64,000 nucleotides of DNA, from contig NC_090291.1 in assembly GCF_037392515.1 (NCBI RefSeq), positions 38,401,001 through 38,465,000 on the forward strand, in the 5' to 3' direction. This stretch comes from Haliotis asinina. Taxonomy: Eukaryota; Mollusca; Gastropoda; Lepetellida; Haliotidae. Below are positions 1 to 64,000 of this stretch, piece by piece. The translations under genes were made by a program, and so were the position numbers. The notes under the pieces were generated by a model. That model saw only the letters and a list, made by a program, of their open reading frames with translations, was not told the origin of the DNA and made no database searches. Position 1 is the stretch's first letter; every line of letters begins with the position of its first letter.

Positions 1-396
1 ACAAACGTACAAACGCCTAATGTTATAATATATGGTGAATGTGGACAATAACCTTTGTATATAAATACCTTTTGTCGAGCTATTAAATATTGGTTTTAAC
101 TTACAGAAATACACGCACGAAAATTCATATAACATGTTATTATTTTTAGATAACACTGGGCAATATTAGTATGGTTCTCATGTTCGTAATATACGTTTTT
201 CACGTGGATTTGGCTTTGTGTGGTTAGCTCAAAGTGTAGGTAATACGATTGATTTTCTAACATGTTTTAAATATTTATGTGTAAATGTGTTTTACCAATC
301 GTGGTATGGTACTCTGGACATCAGTTCAAGCCACGATCTGTATAGAGTGTGTGATAATTTGCTAGTGTTGTACATGAAAATAAACATCATAATATT
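1..396. other. AT-rich stretch, no feature seen
   Basis: AT-rich sequence without a convincing ORF, repeat or RNA. The short frame near 218-403 has no recognisable motif. Confidence 0.5.
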
Positions 397-560
397 CTTA
401 TAAAATTCAGTGCAACCTTAATACGGTTAACACAAAATGAAGGAACATGGTTAAATGTTGATGTATCTCTACACACATGTCCTGTTTGTAAATTTGGTAT
501 ACAACATGAATTCTATTTTCATTTAGTGTGCAGCAATTATCCTGAAGAAAGATTATGTTA
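397..560 (+). mobile_element. LINE 3' coding fragment (zinc-knuckle end)
   Basis: The plus strand encodes the C-terminal piece of a non-LTR retrotransposon polyprotein. Visible are a CPVC pair followed about 15 residues later by FHLVC, the CCHC-like knuckle that ends the ORF2 of this LINE type. The same pattern recurs at about 3300 (RLCSLC..DEFHYLF) and at 5400 (RLCKIC..FHFFFKC). The copy is 5'-truncated and immediately abuts another LINE piece in opposite orientation. Confidence 0.6.
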
Positions 561-597
561 TTTCTCTCTTTTTTGACCGAATTCCTAACATATTCAT

Positions 598-1080
598 ATT
601 CAAAAGCCTGTTAATTTCCGCTTCCAGCGAATCGTTATTAAATTTATGCATATAACAGATACATATATACTTTGTAATGCAGTAACATTTTGCCATTTAA
701 TCCAGACTTTTTGAAGACAATACCAAAGTCTATATCGTGAGACAGAATCGAAAGCTTTCTTCAGATCAGATTTCGTCTTTTTTCTTGATAAACATTTCTG
801 AATTATTGCATATAAGGTGAAACCGTGATCAGTTGTAGAACACTCTTTTCTAAAGTCGGCTTTAAATTCGGGTATTTTGTCTCCTATCGCAGCCCAAGTT
901 GTAAGTCTGGTATGAAGAATCCGTACATATATTTTGATGAATAAACTTAAAAGGGAAACCACCCTGTATTCTCGGGATATAACCTCGTTCACCCTATTTG
1001 TGTAGAGGAATTATAACTGCTTTAGTCCAGTTTGCATGGAAAACACCTTTTTGAAACAATGTATTATTTTCCTCGTTAAC
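598..1080 (-). mobile_element. LINE reverse transcriptase fragment
   Basis: The minus strand encodes reverse transcriptase blocks 1-4 of a non-LTR element. The order is NWTKAVIIPLHK (about 1010-1060), a YRVVSLLS-like block, a long palm/finger segment (TRLTTWA..IPEFKADFRKECSTTDH), and LKKAFDSVSRYRLWYCLQK. The catalytic YADD block and the C-terminus are absent. A stop and a frame change lie between the first block and the rest, so this is a dead fragment. It ends at an (AACC)n run at 1082-1122, which may be a target or tail repeat. The clade was not assigned. Confidence 0.75.
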
Positions 1081-1081
1081 G

Positions 1082-1122
1082 TTAACCAACCAACCAACCA
1101 ACCAACCAACCAAACAACCAAC
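1082..1122. repeat. (AACC)n microsatellite
   Basis: About ten copies of the tetranucleotide AACC, with one AAAC interruption, adjoin the LINE fragment. Confidence 0.85.
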
Positions 1123-1412
1123 CGTGTTTTCAGCGACATCACATGACTTAAAACCTTACAACATTGGCGATCACAGTAGCTCGGGTGGGGGCAATTTCTT
1201 CATTCCAGGCCACATTACTTTAACTTTAGAAAACCTTCCATCAGTCCCTCCAGTGAATCTTACCGTACTATTGTTTATTTGTTTATTTCTTGATACGCAC
1301 ACCTTGTATCTCCTTAGTGCTGGACCTTTCACTGCATGCTTAAATGTATCTCCCATTCTTCTGAGCTTTTAAAATTAATATATATTTACCTATGGCTTAT
1401 ACTATTTACAAA

Positions 1413-1622
1413 CCCGGGAATATCCGGGTTGGGATTGGTCTTCGGCAACCCACTGACTGACACATGTCATTGTATCCCAAATGCGTAGATCGATGCTGCA
1501 GGTGCTTGTGGTGATAATCACTAGGTTGTCTGGTGGAGACTCGATTGCTTACAGACAGCCACCATATAGGAACCGTAGCTATGATATTTCAGAGTTCTGA
1601 GTGCATCATTAAACAACAACCA
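1413..1622 (+). mobile_element. SINE family A, degenerate
   Basis: An old copy of the commonest SINE in the window (family A). Recognisable blocks are CTTCGGCAACCCA, TTGACACATGTCAT-like, a GATCACTAGGTTGTCTGG block, GACTCGATT and a CATCATTAAAC tail. It is strongly diverged from copies such as 44719-44916. Confidence 0.6.
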
Positions 1623-1679
1623 AAACATTCTACTTAAAGTTCTGCTTTAAACAATTATTGTTTCTTATTTTTAGACGAC

Positions 1680-2135
1680 GGCATTCTTAGTGTTGTACAA
1701 AATCTGAACCTCTTTATAAATGTCGTGTATTACTTCTTTGACTGACATTCTTAGTGTTGTACAAAATCTGAACCTCTTTATAAATGTCGTGTATTACTTC
1801 TTTGACTGACATTCTTAGTGTTGTACAAAATCTGAACCTCTTTATAAATGTCGTGTATTACTTCTTTGACTGACATTCTTAGTGTTGTACAAAATCTGAA
1901 CCTCTTTATAAATGTCGTGTATTACGTCTTTGACTGACATTCTTAGTGTTGTACAAAATCTGAACCTCTTTATAAATGTCGTGTATTACTTCTTTGACTG
2001 ACATTCTTAGTGTTGTACAAAATCTGAACCTCTTTATAAATGTCGTGTATTACTTCTTTGACTGACATTCTTAGTGTTGTACAAAATCTGAACCTCTTTA
2101 TAAATGTCGTGTATTACTTCTTTGACTGACATTCT
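1680..2135 (+). repeat. 64-bp tandem repeat inside a LINE, seven copies
   Basis: Seven 64-bp units start at 1680, 1744, 1808, 1872, 1936, 2000 and 2064, followed by an 8-bp stub. Each begins GACATTCTTAGTG (the first GGCATTC). Copies are nearly identical; one site reads ACGTCT instead of ACTTCT. The array is followed directly by LINE sequence encoding GVRQGENLSP. The unit looks derived from the reverse transcriptase stretch just before that block. 64 is not a multiple of three, so the expansion breaks the frame. Confidence 0.95.
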
Positions 2136-3645
2136 GAAGTTGGGGAGACGGGGAGGACAATGGTGTGAGACAAGGAGAGAATCTCTCCCCTTTGTTGTTC
2201 GCCTTTTTTATAAATGATCTTGAATCATATTTAGTAAATAGTGGGTGTCAGGGTGTAAAATTGCAGTACGTTTCAGATTTCTGTGTAACTCTTTGGCTTC
2301 AACTCGTGATACTATTGTACGCTGATGATACCGTCCTGTTCAGCGTTGATCCTTATGATCTTCAAAAATGCATTTCATTGTTACTGTAATGAATGGAAGC
2401 TATCTGTCAATTTAACCAAAACTAAAGTCGTTGTTTTTGGTAGTGTCCTGCAAAGTCATCTAAGTTAAAACTTTACTATGGTGAGGTGCCTCTTGAGGTA
2501 GTAGACTCCTATTGTTACCTTGGAATTTACCTTCATCGTAATAGAAGATTTATTCACGCAATTAAAGCACTTGCATCGGCGGGTACGAATGCTATGTTAT
2601 CTCTTTTTAAAAAAATCACGTAATATAAACTTACCACTTGACTGCACCCTTTCAGCTTTCGATGTAATGATTGAACCGATTTTGTTATATGTATGTGAAG
2701 TTTGGGGGTTTGAAAACATCAACTTAAGTGAAAGAATACATATAAAATTTGTGAAGCTTGCTGCAGGTCTTCGAAATTCAACTCCAGATTATATGACATA
2801 CGTAGAATTTCGTCGATACCCGTTATATATTAAGCTAAACAAAAGACTTTTAAGTTTTTGGCACAAAATGGTAACACATATCCGCCAGGCTAAACTATCA
2901 TACAGCATATTTTCTATTATGCTATAAGCTCATTCTGAAATCAGTTTATTTCCCTAGATTGAGTTTGTAAGAAAGACACTTAATGACTCTGGTTTATCCG
3001 AAATATTTAATAATCCATTTCTCTGTACAACTAAGTTTCTCTCCTTTAAGACTGAACAGATCCCCAAAGACCAATTTTTACAGAAATGGCATACCTCCAT
3101 GATAAAGAGTTGAACTTCGTCTTTTTTTTTTAAAATCGTCTTTTTTTCGTATTCTAGAAAAATAATATAGAATTTGAGAGATATCTCTTTCTGCCAAGAC
3201 ATATCTATTTCCCGATTTTAAGATTCAGAACGAGTAATCATCACCTCCCTATAGAAATTGGTCGTTGGGTGAATGTTCCTGGAGAATATCGTCTGTGCTC
3301 TTTATGTAATTCTCATGCAGTGGGAGATGAATTTCATTATCTGTTCAAGTGAGATGCTTTATTACAGTCTAGACAAGAATATTTACCTTCGTACATGAAT
3401 TCTGTATCCCTGTGGAAAGTTGTCAAACTGTTCTCCTCTAAAAAACGCGCAATCTTAAAACTCTTGCTGTGTACATTAATGTAATATTTAAGTCTACAAA
3501 GATACCTTAACATTTTGCTCTTTTATTACTCCTTATCTGCCATCTTGTCATATATATATTTATATATATATTCACATGAACTTGCATTCTCATGTACCAC
3601 CGATGGTGGTGTTGAGTAATAAATTGAAATTGAATTGAATTGGAA
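2136..3645 (+). mobile_element. LINE, 3' half, with intact tail
   Basis: A degenerate non-LTR element. From 2150 it encodes GVRQGENLSPLLFAFFINDL, then LLYADDTVLFS, the reverse transcriptase catalytic YADD (about 2317-2340). A thumb-like segment follows (IEPILLYVCEVWGFENI, about 2670-2730) and then a terminal RLCSLC..DEFHYLF zinc-knuckle region (about 3290-3350). Several frame changes separate these blocks. The 3' end carries CCACCGATGGTGGTGTT followed by an A/T-rich TTGAATTGAATTG tail near 3600-3640, so the 3' terminus is complete although the 5' half is missing. Confidence 0.8.
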
Positions 3646-3720
3646 GCCGTCTTTTTAAAACTGGTCATAGCTTTTTCAAAGTCAGCAAGCTGTGTTTCGG
3701 TTTAGTCTCTGACCGCTTAC

Positions 3721-3871
3721 ATCTCTATTCGCCTACGTCTCCAACCTTTCAAATAGTTCAGTTTCAGATCATAGGGGTGACACTCGTTTGTCATTGCGCA
3801 ATCTGTGGTCAACAGACCATGAAGTGCTGTTTTAAGAATGCAGGCGAATAAAGATGTAGGCGAATAGAGAA
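3721..3871. repeat. Short inverted-repeat element
   Basis: CTCTATTCGCCTACGTCT near 3723-3740 is matched in reverse complement by AGATGTAGGCGAATAGAG near 3852-3869. It is a 150-bp MITE-like unit between two LINE fragments; its family is unknown. Confidence 0.5.
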
Positions 3872-3879
3872 CAACCCTG

Positions 3880-5605
3880 ATGATGCTGACCCGAATAACT
3901 TTCTTAAATTAGCTGGGCTATTTGCTTCTCTAAACTGTTTACATCAATCATCAGAAACTCAAATCCGTAAATGGACATCCATAAATGGCATTTTTACAGA
4001 CGCACAGTTCGGGCTCCAGCCAAGTGTTAATACAGTATATGCTATATTCTCACTTTATTTGTTAACTGATGAAATAAAAAAAATGCTTCTAATAAAAGGT
4101 TACATTGCGCCTTCATTGATTTAAAAATACGTTCGATTCCATTGATAGGAATAAATTACAAATTACCTGATTTGGACCTGTCTGTTGTTTATTCTATATA
4201 TTTAAATGTCAGAACATGTACAGGTATACGCATTAATGGGTGTAATGGTAAATTCTTCAGAAATAGACATGGTTTCATGCAGGGTGAGGTTTTGTCACCA
4301 ATACTTTTTGCCTATATCTTAATGATTTTCGAAGTGACTTTTCTATAAGATGACTGTGTGCCGTTGGAATGTATGTATCTAATCTTGTTCTTACTCACGT
4401 ATGCCGATGACATTGTGTTATTCTCCGAGCCAGTCGAAGGTTTACAAGGGTTACTAGGTTCTCTGCCTTCCTGTTCTGAATGCTTGATGTCAGTATAAAG
4501 AAAACTATAATAGGTGTGTTCAGAAAAGGAGGTCGGATAAAGGCAGTGTGAACGGTGTTTGTATAACGGTGTATCTGTTGATGTTGTTGATGCTTTCACT
4601 TATTTGGGTATAGTTTATAATAATAGATTTAGTGTTGCTGGAAAACGGCCGTCTGATCAGGGTGGATAGGCGGCGTTTAGTGTTAATTCGAATTTTAGAT
4701 CCCCTCATTTGAAATCCGGAAAGCTTATTGTCATTATTTGACAGTTATGTTGGAAGTGTAATGTGTTACATTTCGGCTGTGTGGGGCTTTCATAAGGGAG
4801 ACAACTGTGAGCGGTTACATCTCGGCTGTGTGGGGCTTTCATAAGGGAGACAACTGTGAGCGGTTACATCTCGATTTCTGCAAACGTGTGTTGGGTGTTA
4901 AAAGACGTACTTGTAATGCCACGGATTATGCTGAATTAGGTCGAATCCCTCTAAATTATGTCAGACTGTTTAACATCATCACATATTGGAGTAAGTTATT
5001 TGTTACGGGTAACTGCAGTTTGTGTGGTTGTTATTAATATGTTTATGATAATGCTGCAATGTGTCACGTGCAGAAGTGGGCATATTAAGTTAAATGTAAT
5101 TTGGCAAGCAGCGGGTTGTTGACATTTGGTATGCTCATGAACTTCCTTCTAATTTCATACCATGTAACAAGCAACGGATATCTTTGATCATGCCGGTCAG
5201 TGCGTTAGAAGTCAATTGTCTCTATAATCTAAATGTATTTTATATATTAATCTCTTAGATACCTACAGTCTACAGTTTTACCTCCGGAAATGTATACCTC
5301 CTCTCTACAAACGATATTTGACCAAATTTAGTTTATCATCACCAAACTTATTAACAGAAACAGGTAGCTATTATAAGGTAAATACGAATGAAAGATTATG
5401 TAAAATTTGTATTACAGATATTGAAGGCGAATTTCATTTCTTCTTTAAATGTTCTAAATATAGTGAAATTGGACACAAATATATTAAACAATATTATTGG
5501 AAATATCCTTCTGTTTATAAACTTGTACAATTATATACTGTCCAAAATACTAGACAATTATGTTACCTAGGTAAATTTCTTCTTAATGCGCTTAAGATAT
5601 GAAAT
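3880..5605 (+). mobile_element. LINE of a second type, degenerate
   Basis: A second non-LTR element with a different sequence from the one upstream. Encoded blocks are IRKWTSINGIFTDAQFGLQP (about 3965-4025), RHGFMQGEVLSPILFAY (4265-4315), TYADDIVLFSEPVEG (4396-4440), ISAVWGF (4770 and 4819) and a zinc-knuckle end RLCKICITDIEG..FHFFFKC (5394-5453). Internal stops and frame changes make it non-functional, and 5' sequence is missing. The stop of the last frame is at about 5600 and no clear 3' tail repeat is visible. Confidence 0.75.
4766..4872 (+). repeat. 49-bp tandem duplication within LINE
   Basis: Two copies of a 49-bp unit start at 4766 and 4815, with a third start at 4864. They duplicate the segment encoding ISAVWGFHKGDNCERL inside the LINE. 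They differ by a T/C near the start of the unit. Confidence 0.9.
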
Positions 5606-6761
5606 AAGTAATATGTATTTAAAAATTATATGTAATTTATAATATGTACATTCTCCTGCTCAGCATACTGTCCTATCATATATTTTGTAATATATACTAA
5701 ACTCCGATAAAATGTAATATTTCAAGGAATAAGGAACTGAATTGTTCTATCTCTCAAAGCAAGCTTTAAAGCTTTTTAATACATGGATTTGTTGACTCAA
5801 CCTGATATAGTATGTGCAAGTTTTTTTTCATCAACCTTTTCACTTGCAATGACCCTGTTTGAAATAAATACATATATTCGTAGGAATGTTTTGTCATATC
5901 AAAAACAACCATAACTGAAAATGACATTGGTGACTACCGGACTGTGCCTCCGCTTAAGAAACGATCACCATTGCATACTTGGAGATAATGTCTTCATTTA
6001 TTTAAACAATTCAAGATATTGTGACTAAAGTTTTCTTTTGCGGAAACTCCGGTTTATTCAATGCGTATAATAGTGAATAATTTTGGACTTCGAGTGACAT
6101 CTGTGAGATGTAACAAATATCACCATGTTGACCGAGGCACTTCCTTATTCGTTCCGTTGGGAAACTCGAAACGGTGATATAAAACTGAAATATGACATCT
6201 GCTTCACTTTAAGTAAACGTCTTTGGATTTGTTCTGTTTTAAAGAACTTATTACATCTGAGAGACAAAGTACACAGATAACAAAACAAAACAAACAAAAA
6301 ACAAACAAACAAACAAACCCAACCCTACCCCCCACACCCCCACCCTCCCTCCCCTTTTCCCCTATTAGTGATATCGAATTTTCATGAAATCACTAATAAT
6401 GCTCCTGAAACGTGGCGATGAATCTTGAATCTGTTGGGATGTTTGCGAAAATACACTTACACGGACGTTTAAAGTCGACCTGAAATGTGATAGTTAATCT
6501 AACTCATAAAAATCTTCAAACTACGCGGGCTCGTTAGTTCTATAATGAACACTGTGACCATCTTCAATAGGTACTTATACTGCAATAGGAAAATCAATTT
6601 CGTTTGATTTGTCCTTTTTCGAACAACTCTTAAAAGATGAGAAATTATGAAAAAGATGAAAATTATGAAATCACCTTGACAAGGTCAAACAAACTAATGT
6701 GAGTACGGTTCGATGAACATGCGGGTCAACAACATGCAGGGTTATGTCTCGGTTTGTTGCA
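5606..6761. other. Gene-free AT-rich DNA with an A-then-C-rich tract
   Basis: No ORF or known repeat is recognised. A low-complexity tract at about 6277-6360 runs from (AAAC)n into CCCTACCCCCCAC-type sequence. Confidence 0.5.
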
Positions 6762-6998
6762 AGCCTGGGAAAAATACGATGTGTTCTCTTATGTCATAAA
6801 ATACATGTACTCTCTTTCAACACACGAAATACATTCCAGTAGCCTGGGAAAAGTACGATGTGTTCTCTTATATTATAAAATACATGTACTCTCTTTCAAC
6901 ACACCAAATACATTCCAGTAGCCTGGGAAAAATACGATGTGTTCTCTTATATCATAAAATACATGTACTCTCTTTCAACACACCAAATACATTCCAGT
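6762..6998 (+). repeat. 79-bp tandem repeat, three copies
   Basis: Units begin with AGCCTGGGAAAA at 6762, 6841 and 6920 and end with AATACATTCCAGT. They are about 95% identical. Confidence 0.95.
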
Positions 6999-7342
6999 AT
7001 GCTGGCAACGCATGTTTCAGAGATGAATATCACACTTTATCTCCTCACAAATTCTTTTTTCTGTGTTCATCTCACCCAGACAGTCAAGTATGTTCTGATT
7101 ATCTGATACTGTTTAAACGACTTACCTCAATATTATGAGTTGAGTTGGAAACGTGTTTCTTATCTTCTCTTTTCCTTGGTATCGGAACGGGAACGGGAAG
7201 GTGTAGCCAAGACGGCGCAGGAGATATCTGTTTTGGAGGTCCTCTATTGTATTCAACGAGTCGCTATGTAATACATACTGGGTCACTTCCTTGTTGCACA
7301 ATACAGTTTGTTAGGTTAGCGAGGATGACGTCGAGGTATGCT

Positions 7343-7490
7343 GCAGGGTACGTGTGTGAGGCCACAGCTCTTTGTGAGCAGGGTACGTGTGTGAGGCCAC
7401 AGCTCTTTGTGAGCAGGGTACGTGTGTGAGGCCACAGCTCTTTGTGAGCAGGGTACGTGTGTGAGGCCACAGCTCTTTGTGAGCAGGGTA
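7343..7490 (+). repeat. 35-bp tandem repeat, about four copies
   Basis: Units start with GCAGGGTACGTGTGTGAGG at 7343, 7378, 7413 and 7448, with a stub at 7483. The copies are essentially identical, so the array is young. The two opposed ORFs across it are by-products of the repeat. Confidence 0.95.
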
Positions 7491-7888
7491 AATGGGAACA
7501 GTATTGCCCGGGTCAGTGGCGTATATCTTAAAGGACCCAGAAACTGATGCCTTAAAGTCCGTTTGTCACCAATGGGAACGATGATTTGCAGAGTAAGTGA
7601 GAATTGGGAATAGTTAATTAAATGTGAGTGAGTAGAGATTTTTAGTCACATAGGCTATTAAATGCCAGTGCTACTTGGCAATGAATATTACCACATACAT
7701 GTACCATACAATCTCTGCTGTTTGACAGTTTTATGCCCATTGGAAAAGTTGCTAAATAAACTCTCATGCTCTGTGTACAAGCTTTAACGGATGGACACAT
7801 AGGCGTAGAAGGAATACCTCAGATATACGAGCTTCATGATCCATAGTAAACGTCCATGTTGACTGAAAAGAAGCCCTCCACGTAGGTC

Positions 7889-8130
7889 CGGGGTAGAACA
7901 GGCCTTCAGCAACCCATGATTGCCATCAAAGGCGCCCATGCTTGTCGTAAGAGTCTATTAACGGGGTCGGGAGGTCAGGCTCGCTGTCTTGGTTGACACG
8001 TGTCATCGGTTCCCAGTTACGCACATCGATGTTCATACTGTTGATCACTGGATTGTCTGGACCAGACTCGATTATTTACAGACCGCCGCCATATAGCTGA
8101 AATATTGCTGAGTGCGGCACTCACTCACTT
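7889..8130 (+). mobile_element. SINE family A, near full length
   Basis: Starts at CCGGGGTAGAACAGGCCTTC and runs through GTCAGGCTCGCTG, GTCATCGGTTCCCAG (B-box-like), GACTCGATTATTTACAGACC and an AATATTGCTGAGTGCGGC tail ending in CACTCACTC. Confidence 0.9.
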
Positions 8131-10509
8131 ACAAGAAGTGCTTTGTCTGCTGTGAAACAATTGATTTTTAAGGCGCATTCTTTCTTCCAATGTGAACTAT
8201 TCTATATCATTTTATAAGTAGTGGAAACGACGTTCTAAATATCATGGTACGTCTCTTAACAAGATATATCAAGTCAGACGTGCATTTGATAAACTGCATT
8301 TAGAAAATAGGCACGTCAGTAGGAGTCTTGAAGAAAAACCTTGATGTTAAGTGTTACCAAATGCAAGCTATGGCAACCTTTGCATGCAGTTGGATGCAGG
8401 AAGGTAAATGTTAGTAGACAATCTCTTACAACCTGGCATCGTTCGTCTTATCTTCGAATCATCAATAGAAAACAAGAAGGGTGTGTGCATCTTTTCTTGG
8501 ATGGTGCGGTCTCACGCAGTCAATGGGTACCCAGCCCAGTGGGGCCTGCATCGAGTCTGGGAAAGCTACCAACGGGAAGACGAGAAAATAATCATTCTCT
8601 TAAGCCTTTTCCGAACGCGAAGTGTCATCACTGATTTTAATGATAGATCGTTTACAACACCATCCCTCTCCTGAAGTCCACCAACTTAACCTCGAGTTTC
8701 CCTGAACCCTTGTTATACGACGGTTACTCAACTCGTTTCGTTATGTGCCGAAACTAAATATTAACCGCGAATCGGTCGGTAATTCAACCAATAAACAACA
8801 AAGAGACGGTATGTATGTTATAAGTATATTCTGAAATTTTCGAAACCCACAAAACAATACAACGGTATGTATATGGCAGTACTAAAGTTGAGTGGTAGTA
8901 CACGTCAAAAGGCAATGGAATACAAAGGCTACATCAGTGGTGAAATTCGCCTCACTGAGACTGCAGTGTACAAAATATGCATGAATATCCTGGGTAAGAA
9001 AGATTTCAACACAAATCATAGTCCTCTCATACTTGTGGGCCCACTACACTAAATCGGAATCACATGCCCCCTCAGTGAGACTGTATATACATTCTTGATG
9101 AGACTGAGACATGTGACAGCTATGACTGGATCAAATAGTGGATGATTTTTATGTTTTTATAAAAGCACATCCATCCAGTAATTAAAACTGACCACAACTT
9201 TAAGATTATAGTTCTGACATTTTTATCACCATGACCTATAGTTATTGTGTGTACAGATATTATTTTTCCAGTGGGTGACATTTGATGTGAAACTGTGGTT
9301 GATGTGTTCAGCTTCCTGTGCTTGGATAATTAGCAGTATAAGTTAGTCGGAATGTATGTTTATATAGTAGTGTTAAGTCCACTATGTAACCATGTGTACA
9401 TGGAATAGGTGTTGACAGCCTGGGTGATTTCTTTGAAAACATAACGTTACTGTAGATGTCTATGGGAAAACATTTGGTGTCGTGTAACCTTAATATGTAA
9501 TATGAGATGAAGGGCAAGAGTAGGCTCCCCATATAAATCCCAGAGAACGGCTCCGAATATTTTCCAATTCCCTGGGTCATGATATAGCTGAATGGAAATG
9601 ACCGTAGTATCCAGTGAAAACCTTGAGAATTCTGTCCAATCATAACACAAGCCTAAACATGGCCCAGCACGGCCCCTCAGTGCCCATGCAGTATTCCACA
9701 GACAGATGACTCTGGCTCATAACGACTGACCTGGTGGTTATTTGTCCGTTTGTTTATTTGCCTATGTACGCAACGGTTTACCTGTGTTTGACTACCAGCA
9801 TAAGACTTTACCTTTCCACCTGGCAGTCCACCTGTCTGCACGTCTACCAATACCTGCCCAGCACTTCACTTGTTCATATGTCTACCTACCCGCCCACCCC
9901 ACAGTACATCCGTCAGTCTCTCTATCCACCTGGTTAAGAAACACAATATATAATATACTGGGAGATATGTTACCTCAAGCATGTTTAATACATGTATGAT
10001 GCTATTGTACAGAGAGAACCATGCTTTGTTTTCCAGTAAGACTGATCTTCTAATAATGTGTAAGCCATCTCCTGATACGTAATTCCAAACTGAAATCTAG
10101 TGTGGATGATTCTGGTAAATGAGAATACACGTATAGATACTTTAAAGTGCAAAGATTTCCAGACAACGCGGCGTTTTGGGGGCTACTTCGTGCCCAAGAC
10201 ATAGTCCAGAAACTTCGTTTTGTAAGCATTAAAGAAATTGTAAAATAATAAATTCTATAAAAGCAACTTCTATGAATGCCAACATTGCTATTGACATTAA
10301 CATTGATCAAAACATTCTTTAGTAAAATTTGGTTGACGCTCTTTGCATTGAAACTTTATCAAACATGTCAAATACATTTAACAAATTCTGATACGCAAAT
10401 GAGCATTCTCTTTCTCTACGGAAAAATCACCATAAGACGATTTCCAAATTACTGAGGCAGTACATGCTGATATGCTGAGATCTCGTTGTGTGGAAATAGA
10501 GATGATCTG
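8131..10509. other. Gene-free region, nothing supported
   Basis: Several frames of 60-110 codons exist on both strands (for example 9308-9643 minus), but they overlap each other and show no motif, splice logic or biased composition. At 9830-9930 the plus strand is a loose CCACCTGTCTGC-type pyrimidine-rich run. Confidence 0.4.
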
Positions 10510-10572
10510 TTTGATTGGCATTTTAGAAGTGTGGTGAGTAAAAAGAAACATTCTTTATGGATAACAACATAT
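10510..10572. repeat. Palindromic family P1, fragment
   Basis: GATTGGCATTTTAGAAGTG followed by ATTCTTTATGGATAACAAC matches the flank and left arm of the palindromic element at 22487-22690. Confidence 0.6.
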
Positions 10573-11158
10573 GAGCTGTGCAGCCGTACGATATCCATCT
10601 CATTGGCCATGTCATGATACTCGTATTAAGTCTTTGTGAAACATTTAACCGCATTTACATTGCCGTGCATTCTTTGCTACAGTTATATATAAACAAAGTG
10701 AAACCCGAGACATCAGAAGAAAGGCGTAAAGATGCCCTCTGGTTTGATTCCATCTTAGACGGGATATGAGTATGAATCATGCAAATCGGCTAGTCCGTTG
10801 GTCGGTGTGTGTTTGAGTGATGAGGCCCCCGGGTTGCTAGGCGACCCGCTCGGACTTAACTCATCCGGTGGGACTTCGCAGTCAATAATGATTGTCCGAT
10901 CCTGTAAAACAGAAGCATGTTCCATTGTTCATAGGGCACTTACAGTGAAAAATTGACATGATCGGAGTCGGACATGTAGTGTGATGTGGATCCTAATGTA
11001 CAAAATTTTGGACGGAAAATGGTTTAGTTCTGTCGGTCGAAGTTGGCTCAGAACAAAGTTTTTATGGACGGTTGAATATACATTTATAATACACTACACT
11101 GTTGGACAAAAGGAAGTAAACAGTAAAAACGTGAATGCGACCAAAACGTTAATGAGTC
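10573..11158. other. Gene-free, nothing recognised
   Basis: No repeat or gene was identified. A GC-richer patch is present at about 10825-10860. Confidence 0.4.
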
Positions 11159-11310
11159 ATTTTAGTTTTACGCCACTTTTAGCAATATTCCGGCAATATC
11201 AAACAAGGGACACCGGAAATGGGCTTTATACACTGTACCCCTTGTGGGGAATCGAATCTTGGCCTTCGGGATGACGAGCGAATGCTTTCACCACAAGGCT
11301 ACCGTCACCC
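11159..11310 (-). mobile_element. SINE family B (tRNA-derived)
   Basis: On the minus strand a tRNA-like head is visible, with GGTAGCCTTGTGGTGAAAGC (A box region) and GATTCGATTCCCC (B box). It is followed by a TGATATTGCCGGAATATTGC body and a GGCGTAAAACT tail. Confidence 0.85.
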
Positions 11311-11375
11311 TTGACCCAAAGTGACAGACAGTCGCAGGAAAACTGATATATTCTGGAAACACACAGCAACATATG

Positions 11376-11548
11376 CAGTGGAAGCTGTCATAACCGGCAC
11401 CTGTCCTATCCGGCAAGTTGTAAACACCGGCACAAAATCTCAGTCCCATCGGTGGCTTATACATTTATCATCTCTACAATCCAGCACATTGTCTAAACAG
11501 GATCATTTCTTCAGTCCCAGTGAGTGCCGGTTTAGACAGCTTCCACTG
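11376..11548 (+). mobile_element. MITE M1, copy 1
   Basis: A 173-bp non-coding element with terminal inverted repeats CAGTGGAAGCTGTC / GACAGCTTCCACTG. Other copies lie between TA dinucleotides, as expected of Tc1/mariner or pogo-type transposons; here TA is seen on the right side only. There is no transposase in the window for this family. Confidence 0.85.
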
Positions 11549-11724
11549 TATATACTGAGTCAAAAAAGAAATTTCACAAAATGAACACCCTCAAGTGGCC
11601 ATTTCTGGTTCGTTCAATTTTAAGCACGGTGAAACATGGGTGTATACTTTCTTTTGTCTGATAGTGTAGAGTGGATGTGAAATATAACATATTTACAAAA
11701 CATGCTGCATAGAACGGTGCTCAT

Positions 11725-11822
11725 GATGCTGATCACTGGATCAAGACTAGGTTATTTACAGACCGCCGCTATGTAAGTGGAATATTGCTGGCGTAAATTA
11801 TAAAACTCACTCACTCACTCGT
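11725..11822 (+). mobile_element. SINE family A, 3' part
   Basis: Contains GATGCTGATCACTGGAT, TTATTTACAGACCGCCGC, GGAATATTGCTGG and a CTCACTCACTCACTC tail. The head is missing. Confidence 0.75.
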
Positions 11823-12500
11823 TATAGGTCAGTTCTGAACTCTGACTGACCAGTCAAATGTGGAAGACAAAAGTCAACATTAATCAATCAGAAATCACAC
11901 TTCTCGAGCTACACGTTCTGTAACCTCTCTTACAGACTGAGTTTTGAAAAATATCGTGAATGCAGTTAGCCGAGATAGTATGCCTTTTTGGTAGAACAAG
12001 CCAGGTGTGCCTGTATTGGTTTCACAAGCTATCTTATGCCCGTTGGTTTCACAAGTTAGAGTATGCCAGCACAAATGCTATGCACAGTCAGTTCCGTTCG
12101 TATTCTTGTCCCGTTAAAGCGACAGACCAACGATTATGCTGTCGGAACATACAGCAGGTAAGTGATGTACGGAATACACGGTGTTTGCTGTTTCAATATT
12201 GCATGGGACAAAAACACTTCCTGACTGTCGCCTTCCGTGTCTTGTAAGCAAAGCTCAGATTGATCGGGTGAAGATCGTTCTGGAGCAATCCTCAGATCTT
12301 TATTTGGTGTAGCGAGGGCTAATATGATTCCGATATTATTGCTTTCAATATGTTACGTTTATGCTACGGATACACGTGTGTGACGTGTTCCTCCCCCTAT
12401 CATATGCTGATGTTATTATAGAGAACTGTCGACCGTATGAAAATAGAGTCCTGCATTAGTCCTCACCGTTGCCATGTAACGCCAAGAGTCATTTGGTTCA
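11823..12500. other. Gene-free, nothing recognised
   Basis: A 95-codon frame at 11960-12247 shows no motif and was not called. Confidence 0.4.
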
Positions 12501-12509
12501 GAGCTGACA

Positions 12510-12800
12510 CATATCGCAACTACATAAGAACATGGAATAATACCGCTATAGTATAAATGACACAAAAATATGCATTCATGCAAACAGTGCATAAAACCTA
12601 CACCGAGCCTAAAAAATACCGATATTGCATAAACGAAACCTACATGCGAGCATGGAATAATAGTGATATGCATTAAAATAAATAATCCCATGCAATAATA
12701 CTAACATGCAAATCAAACCTACATACGAACATGGAATAATACTAATATTACATTAAACCTCAATACGATCATTGAATGATACGGATACTGCATTAAGCAG
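12510..12800. repeat. Degenerate tandem repeat, about 45-bp unit
   Basis: Diverged units around ACCTACATACGAACATGG plus AATAATACTGATATTGCAT recur about five to six times. They are best preserved at 12645-12670 and 12715-12745. Confidence 0.6.
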
Positions 12801-14395
12801 AAATTGGTAAGTACAAGGGTTCCATACATTTATCCTTCCTGGCCGTGAAGATCTATTTCCCCAGAGCTTCTCCTTTGGCTGAGCTCTAACGGAGCAGAAC
12901 ACAATCCAAAATAGAATTTTTATGAAGAAGAGTATGATGATGAAACTGAAACAGTCAACGAGTAACGGGTTATCAAATGGCGTGTCTCTGTCACCAGAAA
13001 GGGAATAAAACTAAACTACAAACAAAAAAATATGGGACCGCTCTTACACCCGATCGTCATATATAAATTTAATCGTGGTGAGGTCATTTATACCCTAAGG
13101 TAAATGGAATTTTTTGAGTGCTTAATGGGCACTTTAAACGATCTGTTAGAACTTGCAGTGAAGCAACTGATTCCATATTCGTTGAGTTTGAGTGAAATGA
13201 AACATTGTCAAAAGTCTCGCCACGTTTAAGTTGACATAGATCTATGCCTGTATCATTTTATGTTATTAAAGTTCTCACACTTGCAGTATATATGAATTAC
13301 GAATGCGTTTAATGGCACAACCCAAAAGTAAATATAAGAGATATTTTGTCTTGTGATCCATATGCATGGGAAATAGGGCGCGAAGTAGTTAACGTTTGGC
13401 TGAATGTTGATTGGTTGATTCCAGCCAATGAAATGATAAGCGTAGGGACACGGGGAATACCCACATCGCCGGTTTCCTCGTAGAAAAACTGCTCTTTTCA
13501 TTTTTGTAGCGCTTTTCGATATAGACTTAGGTCGAAGGTAATAAAAACAATAACCAACCCGTGATTGGGTGTGACAAATTATCTTTCCCTCGTTAAATCA
13601 ATTAATAACAAGGGAATGACAGGGTATCATTCCCTATCTTAGACGCATGACTTACACACTTCAGTAAACTGCATTTTACAATATTGATCACGTGATGACG
13701 GGTATCTGAGGGAATACATTAAAACTGGCATAACTACTCGCCTCTACCTGTAACCTACAAGAAGACTCGTAACCCCCTCGTGCGCCATTGTTGCCAAGAA
13801 TCGTGGCAAACCAACCAAATCCAGCTTAGTAAAATGTGAAATGAGGTGAAATAGTTTCTTTGCGACTATCGATTTTCGTTATGATTTCCGCGATTACACA
13901 ATTATCTTGTTATTGATATTTGTTAACGACACAAAAAAGACAAAACAAAACAAGCCCAAAACTTACTAAAGGTGACTTTATGTTAAACAAATTTGTTCTT
14001 GTTGTTTTCTAGTAGTCATGTTTGGAATTTCAGAGTTATCTTTTCTTGGAAATAATCCTTGACTATTCTCATCTCCGTGTCCCTTTGCGCTTAGACAGGC
14101 GTGAACATGGCTACGAGAGGTGTACGAGTCGCCACCCGGCTTGCCGGAATAATACGAGTATTTACGAATGAGGCACAATAATCTGAACAACATACTTACA
14201 CATAGTATTTAACCATTCTGACACACACAGCTTCAAGTCCCTTCTGGAAAAAGACCAGAAATAAAGGTGTAATATAATGAACTCGTGCAAATACCTATCC
14301 AACTAGGCACCGTCAAATTAGAACTTTATATTCGATAAACAGAATGAGACCTCTCAGTCTCCCCTGACAGTCGCAACACCAGGATTGCCCATAGG
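12801..14395. other. Gene-free, nothing supported
   Basis: Short ORFs only. At 13735-13775 the string ACTACTCGCCTCTACCTGTAACC resembles the tail of the tRNA-like element at 46357-46550, suggesting a relic of the same repeat. Confidence 0.4.
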
Positions 14396-14603
14396 CGGCA
14401 GACCCGTGAAGATCCGAGTTACAGTTGGTGTTCCGTAGCCTGTGCTTGTCGTAAACGGTGACTAAGGGGATAGGGTGGTCAGGTTTGCTGACTTGGTACA
14501 CATACCATCGTAACCCAGTTGTGTTAGTCGATGTTCATTTTGTTCATTACCAGATTGTCTGTTAAAGACTCGACTGTTTAAAACCGCCGTGTTATATGTA
14601 TAG
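14396..14603 (+). mobile_element. SINE family A, diverged
   Basis: CCCGTGAAGATCCGAGTTA, GCTTGTCGTAAACGGTGACT, GATAGGGTGGTCAGGTTTGC and AGACTCGACTGTTTAAAACC follow in the order of family A. The 3' tail is replaced by the hairpin element that starts at 14604. Confidence 0.75.
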
Positions 14604-14715
14604 GAGAAAACACGTCTTCGAGGTTTTGGTAGACAATATAGAACCGGAGGGGGAGGGATTTCCCGACCCCGATGGTTTTACATTGTCTACCGAAACCTCT
14701 GAGAAGTGTTTTCTC
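14604..14715. repeat. Foldback hairpin, 36-bp arms
   Basis: GAGAAAACACGTCTTCGAGG (14604 on) pairs with the sequence ending GTTTTCTC at 14715. The arms are about 36 bp with a few mismatches. The 40-bp loop contains GGAGGGGGAGGG. Confidence 0.85.
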
Positions 14716-14852
14716 TAACCTTTATACCGTTAATGATGGGTAAATACAATGTAGATGATCATTTAATGAAGCTACGTGACAATAACTGAAGCGCGTGTAA
14801 AATCAATTTAATGACCTATACGTAGATGATATATCTCCACTTCCGTCGTCGG

Positions 14853-14930
14853 CCCCGTGGCCGTGAGGAAGAGCGTCTGCTTACTGTTCTGAGATCTACG
14901 ATTCCAATCCCGCTTGGGTAAACATTTGTA
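14853..14930 (+). repeat. tRNA-like SINE head
   Basis: CCCCGTGGCCGTGAGGAAGAGCG-like A-box region and ACGATTCCAATCCCG B-box-like motif, about 35 bp apart. The stems are too poor for a functional tRNA gene, so a SINE head is likely. Confidence 0.4.
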
Positions 14931-15445
14931 ATGTGAGATAGATCTTGAACGATATTTTTTTCAAACACTCATGTATCATTTGAATGCTGATGTTCATATA
15001 AGGTTAGGAAAGGTAAAACCTGTCCCTCCAAACTAAAAACCTCAACTGCGGTTATTCTGGGAAAACAAGAAAAAGTCACATTACATTTTCGACATAAGGT
15101 ATTGGCCCCTTCCTACATACCCAAAACATATCTGGTATGTTTTTAATGAAGCTTTGTTTAACATGATGCAATCCACGTTACCTCACGAAAATGACCATAT
15201 AATTATTTTACAAATCATGTGTATTTATTAGATAGCTGCCTTATTTACGGTTATATACTGGGACATAACAATATGAATCTCAGAGCCATTTAATTTCAGC
15301 CGATTTCTCACCATGATACTTCAGAGGTTTAAAGTTGCAGACATTTTGAACAATGCAATCTGTTTTTACCACCGTAAGAATGAAACTGTACATCTAGTGT
15401 CCCCGAAAGTGTTTTTAACGGAATGGACCCATTCTGAACTTACTA

Positions 15446-15598
15446 CAATAGAAGCTGTCAAAACTGGCATCTGTCCAATCCGGCAAGTTGCTCCCCATCC
15501 ATGGCTTGTGCATTTACCATCGGTTCTACAATCCAGCGCTTTGTCTAAATCGGATTATTTATTCAGTCCCAGTGACTGCCATGACTCAGCTTCCACTG
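15446..15598 (+). mobile_element. MITE M1, copy 2
   Basis: Starts CAATAGAAGCTGTC after TA and ends CAGCTTCCACTG. It shares the internal CCGGCAAGTTG and GGCTTGTGCATTTACCATC blocks with copy 1. The 3' third is shortened. Confidence 0.8.
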
Positions 15599-15797
15599 AA
15601 AGTGAAGGAGATGCTCATCTGTTGCACTTTCAAAGTATTGTGGGTGCTGAAGGACGCTTGTGTAATCCACGTTATGCACTGTGCATGATATCAGTCCCAA
15701 AGGAGTCTACCATTTGTCGCGACTACTATTCAGGCAAGACGGTTTCATGGGTCTAGGGATGTGGCAAGAACTTCTCTAAACATCAAATGATTATTTA

Positions 15798-15973
15798 CAG
15801 TGGAAGCTGTCTAAACCGGCACTCATTGGGACTGAAGAAATAATCCGGTTTGTAAAAGGAGCCGGGTTGTAGAGCTGATTATAAATGTACAAGTCATGAA
15901 TGGGACTAAAATGTTATGCCAGTGTTTATAACTTGCTGGGTTGGAAAGATACCGGTTTTAACAGCCTTCACTG
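15798..15973 (-). mobile_element. MITE M1, copy 3
   Basis: Reverse orientation relative to copies 1 and 2. It is bounded by TA on both sides (15796-15797 and 15974-15975), with ends CAGTGGAAGCTGTC and CAGCCTTCACTG. Confidence 0.85.
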
Positions 15974-17139
15974 TATTTTAAACTGGCATTGTTGACATTC
16001 TACCCTCAAACTAAACAGGTTAGGTGATTACAGTTTGGACGAATTTTCACTGTGCTTGTGCATTAACTGTATTTAAATAACGAATGAAACGAAGAAACTT
16101 TTGTATCTTAGTGTAACTCTGTGTAATAGATGTAGTACAAAAACATTTCACCAGTAATTATTCTAAATTTCTATATAGATATGGCCGCGTTAAATTAATT
16201 CCATAATGGTTTTGTTGTTTATCAAAATATAATACCGGAAACAACTTGTGTGAAACATATTTCCAGCAACTGTTAGTTAAATAAAACGTATGTACACTAA
16301 GTTTGATTATCAGTTTACGTTCATTAGTTTACACTAATTTCCGTAACGTAGATTATAATGACTGTAACATTTAATTCAAAGTTACTATCTAAAGTGGCAT
16401 TATTATGGTAATTACTCTGCGTGACTAATTTACCACAACCAGTTCTAACCAGTTTACCAGTTCAGTTACCATTTGGTGCACATTTCGTGAGGACAGGTGA
16501 TAAGAAGAACGAACGGCAGATTACCCAAAACAACTTCACGTTACATGTTACAGACACGTGCTTCCGTGTGAAGCGAACAACTGGGCAATACACATGCACA
16601 CATACACACAGCTCTGTATTTCGTCAGGTGATGTGTTACCTTGGCAACAGGGAGGAAGTATATGCATGTATTATTTGCGAAATGAAACCAAAGATTAACG
16701 GGAAGTTACCGCTTATCATATCCTGGTGTCTTCAATTGTAGCCCGGATTAGACAAATGTGTAAAGTACATACAAACGTGTATCAAAACACATATACCACG
16801 GTAGTTACATGTTACTATGATAAAATATGTTAACATCGTTATTTTACTCAAATGCGTATGTCTACGAAACGAATGTCACCATCGATCGCTTCCGAAGTTC
16901 CGAGTGCGACCATGAAGCGTTGGAATCAAGTCGGATGTTTTCGGTCGCCTCATTTGCACGTGCGTCCAGTGGTACAAGCCATGTAATTTGAAACTCGATC
17001 GTGTGTCCATGCTTTCACTCACTGATTGTCCTTGTACCAACTTGAGGACATAGTGAGAACCTGCCCGATATTCCTCCTATTATTTTTGGGGATGTTATTG
17101 AATGATATGCATTTATGGATTCTAAAGATTGCAATGCAG
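15974..17139. other. Gene-free AT-rich DNA
   Basis: Nothing is recognised. The 106-codon frame at 16421-16741 has no motif; its CACACATACACAC part is low complexity. Confidence 0.4.
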
Positions 17140-17281
17140 TTGGGGGCAAAAGCTACGAGGCAATGTATATACTTCTTACCCTTTACGGCCTGCTCGTTTT
17201 AACATCGATGAGGATCAGTTCAGTCTCATCAAGCCTCCAGCGATTGCACTCGATTGCTCAACCGTCAGTTGCGTGACGTGG
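17140..17281 (+). other. Possible coding exon, unassigned
   Basis: A splice-site-bounded open stretch: acceptor TGCAG before 17140 and donor GTGAGT after 17281. One frame reads YPLRPARFNIDEDQF and LDCSTVSCVTW near its end, which looks protein-like. A second open frame has a hydrophobic run (AMYILLTLYGLLVLTSM) but stops before the donor. No partner exon was found and no family is recognised. Confidence 0.25.
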
Positions 17282-17629
17282 GTGAGTGTATTTTCGTCTT
17301 AAATAGTTGCTTACAAATACCCGGAAAGAGATTCACCTGTGAATGAGGATAACTGTGTCAGTAGCGTCTACAGTGATTGCACACAGCGCACTTGTACACC
17401 CCAGCGGTAAGTCAGCTCAAGTTTCCAAAATCGCCCCAGGCTGAATGTACATCCTGGATGGAAACATTACCCGATAAAACCGCTGATCTGGGTACACTGT
17501 GAGATGATACCACGGAGCGAAAAGCCGGATTTTACACAATTGAAACAAACATGTCTCCCGAAGGGAAAACATGTCATGACCGGATTTGCGTGTTTCCTAA
17601 TTTTAAATAACTTTGTTTCTTATGACTCG

Positions 17630-17696
17630 ATTGGTTGCAGGCAGTCATGATATGGCTGGAATATTGCTGAGTGCAACTAACATACACACTCAAAGT
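17630..17696 (+). mobile_element. SINE family A, 3' fragment
   Basis: GATTGGTTGCAGGCAGTCAT and ATATGGCTGGAATATTGCTG followed by a short CACTCA tail. Confidence 0.6.
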
Positions 17697-17729
17697 AATT
17701 TACAAAGTGGTCAAATATTACATACTTGA

Positions 17730-17791
17730 GTATTAGAATCTGCATTTTACTGTGTGATTTCATTTTCTCAGTAAAATACAGATTCTAATAC
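17730..17791. repeat. Near-perfect hairpin
   Basis: A 23-bp arm starting GTATTAGAATCTG pairs with the arm ending CAGATTCTAATAC. There is one mismatch and a 16-nt loop. Confidence 0.9.
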
Positions 17792-18035
17792 TTTTGTTGG
17801 ATTGAGTGCCACCCCACCCATTTAAGTTGCCATTTAGGCCTCGTGGAGTGGATTGGAAACTCGAACTAGAACTGTACTTTCCTGAGAAAGTATCATCCCA
17901 GGTAGAACATACGTCACAGATAGAATCATGTAGAACGGACATGCTAACTGGGACTCATTTCATACACATAGTAGGAATTAGTCGTGTCTGGTTGTCAGAT
18001 CTACCAGACATGTTGTTTATCAATAGGTGATGATC

Positions 18036-18172
18036 GAACGCTGTCCAGAATGTTTGTTTTTATGCAAAAACCCATTCGTGAGAAATACGATACTTTGTGC
18101 ATTACAACTTCTATTTTTTATTATGCGACGTTTCGGTATTGATTCTTTAACCGTTGTCAAGCACGTATGTCA
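18036..18172. repeat. Palindromic family P1, half element
   Basis: Contains TATGCGACGTTTCGGTAT and ACCGTTGTCAAGCA, the conserved central strings of family P1 (compare 22487-22690 and 37040-37160). Confidence 0.65.
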
Positions 18173-18390
18173 GAACAGAACAGAACAGAAAATTTATTCT
18201 AAAAAATCACATAATGTGACACAGAGAACATACAACATTTTGATGCATATTAAAACATTGAGCAAAGTCCAGTTTTGATGAATCTGGCAATATATGTTAG
18301 AATTAAGTGGTGAATGGTCACATTTCATTAGATACACAAATATTTCAATAGTTAAAATACGACATATGAATATTAACAGTCTCTATGTCT

Positions 18391-18718
18391 GTTCTCAATA
18401 ATTATAGGCTTCTGTGTATATTCTCAATAATTATAGGCTTCTGTGTATATTCTCAATAATTATAGGCTTCTGTGTATGTTCTCAATAATTATAGGCTTCT
18501 GTGTATGTTCTCAATAATTACAGGCTTCTGTGTATGTTCTCAATAATTACAGGCTTCTGTGTATGTTCTCAATAATTATAGGCTTCTGTGTATGTTCTCA
18601 ATAATTATAGGCTTCTATGTATATTCTCAATACTTATAGGCTTCTGTGTATGTTCTCAATAATTATAGGCTTCTATGTATATTCTCAATAATTATAGGCT
18701 TCTGTGTATGTTCTCAAT
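18391..18718 (+). repeat. 29-bp tandem repeat, eleven copies
   Basis: Period 29 from 18391, unit GTTCTCAATAATTATAGGCT plus TCTGTGTAT. Variants are GTA/ATA and TAT/TAC at a few sites. Confidence 0.95.
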
Positions 18719-19534
18719 TTTTGTTATGACTTATGTCCAATACTCCTTAAGTAAAATGCACAAAGACTGACGTTCACAGGACGTTTCCACTTTCTTAAGA
18801 AATCTCACACTTGATCGTACAATTCTGACAATTGTTACGAGTGTGTTTTCTGTAATTTGTATTTCATTAAGTGATAGATAGTACTGGGTCACAATGTTTA
18901 GAGTTTTGAGTTTGAGTTGTGGGTCACATTCCCTATCATATAATGCTTAATGGCAATAGTATTTTTAGCGGCAGGCCTGTTAGCACATGTCAATCTATGG
19001 CTTACTTCCTGTTCGTGAATGTTCTGACTAAATGGTGATATAGCCACGATTTGCTCGAATGTTCCCGACACTATGTCGATATATATGAAGGCTGGTCGTT
19101 GTATTGATGGACACACACAGAGAATTACTGGAGTTGTGTGTCTCTGCCTATCATCGACTGTTTTAACATCATCTGAATCATCTGACCTAGAAAATTGACT
19201 CTCCGTACCTGACTGCTCGCTGTGGAAGCATACTTCAGTTAATATATGTGATCTCACTGTAAAATGCCGAGATTCTGGTGAGTCAGTATTTTATATTTGT
19301 GATCCATTACTTTAGACTTGTGACTCATTGAACTAGAAATCCGTATTGTGATTCACTGTAAAATGCTCACTGCTTGCTCAGTTACTGAACATTTTAGACG
19401 TGTCTGTGTTATATTTCGCTGGTTCAAAGGGGATTCTTATACATTTTGTCATGGCAGTTTATTAACAGCAACATAATACCATACAACCGTATGATAAGGT
19501 CCTGCCTGCAAACTGACGTTGTTTGTTTGTTGTT
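18719..19534. other. Gene-free, nothing supported
   Basis: A 119-codon minus frame (18898-19257) has no family resemblance and no splice partner, so it was not called as a gene. Confidence 0.4.
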
Positions 19535-19740
19535 TTACGCCGCAATATTCCATCTATACGACGGCGGTCTGTAAATAATCGAGTCTGAGCCAGACAAACC
19601 AGTGATCAACACCATAAGCATCGATCTATCCAACTGGGATACGATGACATGTGTCAACCACGTCAGCGTGTCTGACCACCCAATCCCGTAAGTCGCCTCT
19701 TTCGCATCGGTTACTGAAGACCAGTTCTGACTGACGTGTG
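19535..19740 (-). mobile_element. SINE family A
   Basis: On plus: TTTACGCCGCAATATTCCAT, GGCGGTCTGTAAATAATCGA, GACATGTGTCAACCACGTCA and CCACCCAATCCCGTAAGTCG. This is the reverse of the head-to-tail order. Confidence 0.9.
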
Positions 19741-20785
19741 TTTTTCAGTGAATGGTATATTTCAAAGGTTGGCGCAGTCGGATAACAGCATATCATTTAC
19801 CGCGATAACATTATTGGCCAATAATATATCATACCGGAGATACGTTACCTCATTACCCATTCTTTTTCGGTTAATCATTTTAAAAGTAGAAATCAACATT
19901 ACAGTGTGAATCTTTCGGAAACTGAAATATGACGAAATGCAAACTTCTACAAATCTACCGGTGATTCGGTTAAAAGCTCCCCAATGATATTACTCAGAAC
20001 ATATTTGATACAGTGATCAGATAATTTTATAGGAAACTATTACTAGGTATATTATTATCATGTTCGATAAGGTATTTTAATAACATATTTTATATAATAA
20101 TTGTAAAGCAATAATACCCTTAAGCTTAGCATTTTGTTACAGAGTGACTAATACCGGATATTTTTATGCATTTTTCACAGTTTGACCTCTTTCGTCACTG
20201 TCATGGCCTCCCGAGGTTTTACTACAGCAAATGTATGTCAACAAAATGAAATATCTCAAATGCGACTTTCAAAAGTTATGTTATCCTAAATATAAAGCAG
20301 TTACCATGTAGATCTATCTTATATCCGCGTATCCAATTTCTCAGGCTGCCCCATCGCAATGGTTCTGCACAAAACCGTGCACAATACGATAAGGGAAGTC
20401 AGCATTCCTTAAACTGACTATTGCCTGGCAATACTCAAATGTAACCTAAGGGAAATAAAACCGTGGACAAAAATAGACGTTCTGAAAGGTGTGGTGTTAC
20501 GTATTATGGCCTTTGAATTGGTTATTGCCTTATGTATTCAGTCAGTATTCGAAACATAATCAACATTAACTATCAAGCTTTTCTGCTACTATTTACCTAT
20601 TTAATAACATATTTCCGAATCAAACTTAAAAAGAAATGAAAGAGCACGTCGTAGTTTCAGATGAAGTAAAATGTCAACAGAAACATTACTCTCAAACCCT
20701 CTTGATATCGTGCACTGTAGTTATTCAAACGCAAAAATATTTTGAAGAGTCACTTAGACCTTGACCAGTGTATGTAAGTAACTCC
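19741..20785. other. Gene-free AT-rich DNA
   Basis: Nothing is recognised on either strand. Confidence 0.4.
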
Positions 20786-20789
20786 TAAA

Positions 20790-21560
20790 AGGTCGTCGTC
20801 GTGACCTTGAAAATTAACTGAAGGTCACTAAAATCGACTGGGCCCTGCAGCTTCCCTAGATAAAGCTTGGTGTTGAATATGAAGAAAATCCAATAAACGG
20901 TTCTTGAGAAATCTCGCTGACAAGGTAAAACGCTAAAGTCCCCTTGTGACATTGAGATGATGGTCAAGGTCACCAAACCTGATTGAGGCCGTTGTTTTAC
21001 TGTGATAAACCTTGATACTAAATATGAAAAGAATCTACTTAACAGTTCTTAAGATATTCCAATCCGTATGTATGTGCGGACGACCTTGAAAATTAACGGA
21101 AGGTTATCCAAATCGACCGGGAACGGTACATTCCCTGGATAAAGCTTGGTGTTGAATATGAAGACAATCCACTGAACGGTTCTTGAAATATCTCGCTGAC
21201 AAGCTTAACATTCAGTTTACATGCTGAAATCGTCAAAGTGTCGCCGTGACCTTGAAAATTCACTGAAGGTCACCAATATCGACTGGGCCCCGCACCTTCC
21301 CTCGATAACACTTTGTGTTGAATATGAAGACAATCCAGAGAACGGTTCTTGAGATATCTCACAGACAAGGTAGAATGCCTAAGTCCCCTTGTGACCTTGA
21401 GATGAAGGTCAAGGTCACCAAACCTGACTGAGACGTTTCTTTTACTGTGATAAAGTTAGATACCAGGTACAAAAAGAATCTAGTTAACGGTTCTTAAGAT
21501 ATTCCAGTCTGTACGCACGGACGGAGCCTATTACTATATCCCCAGCTTCGCGCTAAACGC
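20790..21560 (+). repeat. GGTCAAGGTCACC-type repeat block with terminal hairpin
   Basis: Three diverged units of roughly 230-280 bp share GTGACCTTGAAAATTAACTG, GATAAAGCTTGGTGTTGAAT, GAACGGTTCTTGAGATATCT and GATGAAGGTCAAGGTCACC. The block ends at 21510-21560 in GGACGGAGCCTATTACTATA and a CAGCTTCGCGCT..GCGGGGC hairpin. Repeats with this vocabulary and a 3' hairpin are common in marine invertebrate genomes. No coding capacity. Confidence 0.8.
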
Positions 21561-22486
21561 GGGGCGAGAGATGATGAGAGCTGTTGTGCTTGCCGTGGTC
21601 TTTGATTTAAAAGTGTTTAGTTAAAAAAGCGTTTAGTACATATGGTTTTGATTGTAATATTACCCATAACTAACTCCATATACATTAACGAGGCGCCCCA
21701 GTGAGGTGGGATATTCGGAACCTGGGAAAATCAAGACTTGCTTCATTTCGGCCAGGCGGTTATAGCTTGGTGGAACGGAACGTGACTCAAAGTAGGATCG
21801 CATACGAGACCTTCGATCCCGCTTATTTGGAAGTTTGAATTCAACCATTACTGTCTGTATCACACAACCTGTGAGTCACCAGTGAATTGTATTACATGGT
21901 TGCGTATCAATTCCCGCCGTCATTCTTCGCTGGGTTATTTCGTCGTGTCCCTCTGTGTTATGTCGCAACATGCGTCTGTCTGCGAACACAACCAGTGAGA
22001 AGCTACTGAATGAGCTGTGGTTTCCATAGTTACCTCCCTTGAAAGTAATATCGCGTACACGCACGCCTGAACCACAACGTTATACAGCAATGCCGATGTA
22101 TAAATACAGTCAACACAGTAATGAGGGGAATGTCCAAATTGTTTTTAATACACGTAAAGGAAAGAGGTCTCTTTTCAATATCAGAACATTTCGACATACT
22201 TGGTTTGAGGGTGTTTATCACAGCACCAGTCTCATGCTGATCTTAATGCTGAAAACGTTTGTGTAATTTTTCAGTTGTGCAGAACTTGGGTTCTTACACT
22301 GGAGCTGTGACTTAAAGTCTGTCTCACAGTCCTTGAACTGCATAAATTTTCCATCCGGTTATCCCTCCCTACAATGCTGAAGTCCTAAATGTAGCAAGTC
22401 TAGATCTCCTCTGGTTTAGGTTCTGAATGTTAAAAATCAGTGGGACACCTTCAATTTAAAAGGAATTGTTTGTTTCTATCAAAATC
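21561..22486. other. Gene-free, one repeat relic
   Basis: No gene. At 21708-21775 TTCGGAACCTGGGAAAATC and ACTTGCTTCATTTCGG belong to dispersed family D, also at 29785, 33085 and 57190. Confidence 0.4.
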
Positions 22487-22690
22487 ATGATCGGCTTTAT
22501 TGGCATTTTAGACGTTGGTGAGCAATAATAAAGTACAATTCTTTATGGATAACAACCTCTTTATTATTGTATGACGTGATGTTTTGGTGCGGATTCTTAT
22601 ACTGTTGTCAAGCAAGACAGCGGTAAAAAAATCCACACTAAAATGTCGCATCATATATAATAACAAAGAAGTTGTTATCCACAAAAAAAT
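22487..22690. repeat. Palindromic family P1, best copy
   Basis: The left arm (about 22545-22600), starting TGGATAACAACCTCTTTATT, pairs with the right arm (about 22622-22681), ending AAGTTGTTATCCA. The centre has TACTGTTGTCAAGCA. Partial copies lie at 10510, 18036 and 37040. Confidence 0.8.
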
Positions 22691-22793
22691 CAATTTAAGT
22701 AAACTTAGCCTCAGTACTTTTCGTTATACTCCACAACCGAGTCTCAGTGGTGGAGTGTAACAAATAACACTGAGACTAAATTAACTTAGACTG
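22691..22793. mobile_element. 103-bp element made of MULE-like inverted repeats only
   Basis: Begins CAATTTAAGTAAACTTAGCC and ends ACTTAGACTG, with arms matching the termini of the 631-bp element at 28270-28900 (including CCTCAGTACTTTTCGTTA). Flanks are CAAAAAAAT and CAAAAAATT, a probable 9-bp duplication with one mismatch. It looks like an internal-deletion derivative. Confidence 0.75.
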
Positions 22794-22979
22794 CAAAAAA
22801 TTGTACTTCAAAATCATGTATAATCATGGAAAAAAACTTCAGTCTATCATTTCTGGTACATGGATGGAAATGACAGTATCATGATGGCCTGGAAATATTC
22901 ATTGTCACACAGATGTAGGCATGGACATCTTTACGTCTCAATTTATAAAAAAATGTCAAGATCTTCTCATTTAAAACCA

Positions 22980-22985
22980 TTTATT
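22980..22985 (-). promoter_or_regulatory. Polyadenylation signal AATAAA of TMEM208
   Basis: AATAAA on the minus strand, about 120 nt downstream of the TMEM208 stop codon. Confidence 0.6.
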
Positions 22986-23106
22986 CATAACATTTCATTA
23001 AGATGCAAACTGACAATCGGACAATGTACAAGGGTGGCTTGTGAATCATGAGTGGTAGAACATGTGATAAAGGAATGGTATAAATACAATTATGCTGGCA
23101 ACATCA

Positions 23107-29570
<6,464 letters not shown>

Positions 29571-29651
29571 CTTGAAGCCAGTCACAGATGTTCGTAGCGT
29601 GACAATTGTACCCGGAAGTAATGCGGCGACCCCTGCGTCCGGAACGGGAGC

Positions 29652-29729
29652 TCAGGAAAGATAACTCCAGTCAAGAAGTTGTCCAAGTATGAAAGCTATG
29701 ACGAGGATCTGGATTTTGTCTCCGAACAT
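29652..29729 (-). other. Possible upstream ORF of TMEM208 (25 codons)
   Basis: An ATG-initiated frame encoding a mostly hydrophobic peptide (MFGDKIQILVIAFILGQLL and six more residues). It stops 81 bp upstream of the TMEM208 start codon on the same strand. Whether it lies within the transcript is unknown. Confidence 0.2.
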
Positions 29730-29784
29730 CTGTAATTCTGGTAGTACCAAATAAAAAGAAATCCCAGTAAGATGGGAAATGAAC

Positions 29785-29965
29785 CTGTGATTGGGACTTG
29801 CTTCATTTATCAAGGACTGACCATTGCAGACCGGGAGGGCAAAGCAGTAAATAGCCGTAAGCCGTAAGACATGACTGCATCGCGGCTCTAGGCTAGGCAG
29901 TAGAGGAATTAGATAATGTGGTTCAGGGACTTTGAGGCAGACGATACACTATCCCTAACGATGCA
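29785..29965. repeat. Dispersed family D copy
   Basis: GAACCTGTGATTGGGACTTG, TTCATTTATCAAGGACTGAC, then TGGTTCAGGGACTTTGAGGC. Related copies lie at 21708, 33085 and 57190. Confidence 0.5.
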
Positions 29966-31631
29966 AACGGCGGAATCAGTTTAAATGTGTACACAGGCTT
30001 TGTGGAAATAACCAATCGAATGCGTAATAATTACACCAAGTCCAAATGCTTTCCTACTGATGCACTTTGATTTGAGGATGTATATGATCCAACCCCGCCA
30101 AAGACTTACAGCAAAACACTACTCAATAACTGGTGCTTTGCTAACGTATTGTAGAAGTATTATATGTTTTCGGGAGCCAGTGTTTACTATCGTTACATCT
30201 GGTTGTTTTGCAGAAGGACAGGAGGTTGTTTCAAAGTCTTAGTGAGATAATTTACAGTTGTTCATGTAATCAGACAGTAAACGCGTTTTTTAAAGATCAC
30301 ATATACTCCAGGTGGTGCAAATACATAAATCACTCATAAGCATCTTTGTAAAAGAAACACCGTCATTAAAACGACTCATTTCGATCTTGAATTACCTTAA
30401 ATCAACATTTTTGAAAACAGTTCATAATTCTCAACCGCGAACGAAATTTCAGCAAATCAGAGCGACGTGTCTCCGTGACGTAGTATGAGGTATATACATC
30501 CATCAACATTTCAGGGGGTAAAATATTTCGCTAACACGTTTGCACAAACGCGACAGCTGTTGTGAAAAATGAAAGCTATATGTTCTCACAATCTACTATC
30601 ATTTAGTTTTAAACCTGCTTTGCCTAGTTTCCGAGTTACAGCTTGTTTTCATAGACGATTCTGTCAAAATCACTTGTCACTAGGTTGTAATCCATGGTAG
30701 GTGGTTTAAACCTACACGTTATATGTCATCATTCACTTGATGCTCAGTTAAAGAATTTATAACAGGTATATTTAGTGGTAACGCCACCTACATTACAAAG
30801 GTCCCCATTTGGCATTTCTTGTGTCCGGATTGATCAAAGCATTAACCGATAACACGCTGATTAATTGATTAATTACTTTTATGCGGATTTGTCAGAAGGT
30901 AGTGTTTGTGTATGTACATTTACTAATCTATACTGAATACACTCTGTCGTGTCCGTGTCTGTGTCTGTGTAAAAACAACACCCTTCTTTCAAAGGATTAA
31001 CCGCCAATGCATTGATTGATTGCTCGTTATTGGCTAACTAAATTACGTTTTTACAAGAATGACGGACATTGTGCAATTAGTTGCCAGACGTGCTGTCTTG
31101 GGTCACCAGAGAGACTATACACCAATGTGAAATACCCGAAACGACTGTTAAAAGGCACATCACTTGGAAAATCTTCAGATGAATGGCATATCACTCGTTT
31201 TTGTGAATATTGATAGATACATTCCTCGAACAAGGTAATAGCCTGGCATTGCTCCTGTAACTCTCATTTGTTTTAATTTTGATATTTGCACTGTGTTTTT
31301 ATTAAGTTGTCGTAACATTCAACAGAATCATTGTTTTCGTCGTGAAGAGTAATGATACATACAACATACATTAGGGCGTGCGTGCGAATTATGATTCAAC
31401 GTGGCAAACTATCAAATGTCTATATGTTACATTCCTGTTATAATTCACTATAAGTATCAGATCGCTTCTATTTATTAAGTTTCAAAATGCATACAAATAT
31501 GATTATAAAGTAATTAGGATTATAAGACCAAATAAAAAGGCGTACATTGACTAGTGTCTGCATACTGATGAGTGAACATAGATAATCCAAGTGAATTAAG
31601 CAACTGAAGAAATTTATCGCACAGTATTGTC
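29966..31631. other. Gene-free, nothing supported
   Basis: Short frames only, without motif or splice support. Confidence 0.4.
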
Positions 31632-32165
31632 ACTTCGACCCCATCTCGCTTCCATGGAAGAAGTAGTTATGTTGTGTCATGCAAAATCCGTTGACCTTGA
31701 TTCAAATTCATATTTATCTACAAGTAGAAAGTAGTTTTGATTTTCTCACTTGATGAAAACAAACCATAATGTCAATAATTCTAACGGACTTAACTTCACG
31801 ATTTTAAAAAATGGCTGAGGATAGATGCTATTTAAGTTTGTTTTCATCGGCTTACAAAATCAAAATTACTTTCTACTGATAGTAGTATATGTATTTGATT
31901 GATGGACAATAAGATTTTGCATGACATTGCTTGTAACCGTATAACAATTTCACTCTTGGAAGCGAGGCGGGGGTCAATTTAATATCACCTACAACATTAT
32001 TGATTGTCACTTCTACCACAACCTCGCTCCCGTGGAAGAAACCGTTATGTTCATGCAAAATCCTTTTGGCCAGCAATGTGTAGTAAGTAGACTTGATTTT
32101 ATAACTCGATGAAAACAAATCTCAGTAGCATTTTCAATCCTGGAAGCGTGGTAGGGGTCGAACCA
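31632..32165. repeat. Cluster of direct and inverted repeats
   Basis: Two direct copies (31635-31765 and 32010-32120) carry CTCGCTCCCGTGGAAGAA-like, GTTATGTTGTGTCATGCAAAATCC-like and GATGAAAACAAA strings. An inverted copy (31845-31975) reads TTTTGCATGACATTGCTTGT and TTGGAAGCGAGGCGGGGGTC, and another inverted stub is at 32140-32160. The arrangement looks like adjacent or nested palindromic elements. Confidence 0.65.
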
Positions 32166-33084
32166 CCCGATTCAGTATATACTACAGGCTTCCACAACGC
32201 TCGCAAACAACTCATTTACCATGAATTTTCCGATTTTCTGGTGGAAATCTGTGCATAGTGATATCATCATCTGACGCCAAGGAGCAATTGACGACAACAC
32301 AACAGTTCGGCAGGTCTTAGTTGACGTCGAGAGATCATCAAAATGACGAGCTTTCAACACATTTTCTATACAACTAACTGAAAATCGTTCCTCATGACGT
32401 CACTGCAGGTCTCTGGCGACAGAGTTACGTAACCTGTCAGTAGCTTCGTTGAAGCAGACGGCTTTTAGGCAACTTTTAATCGCTTGGTATGAATTAACCA
32501 TACGTTTTTAAAGAACAAGTTTGGTGTTCCGCTTAAGACTAACAAGTCTTTCATATGTAATGGTTAAAACAGTTAAAAAAATAAATAGAGTTTATTCGTT
32601 CTTTGATCGCCTGAACACCTTTAACTGAATTACTGAAAACTGTTATCGTCCTTTTATGGGTTTTTGTTGTTATTTTCGATAATAGGATGAACAGTTGTTA
32701 AACATTCCTCTAATAGTCACATGCTATTGTGACGGAACCCGCAGTCAGAAAACATTTGACGTTCGAAAATGCATTATCCGCCGAAAGCGTTACAGTCCCA
32801 GTGCGCAGTGTTCACTCGTATTTATCTCTCCTTGGGTGACTAATCAAAACTTCATGTGAAGTGCTTTGCTAGTTTGATTGTCCTTTTTCTACGGAAGTCA
32901 TTGTGAGTGAATTTAAAATTTAAGTCGCATTTTAATCATAGTCAGACGAGGCTGTTTGATGTTGGCGTAACGCCCGAATCCGTGAAAATCATAGACGTTT
33001 GTTTGTTGACTTACGCTTAGTCTCTGAATATATGATTTTGTTTGTTTTAAATAAACCGACTGAAAATGAGTCCACGGTTGAAGA
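32166..33084. other. Gene-free, nothing supported
   Basis: No gene or known repeat recognised. Confidence 0.4.
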
Positions 33085-33205
33085 GATTCAGAACCTGGGG
33101 AAATCTAGACTTGCTTCATTTAGGGCTTTGACACTGCAGGGAGGGCTTAGTTGTAGAGAAAATAATATGGGCCAGGGACTGTGAGATAGGCTAATCAGTT
33201 TGGTA
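33085..33205. repeat. Dispersed family D copy
   Basis: GATTCAGAACCTGGGGAAAT, GACTTGCTTCATTTAGGGC, CACTGCAGGGAGGGCTTA and GGCCAGGGACTGTGAGATAG. Confidence 0.6.
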
Positions 33206-33486
33206 AATTTCACGAACACGACTCTGATGGCAACAAGTTTAGAAGCATGATTACGGATTTCTAACCCATGACCAAAAATAATCTGGCACATCAACAAAGG
33301 GGCGCAACCCAACCCAGCAGAGTGAAGTGCGACGCTTCAGATAATAGCTCTTGATCCTACACCGCCCTTGTCCAGTCCTGTTGGGTGTGTTATATCTGAT
33401 CTTAAATGTGGTTCACACAGTAAATCATTGTATGAAATGTTTGCCAAACAAATGCACACATCCTCATATTTATGTCAGTCAAGCGG

Positions 33487-33669
33487 TTAAATAGTTTGCT
33501 CGTCTTCCCGAAAGAGCGGGTCGAGAGTGAACATGGTCTCATTGTATAAAGATAAGCTCAAGGTCTGTAGGAAGTCGAGGTAATTATTCTTTGTGTCTTG
33601 CTGAAGATCTGGAAAAAAGCTCTGAAAAAGTATTCTTTCACTCTCATTTTTGTTTGAATTCCAGTACAC
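33487..33669 (-). other. Unassigned ORF, possible terminal exon
   Basis: A 60-codon minus frame. The last 45 residues, after a possible acceptor TTTTTTCCAG, look protein-like (NYLDFLQTLSLSLYNETMF and DPLFREDEQTI). No partner exon or family was identified. It could be chance or a relic. Confidence 0.2.
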
Positions 33670-34005
33670 TTAGCATTCTTCTTCGAAACATCTAGTATTT
33701 AGGAAGGTACGTGCTAGTTCAACAGGTTGACACTGCAAATACCTATGATATATTTCTCTAATATTCAAACTAACAGTTCTCATAACACTTAAATGATAAT
33801 TTCTTGAAGAATATTCAATGAATAGGGGTTTTTTTTGTTGTTGTAAATGTTACCAGATTGTTTCCTGTCCAAATTTGAACAATATGATATTTAAAAATAA
33901 ATTGAAAGGTGTCATAAAAAAACATTACGAACTGTTTATCTTGATATTTCTATTTGATAATTGCATTTACCAAAGTAAAAGTAAGCATAATTTTAACACC
34001 AAAGG

Positions 34006-34156
34006 GAACCGTAGGTTAGCCGATAGGTTAAAGCGTTCGCTCGACATGCCGAAGCTCGGGTTCGATGGGTACGATGTGTGAAACCCGTTTCTAGTGCTCC
34101 CCACCTTGATATTGCCGAAATATTGCCCAAGGCGGCGTAAAACTCACTTAAACATA
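34006..34156 (+). mobile_element. SINE family B
   Basis: GTAGGTTAGCCGATAGGTTA (A box), CGGGTTCGATGGGTACGATG (B box), a TTGATATTGCCGAAATATTG body and a GGCGGCGTAAAACTCACTTA tail. Confidence 0.85.
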
Positions 34157-34222
34157 CTAACAAGTGGTGCCAGATAAAGTCATATGGAATTCTCTCGATT
34201 TTCAACCACCTCATAACTTTTA

Positions 34223-34468
34223 GTGCAAGGACACTATAAGCTTGTAGAGCTGAGTAGTGATACGTGTGGAACAGGGTCCTGCCACACTATAAATATGCAC
34301 GAAGTTCTGGAACGCAGGCTGGCTACTCGCGTGTCTGAAGCTACACGCGTGGCTTGTCATCAATATTCTAGCCACCTGTTGCTAGTTACTCCCGACAAGC
34401 CGTGGCACAAGGACAGCGGAGCACGTGGAGATTCCGGGAGGATATGTGTACTCTGCACAAGGTAAAAT
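34223..34468 (+). other. Unassigned ORF, possible first exon
   Basis: An 80-codon frame with a TATA-like CTATAAATATG at 34288, just before an internal ATG, and GT at its end (CACAAGGTAAAA). The encoded peptide shows no known motif. Confidence 0.15.
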
Positions 34469-34596
34469 AGACTTGAACCTTTAAACACTTTCTACAGTTA
34501 CTCTAGTAATAGAAACAATATCGGTAAGAGTTTCCCAGCATCCTAAAGCTTGGGGTCCGTCAAACTGATCAGTTTCAGAAAACTGCCGCTGCTACA

Positions 34597-34690
34597 ACCA
34601 CCACCACCACCACCACAACAACAACAATTGCTGCTCCTCCCACTCCTCCTCCTCCTACTACTACTACTATTACTACTACTACTACTACTT

Positions 34691-34753
<63 letters not shown>

Positions 34754-34758
34754 CTGCT
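34597..34758 (+). repeat. Compound trinucleotide microsatellite
   Basis: (ACC)n, (ACA)n, (CTC)n and then about 27 near-continuous ACT repeats. Poly-Leu and poly-Val frames on the two strands are artefacts of this array. Confidence 0.98.
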
Positions 34759-34971
34759 GCTGCAGTCACTGCTATGACCAGACCAGCTAGGTACAAAATA
34801 CGGTCAAATACATATACATATGTAGAGTGGAACTAATGTTTTGTTTCCTTTCCACGGGTAATATTATATGTATGGGCATCATTGTATCGGTTTAGTTTAA
34901 AGGTACTTTCTTTTTTATCTCGTCACTATTTATACGTATAAATATTTTCCCTTTCCATATTATTTAACCGG

Positions 34972-35113
34972 TTCAACCTTTCGCTCGTCTCGTCTAAGAA
35001 CCAGGTTTGATTCCGGGGTACAATGCATGAAGCCCATTTCTGCTGTCCCTTGTCGTGATATTGCTGGAATATTGCTAAAAGCGGCGTAAAACCATACTCC
35101 CTCACTCATTCAA
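34972..35113 (+). mobile_element. SINE family B
   Basis: GGTTTGATTCCGGGGTACAA, TGAAGCCCATTTCTGCTGTC, GATATTGCTGGAATATTGC and GCGGCGTAAAACCATACTCC. Confidence 0.9.
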
Positions 35114-35577
35114 CCGGTGTAGATTACACGTGTATACAGCTATCCCTATCCGTATATCTTTGAACCAGCTCCCATATCAAGTTCATGGTATAAACAAGAT
35201 ATCATATATAACCGCGATTACTTCTCAACAATAAAACATATACACACAACCCACTACATGTACCCTGATTCACATACTCTAGGGCTAGTTCATATCACAC
35301 ACAACAACGTGTTCACTGAACCACCGGGAACTGCGTCAGCTGGTTGGTGGGTCTCATTGATTGCCCAACACCATGCTGTATTATTCCTAGCCATTCATCC
35401 GTCTCCGAAATGACACATTACTTCACTATAAATATGAGTTCAGTAGATTTCTATGCTCACTCATCAGACAGGTGGTTGTGATCGGTTACTGAGGCAACAG
35501 TTAATCGAGACGAGCATAAAGGTTATAAAAGGTTATATGCCTCATGTTTCGTACGTAGTAACAACATTATGATACTG

Positions 35578-35697
35578 AGAGAGTGAGTGAGGGACTATGG
35601 TTAAATCGCTGAAAATGAGCTGCATACACCATACCCATATGGGGAATCGAACCAGGTTTTCGAAGGGATAAGCGAACACTTTAACCACTAGGCTCCC
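35578..35697 (-). mobile_element. SINE family B, partial
   Basis: CACCATACCCATATGGGGAA, TCGAACCAGGTTTTCG, GATAAGCGAACACTTTAACC and ACTAGGCTCCCA in reverse order. Confidence 0.8.
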
Positions 35698-35837
35698 AGA
35701 GAACACTTATGTGCTGCGCAAATTAGAGGTGCATGTATGTTGGATTACCTGCTAATTCAATTTGATATGAAATATATTTACACATATGAATATCATTTTA
35801 AAAGTCACACAAGCTACACAGTCAATGCATCAGACCA

Positions 35838-35962
35838 GGGTCCCTTTTCACAAAGCTTTCGTAAGGAGATATCTCGTAACTTTCTTCGTAGCAATCGTAT
35901 CTCCCATATTTTAACATGGGGACTTTAGGCTTACGAGAGTTTTGTGAAACCATGCCCAGGGT
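35838..35962. repeat. Palindromic family P2
   Basis: AGGGTCCCTTTTCACAAAGC pairs with the region reading TTTTGTGAAACCATGCCCAG, with CTCGTAA/TTACGAG inner arms. Related copies lie at 48776 and 49566. Confidence 0.7.
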
Positions 35963-36061
35963 GATAGGGCTAGGACAACAGGTTGTATTTAGAAAGTTTT
36001 ATCCTGACCTTTGGCTTCCAAACATTAATTTTTAACAAGCGCCATGACATGTCACCTTACG

Positions 36062-36212
36062 AGTGAGTTGAGTTTTACGCTGTCTGTGGCAATATTCCAG
36101 CAAAGTTATTTGGGGAACACCAGAGATGGATTGGCACTTTGTACCGACGTAGGGAAACAAACCCGGACCAACGGCATGACGAGCGAACGCTTCAACCGCT
36201 GATCTACCACAT
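36062..36212 (-). mobile_element. SINE family B
   Basis: GAGTGAGTTGAGTTTTACGC, GGCAATATTCCAGCAAAG, ACAAACCCGGACCAACGGCA and GAACGCTTCAACCGCTGATC. Confidence 0.85.
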
Positions 36213-36429
36213 GTTGTGAGCGACAGTTACCATACTTGTCGAATGTGCAATATCAGCAGACTCCTGTCAAACAGCTTGCTTTTCTGAGTAGGCAGTTTCT
36301 CGTGTAATGGGAACATATTCCCTCACGGAATGTGAGTGGGCGGCCCGTCACTAAAACTAGACAACTGAATATATTCAAGCTAGGTATATATGTTAGCAAG
36401 TGCTTGACACTTGTCTTGGATCTCGGGCA

Positions 36430-36540
36430 CTAGGTGGGCGGCGAACTCGTCGAGTGGTAATCCCAACCACTTGTCAGGCCGAAGACATGGCTTCGATCCA
36501 TGGAAATGTAAATTTTGTGAAAGCCATGTCTGGATTCTCC
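36430..36540 (+). mobile_element. SINE family B, very old
   Basis: GGTGGGCGGCGAACTCGTCG, GAGTGGTAATCCCAACCAC, GCCGAAGACATGGCTTCGAT and GTGAAAGCCATGTCTGG line up with the family B head. The opposed 69-codon ORF is therefore not a gene. Confidence 0.55.
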
Positions 36541-36719
36541 CTGAAGTGAGGTTGCAGGAACATTGCGTCCTCAAGACGTTGTGAGACAATAATATCAGAC
36601 TGGGTTATGTGTACAGCGTTTATTTTCAAGACTTAATGAACTGAATTTTATAATATATACACATTATTTACAATCCGACCTCGTCCTCCGGCAGTAGAGG
36701 TGCATGCTTACATCATTGT

Positions 36720-36970
36720 GTATCACTTGTATCTTTATGTATCACTTGTATCATTATGTATCATGTGTATCATTATGTATCACTTGTATCATTATGTATC
36801 ACTTGTATCATGATGTATCACTTGTATCATTATGTATCACATGTATGATTATGTATCACTTGTATCATTATGTATCACTTGTATCATTATGTATCACTTG
36901 TATCATTATATATCACTTGTATCATTATGTATCACTTGTATCATTATGTATCACATGTATCATTATGTAC
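36720..36970 (+). repeat. 19-bp tandem repeat, about 13 copies
   Basis: The unit is TATCACTTGTATCATTATG with minor substitutions (CACATG, ATGATG, ATTATA). The repetitive ORF at 36704-37048 is a by-product. Confidence 0.95.
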
Positions 36971-37039
36971 AAAATGTATGTTACATCTTGGATTTATGAG
37001 TGGCCAACGTTATGTTCTGAACAGGGAAACTGTAGAGTC

Positions 37040-37160
37040 TTTGAATGACATTTAGAAGTGATACACATAAAGGCACGATTTTGTTTATGGATGACAACTT
37101 CTTTATTGTGAAGAGTCGCGACGTTTCGAAGAATATTCTTACTTCTTCATCAGGTGAATG
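37040..37160. repeat. Palindromic family P1, partial
   Basis: TTATGGATGACAACTTCTTT, GAAGAGTCGCGACGTTTCG, then CTTCTTCATCAGGTGAATG. This is the left half of family P1. Confidence 0.65.
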
Positions 37161-38300
37161 AAACTGTAGTGAGCAATCATGCCGATTCTGGCGCTTGGGT
37201 CACAAAGTGACCGGTACGGCCTATTTTGGATGTTATCCGCCCTAATGCATGTATGATAGCTACACAGTAGTCCTTGAAATGTTGTAAGATGAAGGGCCCG
37301 TAAACAAATAATGGATGTAGATAGCACAATCACACAAAGTAGAGACATAACCGCTGAAAACACACATATATCATTCATAGGCAAGTAAAGGTGTTGGCAA
37401 CCACAGGTAAGCCACAGTTGGTCTGTAATTCATATCTGACCAGCCACTGACAGAAACGAGAGCAAGTGAATCCAAACCTGAGACAGTGGACAGGTTCAGG
37501 TAAAGATCTCAAATTCACCTCACAAGTTACCTCCCTTTGTATAAAAACATCATTTAGGGAAACGTGAAGTGGTCGTGTTTTATCGTGCGTGAAATATCTT
37601 AATCTAGATGTTTTCCTCTAATTAGAGTTATCTCCCTCTGATGATTGATCGCGACAATGAGAAGTTATCAGAGCGTGGAATGACGTGTGTTATTCAAGTT
37701 GAAGGCATGCTTAAAGGTGGATTTTTGTGAATGGCTTGCATTGTTGGGTCTGGGAGTTCTATGCGCACGCGGTCCCCGTGTACCCTCGGCTGTGTTTGAT
37801 ACAACGTTGACATCAACATACACGGGAAGTCTAAACAATGTGAGGTAAGAAACGCACTCAGTGTTATTACTGATCGTTATCGTCAATAGAAATATGATCT
37901 TCAACTTTTTAAAGGCAGTTATCTGACATTAATCAGCATTTGCATTGTGTTTTATATTTGTAATCACCCTACCCGTGGTGACAACCACAATTAAAGGTGT
38001 TCCACGGTCAGAACAATCTGCAGCTGAACAGGTGTAAGGTATTCAAGGCATGTATGGCTGTTTGTATAGGTTAGTCATGTCAAACCCTGGTGTCATGTTT
38101 CAGGGAGTAATAAATCTCAGGGATTCATTCATTGTCTCATACAATTAGACTCGGTCCGGAGTAAATGGATGCAACTATGACAGATCGCTCAGTGTGAGCA
38201 GTGGGATGTAGGTTTGACGTAAGTGAATGTTTGTAGAATGGGTTAAACCGCTGAATTTCAGAAGTGACACAGATCTTGGGCGTATGTTGAGTTCACTGGG
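37161..38300. other. Gene-free; weak exon-like stretch only
   Basis: 37446-37498 is open between an acceptor (CTGACCAG) and a donor (GTAAAG), but it is too short to support. Nothing else was recognised. Confidence 0.35.
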
Positions 38301-38309
38301 GCAGGTAGG

Positions 38310-38690
38310 TAGACTGGTCCTTCTTCTCCTGTCTCTCTCCCTCTCATTCTCTCTCACGTCGCTCTCCCTTTGACCCACCCCTCCCCCTCTCTCCTCATTT
38401 TCTCTCTTGTCGCTCTTCCTCTCGCTTTCCCTCGTCGCTCTCTCTCCCTCTTGCCGCTCCATCCCTGTCATTCACTATCTTGTCGCCCTCCCCCTCTCAT
38501 TCCCTCTCTTGTTGCACACTCTCTCCCTCTTATTTTCTCTCTTGTCGATGTATCCTCTTCCTCTCTCTCCCCCCCACCTGTCTCTCTACCTCTCAATCTC
38601 TCTCTCGTCGCTCTCCCTCTCCATTCTCCACCCCTCCTGTCCCCTCTCACATTTCTCTCTCCGGAGCTGTTATTGGATGTGTTCGCCACC
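38310..38690 (+). repeat. CT-rich low-complexity tract
   Basis: Pyrimidine-rich sequence built on CTCTCTCC and CTCTTGTCGCTC. ORFs on both strands here are low-complexity artefacts. A second poly-C/CT run lies at 38806-38850. Confidence 0.9.
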
Positions 38691-38935
38691 CAGGCCGAAA
38701 CCTAACCTACCCATATCTCTAAAATCCTAACCTGACTATTAGAGGAAAGGATTATTGGTAAAATAGTCAAAAAATAAGGTGGCGTACATATTCTATAATC
38801 GCACCCTCTCTCCCTCCCCCCCCCCCCCTCTCTCTCTCTCCTTGCGCCCTCTCTCTTCGGCTGGTTACACCATAGCTCTAAAATGAGCAAATACGTAATG
38901 AGCATTTTGTTTATATTTCACAAGACCTTAAGCCC

Positions 38936-39116
38936 AAGCGTTTGTACACTTTGTCTGTGTCGTATTTAATTATTGACGAGCCAGAAGAGGTGAGGATTGT
39001 TTATGTGAGGAATGCAGACGAATTGACGAGATTTAAAAGGCAGTCATGCTTGAGTGTCCGAAACACGTACTATAATAGCCACTACCTGTCTAGGCCTGAG
39101 CTGCCTGGATACAGGT
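38936..39116 (+). other. Candidate coding exon, unassigned
   Basis: Open from an AG (CTTAAG) to a donor (GATACAG/GTATTT). It encodes a composition-rich stretch with SYLIIDEPEEVRIVYVRNAD and RPELPGYR, unlike the surrounding repeats. It could be an extracellular exon of the LDLa membrane protein downstream. Its end phase does not match the next candidate exon at 40658, so the link is unproven. Confidence 0.35.
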
Positions 39117-39204
39117 ATTTACGATAAAGTTTTACGACAACACTATAATTATCAAATACCGCTTCCGTACATGGATTTCATCATCGATATTTTGTCATCG
39201 GTCG

Positions 39205-39360
39205 CGGGGTGCTGGGGTAGCCTAGTAGTTAAAGCGTCACGCCGAAGTCCCGGGTTCGTTTCCCCTCATAGGTACAATGAGTGTACCATTTGTGATGTCC
39301 CCTGTTGTGATACTGATGGAATATTGCTAAAACCGGCTTAAAACCAAGCTCACTCACTCT
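39205..39360 (+). mobile_element. SINE family B
   Basis: GGTAGCCTAGTAGTTAAAGC (A box), CCCGGGTTCGTTTCCCC (B box), GATGGAATATTGCTAAAACC and a CTCACTCACTC tail. Confidence 0.9.
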
Positions 39361-39436
39361 CATCGGACGCACGAAGGTATATAATCTATGACAACACCTT
39401 CACACGTTGTCTTGTTGTTAGGCATGGATATCCACG

Positions 39437-39571
39437 TTGTGAGTGAGTGTGGTTTTACGCCGCTTTTAGCAATATTCCAGCAATGGGCCTCACACATTTC
39501 GCTCACGTAGGGAATCAATCCCGGGTCTTTGTCGTGCCGAGCGATCGCTTTAACCACGAGGCTACCCAACA
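39437..39571 (-). mobile_element. SINE family B
   Basis: GAGTGAGTGTGGTTTTACGC, TTTTAGCAATATTCCAGCAA, TCAATCCCGGGTCTTTGTCG and TTTAACCACGAGGCTACCC. Confidence 0.9.
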
Positions 39572-39967
39572 GTTCTCGCTGTTGTGAGTTAATGTGACGT
39601 ATTACATACTTGGGTCAGGACACGGACAGGTATATACTGCAAATCTCCCGAACCAATGGAACCATATTTGAATCCTAGATTGTGTAAAATGTCATCTCGT
39701 TTTAACCTAATATGACTGATAACGTGCGAGTGACTATTCAGTTCCTCAGTGACTTGAATTATCAAATCCTTTAGAGTCACGGCGAACAACAATATTCACT
39801 CACTTCACATACTTCTGTCACAAAGTTCGGTCGAAAATAACGAAATTCGCAGAAACGCACTCCTTCATGAACACGGTTCTGCGTTAACTCAAACTTAATC
39901 ACGCCCTGTATGTTGTACAAGAGACTCACATATGTATGGCACGATAAGAACTCTATCTGCCCTACTG

Positions 39968-40060
39968 TGAGGCGGCGGGTTTGCCTAGTCAAAGTGTTAA
40001 TTTGTCAGAGCGAAGACCTGGGTTCGAACCCCAATATTCTTTTCGTGGGGAGCATAGAAA
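39968..40060 (+). repeat. tRNA-like SINE head
   Basis: GGCGGGTTTGCCTAGTCAAA and GACCTGGGTTCGAACCCCAA are A- and B-box-like. The body of family B is not recognisable after it. Confidence 0.5.
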
Positions 40061-40657
40061 TAGCTTATTTCTATTCTTCCACAACCCACTGTCTTTGTCG
40101 TCATAAATCCTCAGGTCGTAAAACACATTCATTGTGATATTTCCTTGTTACAGTCACGAGAACATTTTGACACCTAACGTCTGCGTCCTTGTACCTTTAC
40201 TAGAACGACTCCAGTAAAATATATTTTATAAAGTGAACAGAGCGACTGGATTTAAATAGTTATGCGCTATGTATACCCTGGGGATATACATATAGTACCT
40301 AAAATATCAACTTGAAATATTACGAGGCGCGGCGTTTATGATAAAGTCACAGACTGAGATCCAGGACTATTCTTGTCGTCGGCCGTGTCAATGATGACAG
40401 TCTGGTCTCTACATTAATATTCATGTATCGCTCATGCTGTTTTAAACATATCGCAGATCACATAAACCCATTGACTAATCTTGGCGACAGCTTTGAAATT
40501 TTCATATTTCTTGACAGGGTAGAATACGTTGTTCGCAGATGTGGAACCTTGTCGTTCTGAACTCGAAACATTAACTTTAATAGATTTTGTATCCTGACTC
40601 GCATGGATTGAATGTTACAGCTGTTTTTTTTTCTGAAGTTCCAGTCTTCCTTTTCAG
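40061..40657. other. Gene-free, nothing recognised
   Basis: No repeat or gene seen. Confidence 0.4.
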
Positions 40658-40710
40658 ACAGTCTCCATGCTGGAGTAGAGCTTCACCAACCAGCAGGCCC
40701 TGTACTTGAG
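40658..40710 (+). other. Possible 53-bp exon
   Basis: Acceptor CCTTTTCAG, donor GTAAGA; the open frame reads SLHAGVELHQPAGPVLE. The phases (1 in, 0 out) do not join directly to either neighbouring candidate exon. Confidence 0.25.
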
Positions 40711-40721
40711 GTAAGAGTGCG

Positions 40722-40882
40722 TGGTGAGTGAGTTTATTTTTACGCCTCTTTCAGCAATTTTCCAGCAATATCACGGCGGGGGACACCAGAAAGGAGCCTT
40801 ACACACTGTGCCCATGAGGAATCGAACCCGGGTCTTCGATGTGACTAGTGACCGCTTTAACCATTTGACTACCCTACCGCCG
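40722..40882 (-). mobile_element. SINE family B
   Basis: GTGAGTGAGTTTATTTTTAC, CACGGCGGGGGACACCAGAA, GAATCGAACCCGGGTCTTCG and GCTTTAACCATTTGACTACC. Confidence 0.92.
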
Positions 40883-41917
40883 AGAGTTTGTGGTCCGTTT
40901 GTCTTCGTGCGAACATATTGCCCCAAATTGTACATAATATTGAAGGTGAAGCTTAACTATATCATTTTTTACATCGTACCTTGATTTAAATGCCACCAAT
41001 CCTGGAACTATTACAATAGAGGGAAAACAGGTATATAACATTATCAAGTGGTGAAAGTACATCACGACATTCACGCGAGAAAGCGTGCAGTATTCTGCCA
41101 GATGGATAGAGACACACGTTTTAAACATATCAGGTCAACTTGCATATGAAACAATTCGAACATGATGACACAGCAGTGTGAAATGGATGACGTTTTCTTC
41201 CGTCATCAAATACGTCTCAACATACCTAAAGTTAGAGAGCTTAGTGGAAAGCCTCAAGCACAGAAGAATGATCATAGATGGGAACTTTCAGGAATTCATT
41301 GACATCCACGATAGAAATGTATATAGACGGGGTCTGAGAATCAACGTCCAGATCAAATATATTTACCCAATTAGCAGACACTGACATTGTTTTATTTTAT
41401 CTCCAAACCATTTCAAGCTTACACACGAGCCCGTGGCCTGTGCATGTCCAATTTAATTTGGCTAACATAGATCCCGCTTCTGTCAAGTTGGTGACAAATA
41501 CTGAGATTGACCGTGTCCGTCCTTTGATCTACTTACTTTACAGAAGAACCTGGGTGCGTTGTCTTATATATCGGTAAATGGGTCGGTATTGAAATGAGGG
41601 TCACGTTAGTGATATGTATTGGCCGAACGCCTAATAGCAACAAACCTGAACCCCCAAACGGAACTCATAAGCGCTGAGGTGGACTACAGTTGAGTGTGTA
41701 TGTGTGTGTTAGTGAGTGAGTGAGTGAGTGAGTGAATATTACACTTGAGTGTGTGAGTGAGTTAAAATCTATCTTCACAGTTACACTATTTCAGAAATAT
41801 TGCGACGAGACCAAGTTTACACTTAAGCATGAGAGTGCGTGAAGTGAAGGATTTAGCCAGAGTGACAGAGTGTATGTGACTGCGACGGTGAGTGGATGAG
41901 TCATACTGAGTGAGGAA
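40883..41917. other. Gene-free, GTGAGTGA microsatellite inside
   Basis: A (GTGA)n run at about 41711-41740. The 68-codon frame at 41178-41384 has no motif. Confidence 0.4.
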
Positions 41918-42044
41918 AGTTGACAGTTGGAAGTTTAAAATCGCCATTCTTTTTATATAGCTCTTTGGGGGTACTGTGTTGCCCTGAGTTTTCATGCATA
42001 GAGTGAGTTTTGCCTCCTGTCACTTCACTGTCATACGTCTGAGG
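41918..42044 (-). repeat. Repeat shared with 63768-63911, next to SINE B
   Basis: GAAAGTTGACAGTTGGAAG, AAATCGCC, TTTTCATGCATAGAGTGAG, then a minus-strand SINE B. The same order is found at 63768-64000. Confidence 0.75.
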
Positions 42045-42176
42045 TGACTCAGTATGGTTTTACGTCGCTTTTGACAATAGTCCGGTGATATCAAGGCCAG
42101 TGATACCGGAAATGGGCTTCACACATTGTACCCATGTGGGGAATCGAGCGAACGCTTTCACCACAAGGCCACCCAC
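42045..42176 (-). mobile_element. SINE family B
   Basis: GGTTTTACGTCGCTTTTGAC, GATACCGGAAATGGGCTTCA, CACATTGTACCCATGTGGGG and ACGCTTTCACCACAAGGCCA. The B-box stretch is internally deleted. Confidence 0.88.
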
Positions 42177-42285
42177 CGTCCTACTACAGTGTGTCTATGT
42201 CCTTCCCGGTTGTCCCTAGATGTATCACAACTATAACAATGCTGTTTATTCGTAAATGTAATCAAAAGGGTAGGTATACCTGAAA

Positions 42286-42467
42286 CAAAAGGGGATCGGG
42301 TGGTCAGGCTCGCTGTCTTGGTTGACACATGTCATCGGTTCCAAACTGCGCAGATGCTCATGTTGTTGGTCACTGGATTGTCTGGTCCAGACTCGATTAT
42401 TTACAGGTCGCCGCCATATGACTATATTATTGCTGAATGGGGCGTAAAACTAAACTCACTCACTCAA
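42286..42467 (+). mobile_element. SINE family A
   Basis: GATCGGGTGGTCAGGCTCGC, GACACATGTCATCGGTTCCA, GTCCAGACTCGATTATTTAC and GGCGTAAAACTAAACTCACT. Confidence 0.92.
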
Positions 42468-42956
42468 ACCGCCTCGTTCTCCCACCCATTCCTATGACAG
42501 AATGATGGAAAAGTGACGAGATGCTAGTTGACATGTAGTCAGAGGTTATCGCTCCAACATACTGGTTAATGAGCTAGACCACTGACATCAATAAATCAAC
42601 GCTGTATATGCGTCTTTGTATGCAAGTTCGACTGGTACAACAAGTATATACTACCGAAGAATGGAATGAGCTGGCAATATCTGCCCCATCAACTGATTTA
42701 ATATCATGTGTAGGTCGACCCACATATACACTGAACAACTAGATAAACTAGATCAAACCACAATGAATCCAATATACATTCACAAGTGGTATACTTATAT
42801 CAGTTATATGTCAATGCCTTTACAACGCTCTCCCTGCAAAACACTGGCGCTTATCACCTCTTTAAGTGTTGACACTACTGGCTTTGACCCGGGTTGCTGT
42901 ACCATACCCGTCCTATAGAATCCGACACAGGTAACATTGGCCTTATTGTGTACATA
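42468..42956. other. Gene-free, nothing recognised
   Basis: Short frames only. Confidence 0.4.
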
Positions 42957-43085
42957 GGCGGTGGGGTGGCTCAGTGGGTAAAGCATTCACTTGTGACGAC
43001 AAAGACCCGGGTTCCATTTCACAATGGGTGAAACAAGTTCCTGGTGCTCCTGTCGAGATATTTCGGTGATGTTTCTCATATCAGC
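42957..43085 (+). mobile_element. SINE family B
   Basis: GGTGGGGTGGCTCAGTGGGT (A box), AGACCCGGGTTCCATTTCAC (B box) and GTGCTCCTGTCGAGATATTT. The tail is lost. Confidence 0.8.
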
Positions 43086-43157
43086 CAAAAACAAAGCACG
43101 TAAATCACTAAGTACCATACATACATTTCATGTTAAGTATAGCTCCCTTTAGACTAG

Positions 43158-43304
43158 CTATACTTGTTGTGAGGTAACCTATACTTGCTGTGGGGCAGCC
43201 TATACTTGCTGTGGGGCAGCCTATACTTGCTGTGGGGCAACCTATACTTGCTTTGAGGCAGCCTATACTTGCTGTGAGGTAATCTATACTTGCTGTGAGG
43301 CAAC
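43158..43304 (+). repeat. 21-bp tandem repeat, seven copies
   Basis: Period 21 from 43158; the unit is CTATACTTGCTGTGGGGCAG plus C, with GAGG/GGGG and CAGC/TAAC variants. The KYRLPHS-type repeated ORFs on the minus strand are by-products. Confidence 0.95.
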
Positions 43305-43394
43305 TGAAATATATTGAAGATACCTCTGACTTGTGCCTCCGTGTCAATATGGCCTACATCCTCGCTAAAAGTATCTGCTGCACGTGGGACAATC

Positions 43395-43478
43395 GAGCTA
43401 ACTGCGTTCGATGGGTACAGCGTTTGAAGCCCATTTCCGGTGCCTCCCCACTGTGATGCGTAAAACTCAACTCCCTCC
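43395..43478 (+). mobile_element. SINE family B, partial
   Basis: GTTCGATGGGTACAGCGTTT, GAAGCCCATTTCCGGTGCC and GCGTAAAACTCAACTCCCTC. The tRNA 5' half is missing. Confidence 0.75.
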
Positions 43479-43711
43479 ATCGCTCATCATTAAGATGATG
43501 AAATTCTGTTTCCATTAACCAACATTCACTAGCTTATTTTGCGTGTTTTTGAATGAGCACACCACCTCTCATACTCCCAGGTGCTGGTCTGTCTGACCAA
43601 GGCTCCATTGCGTTATTTACAAACCCTCGTGGATTACCTGAATTATTGGTAACTGTGGTGTAGCTTCTTACGGAATGTTCACAGAAGGAGTAATGTCATA
43701 TCTGATTTCAG

Positions 43712-46700
43712 GCCACAACAAACTTGACTTGGCCGATTTCAAGATGGCGGCGTTGTCCCGCGTGGTCCGCCAGTTACGGTATTGCCATGACAATCCTGAC
43801 CAGTACAAGCTGTGTGACAACCAGATCTGTGTGCCAGTCGACCGAGACTGTCGTAAGTTTTGGGGTCTGTAGAAGATGTAAAGTGAGCGTTCAGTAACGA
43901 GAAATATTAAAGTCACTGCATCAGGTGTGCCCTCGACCCACTTGCATAAAGAAAATATTAATCGCAACGACCGCACTTGAAATAACCTTGACTGAAATAG
44001 TCTAGGGGTTGGGGTTGCTTGGTACGTCCGAATAAGTAGGTTCAGTGCTCGAGAGGAAAATAATACTAGAGGACGTTTTCAATTAGAGTAGGTGGTCAAT
44101 GTCACGGTAGAGTGAGTACGCCTGTATGGAAAGCCCATGTATGCCGTGCGGGGGGCACCTGTTGATGATGAATGTTACCGTTGTCAGTTGTGGTTAAACG
44201 TCTATCCTGTCCAACCTAGCATGCGACTAATCCCCAAACGTCTAAATAGCTGCAGTTCGAGTATATAGTCTGCCGAGTAACAACCCTTTACACGTATCAG
44301 AATCCTAAATTATACAGAATTCCCCATTTGCCCTGTGAATGGGGTTACTTAATTCAATACCGGCGAAGATCCTGAGTAGAACTGAACTTGTTGTAAAAGG
44401 TGAAAAACGGGATCAGGTGGTCAGACTCGCTGGTTTGGTTGACACATGATATCGTATACTCCTGCTGTTGATCACTGGGTTGTCTGGTCCAGACTCGATT
44501 ATTTACAGATCACCCTCATATAGTTGGAATACTGTTGAGTGCGGCGTAAAACTAAACTCACCCACTCAAACCGCAAAAGAAACACGTTATATTTGGGATT
44601 ACTTATTCTCAGTAAACGACAGTATGTGCTAACCTCACAAAAAGTACATGTACTAGAATCCGTACTATAGAATATGTTATGTCTAAAATGTGCCTCACTA
44701 CATGCTTTCCTTACCACTGAGTAAGAGGCGACTAACGGGATCGGGTGGTCAGGCTCGCTGACTTGGTTGACACATGTCATCGGTTCCCAATTGCGCAGAT
44801 CGATGCTCATGTTGTTGATCACTGGATTGTCTGGTCCAGACTCGATTATTTACAGACCGCCGCTATATAGCTGGAATATTGCTGAGAGCGGCGGAAAACT
44901 CAACTCACTCACTCCTTACCACTGATGTCGACATGCCATTCATTTATTAAATACACTCTGTTCAAAGCAAAACCCACCCATCCACACAGAGGTAAGAACA
45001 GGGAATATGTGGGTATATTCCTGAAGAAGGAGTGACTTGTCAATTTGAACATGGGTCATCGTTTAAATGCAAGGTTTCGGTACAGTATTTGTTGATATAA
45101 AGCACACTCACTCACTCTTCCCCAGCGTGTGACCTTGAGGAGTTCCAGTGTCTTGACGGCCGTTGTCTTCACCCGAGTCTACTCTGTGACGGCAACTTAG
45201 ACTGCAGCAACGGCGAGGATGAAAGTATATGCAGTAAGTTGTCTTACATCAGTGTTTGTTTATTTATTGTTCAACGGCGCGCTCAGAAGTGAGAGAGTTT
45301 AGTTTTACGCCGCACTCAGCAATAATCCAGCTATATGGCTGACGTCTGTAAATAATTGAGTCTGAACTAGACAATCCAGTGATCAACATCATGAGCATCG
45401 ATCTACGCCACTGGGATACGATGACATGTCATCCACATCAGCGAGCCTGACCATCGGATCCTGTTAGTCGCCTCTTACGACAAGCTTTGGTCATTGAAGA
45501 CCAGTTGCAAACTTGACCTTCACGGCTTTTTACACCAGTGAGTTAGTGAGTATAATCATATTCAGCATCAAGCAAAAGTGAAAGGAATCTCCGGCAGGGG
45601 TCTTTATGTCAAATTTTGTTTAGTCGTCCCATTGTTTGACAGATAAACATTCTGATGGAGGAAAGCCGTGTTCCTTCCTTGATAACGGTGTTTCTACCTA
45701 TGACGAAACACCACAGTTATTGCAATAAAGTTGACTTAAAACTTGACATTACTTCATCTTTACTGCTTCTAAAATGCCTCTCAAAGAACAAACATTCTGA
45801 TAGTGTACATTCAGACTCCCGAGACTGTGGAGGTAGCTTAGTGGATAAAGTCTAAAACCCGGGTTCTATGCCGCATATGGTTGATGTTTGAAGACCATTC
45901 CTGGAGTCCCTCGCCGTGATATTGCGGAAATATTGCTAAAAGCGGTGTGAACCTATATTCACTCGCTCTTGTTGAAAACGAGGGCGATGTCCTCTTTTCC
46001 ACGAATCCCAGTTTCCACTGCAACTCCTATTCCAGAATCACCTCCCGCATCCGATAATGATGCCAGTCCCCCAACCTCGGTAATAGCCGGCGTGTGCATC
46101 GCCATTATCCTCGTCACCCTCGTCGTCATAATAGTGCTGGTGTTCCTCAGACGACGGCGACTGCGGGCCCTGCATCGGGAGTCAGGTATGTGGCTGTATG
46201 TCAGGTAACTATGGAAACGGTAACTGAGAAGCATGCCATGTAGAAAGTGGTCGAATGTTTTATGTTACATTTGGGTTTACACTTTCTACCGATTCTGGTC
46301 ACATTGATAGGTTGAGTCCGACACCTTCAGACTACAGACACGTAACCGATTCGCGAATGGGTGAGATGGCTGACTTTGTGTGCTGGCCATTAGGCGCCTG
46401 ACTCTGAAAGTATGGATTCGAATCCCGGATGGGATATGTAACACATAGTACCCATCGAAAGTTTAGACTCACCACATTCGTAACTACTCGCTTCTTTCTG
46501 TAACCTGCTTTCCGGAATGACCCGAGTAGTTACGAATGGACTCACCAGTGTAAATGTAGCCACTTACTTCAGTCAACTGTTCTAAACTAGATTTTGCAAC
46601 AATGTTCCATTCTGTTTAAAGGTACTGTTTACACATGATCTAATGTATTGCAAAACAAATACGTAACGTTGACACGATCATTGTTATGATAGAAATCAGC

Positions 46701-47625
46701 GAAAATTGGCAAATTCTTAACAAGACTTTACACCAAAACGCAGGTGGTCACGTGCACGATATTTGCACATCCTCTTTTAGCAACTTGATGCATGATCCTC
46801 GTGCCTTGTGCATTTCATCTGCATAAAATTAGCAGTTGGTTCCTCAAGGTAGTGGATAAATTCATTTTCGATGTAATCGCGTGTATGTGTGTGTGGGTGC
46901 ATACATGCATGCATGCTTACATGTATAATATATAGTGAGTGGTACATGATAATCTAAACTTTTGATGGGTAGTAATTGTTGCTTTAGGTATTAAAACACA
47001 AGATAGCGGAACCCACTTCTCTGTTTTCGATCACATTCAGAGTTCATTTTCGATGTGATAAATGTATTGGCGTTTGGAGGGATATGAAGTGAGCAAGAAG
47101 AGATTGATGGAAATATTTTATGATTTGTCGCCAATCGTAGTTGGGACAATGCGTATCTCAATAAATAACAGATAGAAGATCTGATATGTGACGTTCTTAT
47201 CAACGAAAGGAGGGATGCATCAACAGCATCTATGAAACAGTCCCAAGAGATCATACAGTTTAGTGTTATGCTCATTATTTGCCAAGTTTCTAGCAAGAAC
47301 GCAACACAAACAAGTAAGAAGGGCAACTTAACGCGGAGTTTTGAGGACATGTGTACTTGTATTGTTTATTTCACTAAGTACATCATCCACAGGTTCAGAG
47401 CCCCTTCAAAGCGGCGTGTCCAGCAGCGATCCCTCCACCGAGACTGAACACACCAGCGACAGCGACGCCTACAGACCAGCCCCTAAAGAGGACATTGATG
47501 ACTTTTCAGATTTCGCTGATGCACTGTGTACTTCAACTCCAAGACCGGATATCCGGCGGCAAGTAAATCCAGGTCAAGGTCGTCAAGGGGCGATGAAAGC
47601 GTCGATGTTAATGTCGGTGACGTGA
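43712..47625 (+). CDS. Single-pass membrane protein with LDLa repeat, 3' exons
   Basis: Likely cell-surface receptor or scavenger-type protein. Four exons with GT..AG borders, all in phase 1: 43712-43852, 45126-45233, 46012-46185 and 47393-47625. Exon 1 gives HNKLDLADFKMAALSRVVRQ and a four-cysteine piece YCHDNPDQYKLCDNQICV. Exon 2 is a canonical LDL-receptor class A repeat with six cysteines in the order CDLEEFQC, DGRC, LLC, DGNLDC and EDESIC, including the calcium-binding DGN.D/GEDE. Exon 3 has a Pro/Ser/Thr-rich stalk, a membrane segment VIAGVCIAIILVTLVVIIVL and the stop-transfer RRRRLRALHR. Exon 4 is an acidic Ser/Thr-rich tail (DIDDFSDFADAL). The 5' part is missing; it may lie upstream (see 38936 and 40658). 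The exact family is not recognised. Introns hold SINE A and B copies. Confidence 0.82.
44399..44573 (+). mobile_element. SINE family A
   Basis: GGGATCAGGTGGTCAGACTC, GTCCAGACTCGATTATTTAC and GCGGCGTAAAACTAAACTCA. It lies in the first intron of the LDLa gene. Confidence 0.9.
44719..44916 (+). mobile_element. SINE family A, well preserved
   Basis: GAGTAAGAGGCGACTAACGG, GATCGGGTGGTCAGGCTCGC, GTCATCGGTTCCCAATTGCG and GGAATATTGCTGAGAGCGGC, then CTCACTCACTC. This is a good reference copy for the family. Confidence 0.95.
45290..45510 (-). mobile_element. SINE family A
   Basis: TTTAGTTTTACGCCGCACTC, GTCTGTAAATAATTGAGTCT and CCTGTTAGTCGCCTCTTACG. It lies 57 bp after exon 2 of the LDLa gene. Confidence 0.92.
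45826..45968 (+). mobile_element. SINE family B
   Basis: GTGGAGGTAGCTTAGTGGAT (A box), AACCCGGGTTCTATGCC (B box), CCGTGATATTGCGGAAATAT and a CACTCGCTC tail. It ends 44 bp before exon 3 of the LDLa gene. Confidence 0.88.
46357..46550 (+). mobile_element. tRNA-derived SINE, other family
   Basis: GGTGAGATGGCTGACTTTGT and GGATTCGAATCCCGG (clear B box) head a unit whose body reads CGTAACTACTCGCTTCTTTC and CCCGAGTAGTTACGAATGG. Relics of the same body are seen near 13735 and 14140. Confidence 0.55.
46551..47392. other. Intron DNA of the LDLa gene, no feature
   Basis: The last intron. Only a GTGTGTGT/CATGCATG patch at 46880-46920 is notable. Confidence 0.4.
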
Positions 47626-48246
47626 CGAATTGCAAGTCTGGCTTAGATCGGTTTGCTGTCTTTGGATATATTGTTTCAAGTGATATCATTCTACGACCTG
47701 GCTGATAACCATCAGCGCTGCTCCCGTTTAACTCAAGTTTACAAGGAGAGCCTGACAACTTGTATTGTGTTTGGCTGTGGTGAAGCAAAGTGTGATGAAA
47801 GTCAACGGATCGATGACACTGTATTTTCCCGAAATGGACCGCCATATAGCTGGAATATTGCTGAAACATTGCTGAGAACGACGTTAAACAACAGACCATC
47901 TAAGCCCTTAGATGGAACCCCATATGTGGTGGTGTCAACCGTGATACGACTGGACTATTGCAAAAACGGCATACAATAATACTTGCTCACTATGCTGATG
48001 CTCTTCGCATATATTTTCAGAATGTCTTCATGATGTCAGTTGTTCCACACGAGTGCTATCATTCGTTATGTTTATGCAGGTTAATTGCATTTTTGAATTA
48101 TTGATATTCAAGTATGAAACTTAAATATGAGAAGATCAGCGACGAGCTACCTGATTTCCATTGTCTGGAATGAAGGATGTGTTTCAGTCGTCTTGTATGC
48201 AGTCACTTTAAACGAGAAATGATCAACGGTCATGCTCAGTGGTATA
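47626..48246 (+). other. Probable 3' UTR of the LDLa gene with SINE relics
   Basis: Contains SINE A tail pieces (GGACCGCCATATAGCTGGAA at 47837 and GGACTATTGCAAAAACGGC near 47951). No gene. The first AATAAA after the stop codon noticed is at 48644. Confidence 0.45.
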
Positions 48247-48422
48247 CAGTAGAAGCTGTCCAAACCAACACTCATCGGCACTGAAGAGAGAATCCGGTTT
48301 AGAAAACATGCCGGATTGTAGAGCTGATGATAAATGTACTAGCCACGAACGGGGGTGAGATTTTATGCCGTTGTTTACAGCTTGTCCTATTGGACTGATG
48401 CCGGTTTTGACAGCTTCCACTG
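48247..48422 (-). mobile_element. MITE M1, copy 4
   Basis: TA-flanked, with ends CAGTAGAAGCTGTC and GACAGCTTCCACTG. Orientation is as copy 3. Confidence 0.9.
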
Positions 48423-48643
48423 TATTAATGTGTTGATACATTTGTGCTACTTCAGTGCTTGAAGATGAAATGTTTGATTTACACTAAAAAACAAAGGCAG
48501 ACCTTTACTGTTTCTTCGCAAATCATGACAGTAACACTGTCGATGACGTCAAACCTTTGTTCTCGCGCTATGCTGATGTTGATTGAAAGATTTGTGTAAC
48601 GATTTTGATATTGCTGTATACGTTTGTTTAAAAAACGAAGACA

Positions 48644-48649
48644 AATAAA
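48644..48649 (+). promoter_or_regulatory. Candidate polyadenylation signal
   Basis: AATAAA about 1.0 kb after the stop codon of the LDLa gene, in AT-rich sequence. Confidence 0.35.
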
Positions 48650-48775
48650 AATGTTGATATTCATCATGTAAACCTATTGTTTTGGTTGATAGCATCAATG
48701 AAAAGCCCATACATTAACACCCACATACAATACTGTAACCGTTTTTCACATTCTTGACCAATTCTTCAGAAAACA

Positions 48776-48882
48776 GGGCGCCCTGTCCCGTAGCGATGGT
48801 AGCGCTAAGGTGACCGTAACTCCCATGGACTTACGACTGTCGTATAGCTACGATCGCTTTGAGGAACGGGGTCCTGGTCACC
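48776..48882. repeat. Palindromic family P2
   Basis: GGGCGCCCTGTCCCGTAGCG pairs with CGCTTTGAGGAACGGGGTCC. The inner arms are GTAGCGCTAAGGT and TAGCTACGAT. Confidence 0.7.
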
Positions 48883-49287
48883 GGGACGAGTAGTGATCAC
48901 TTTCAAAATACTAAACGCTCTGCGTGCAGACACCTTATGTTTGGAGAACTTTCTCATTGGCTAATAACCTTTAACCTAACTTCTCGGTCGGAGTGAGCAG
49001 AGCATTCTTGAAACGAATATAAACGAGAAAACCCGAATGCGAGAAAATGCTGCCTTAGCACAGGATTATGGATACTGTTTGTGATCGGGGACATAACTTT
49101 GTCCTGTTGTGGTTTAAGTTCCAGGGATTTCCGGAACGACCTTTTGGAAGATTACTTTATACAAGCAACATTTTGTTTGATCAAGAACCGACGCATCCTT
49201 CGTTTTGAATGGGAGGTGAAAGTTCACGTGACGCGAGGACCTAAATGTATCCTAAGTCCTTTAAACTTAGATGTGTACTGGAGTGAA
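48883..49287. other. Gene-free, nothing recognised
   Basis: A 70-codon frame (49081-49293) has no motif. Confidence 0.4.
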
Positions 49288-49500
49288 ATGTGAGTGAGTG
49301 AGTTTAGTGTTACGCCACATTCTGCAATATTCCAGCTGTATAACACGGTAAACAATCGACAATCCAGTGATCAGCAACGTGAACATCGACTAACACAACT
49401 GGATAACGATGGCATGTGTCAACGAAGTCGGCGAATCTGACCACCCGATTCCTTTAGTCGCGTCTTTTCCAACAAGCATAGGTTACTGAAGACCAACAGG
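49288..49500 (-). mobile_element. SINE family A
   Basis: GTGAGTGAGTGAGTTTAGTG, CAATATTCCAGCTGTATAAC and CACCCGATTCCTTTAGTCGC. Confidence 0.88.
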
Positions 49501-49565
49501 AAAATTTGAAACTGGAGTGTGGACGAATGTCGTATTCTGCTTATTTCGAAATGGGCTACCTGCTG

Positions 49566-49703
49566 GGACCCGTTTCATAAAGTTCTCTCAGGCCTTAGAT
49601 CTTTTCTCGTAGCATTCGTACTTCCTATGTTACAGTACATCAGGTCCGAATGCTCCGAGAAAAGTTAAGAGATCTGAGGCTTACGAGAAGAACAGGGCCC
49701 TTG
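49566..49703. repeat. Palindromic family P2, best arms
   Basis: GGGACCCGTTTCATAAAG at the left and CTTACGAGAAGAACAGGGCC at the right. Inner arms AGATCTTTTCTCGTAGCATT and GAATGCTCCGAGAAAAGTT are inverted copies. Confidence 0.75.
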
Positions 49704-49765
49704 GTTTAACAACAACACATTGAACAGCATTCCAACAAGGCAGCTTCGTGTGGGAGGTACCTGTG

Positions 49766-49951
49766 AAGGGGATCGGGGTAGAATACGCCTTCAGCAACCC
49801 AGGCTTGCCATAAAAGGCGACTATGCTTGTCGTAAGAGGCGACTAACGGGGTCGGGTGGTCGGGTGTGCTGACCTGGTTGACACATGTCATCAGTTTACA
49901 CTAACACAGATCCATGCTCATGCTGTTGATCACTGGATTGTCTCAATTATC
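49766..49951 (+). mobile_element. SINE family A, first of a tandem pair
   Basis: GTGAAGGGGATCGGGGTAGA, GCTTGTCGTAAGAGGCGACT and GGGTCGGGTGGTCGGGTGTG. It is cut after GATCACTGGATTGTCTCAAT and followed at once by a second copy. Confidence 0.9.
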
Positions 49952-50096
49952 AATATGGTCAGGCTCGCTGACTTGGTTGACACATGTCATCGGTTCCCAA
50001 TGCTCATGTTGTTGATCACTGGATTGTCTGGTCCAGACTCGATTATTTACAGACCGCCGCAATATAGCTGACTGCGGCGTAAAACTAAACTCACTC
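49952..50096 (+). mobile_element. SINE family A, second of a tandem pair
   Basis: Begins at TATGGTCAGGCTCGCTGACT and ends GCGGCGTAAAACTAAACTCA. The body has a short deletion before the tail. Confidence 0.9.
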
Positions 50097-51466
50097 ATGT
50101 GGGAGGATGGGTCGAAGTAGTGTAGGTGTCTACTGTTTACCACTTTGGAGAAACCCATGGAATGAGGCTGACAGACTGAGAAAAAACAACTGAAGCTGAC
50201 AGGTCCCGGAAATCATGGGTATTTTTAGCTTTAGGTGCCCTGGGTACGTCACGATGCATTCCCACGGATTTGTTGTCTCCAACGACAGGACGGTAACAGG
50301 TGACGTCATTTGTTAACATCGGTTTCACAACGGGGAAACCGGTGTTCTCCAACAAAGACTTAAGATAACCGTAGCGCTGATTGCTTTGTGCAAGGGCCCT
50401 GAACTACTTCAAACAGGAACGATAACTCTATTCCTGATTGATACCGACGTACTCATACATTGTATTGCTGTCTTTGTTTTGCGCTTATTTGTTTTAAAGA
50501 ATTAAACCTCCTTGTTACAACTAAAAGAAGGAGACAAACATATTTGTTAAAGACATATCCTGACGTAATTGTTACCATGTAATATTTCCAGTTATATTTC
50601 TGAAAAGGGTTCAGTAATCACAAATGGGACGTGCTTTATTGAATATGCAAATACGACTTCAAAAACATTGTCTACATTAAATCTCAAAGCAGAAACTAAA
50701 AAAATAACTTCAAAATATTTCTCAAGCTGAACACTCGTATAAACCTTGCCCCAAGTAGAACTTTAAATGAATTCGCTGAAACATATATGAGTCACCAAAT
50801 TATTCCAAGACATGTGAAACAGATGTCCTGTGTTAAATATTAAGGTTGATAGTTACAAACAGACATAATGTTTTGGGCTTGAAACACGTAGCGATTTACA
50901 ATTACATTTCCTAAAACTGTTTAAAGCGGCGCAAGTACAATCACCAAAACAAGCCCGCAAGATCATCAGAAATACTCCGTTAGACCAGTGAGAGGCGTTT
51001 TGTGAACAAACGCACGTTCGTCATCTCACATTCAATCGCATGATTCTTATTTTAAAAACACTTTACATTTGACAGCACAATCCTTAAAAGTTTCATTAGT
51101 CGAGAGTTTTTTTTATCATAGCACTGCAACCATTACACGCGGTCTGATAGGTTTGCCGTATTTTCGCATGTGACAAGCATCGTAATTGGGACGAGTCTTC
51201 TTAGAGGTTACGGAGCGAGTGGTGACAAATGTTGATCAAAGTTAATTTGGACTGGGCAAGGTTTGCACACGGTTCGGCCGACCCGACCTTGCTTCAGTGT
51301 GGGCATGGAAGATCTTCAAGCAGGGAGGTAATTGAAAGATCCGTTTTGAATCAATGCACTGATGCAAGTATCGCCGATAACGCAGAAGACTGGCAATATA
51401 TTACCGTGCAAAATAAGGTACACACCAAAATTTGACAAACAAGAAATCGTCATTTATGGTCTTACA
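50097..51466. other. Gene-free, nothing supported
   Basis: A stop-free minus stretch at 50137-50355 looks only weakly protein-like and has no splice support. The rest is AT-rich. Confidence 0.4.
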
Positions 51467-51636
51467 CTGTGGAAGCTGTAAAAGCCAGCTTCTGTCTAAT
51501 CCAGCATAACACCGGCATAAAATCCAAGTCCCTTTCGTGGCTTGTACATTTATCATCAGCTCTGCAATCCGGCACATTGCCTAAAACGGATTATTTCCAC
51601 AGTCCCAATGAGTGCCGGATTAGACAGCTTCCACTG
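51467..51636 (+). mobile_element. MITE M1, copy 5
   Basis: CTGTGGAAGCTGTAAAAGC at the left, GACAGCTTCCACTG then TA at the right. Internal blocks are as in copy 1. Confidence 0.85.
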
Positions 51637-52121
51637 TATTTGGTACAAGTTGCTTTGAAATAGATATAAGCAGTGTTTTGGCGACTGTACCCAAGCGTCT
51701 GAGCTTTTGCAGTGTTTCGGTTATATCTAATTCAGTGTAGTAGAGAATTAGTGAAACTTCAACTTTTATCACTGAATACATGTCAACGTGTAAATGCTGG
51801 AAACTACGTACTCAACTCTCTGACCTTATGGCAAGCACCTGTTTATTCTGGACTCATTGTCATTTCATATCAGGTTTCGGTTGTTTCACGACTAATGTCT
51901 TTTTTTTACATCCTCGCTGACTCAAGACTACTAAAACTTTAGGATAGAGTAATACAAATTTGAGGCGAAATAACTTTCACGTTGCCTATATTTGCACTGA
52001 AAGAGCCGAAAAGGTGATATGACGTCATCAAGGTGAACGGATTTTATGGCAGTTCTTTTTTCAAGTTAAAAATTAAAAACTGAGCACTAATATCCGTACC
52101 AAGAATTTCTCATTATTCCTG
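51637..52121. other. Gene-free, nothing recognised
   Basis: No repeat or exon identified. Confidence 0.4.
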
Positions 52122-52235
52122 TGAGTGAATGATGCTAGTAACATTCCAGCTACAACACGGCGGGGACACCAGAAATAGGCCTTACACATTGGGCCCATTA
52201 GGGAATTGTGTCCGAGTCTTTGACGTGACAAACAA
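52122..52235 (-). mobile_element. SINE family B, diverged
   Basis: CACGGCGGGGACACCAGAAA, GGCCTTACACATTGGGCCCA and GTCCGAGTCTTTGACGTGAC. Confidence 0.75.
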
Positions 52236-52310
52236 ACTTGGAATTGTTACAACCTAGCCATAGATTACTTCTATTCACAATAATGTATACGAATGTTTCA
52301 GACCTAACTA

Positions 52311-52316
52311 TTTATT
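52311..52316 (-). promoter_or_regulatory. Polyadenylation signal AATAAA of the VWC gene
   Basis: AATAAA on minus, about 50 nt after the stop codon at 52367. Confidence 0.55.
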
Positions 52317-52366
52317 GCTTGCTCCTTTGACGTCCCTGACGCATTTGATAACATATAGCGCACCAA

Positions 52367-55031
52367 TCAGGATCTGACGTCACAGATGATTACGTCACAG
52401 CACTGGGCCGACACTTTCTTGAAGCGGCACCCAGGGGGAGGCAACCCTATGGCTTGGCATCTGTAGGGAGGAAGGGACGTGTGGCTTTCATTTAATTTTT
52501 AAAACGTTACAATTTACAATTTTAACATTTTTTTGATTAATTTTTAATTTTTTTTTTCACTTTAGGTTCGCCCATACATACGTAGCAGGCATAATAATAC
52601 TGGGGAAAAGTTAGACATCATACTCTCTTCTCTACTATATTCAGCCAGATTTGACATCAGATGATTTCTCTTTTAGGGTGCCTTGCTTCAATAAAATTGC
52701 ATTGCACGTCGTTGTGACTGAAGTCACACAAAATGAACGAATTATCGTACAATTTTCAGTACGAAGAGCTCTTTAGTTGAAAGCCGGCTGCTGGTAAATG
52801 ACACGCGTCTTTGAGTCAAATGATTTTTGGATAGGTTTATACAATATTGCTCACACAAGTTTCACATGTGTACCAATTACTATTTGTATGTCGGAAAACG
52901 GGCAATAAACCTTTTTTGAGCACAGTTGCGTTGCGACGCTGTTTTAAAAGAAATTTCATCAGTTTTCATTACCAGACACTGAAATTGCGTCACTAATATC
53001 TCTGCATCTGAAACTGGTTATCTGTACAGTTTTCAATGGGCGCGTTGCAAAGAACAGCTTGCACTTGATTTACAACGATTCAACTAACACTGGAGCGCTA
53101 AATGTCAGTCGCTTCCTGAGGTCGTTTCCTTCTCAAAACAAAGTGTCGGCTGAGGGAAATTTTAATTCGAAGGCTGAACAAGAAATGTGTGACAGGATCA
53201 GCCGGGAAAAGGGCAGCTTACATGACAACATCAGCTTGTTGACGCTTTCAATGTAGCAATTCAATACCCGTAAATGCATCAGTTGGTCACCGTGACCTCT
53301 CTATCACCTTGTTCGTTAGAACCAGGCGACAGGCCCCCCGAAGTAATTGAAGGAATTACAGCAAATTTGAAGGAATTGCATCTCAAATGTAAACAAACGC
53401 AGCCCACTCGCGAAACAATTGCAGCGATATCGGTAGTTTAGCGGTAATAACAGAAACACATCGGCCCTATCGGAAGCAATGTCGGTAATACTGGAAACAC
53501 GATCGGCCATCTTCGGAGATTTTTCGGTCGCGAGCGGAAACTCACGCAGCAAAACATGGCGTCGTTAGAAGAAGCACCCGTCTCGATGAGATTTGGTTTT
53601 AGTTCCTACTATTACATTTTCATACTTATCCATCTTTGACCACCCGCGTTGAATGCGTTTAGGTATGAGGTGTTGTCGGGGCAATAGCTTATGTTTTTCG
53701 GAAAAGATTGTCACTGCAGAAGAGTGTCACAAGTCATGCCCCTGGAGATTGTTTACATCTGAACATCGAAGTCGTGCCGATGATTACGAACATCATGAAC
53801 GTGCGCCATGAAGAAGTTTATGAGCCATAATCTTTCTTGCTACGAAGTGCAACTGACAAATTTAAACACATTTTACAAAAAAAAATGATGTTATATCTGG
53901 CGCACGTTCGTAATCATCGGCACGACTTCGATGTTCAGATGTAAACAAACTACAGGGGCATGACTTGTGACACTCTCCTAGAGTGACTATCTTTTCTTAA
54001 AAACATAAGCTTTTGCCCCGACAACACCTCATACCTGAACGCATTCAACACGGGTGGTCAAAGATGGATAAGTATAAAAATGTAATAGTAGGAACTAAAA
54101 ACAAATCTCACCGAGACGGGTGCTTCTTCTAACGACGCCATGTTTTGCTGCGTGAGTTTCCGCTCGCGACCGAAAAATCTCCGAAGATGGCCGATCGTGT
54201 TTCCAGTATTACTGACATTGCTTCCGATAGGGCCGATGTATTTCTGTTATTACCGCTAAATTACCGATATCGCTGCAATTGTTTCGCGAGTGGGCTGCGT
54301 TTGTTTACATTTGAGATGCAATTCCTTCAAATTTGCTGTAATTCCTTCAATTACTTAGGGGGGCCTGAGGCGAGTAAACGTTAATCGCTCCGCCTATGTC
54401 TGAAAATGAGCAAGCGCTTCGAGCTGTTAAAAGGATAAGCGGATTAGCGATTCAGTGGATTAGCAAGATAAGCGACTAACTGTTCCAGTGTTATTTTCTT
54501 ACTACAAATGTTATCTTACACTTGTGTCACATGATACGTTATAGTCCATACTTCATTGTCGCGTAAACGCCCTTACAAAAGCATGCAAAAAGTGCCAAAA
54601 TTAACAAATTAAGTGCGACAATGCGACCACGTAACATTTGGGCCATTTGTGGCATTTTCTCTATGACGCACTGGCACGCTTTTCATTCTATCAAATGAGA
54701 CATTGCGAGTGTCGAGATCTAAATATGTTGCACTGTAGCACAGTCGCCTCATCTAGGATGGGTCAAAAAGCGCCAAAATGCGCAATAACGTTATAGTCCA
54801 TTTTAGGGTTCAATACTTTTTCTGAGAACAGTTACTTATTGCCAACTGAACGTGTCTTGAAAAAGAGTAGTATCGGGAATATACAGGGTTGTGAGTACGG
54901 GTAAAGCTTTACTCACTCCGAGGAACAGATGAAATGTCCGTAGTAGTCGTCTACGCATCTGCAGTTGTAGTCGCAGTCAATGTTCCATGTCTCACCTTTG
55001 CGGAACACCTCACCCCGGTACAGGCAGTGGC
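52367..55031 (-). CDS. VWC-domain protein, last two exons
   Basis: Probably extracellular. Two minus exons, 55031-54917 and 52460-52367, with GT..AG borders and matching phase (GA/A gives Glu), encode one von Willebrand factor type C domain. The ten cysteines run HCLYRGEVFRKGETW, then CDYNCRCVDDYYG, FIC, EC, PPPGC, AQCC and IIC. This agrees with the C..C.C..C..C..CC..C logic of VWC modules, which often bind BMP-type ligands. The stop follows DVRS at once, so the domain is C-terminal. The upstream exon is uncertain: a phase-1 exon starting ATGTCCACACG at 56928-56913 would join in frame but gives no signal peptide. The 2.4-kb intron contains a 1-kb foldback element. Confidence 0.8.
53330..54367. 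mobile_element. 1038-bp foldback (palindromic) element
   Basis: The left arm 53330-53808 (479 bp) and right arm 53898-54367 (470 bp) are inverted copies, by eye about 95% identical. They are separated by an 89-bp spacer. The ends are CAGGCCCCCC and GGGGGGCCTG; both flanks are AGGCGA, a 6-bp target duplication (53324-53329, 54368-54373). Each arm carries the same 70-odd-codon frame (MADRVSSITDIASDRADVF), which is probably not a gene. There is no transposase, so it is a non-autonomous DNA element of unknown superfamily. Confidence 0.92.
54374..54916. other. Intron DNA of the VWC gene, no feature
   Basis: ACGTTATAGTCCAT occurs at 54536-54550 and at 54787-54800. Nothing else was recognised. Confidence 0.4.
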
Positions 55032-55130
55032 CTGGAAGGTGAGGCGAAATGGGGTTTAACGTAAATGAAAGAACATACAATAAAGACTATTTTGCTCATA
55101 TGACGACGTACATGTATGGCATCTTGTATT

Positions 55131-55372
55131 AGCCCAGACTGAAGCTGGCCCACTGGGATACCATGCCACAGTTAAGCATGAATACCCTACTCAGATGCAT
55201 TATACTGACTCCGAGCCGACCAGTCCTAGTTGTACCATTCGTGCCAAGCGCCAGGAAGCGACCAACAAGGACCATATATTAACGTCTTTTGGTATGGCGC
55301 GGCTGGGGATCGAACCTGCGACATTCCGCTCTCCCGGCGGACGCTCTAACCACTACACCATGTAAGTGGTTG
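55131..55372 (-). mobile_element. SINE family C (tRNA-derived, different body)
   Basis: On minus: GGTGTAGTGGTTAGAGCGTC (A box) and CGCAGGTTCGATCCCCAGCC (B box), ending GCGCCA. The body then has GGTCGCTTCCTGGCGCTTGG and CGGCTCGGAGTCAGTATAAT. Head and body differ from families A and B; this body also occurs in other molluscs as far as I recall. Confidence 0.85.
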
Positions 55373-55529
55373 CAATGACCTGGAGAAGAAGTCCAATATG
55401 GGAGGTTAAAATTTATTTGATGTCGAGTCAGACCATGGACTGCATTACATCCTACCTCTGAAACATGTTGATTACATTTTTAATCATGTATATACACAGT
55501 GCTGTTTCATAACTTCTTGTACCCGTGAA

Positions 55530-55750
55530 GATCTGCGTTAGAATTGATCTTCCGTTACCCATGTTTGTCGTAACTGGCGACAAACGGGATCGGGTGGTCA
55601 GGCTCTCCGACTCTCGGATCCCATTTGCGTAAACCGATGAGTATGCCGTTGAGCACTGTAATATTTGGTCCAGACTTGGTTATTTACAGACCACAGTCAC
55701 ACTGTTGGACTATTGCTGAGAGCGGCGTTAAACAGCTACAACCAACCATA
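55530..55750 (+). mobile_element. SINE family A
   Basis: GTTTGTCGTAACTGGCGACA, GGGATCGGGTGGTCAGGCTC, GGTTATTTACAGACC and CTGAGAGCGGCGTTAAACAG. Confidence 0.85.
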
Positions 55751-56159
55751 ACCTTTTGTTTTCACAAACCTTTCGGTCCGGGGCTAGATCCCACGCTCAT
55801 TGCAGCAGACGGACCCATACACAGAAGTGTAACGGTTAATACCATCCATAGCATAGCCATCTTGACTCGTCTTGAATCAGTGTATTACAGTTTTATTTAA
55901 GTCCTCCTTGTTTGCGTTCCTGCTGATGAATTTAGGCGCGTAGTGTCAAAGCGAATTGTCGAAAACCAGCGTTCGAGATCCAGGAATGAAGTGTTCTTCA
56001 TCGCTGATGCCTTTTCGTACGTGACCACGTGTAGGTGAGCGATCTAAGACGCCAGTATGCGTCTTTTGGTCTTGACAACAGTGAGTTCGAATCTTGCACG
56101 GTCTAGTTGCAAAACCAACCCAGTGGTTGAAGGTTTCATCTAATGGGTAACACAATGAT
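55751..56159. other. Gene-free, nothing recognised
   Basis: No supported feature. Confidence 0.4.
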
Positions 56160-56428
56160 ATTGAGTGAGTGAGCAAGTGAGTTTAGTTTTACGCCGCACT
56201 CAGCAATATTCCAGCTATATGACGGTGGTCTGTAAATAATCGAGTCTGGACCAGACAATTCAGTGATCAACAACATGAGCAATTGGGAACCGATGACATG
56301 TCCCAACCAAGTCAGCGAGCCTGACCACCCGACCCCGTTAGTCGCCTCTTACGACAAGCATAGTCGCCTTTTTATGGAAGCATGGGTTGCTGAAGGCCTA
56401 TTCTACCCCGGGACCTTCACGGGTCCAA
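56160..56428 (-). mobile_element. SINE family A, full length
   Basis: From the GAGTGAGTGAGCAAGTGAGT tail to the CCTATTCTACCCCGGGACCT head end. It contains GTTAGTCGCCTCTTACGACA and TGGGTTGCTGAAGGCC. This is the longest copy here (about 270 bp) and defines the family's ends. Confidence 0.95.
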
Positions 56429-56448
56429 TGATATTGTCAATATAACAC

Positions 56449-56508
56449 CCGTGAAGATCTCATGGTCATCAGCAAGCCATGCTTGTCGTAAGAGGCGACT
56501 ATGTGTTT
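56449..56508 (+). mobile_element. SINE family A, 5' fragment
   Basis: ACCCGTGAAGATCTCATGG and GCTTGTCGTAAGAGGCGACT. It is opposed head-to-head to the full-length copy just before it. Confidence 0.8.
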
Positions 56509-57189
56509 GATGGATGTAATTGCATAGCAAATGAATATAAAAACAGGCTGTTCTTTCAGTTTCATTCCTTGACCGCTAATACATTTATGTAAATAAAGCA
56601 CTTAAACCATAACAATTTTGGCACTGGTGGCGCTAGCGCCTCAATTTACATTGTGAACACATTTGCAGTTTTAGTCGCCTAAACGCAACATACATGTTTA
56701 TCACAACGCATGCATGTACATCAAATCCTCCTCAGTTTTACTTAGAGCGGGACAGATGCCCGTGTTTGTCTGGGTGTGTAAAGATATGTATGACGTTATA
56801 TGGTAGAGCAAAGTGACATACAAAAACAAGTATGTTTTCAAATCCCAGCAAGCCAAGATTACCTTTTGAGTTTTCCTGCGCAAACAGCTCCTTAGTAAAC
56901 ACCGAAACTTACCATCACGTGTGGACATATTCTCTCAGAATTAATTCCATGTTTGCAGATTGTTTACGCTGAATCGTATATATCATATCAATCACACATG
57001 AAGCGGTCGGGTAACTAGCTTCCCAGTTGGAGATTATTCACAGGTGCATATGGCCCCAGCTGGAATGTTGCTTTGAAGGGGTCGTGCATACGTTTGACAG
57101 TCAAATGTGAGTAACGCTTAGTCCTTGGAAATATAATTTTGACGATAACAAGTAACTTCATCCAAACTGACAAGGAAACCGACTGAGTG
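56509..57189. other. Gene-free; doubtful first exon of the VWC gene
   Basis: The minus strand at 56928-56913 reads ATG plus 13 nt to a good donor (GTAAGT), in phase with the VWC exon. Nothing else recognised. Confidence 0.25.
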
Positions 57190-57310
57190 ATTCTGAACCT
57201 GGGGAAAATCCAGACCTGTTTCGTTCAATACTCTTGAAGTACAGAAAGGGTTGGGACGAAAGGGCTGAATCGTAGCTCAATGACCTTGAGGCAGACTAAA
57301 TTCAGCGATC
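57190..57310. repeat. Dispersed family D copy
   Basis: GATTCTGAACCTGGGGAAAA, CCAGACCTGTTTCGTTC and CAATGACCTTGAGGCAGACT. Confidence 0.6.
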
Positions 57311-57411
57311 AGGGTCAGAGGGTGATGGCCAGTTCTCAAACTTATTTATGCTACACTGAAATAACATGTAAGTCTGTGGAAATTACGTCAAGTGTCCCAA
57401 TAAAGTGGCAT

Positions 57412-57530
57412 GGGTCTGTATGTGACAGCGGTCTATAAATAATCTGGACCAGGCCTGATGAGCAGCGTTCTATGCAGTTGAGATACGTATGACATGTGTC
57501 AGTCAAGTCAGCGAAACTAACCACTCAGTA
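57412..57530 (-). mobile_element. SINE family A, partial
   Basis: GACAGCGGTCTATAAATAAT, GACATGTGTCAGTCAAGTCA and CGAAACTAACCACTCAG. Confidence 0.75.
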
Positions 57531-57564
57531 AAATTGAGATCCTTCTTTAAGGAAGGACATATAA

Positions 57565-58110
57565 TAGTCCAGCGGATAATGGTATAATTATGCATTTTCA
57601 TGTTACAAGCATGAAAATTGGCAGATATGTTGCTTATGCCATAAAATATAATACAGATAGACAGGCATTGATGGTCGCCAATTTCCACTCAAAATTACAG
57701 CCATTAGAGATTTAGACTCCATGTAAATTCCACAATTTTCATACAGCATGCATGAAAATTGTTAGATATCTTGCTTATGCAATAAAAATACTGTGCAGAT
57801 AGAGACTGTAGACTGAATTTAAGATGGCCGCCATTTTTCAAGATGGCCGCCAATTCCCTCTCAAAATTAAAACAGAGACTTAGATTCCATGTCAATTCCA
57901 CAATTTTCATACAATATTCATGAAATGTGGCAGTTACGTTGCTTGGACTATAAAGATAATTTACAGAAAGGGAGGCCTTGAATATACAAGATGGCCGCCA
58001 ATTTCCACTCAAAATTACACCGTCAGTGAAATATACTCAATGTCAGTACCATAATTTTCATATAGTATGCATCAAATTTGGCAAATACATACATGTTGCT
58101 TGTACCATTC
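57565..58110. repeat. Diverged tandem array, about 150-bp unit, four copies
   Basis: Each unit carries AATTTTCATACAACATGCAT-like, GTTGCTTATGCCATAAA-like and AAGATGGCCGCCAATTTCCA-like strings. The third and fourth units are the most diverged. The ORFs here are by-products. Confidence 0.8.
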
Positions 58111-58214
58111 GACATATGTTGGAACACGGAAAACCATGATTGCCCACCATTTTCCATGATATTGGGAGTCAACCTAATCAAGATTTCCATGAACAATACT
58201 CGTCTTGGGTTTTT

Positions 58215-59370
58215 CTCACTTACCTACTCAGAGTAACATATGACCACAGTACTGGGCTGTTTCCACAACAAAACGCAGTGCAGTGTACTTTAGGGCAGCC
58301 TTGAGACACATGCATCAACCACAACATCCTTTGGTGCAGCGACACTTCAACAGTTCTTGACAGGTCTTTGACACGTCTGGTATTGTTGACCATAAGGACT
58401 CCCACATGTTGGATGCATTGCGTTGTCAACTCTGTTTGGATTGATCAGGCAGATCAGGACAACGGAGGGTTGAGTGTTATATATATATGTCCTCCCTGTT
58501 AAACTGCTTCCTTACTGGTAGGAATTATTATAGAAAGAACCATAAAACTCTGGTCGAGATTTTTCTAACAAGGATGTTTACTTCCAGGTTCTGAAGAGTG
58601 CGTCTCGACCGTCGGAAATATAGATGTATTTCTAACATTCCCTCATGGAAAACTTTGACCATCTCGGGTCACTCATGCGCTTGGCTCGCATCGCTCACTC
58701 AACTCAACAGCCAGGGAGCATCTATTTTATCAAAATGTCAAAGACTTAAACCACTACTGCTATGTTATGTACCTACAGTTTGAGAACTCAAACTACTGGT
58801 TAAGTAAAAATGTTATCCCAAACTAATACACATGATGGAAAATACTGCTATACATTACAGACCAAAAACAATTCTGTCAACATTATGAGTATATCAGGAA
58901 AATATATAACACAAACCCTTAAACTAACTGTTATTACGGTCATAGTGTTATGAAATATTATTCTCTTAACCAAATACATAATAAGACTGTCTGCATGGTA
59001 TACCATAATATCAATGTAAATAATAAACAAACTATACTGATGCACAAAAGATAGTGACAACAAACTAATTCAGGTGCAACCTAGCCCATAGGTGACATCT
59101 AATGATTCCAAACACTTACCATGTCCTTTGAAAGCTGCAGATGTTGGAGGTGTTCTGTCTATTGCTGTATGTGCTTTCTTGCTTCGTTCAGATTCACATG
59201 GTCACTTGTTCTATCACACATCACTATTGTGAATATTGAAGAAATGAGGCTCAACTCGCTTTCTCTGACATGGTCGAGCCTCCTTCTTGCACACTGCCTT
59301 GTACGCATCCCAGACAAAATCAAGTCTTGTGTTTTCCAGCTGGTTTCCCACATATTTGGTAAACATTTCC
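58215..59370 (-). pseudogene. Remains of a recurrent invertebrate Cys-rich protein family
   Basis: Pieces follow in family order on minus. First KYVGNQLENTRLDFVWDAY (about 59360-59300), then FTIVMCDRTSDHVNLNEAR, then AIDRTPPTSAAFKGH up to a donor at 59117. Further on come WESLWSTIPDVSKTCQELLK, CRCTKGCCG, a stop, and CMCLKAALKYTAL (about 58415-58290). I know this multi-copy family only from memory: DxVWDxY near the middle, YDRTS..VNxAR, PPTxxAL, and a C-terminal CxCxKGC..C.C. Much of the middle is gone and stops and frame changes are present. Whether the family is transposon-borne or host was not resolved. Confidence 0.6.
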
Positions 59371-59383
59371 TTACTGAACGACT

Positions 59384-59475
59384 AAAACGTCTTATATTCT
59401 CAACGTAAAACGTCTTATATTCTCAACGTAAAACGTCTTATATTCTCAACGTAAAACGTCTTATATTCTCAACGT
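59384..59475 (+). repeat. 23-bp tandem repeat, four copies
   Basis: Identical units AAAACGTCTTATATTCTCAA plus CGT start at 59384, 59407, 59430 and 59453. Confidence 0.95.
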
Positions 59476-59658
59476 TTCATCATAATCACAACTGTTACCT
59501 CAACCTCTGGTCTGTTCACGATGGGACAAGAAACATCTTCCAGACACAGAAGAATCTGTGATTTAACAGATGGTCGAAGCACACCAAGATGAATTTGAAT
59601 CTCATGCTTGAACATCCATCTAAATTGTCTTCTCTAGTTTGACAGGATATGGTGAAGT

Positions 59659-59790
59659 TGGTGAGTGAGTTTAGTTTTACGCCGCTATCAGCAGTATTCT
59701 AGTTATATGGCGGCGGTCTGCAAACATAATGGAATCTGGGCCAAAAAATCCTGTGATCAACATCATGATCCCGATCCCGTTAGACCCAAA
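59659..59790 (-). mobile_element. SINE family A, partial
   Basis: GTGAGTGAGTTTAGTTTTAC, TATATGGCGGCGGTCTGCAA and CCCGATCCCGTTAGACCC. The middle of the SINE is deleted. Confidence 0.85.
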
Positions 59791-60228
59791 CTGACACACA
59801 TACAATTGAACTGATTTCGATGAATCACTGGATTGGTAACTGCTGTTGTTGACGCTGATCATATAGCAAATGTAGGTCGTCACAGCTGTACAATAAAGAG
59901 GGAAGTTATAATTAAAGAGATTCGGATGTAATTTACATTGCAATATTTAATTCAAAGATTCGGTTAAGAGGTAATTGTGTTTACAACTCCCTCTGTGTAT
60001 AAATGTGGCAGTGGCAGTTTTGAACCAATCACAACTCGGGAGATCTGCAACAGGAGCGTAAGTTCTTGAATCACATTTATAATCATAACATATGGTTATC
60101 GCTATTTAATTAACATACGCCCGGTCATATTCCTCTATGCAGCCCGTAAATGTCTTAACGACAGACATTCAAGTACTTGACAACATGAACAAGCAAATGA
60201 ACATACGACGACACGCATTTGAATTTTA
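59791..60228. other. Gene-free, nothing recognised
   Basis: No supported feature. Confidence 0.4.
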
Positions 60229-60335
60229 TTTAGTTTTACGTCGCTTATAGCAATATTCCAGCAATATCATGGGTTTCATTGTACCCATGTTGGGTATAGA
60301 ACGCTTTAACCACTAGGCTACCCCCACCACCCCTG
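60229..60335 (-). mobile_element. SINE family B, partial
   Basis: TTTAGTTTTACGTCGCTTAT, CAATATTCCAGCAATATCAT and TTTAACCACTAGGCTACCCC. An internal part is deleted. Confidence 0.82.
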
Positions 60336-60954
60336 AAAGTTTTTGAAACTCTTATAACGTGTGAACATGTCTAAACTCTTCTAGTTAATACACTGAAATA
60401 GTTTCCAAACATTTCCAGTCTATGAGCTGTCATGATTCAAAATAATTTATATTCAATGAACGTTCCGAATTACGCGTAAGTTACTGTTATAAGGTTTAAT
60501 GAATGAATAATTATCAGCATAGCAATATTGCTGTCTAAAATGCATGGCGATTACATATTTGAACTGCATTCAATTTCAAATATTTATCGTTTGACTGGTC
60601 TTATTTGGTTGCTTCACGCCGCACTCATCAACAGCTGTCCTACCTGGGACCTTCACGTCTTTCTAGACAGATTTATGTGTATTCATCATAAGTGTTTATA
60701 TCTAGTTTATCACGACATTTATTGTTTTATGCAATAATAGTTTGTCTTTGTGTGTATTCGATCAACTTTGATTGCTTTTTACATTGTATCTATTCAATTT
60801 TGAGGAAAGGCTTAAATAAACAGTCTAATTGTGTAATTTCTTTTGCAAAAATAGAGGCATTTTGAAACTCAACTCGTAGAACGAAAGTAACTGTCTATAA
60901 CTAACATCATGTGACGGTTTACTTCCGAGCGTCACGGTGGGCGAGATGTCAGGC
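60336..60954. other. Gene-free AT-rich DNA
   Basis: No supported feature; probably the upstream region of the gene starting at 61222. Confidence 0.4.
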
Positions 60955-60965
60955 TGCTAGGTGTT

Positions 60966-61152
60966 AGTGTGAGTGTGTTAGAGTGTGTATATGTATTCAT
61001 GCTGTCTGTCTGTATGTATGTGCGTGCGTGCGTGCGTGCGTGCATGCGTGCGTGCGTGCATGCGTGTATGTATGTATGTATGTATGAATGAATGAGTGTG
61101 TGTGTGTGTGTGTGTGTGTGCGTGTATGTATGTATTTATGTATATATGTAAG
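60966..61152 (+). repeat. Compound GT/GTAT/CGTG microsatellite
   Basis: Runs of (GTGC)n, (GTAT)n and (GT)n lie 40-250 bp upstream of the start codon of the next gene. Confidence 0.95.
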
Positions 61153-61221
61153 TAATGTTTACAGCCTTTGTTTGCTTTCCTTTGATCAGTGTGTAACCTG
61201 ATACAGGGTAAAGGATCTGCT

Positions 61222-63113
61222 ATGGCGAGGTATAAATCCAGCTTGTGCTTTCTGGTCATGTCCAGCATCATCCTCGTAACTCAGGGGACACATTACCCTA
61301 GCAACTCTCGCTCTGATGGGATAGACGAAAAAGGGAGCGAAACAATGCCTAAAGAAGAATCTCCTTACCGAGATGAAGAGGAAGGAAGACTAGATCTTCT
61401 CGGCGAGACACAGTACGCCAGCCATCTTCAGAAAAGATCTACTGGTTAGAAACTGAAAATGAGTATTTTACTGATATCTAACAGTAATTATTTTCAGTAG
61501 TTTCAAACGAACATTGACCAAGGTATATTGTCTAAACATAATATTATGAGCAAGATTATTATTGAAGACAAATGTACCAGAAAACATGCAGGAATATTTC
61601 CTTCAGCTAATTTGTGTTTTTCTGTGCAGATGTCTGCCTTGAGCAGTGGGATCTGGTCTTGGAAACCTCTAGCTCGGGGAATGTGATTAACGGCAGTGTG
61701 GAGGCTCTATACGATGCTTTCACTCAAGGTAGCAGAGTCAAGTTTTTCTCGAACGATTTCGATGGTGGTGCAATGGGAGAGTTTGAAGGCTGTCGGGCTT
61801 ATCAAGGGAACATATGCTGTCAGTTCCTCAGAAATCTGCAAATTGACTCGTGGAATGTTACCGTACCAGATCCGGTCTGGATGTTTGCAATAATATGCAC
61901 AACGGGAGACGCCCAAAAGCTTATGTTTTATGTAGGGGACAACTTCATTAAACAGAAAACGGTCACGATAGACGTTTCTTGGTATGCTACATCAACTACG
62001 TGTGATGGAAGGGCAGGGTTAGTCTACGCCATCGATCAAAACGGAAATGTCACGTCCGGCACGAACTTGGCCTTAACCAACGCAGTAGAAAGGGGATACA
62101 CATTGACTGTTGTCAACGGCGTCCCAAATTCATTCCAAGTTCACAATATTGAGGTCGAACCAGATACAGGCGGGGACAGGCTTGTGGGTGTTCAAAGTAT
62201 TTGGCATCATGGATTCAAAAAACTAAGTGATATTTTGATATTCAGCCAGAACAAACGCTGGGTGTTCTTTACTATAGGATCGAATGGACAAGAGACAACC
62301 GAGCGCTGGAGCGTTGGGAGTCACACGAGGCAGACTGCGGCTCGAAACATGAGAAATTTTGACTGGTTTGTTGATCCATGTTGGCGATACGTGTACGCTA
62401 ATGACGAGAATGGGAATGAAGTTGGAGGCTCACTTGACGCGCTTATAGAAGCCGTAGAAGATGGGCACAGAGTGAAAGCACTTTTCGGGAACTACTCCGC
62501 GGAGCTCGATAACTTTAGAATACTGGGAGGGCATGTTTCAGGACAGATTGTCTCCTTCTTGGAAAAAAATGGTACTTTGGAACTGAACACCAACGTCACC
62601 TGGGCGTTCCGCATCCTCAACACTGATGGAACCGTGAATACATTCAGAGTTCTAGTAGGCGAGGCTGCTGATGGGCCGGGGGGTGATACCACAGAGCGCA
62701 TGCCCATAGCATGGTACGTGGATACCAGATCCTGGGTGAAACTACTAAACACAGACACTAGTGGAGCGGTCATTTCGGGGTCTAAAGCTTCGATCCGAGA
62801 TGCTATAACCAGAGGAGCAGATATCAGGGTAGCTGTTACCATTCCTGGAGATCTTGTTGCTGGGCAACAGTTTCTCAGAGCTGACAGTCTCAGGCTAGGG
62901 CCGGATGGACACACTGCAATGCAGTCTACAAGAGTGTTAGGCGAGGAACAGATCAGTGCCAGCGAAGTACTACTCTTCTCTCAACCATCCTGGGCGTTCA
63001 AAACCGTCTCGACCCTTAGTGAAGTTGGAACTATCGAGACTCTTGTTGGGGATAGATCACTATTAGGCTCAAGAACAGAGGCAGCGGAAGTGATATGGTT
63101 TGGAACATTCTGA
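61222..63113 (+). CDS. Secreted four-repeat protein with dibasic propeptide
   Basis: Two exons, 61222-61444 and 61630-63113 (phase 1; donor GTTAGA, acceptor TGTGCAG), give 568 residues. The first 22 residues are a signal peptide (LCFLVMSSIILVTQG). Residues 23-72 are an acidic propeptide ending in QKR, a furin-like cut site. Four domains of about 116-128 residues follow, starting near 77, 192, 320 and 436. Each has a W(Y/F) start, a D..GN...GS..AL..A...G..(V/L) segment (GNVINGSVEALYDA; GNVTSGTNLALTNA; GNEVGGSLDALIEA; GAVISGSKASIRDA) and a WxF-type strand near its end (WMFAIICTTGD; WVFFTIGSNG; WAFRILNTDG; WAFKTVSTL). Six N-glycosylation sequons and few cysteines are present, mostly in the first domain. 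The domain is not one I can name. An in-frame ATG at 61189 would add 11 polar residues and weaken the signal peptide, so 61222 is preferred. Confidence 0.88.
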
Positions 63114-63215
63114 AGAGAACGCGTGCTTGTTTACTTTTGATTGGTACATAATGGCTAGAGACGCCATTGTCTATTTAACTTGTGGGTGGGTGTTGGATGG
63201 TCCCCTAAGGGAAAG

Positions 63216-63362
63216 GGGCCATGGGGTGGAATAGTGGTTAAAACGTCACGCTGAAGTCCCGGGTTCTATTCCCCACATGGACACAATGTGTGAAGCCCAT
63301 TCCTGGTGCCTTCCGCCGTGATATTACTAGCACAGTGTTAGAAGCGGCGAAAAACTAACCAC
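63216..63362 (+). mobile_element. SINE family B in the 3' UTR
   Basis: GGGGTGGAATAGTGGTTAAA (A box), CCCGGGTTCTATTCCCCACA (B box) and CCGTGATATTACTAGCACAG. It lies between the stop codon and the polyadenylation signal of the four-repeat gene, so it is probably in its mRNA. Confidence 0.85.
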
Positions 63363-63544
63363 ACAATGTTTAATATTCTGGAAAGGAATGTGTGGTGAAT
63401 CTTATCTTATATTCATAATGTATTATTCCCCTCATGTATTTATATTACGGTCAGCTAATATGCCTCTGTTGTTCATCATTTCACTCTCTATTCTTCATAT
63501 TTGTTCTTCTGTTGTTCATTAATTGTCATCTGTAATTGTCTGTA

Positions 63545-63550
63545 AATAAA
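63545..63550 (+). promoter_or_regulatory. Polyadenylation signal AATAAA
   Basis: AATAAA 432 bp after the stop codon of the four-repeat secreted protein. Confidence 0.6.
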
Positions 63551-63589
63551 AGTGGCATAATCCATTCCACATCCATGCTAAATGCAGGG

Positions 63590-63728
63590 CGGAGGGTAGT
63601 CCAATGGTTGTTGCGTTCGGTCGTCACGCCGAAGGTCCGGGTTCGAGTTCCACATGGGTACAATGTGTGTCCCCCGCTGTGATATTGCTGAAGTATTGCT
63701 AAAGGCGGTGTAAAACTAAACTCACTCA
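63590..63728 (+). mobile_element. SINE family B
   Basis: GGAGGGTAGTCCAATGGTTG (A box), GTCCGGGTTCGAGTTCCACA (B box) and GGCGGTGTAAAACTAAACTC. Confidence 0.9.
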
Positions 63729-63767
63729 GTCTGCAAAATGCAGAATATTGCTATCCATGAAAAAGGA

Positions 63768-63911
63768 AAGTTGACAGTTGGAAGGTTGAAATCGCCCTAC
63801 TTGTTATACAGCTTTTGCGGAGAGTATTCTTTTGATCTGAGTCTTTATGCATAGAGTGGGTGAGCTTTCAGCCGTTTTGTTTCGGATTCCCTTCACTCTT
63901 CTGCAGCTAAT
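63768..63911 (-). repeat. Repeat shared with 41918-42044
   Basis: GAAAGTTGACAGTTGGAAGG, AAATCGCCCTACTTGTTATA and TTTATGCATAGAGTGGGTGA, followed by a minus-strand SINE B as at 41918. Confidence 0.75.
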
Positions 63912-64000
63912 GTGAGTGGGTGTGGTTTTACGCCGCTTTTAACAATATTCCAGCAATATCACTGGAGGGGACATCGGAAATGGGCTTCACACATTGGGGA
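63912..64000 (-). mobile_element. SINE family B, cut by window end
   Basis: GTGGTTTTACGCCGCTTTTA, CAATATTCCAGCAATATCAC and GGGCTTCACACATTGGGGA at the last base. Confidence 0.88.

What the first reader, a model, noticed from the sequence alone, without database searches (positions are those of the whole stretch)
61222..63113. Secreted proprotein built of four copies of an unnamed domain
The repeat (W(Y/F) ... D..GN...GS..AL..A...G ... WxF...TG) occurs four times, ends with a fifth partial start (VIWFGTF), and is preceded by a signal peptide and an acidic prosegment ending in KR. I cannot place the domain. A mollusc-specific or rapidly evolving secreted family, or one acquired from bacteria, are both possible.
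Basis: partly seen in the sequence, partly recalled or inferred. Interest (0 to 1): 0.7.

Follow-up and report, generated by a model that had tools for sequence, protein, structure and literature searches.

The report
Abalone secreted protein, bacterial-type unnamed domain
An abalone gene makes a secreted protein built of four copies of a domain that standard domain catalogues do not list; the same domain turns up singly or in pairs in a few bacteria, so its origin and its job can be tested.

Summary
Exon 1 (61222-61444: signal-like peptide, acidic stretch, KR) and one long exon (61630-63113) encode 568 aa with four ~120-aa repeats. In five of six repeat pairs 0 of 2000 shuffles score as well; R1/R2 is weak, 42 of 2000. 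The "fifth partial start" is wrong: W[YF]xxx ends every repeat. The genome is abalone-type (egg lysin) and holds nine long loci of the family. Six clustered copies are under purifying selection (dN/dS 0.30-0.53).

Pfam and NCBIfam give no hit over a cut-off. Profiles found bacterial relatives with one domain (L175, L177, L178) or two (L176, L179). A bacteria-only profile scores the window protein 81.9 bits with four matched stretches; the best of 2700 shuffles scores 10.6. The family is sparse in the bacteria sampled.

A VirK-like fold is only suggested (one of two models). My reading: a secreted multivalent binding protein, probably for glycans. Binding is inference. Transfer from bacteria versus ancient origin stays open, since no other animal genomes could be searched.

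The parts
61222..61444 (+). Exon 1: signal-like peptide, acidic stretch, dibasic KR (residues 71-72); ends one base into a codon
61445..61629 (+). Phase-1 GT-AG intron
   Evidence: acceptors at the matching place and phase lie before repeat 1 in 3 of 4 paralogs examined (C6, one C14 copy, C16; not found in the C14 copy at 42.87 Mb)
61630..61994 (+). Repeat 1 (residues 75-196)
61995..62378 (+). Repeat 2 (residues 197-324), the most divergent by its alignment to R1
62379..62726 (+). Repeat 3 (residues 325-440)
62727..63110 (+). Repeat 4 (residues 441-568), ends in IWFGTF; stop codon 63111-63113
63545..63550 (+). Poly-A signal AATAAA

Best explanation
The window gene encodes a secreted glycoprotein made of four copies of a small, mostly beta-strand domain with one helix. 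The domain family is not in Pfam or NCBIfam and is shared with some bacteria, where it occurs as one-domain and two-domain proteins. In abalone the four-repeat array is old: it was in place before the window gene and its C6 paralog split. One branch of the family was then copied in tandem on C14. SHOWN here: gene structure, four repeats, paralogs, purifying selection in the C14 copies, homology to bacterial proteins. INFERRED: export by the signal peptide, cleavage after KR by a dibasic convertase, N-glycosylation at six sequons, and function as a multivalent non-enzymatic binding protein, most likely for glycans of microbes, food algae or mucus. My confidence is about 0.93 for the family and architecture and about 0.35 for glycan binding; the figure below is for the whole.
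For: Frame, splice sites and repeats. Nine long loci in the genome. dN/dS 0.30-0.53 in 15 of 15 pairs of the six C14 copies. A profile of abalone repeats found L175 at E 3.6e-7 over positions 2-124 of 125 in one of 398 genomes. L177 was found by tblastn from L175 alone (E 7e-4), and the abalone-only profile still scores it 30.6 bits. A bacteria-only profile scores the window protein 81.9 bits with four stretches, one per repeat. Shuffle maxima were 10.6 bits (2700 shuffles) and 8.0 (3000). Repeats group by position in a tree: 4 label changes, the least possible, 0 of 200 shuffles as low. For binding rather than catalysis: the 19 columns with one residue in at least 8 of 14 rows are W, G, S, T, A and hydrophobics apart from D at two columns (10/14 and 8/14). 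For glycans: the two-domain L179 gene lies on the same strand between two ORFs with sialidase-like PDB matches, and a sulfatase-like ORF is about 6 kb upstream.
Against: R1/R2 alone are barely alike. In the bacteria-only test repeat 2 scores only 12.6 bits. L176 is weak (20.4 bits). L175 and L176 were picked by the abalone profile and L178 and L179 by a mixed one, so only L177 is free of selection by the abalone profile. Only one of four bacterial neighbourhoods examined has the sialidase/sulfatase setting; the other three show no such pattern around the gene, though L193 has a sulfatase-like ORF (by eye) about 3.3 kb away. No binding assay, transcript or proteome was available. The KR site lacks arginine at P4, so it is not a minimal furin site (recalled rule). 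The tree has only 3 of 15 strongly supported branches.
Confidence: 0.45

Rival explanations
1. The repeat is a divergent VirK-type domain (PF06903), and the protein works as VirK-type secreted proteins do.
For: Foldseek of the repeat-4 model: top PDB match 5xta_A, a VirK family protein, E 7.4e-4, probability 1.00, TM 0.58/0.61 over the whole domain. Profile-profile scores against a VirK set exceed 60 of 60 column shuffles for each of four repeat alignments, in the helix-strand register.
Against: The repeat-3 model (pLDDT 69.7, pTM 0.63) gives no VirK match; its best hit is E 0.21. hhalign probabilities are 4.5-11.7% over 17-31 columns and 2.1% against the abalone VirK-like set alone. None of the four window repeats hits PF06903 at E 10. 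The two cysteines invariant in the VirK set are absent from repeat 4.
Confidence: 0.3
2. The family reached an abalone ancestor from a bacterium as a two-domain gene, was doubled to four domains, and gained a signal exon.
For: Bacterial two-domain proteins L176 and L179 have the same inter-repeat junction (YRWFTDDRPWRCVY, YRFFVDDSWEEVF) as abalone (WFVDPCWRYVY, WYVDTRSWVKLL). All four abalone repeats sit in one exon, with the signal peptide on its own exon.
Against: No animal genome other than this one was searched, so an old animal family with losses is equally open. In the tree bacterial rows take two label changes and have very long branches. Bacterial members are rare: at E <= 1e-3, 0 of 42, 1 of 398, 2 of 395 and 1 of 399 genomes, the last being the same genome as in the 398.
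Confidence: 0.35
3. A secreted hydrolase or other enzyme, with the bacterial neighbours as partner enzymes.
For: The two-domain bacterial gene lies among sialidase-like and sulfatase-like ORFs.
Against: No conserved histidine, lysine, glutamate or arginine column among those kept in at least 8 of 14 rows; only D at two columns. Tandem arrays of divergent copies are unusual for a single active site (general knowledge).
Confidence: 0.12
4. A pseudogene or a chance open frame.
For: No transcript evidence was available here.
Against: An open 495-codon exon with good splice sites and poly-A signal, homologous proteins in the same genome and in bacteria, and purifying selection in the C14 copies (the window gene itself was not tested).
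Confidence: 0.03

Closest known systems
Unnamed bacterial domain proteins found here (L175, L177, L178 with one domain; L176, L179 with two)
   Same: Same domain by reciprocal profiles: W start, D..G....GS..AL..A...G, T.G, W[FY]V end; same junction between tandem copies.
   Different: One or two domains instead of four. L175 and L178 look secreted (by eye), L177 does not. No prosegment with KR was seen.
Abalone paralogs on C6, C14 and C16
   Same: Four-repeat layout in one long exon, acceptor in matching phase before repeat 1 in three of four examined.
   Different: 32% identity to the C6 copy; 18-19% to the C14 and C16 copies in alignment A1, where repeats 1 and 2 are strongly changed. Their signal exons were not found.
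VirK family, PF06903 (solved member 5XTA)
   Same: Similar predicted fold for repeat 4; weak profile similarity over the helix and next strand.
   Different: No Pfam match, no VirK cysteine pair in repeat 4, repeat-3 model does not match. VirK-like proteins form a separate family in the same genome.
Designed and natural 'Bagel' beta-propeller chains in the PDB (8prj, 8prs, 8pra)
   Same: Profile A10 scores them E 1.9e-11 to 1.3e-4.
   Different: Only profile positions 9-41 of 127 align and no single stretch passes alone. I take this as a short motif adding up over repeats. It was not followed further.

Membership tests
Domain family shared with bacteria (unnamed) | Profile from bacterial members finds each abalone repeat | tested here: met
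   Window protein 81.9 bits, four stretches of 18.5, 12.6, 26.8 and 20.0 bits; best of 2700 shuffles 10.6
Domain family shared with bacteria (unnamed) | Profile from abalone repeats finds bacterial members | tested here: met
   L175 33.0, L177 30.6, L178 26.5, L179 45.8, L176 20.4 bits; best of 3000 shuffles 8.0. Only L177 was not selected with an abalone profile
Domain family shared with bacteria (unnamed) | W start, G..G at the 5' hairpin, T.G, W[FY] end | tested here: met
   W7 12/14, G17 13/14, G22 13/14, G124 13/14, W193 13/14 rows of A10
VirK (PF06903) | Pfam gathering score | tested here: not met
   No match for the four window repeats at E 10; genome search gave 0 of 2 matches over cut-off and neither is this gene
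VirK (PF06903) | Two conserved cysteines | tested here: not met
   Two cysteine columns invariant in the six-row VirK set A11; repeat 4 has no cysteine
VirK (PF06903) | Fold | tested here: inconclusive
   Repeat-4 model matches 5xta_A; repeat-3 model does not
Secreted proprotein | Signal peptide and convertase site used in vivo | not testable with these tools
   Sequence features seen; no predictor or proteome
Known lectin or other catalogued domain | Match to a curated model over its cut-off | tested here: not met
   Pfam on 9 proteins and on 14 repeats, NCBIfam on 9 proteins and on 3 bacterial ones, PHROGs on 9: best E 0.014, none over a curated cut-off where one is given. PADLOC was not searched

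The most novel reading that the evidence does not exclude
A catalogue-missing bacterial domain was taken up by an ancestor of abalone as a two-domain gene, doubled to a four-domain secreted protein, and expanded in tandem as a family of glycan-binding defence or mucus proteins: a new animal lectin family of bacterial origin.
Probability: 0.2. Interest if true: 0.75.

Novelty: new variant of a known kind. Interest (0 to 1): 0.45.

Why it matters
It defines a domain family that the curated libraries searched do not hold, with members in bacteria and in an animal. The animal form is a secreted four-repeat protein under selection, in a clustered family. If the binding reading is right it adds a recognition protein family to molluscs; if transfer is right it adds a case of a bacterial domain made into a multi-domain animal secretory protein. 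The sequence alignment alone is enough to seed a Pfam-type model.

Tried and rejected
Calothrix plasmid match (tblastn E 0.9): the protein has P-loop ATPase-like matches, so chance. Caballeronia match (E 7): not followed. NF-YC, LigB-like and VP1 PDB matches (E 0.08-0.54): chance level. Bagel propellers: short stretch only, not pursued. BFVD search of the repeat-4 model: nothing at E <= 0.001, best 0.019. Weak genome matches not used as members: five in 42 genomes at E 0.05-0.84, L180 and L181 (E 0.0066 and 0.0087), and L184 (E 0.0079). L176 repeat 1 was dropped from A9, A10 and the tree because of long inserts. Repeats 1 and 2 of the C14 and C16 copies were left out of A3, A4, A10 and the tree as too changed. 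Viral-contig scans with A1, L175 and L178 (25, 18 and 7 stretches) and one genome-contig scan with A1 (12 stretches) gave no confirmed relative. Phage tblastn with the window protein, L175 and L178: none. Plasmid tblastn with L002, L176, L178, L179 and an abalone VirK-like exon: none. Literature: six searches. From the listings I saw no paper on this domain; that is not proof that none exists. Paper passages seen: PMC6617341 and PMC7325957; all others listing only. The structure paper of 5XTA was not read (title seen in reference lists).

Full report
What is there. At 61222-63113 on the + strand lies a two-exon gene. Exon 1 (61222-61444) codes a signal-like peptide and an acidic stretch that ends in KR. 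A phase-1 intron follows (61445-61629), and one exon (61630-63113) carries four repeats, giving 568 aa. The coding frame of exon 2 has only its final stop, against 13-37 in the other frames, and a poly-A signal follows at 63545. The mature part would be 496 aa, 54.4 kDa, pI 4.78. The 568-aa protein has eight cysteines in all, seven of them in the mature part, and six N-glycosylation sequons, all in the mature part.

The genome and the family. The egg-lysin family PF01303 gives six matches in this genome and none in 14 control genomes, so I take the genome as abalone; that lysin marks abalone is recalled. The genome holds nine long loci of the family: the window gene, one on C6 (32% identity), one on C16 and six on C14 between 42.87 and 43.30 Mb, plus fragments near 43.04 and 43.296 Mb. 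All 15 pairs of the six C14 copies give dN/dS of 0.30-0.53. The C6, C16 and one C14 copy have an acceptor in matching phase just before repeat 1; the C14 copy at 42.87 Mb did not show it. In a tree of 18 repeats the labels bacteria, R1, R2, R3 and R4 need 4 changes, the least possible, and 0 of 200 shuffles do as well; R4 splits in two pairs, bacteria need two changes, and only 3 of 15 branches are strongly supported. The four-repeat array thus predates the split of the window and C6 genes.

Known libraries. Pfam, NCBIfam and PHROGs give nothing over a curated cut-off for nine family proteins (best E 0.014), nor Pfam for 14 repeats, six of them bacterial. PDB by sequence: none for the window protein, chance-level matches for the family profile, and, for profile A10, partial matches to Bagel propellers with no stretch significant alone.

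Bacterial relatives. A profile of eight abalone repeats gave nothing at E <= 1e-3 in 42 bacterial genomes. In 398 genomes of the phylum of an Enterovibrio genome it gave L175, E 3.6e-7, a 149-aa single-domain protein with a signal-like start, and L176 at E 0.0065, with two domains. tblastn with L175 alone then found L177 on a Hymenobacter plasmid (29% over 86%, E 7e-4, not annotated there). A mixed profile found L178 (one domain) and L179 (two domains) among 395 genomes of a Bacteroidota phylum set, and only L175's own genome at E <= 1e-3 among 399 of its order. Reciprocal profiles confirm the link: bacteria-only to window 81.9 bits, abalone-only to the five bacterial proteins 20.4-45.8 bits, with shuffle maxima 10.6 and 8.0. 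The two-domain bacterial proteins have the same junction as abalone (YRFFVDDSWEEVF, YRWFTDDRPWRCVY).

Fold. AlphaFold2 on repeat 4 with the other three window repeats: pLDDT 74.2, pTM 0.69. Its best PDB match is 5xta_A, a VirK family protein (E 7.4e-4, probability 1.00, TM 0.58/0.61). The repeat-3 model (pLDDT 69.7) does not find it. Profile comparisons with a VirK set beat 60 of 60 shuffles for each of four alignments but with probabilities of only 4.5-11.7% over 17-31 columns. I leave VirK kinship as a rival.

Function. Conserved positions are W, G, S, T, A and hydrophobics, with D at two columns, which fits a binding or structural domain better than an enzyme. The L179 gene lies between two ORFs on its strand with sialidase-like PDB matches (best E 2.2e-11 and 2e-9; the second ORF's best match, E 2.7e-26, is a surface layer protein in its other half), and a sulfatase-like ORF (E 4.5e-52) is upstream. 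The other three neighbourhoods examined (L193-L195) do not show this (by eye; L193 has a sulfatase-like ORF about 3.3 kb away). From this I infer glycan binding at about 0.35.

Origin. With one animal genome and sparse bacterial hits I cannot separate transfer from an old family with losses.

Noticed in passing
L029:3-575 and 1384-1857; L030; L031; L034; L036; L026/L028 (own genome C17, C4, C12): Abalone genes that look like a CpeT/CpcT domain (PF06206, E 9.8e-16 in L029) followed by a VirK-like domain (PF06903 below cut-off, E 3.8e-4 to 0.05). Both domains are otherwise known to me from bacteria (recalled).
   Followed up: partly
own genome C17:0.745-0.786 Mb and C4:40.92-40.96 Mb: The CpeT/VirK-like genes occur twice, nearly identical (99-100% for the best pair). 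This may be a second haplotype left in the assembly.
   Followed up: no
window 26662-27720 (-): A 352-aa open frame that looks like a mariner-type transposase (recalled resemblance, not searched).
   Followed up: no
window 61020-61154: Microsatellites (GTGC, TGTA, GT) about 70-200 bases upstream of the start codon.
   Followed up: no
window 63580-63720 and other flank stretches: Interspersed repeats in the flanks that look like tRNA-derived short elements (recalled); ARAGORN finds no tRNA in the window.
   Followed up: no
own genome C14:43295892-43296749 and 43042933-43043064: Broken pieces of the family beside intact copies, a sign of gene birth and loss in the cluster.
   Followed up: no
L192:8142-9038: Two-domain bacterial relative in a run of same-strand ORFs with sulfatase-like and sialidase-like PDB matches.
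   Followed up: partly
literature, PMC6617341 (passages seen): The VirK-like protein of 5XTA is reported to have its only listed relative outside its genus in Francisella halioticida, whose name points to abalone. Possibly coincidence.
   Followed up: no
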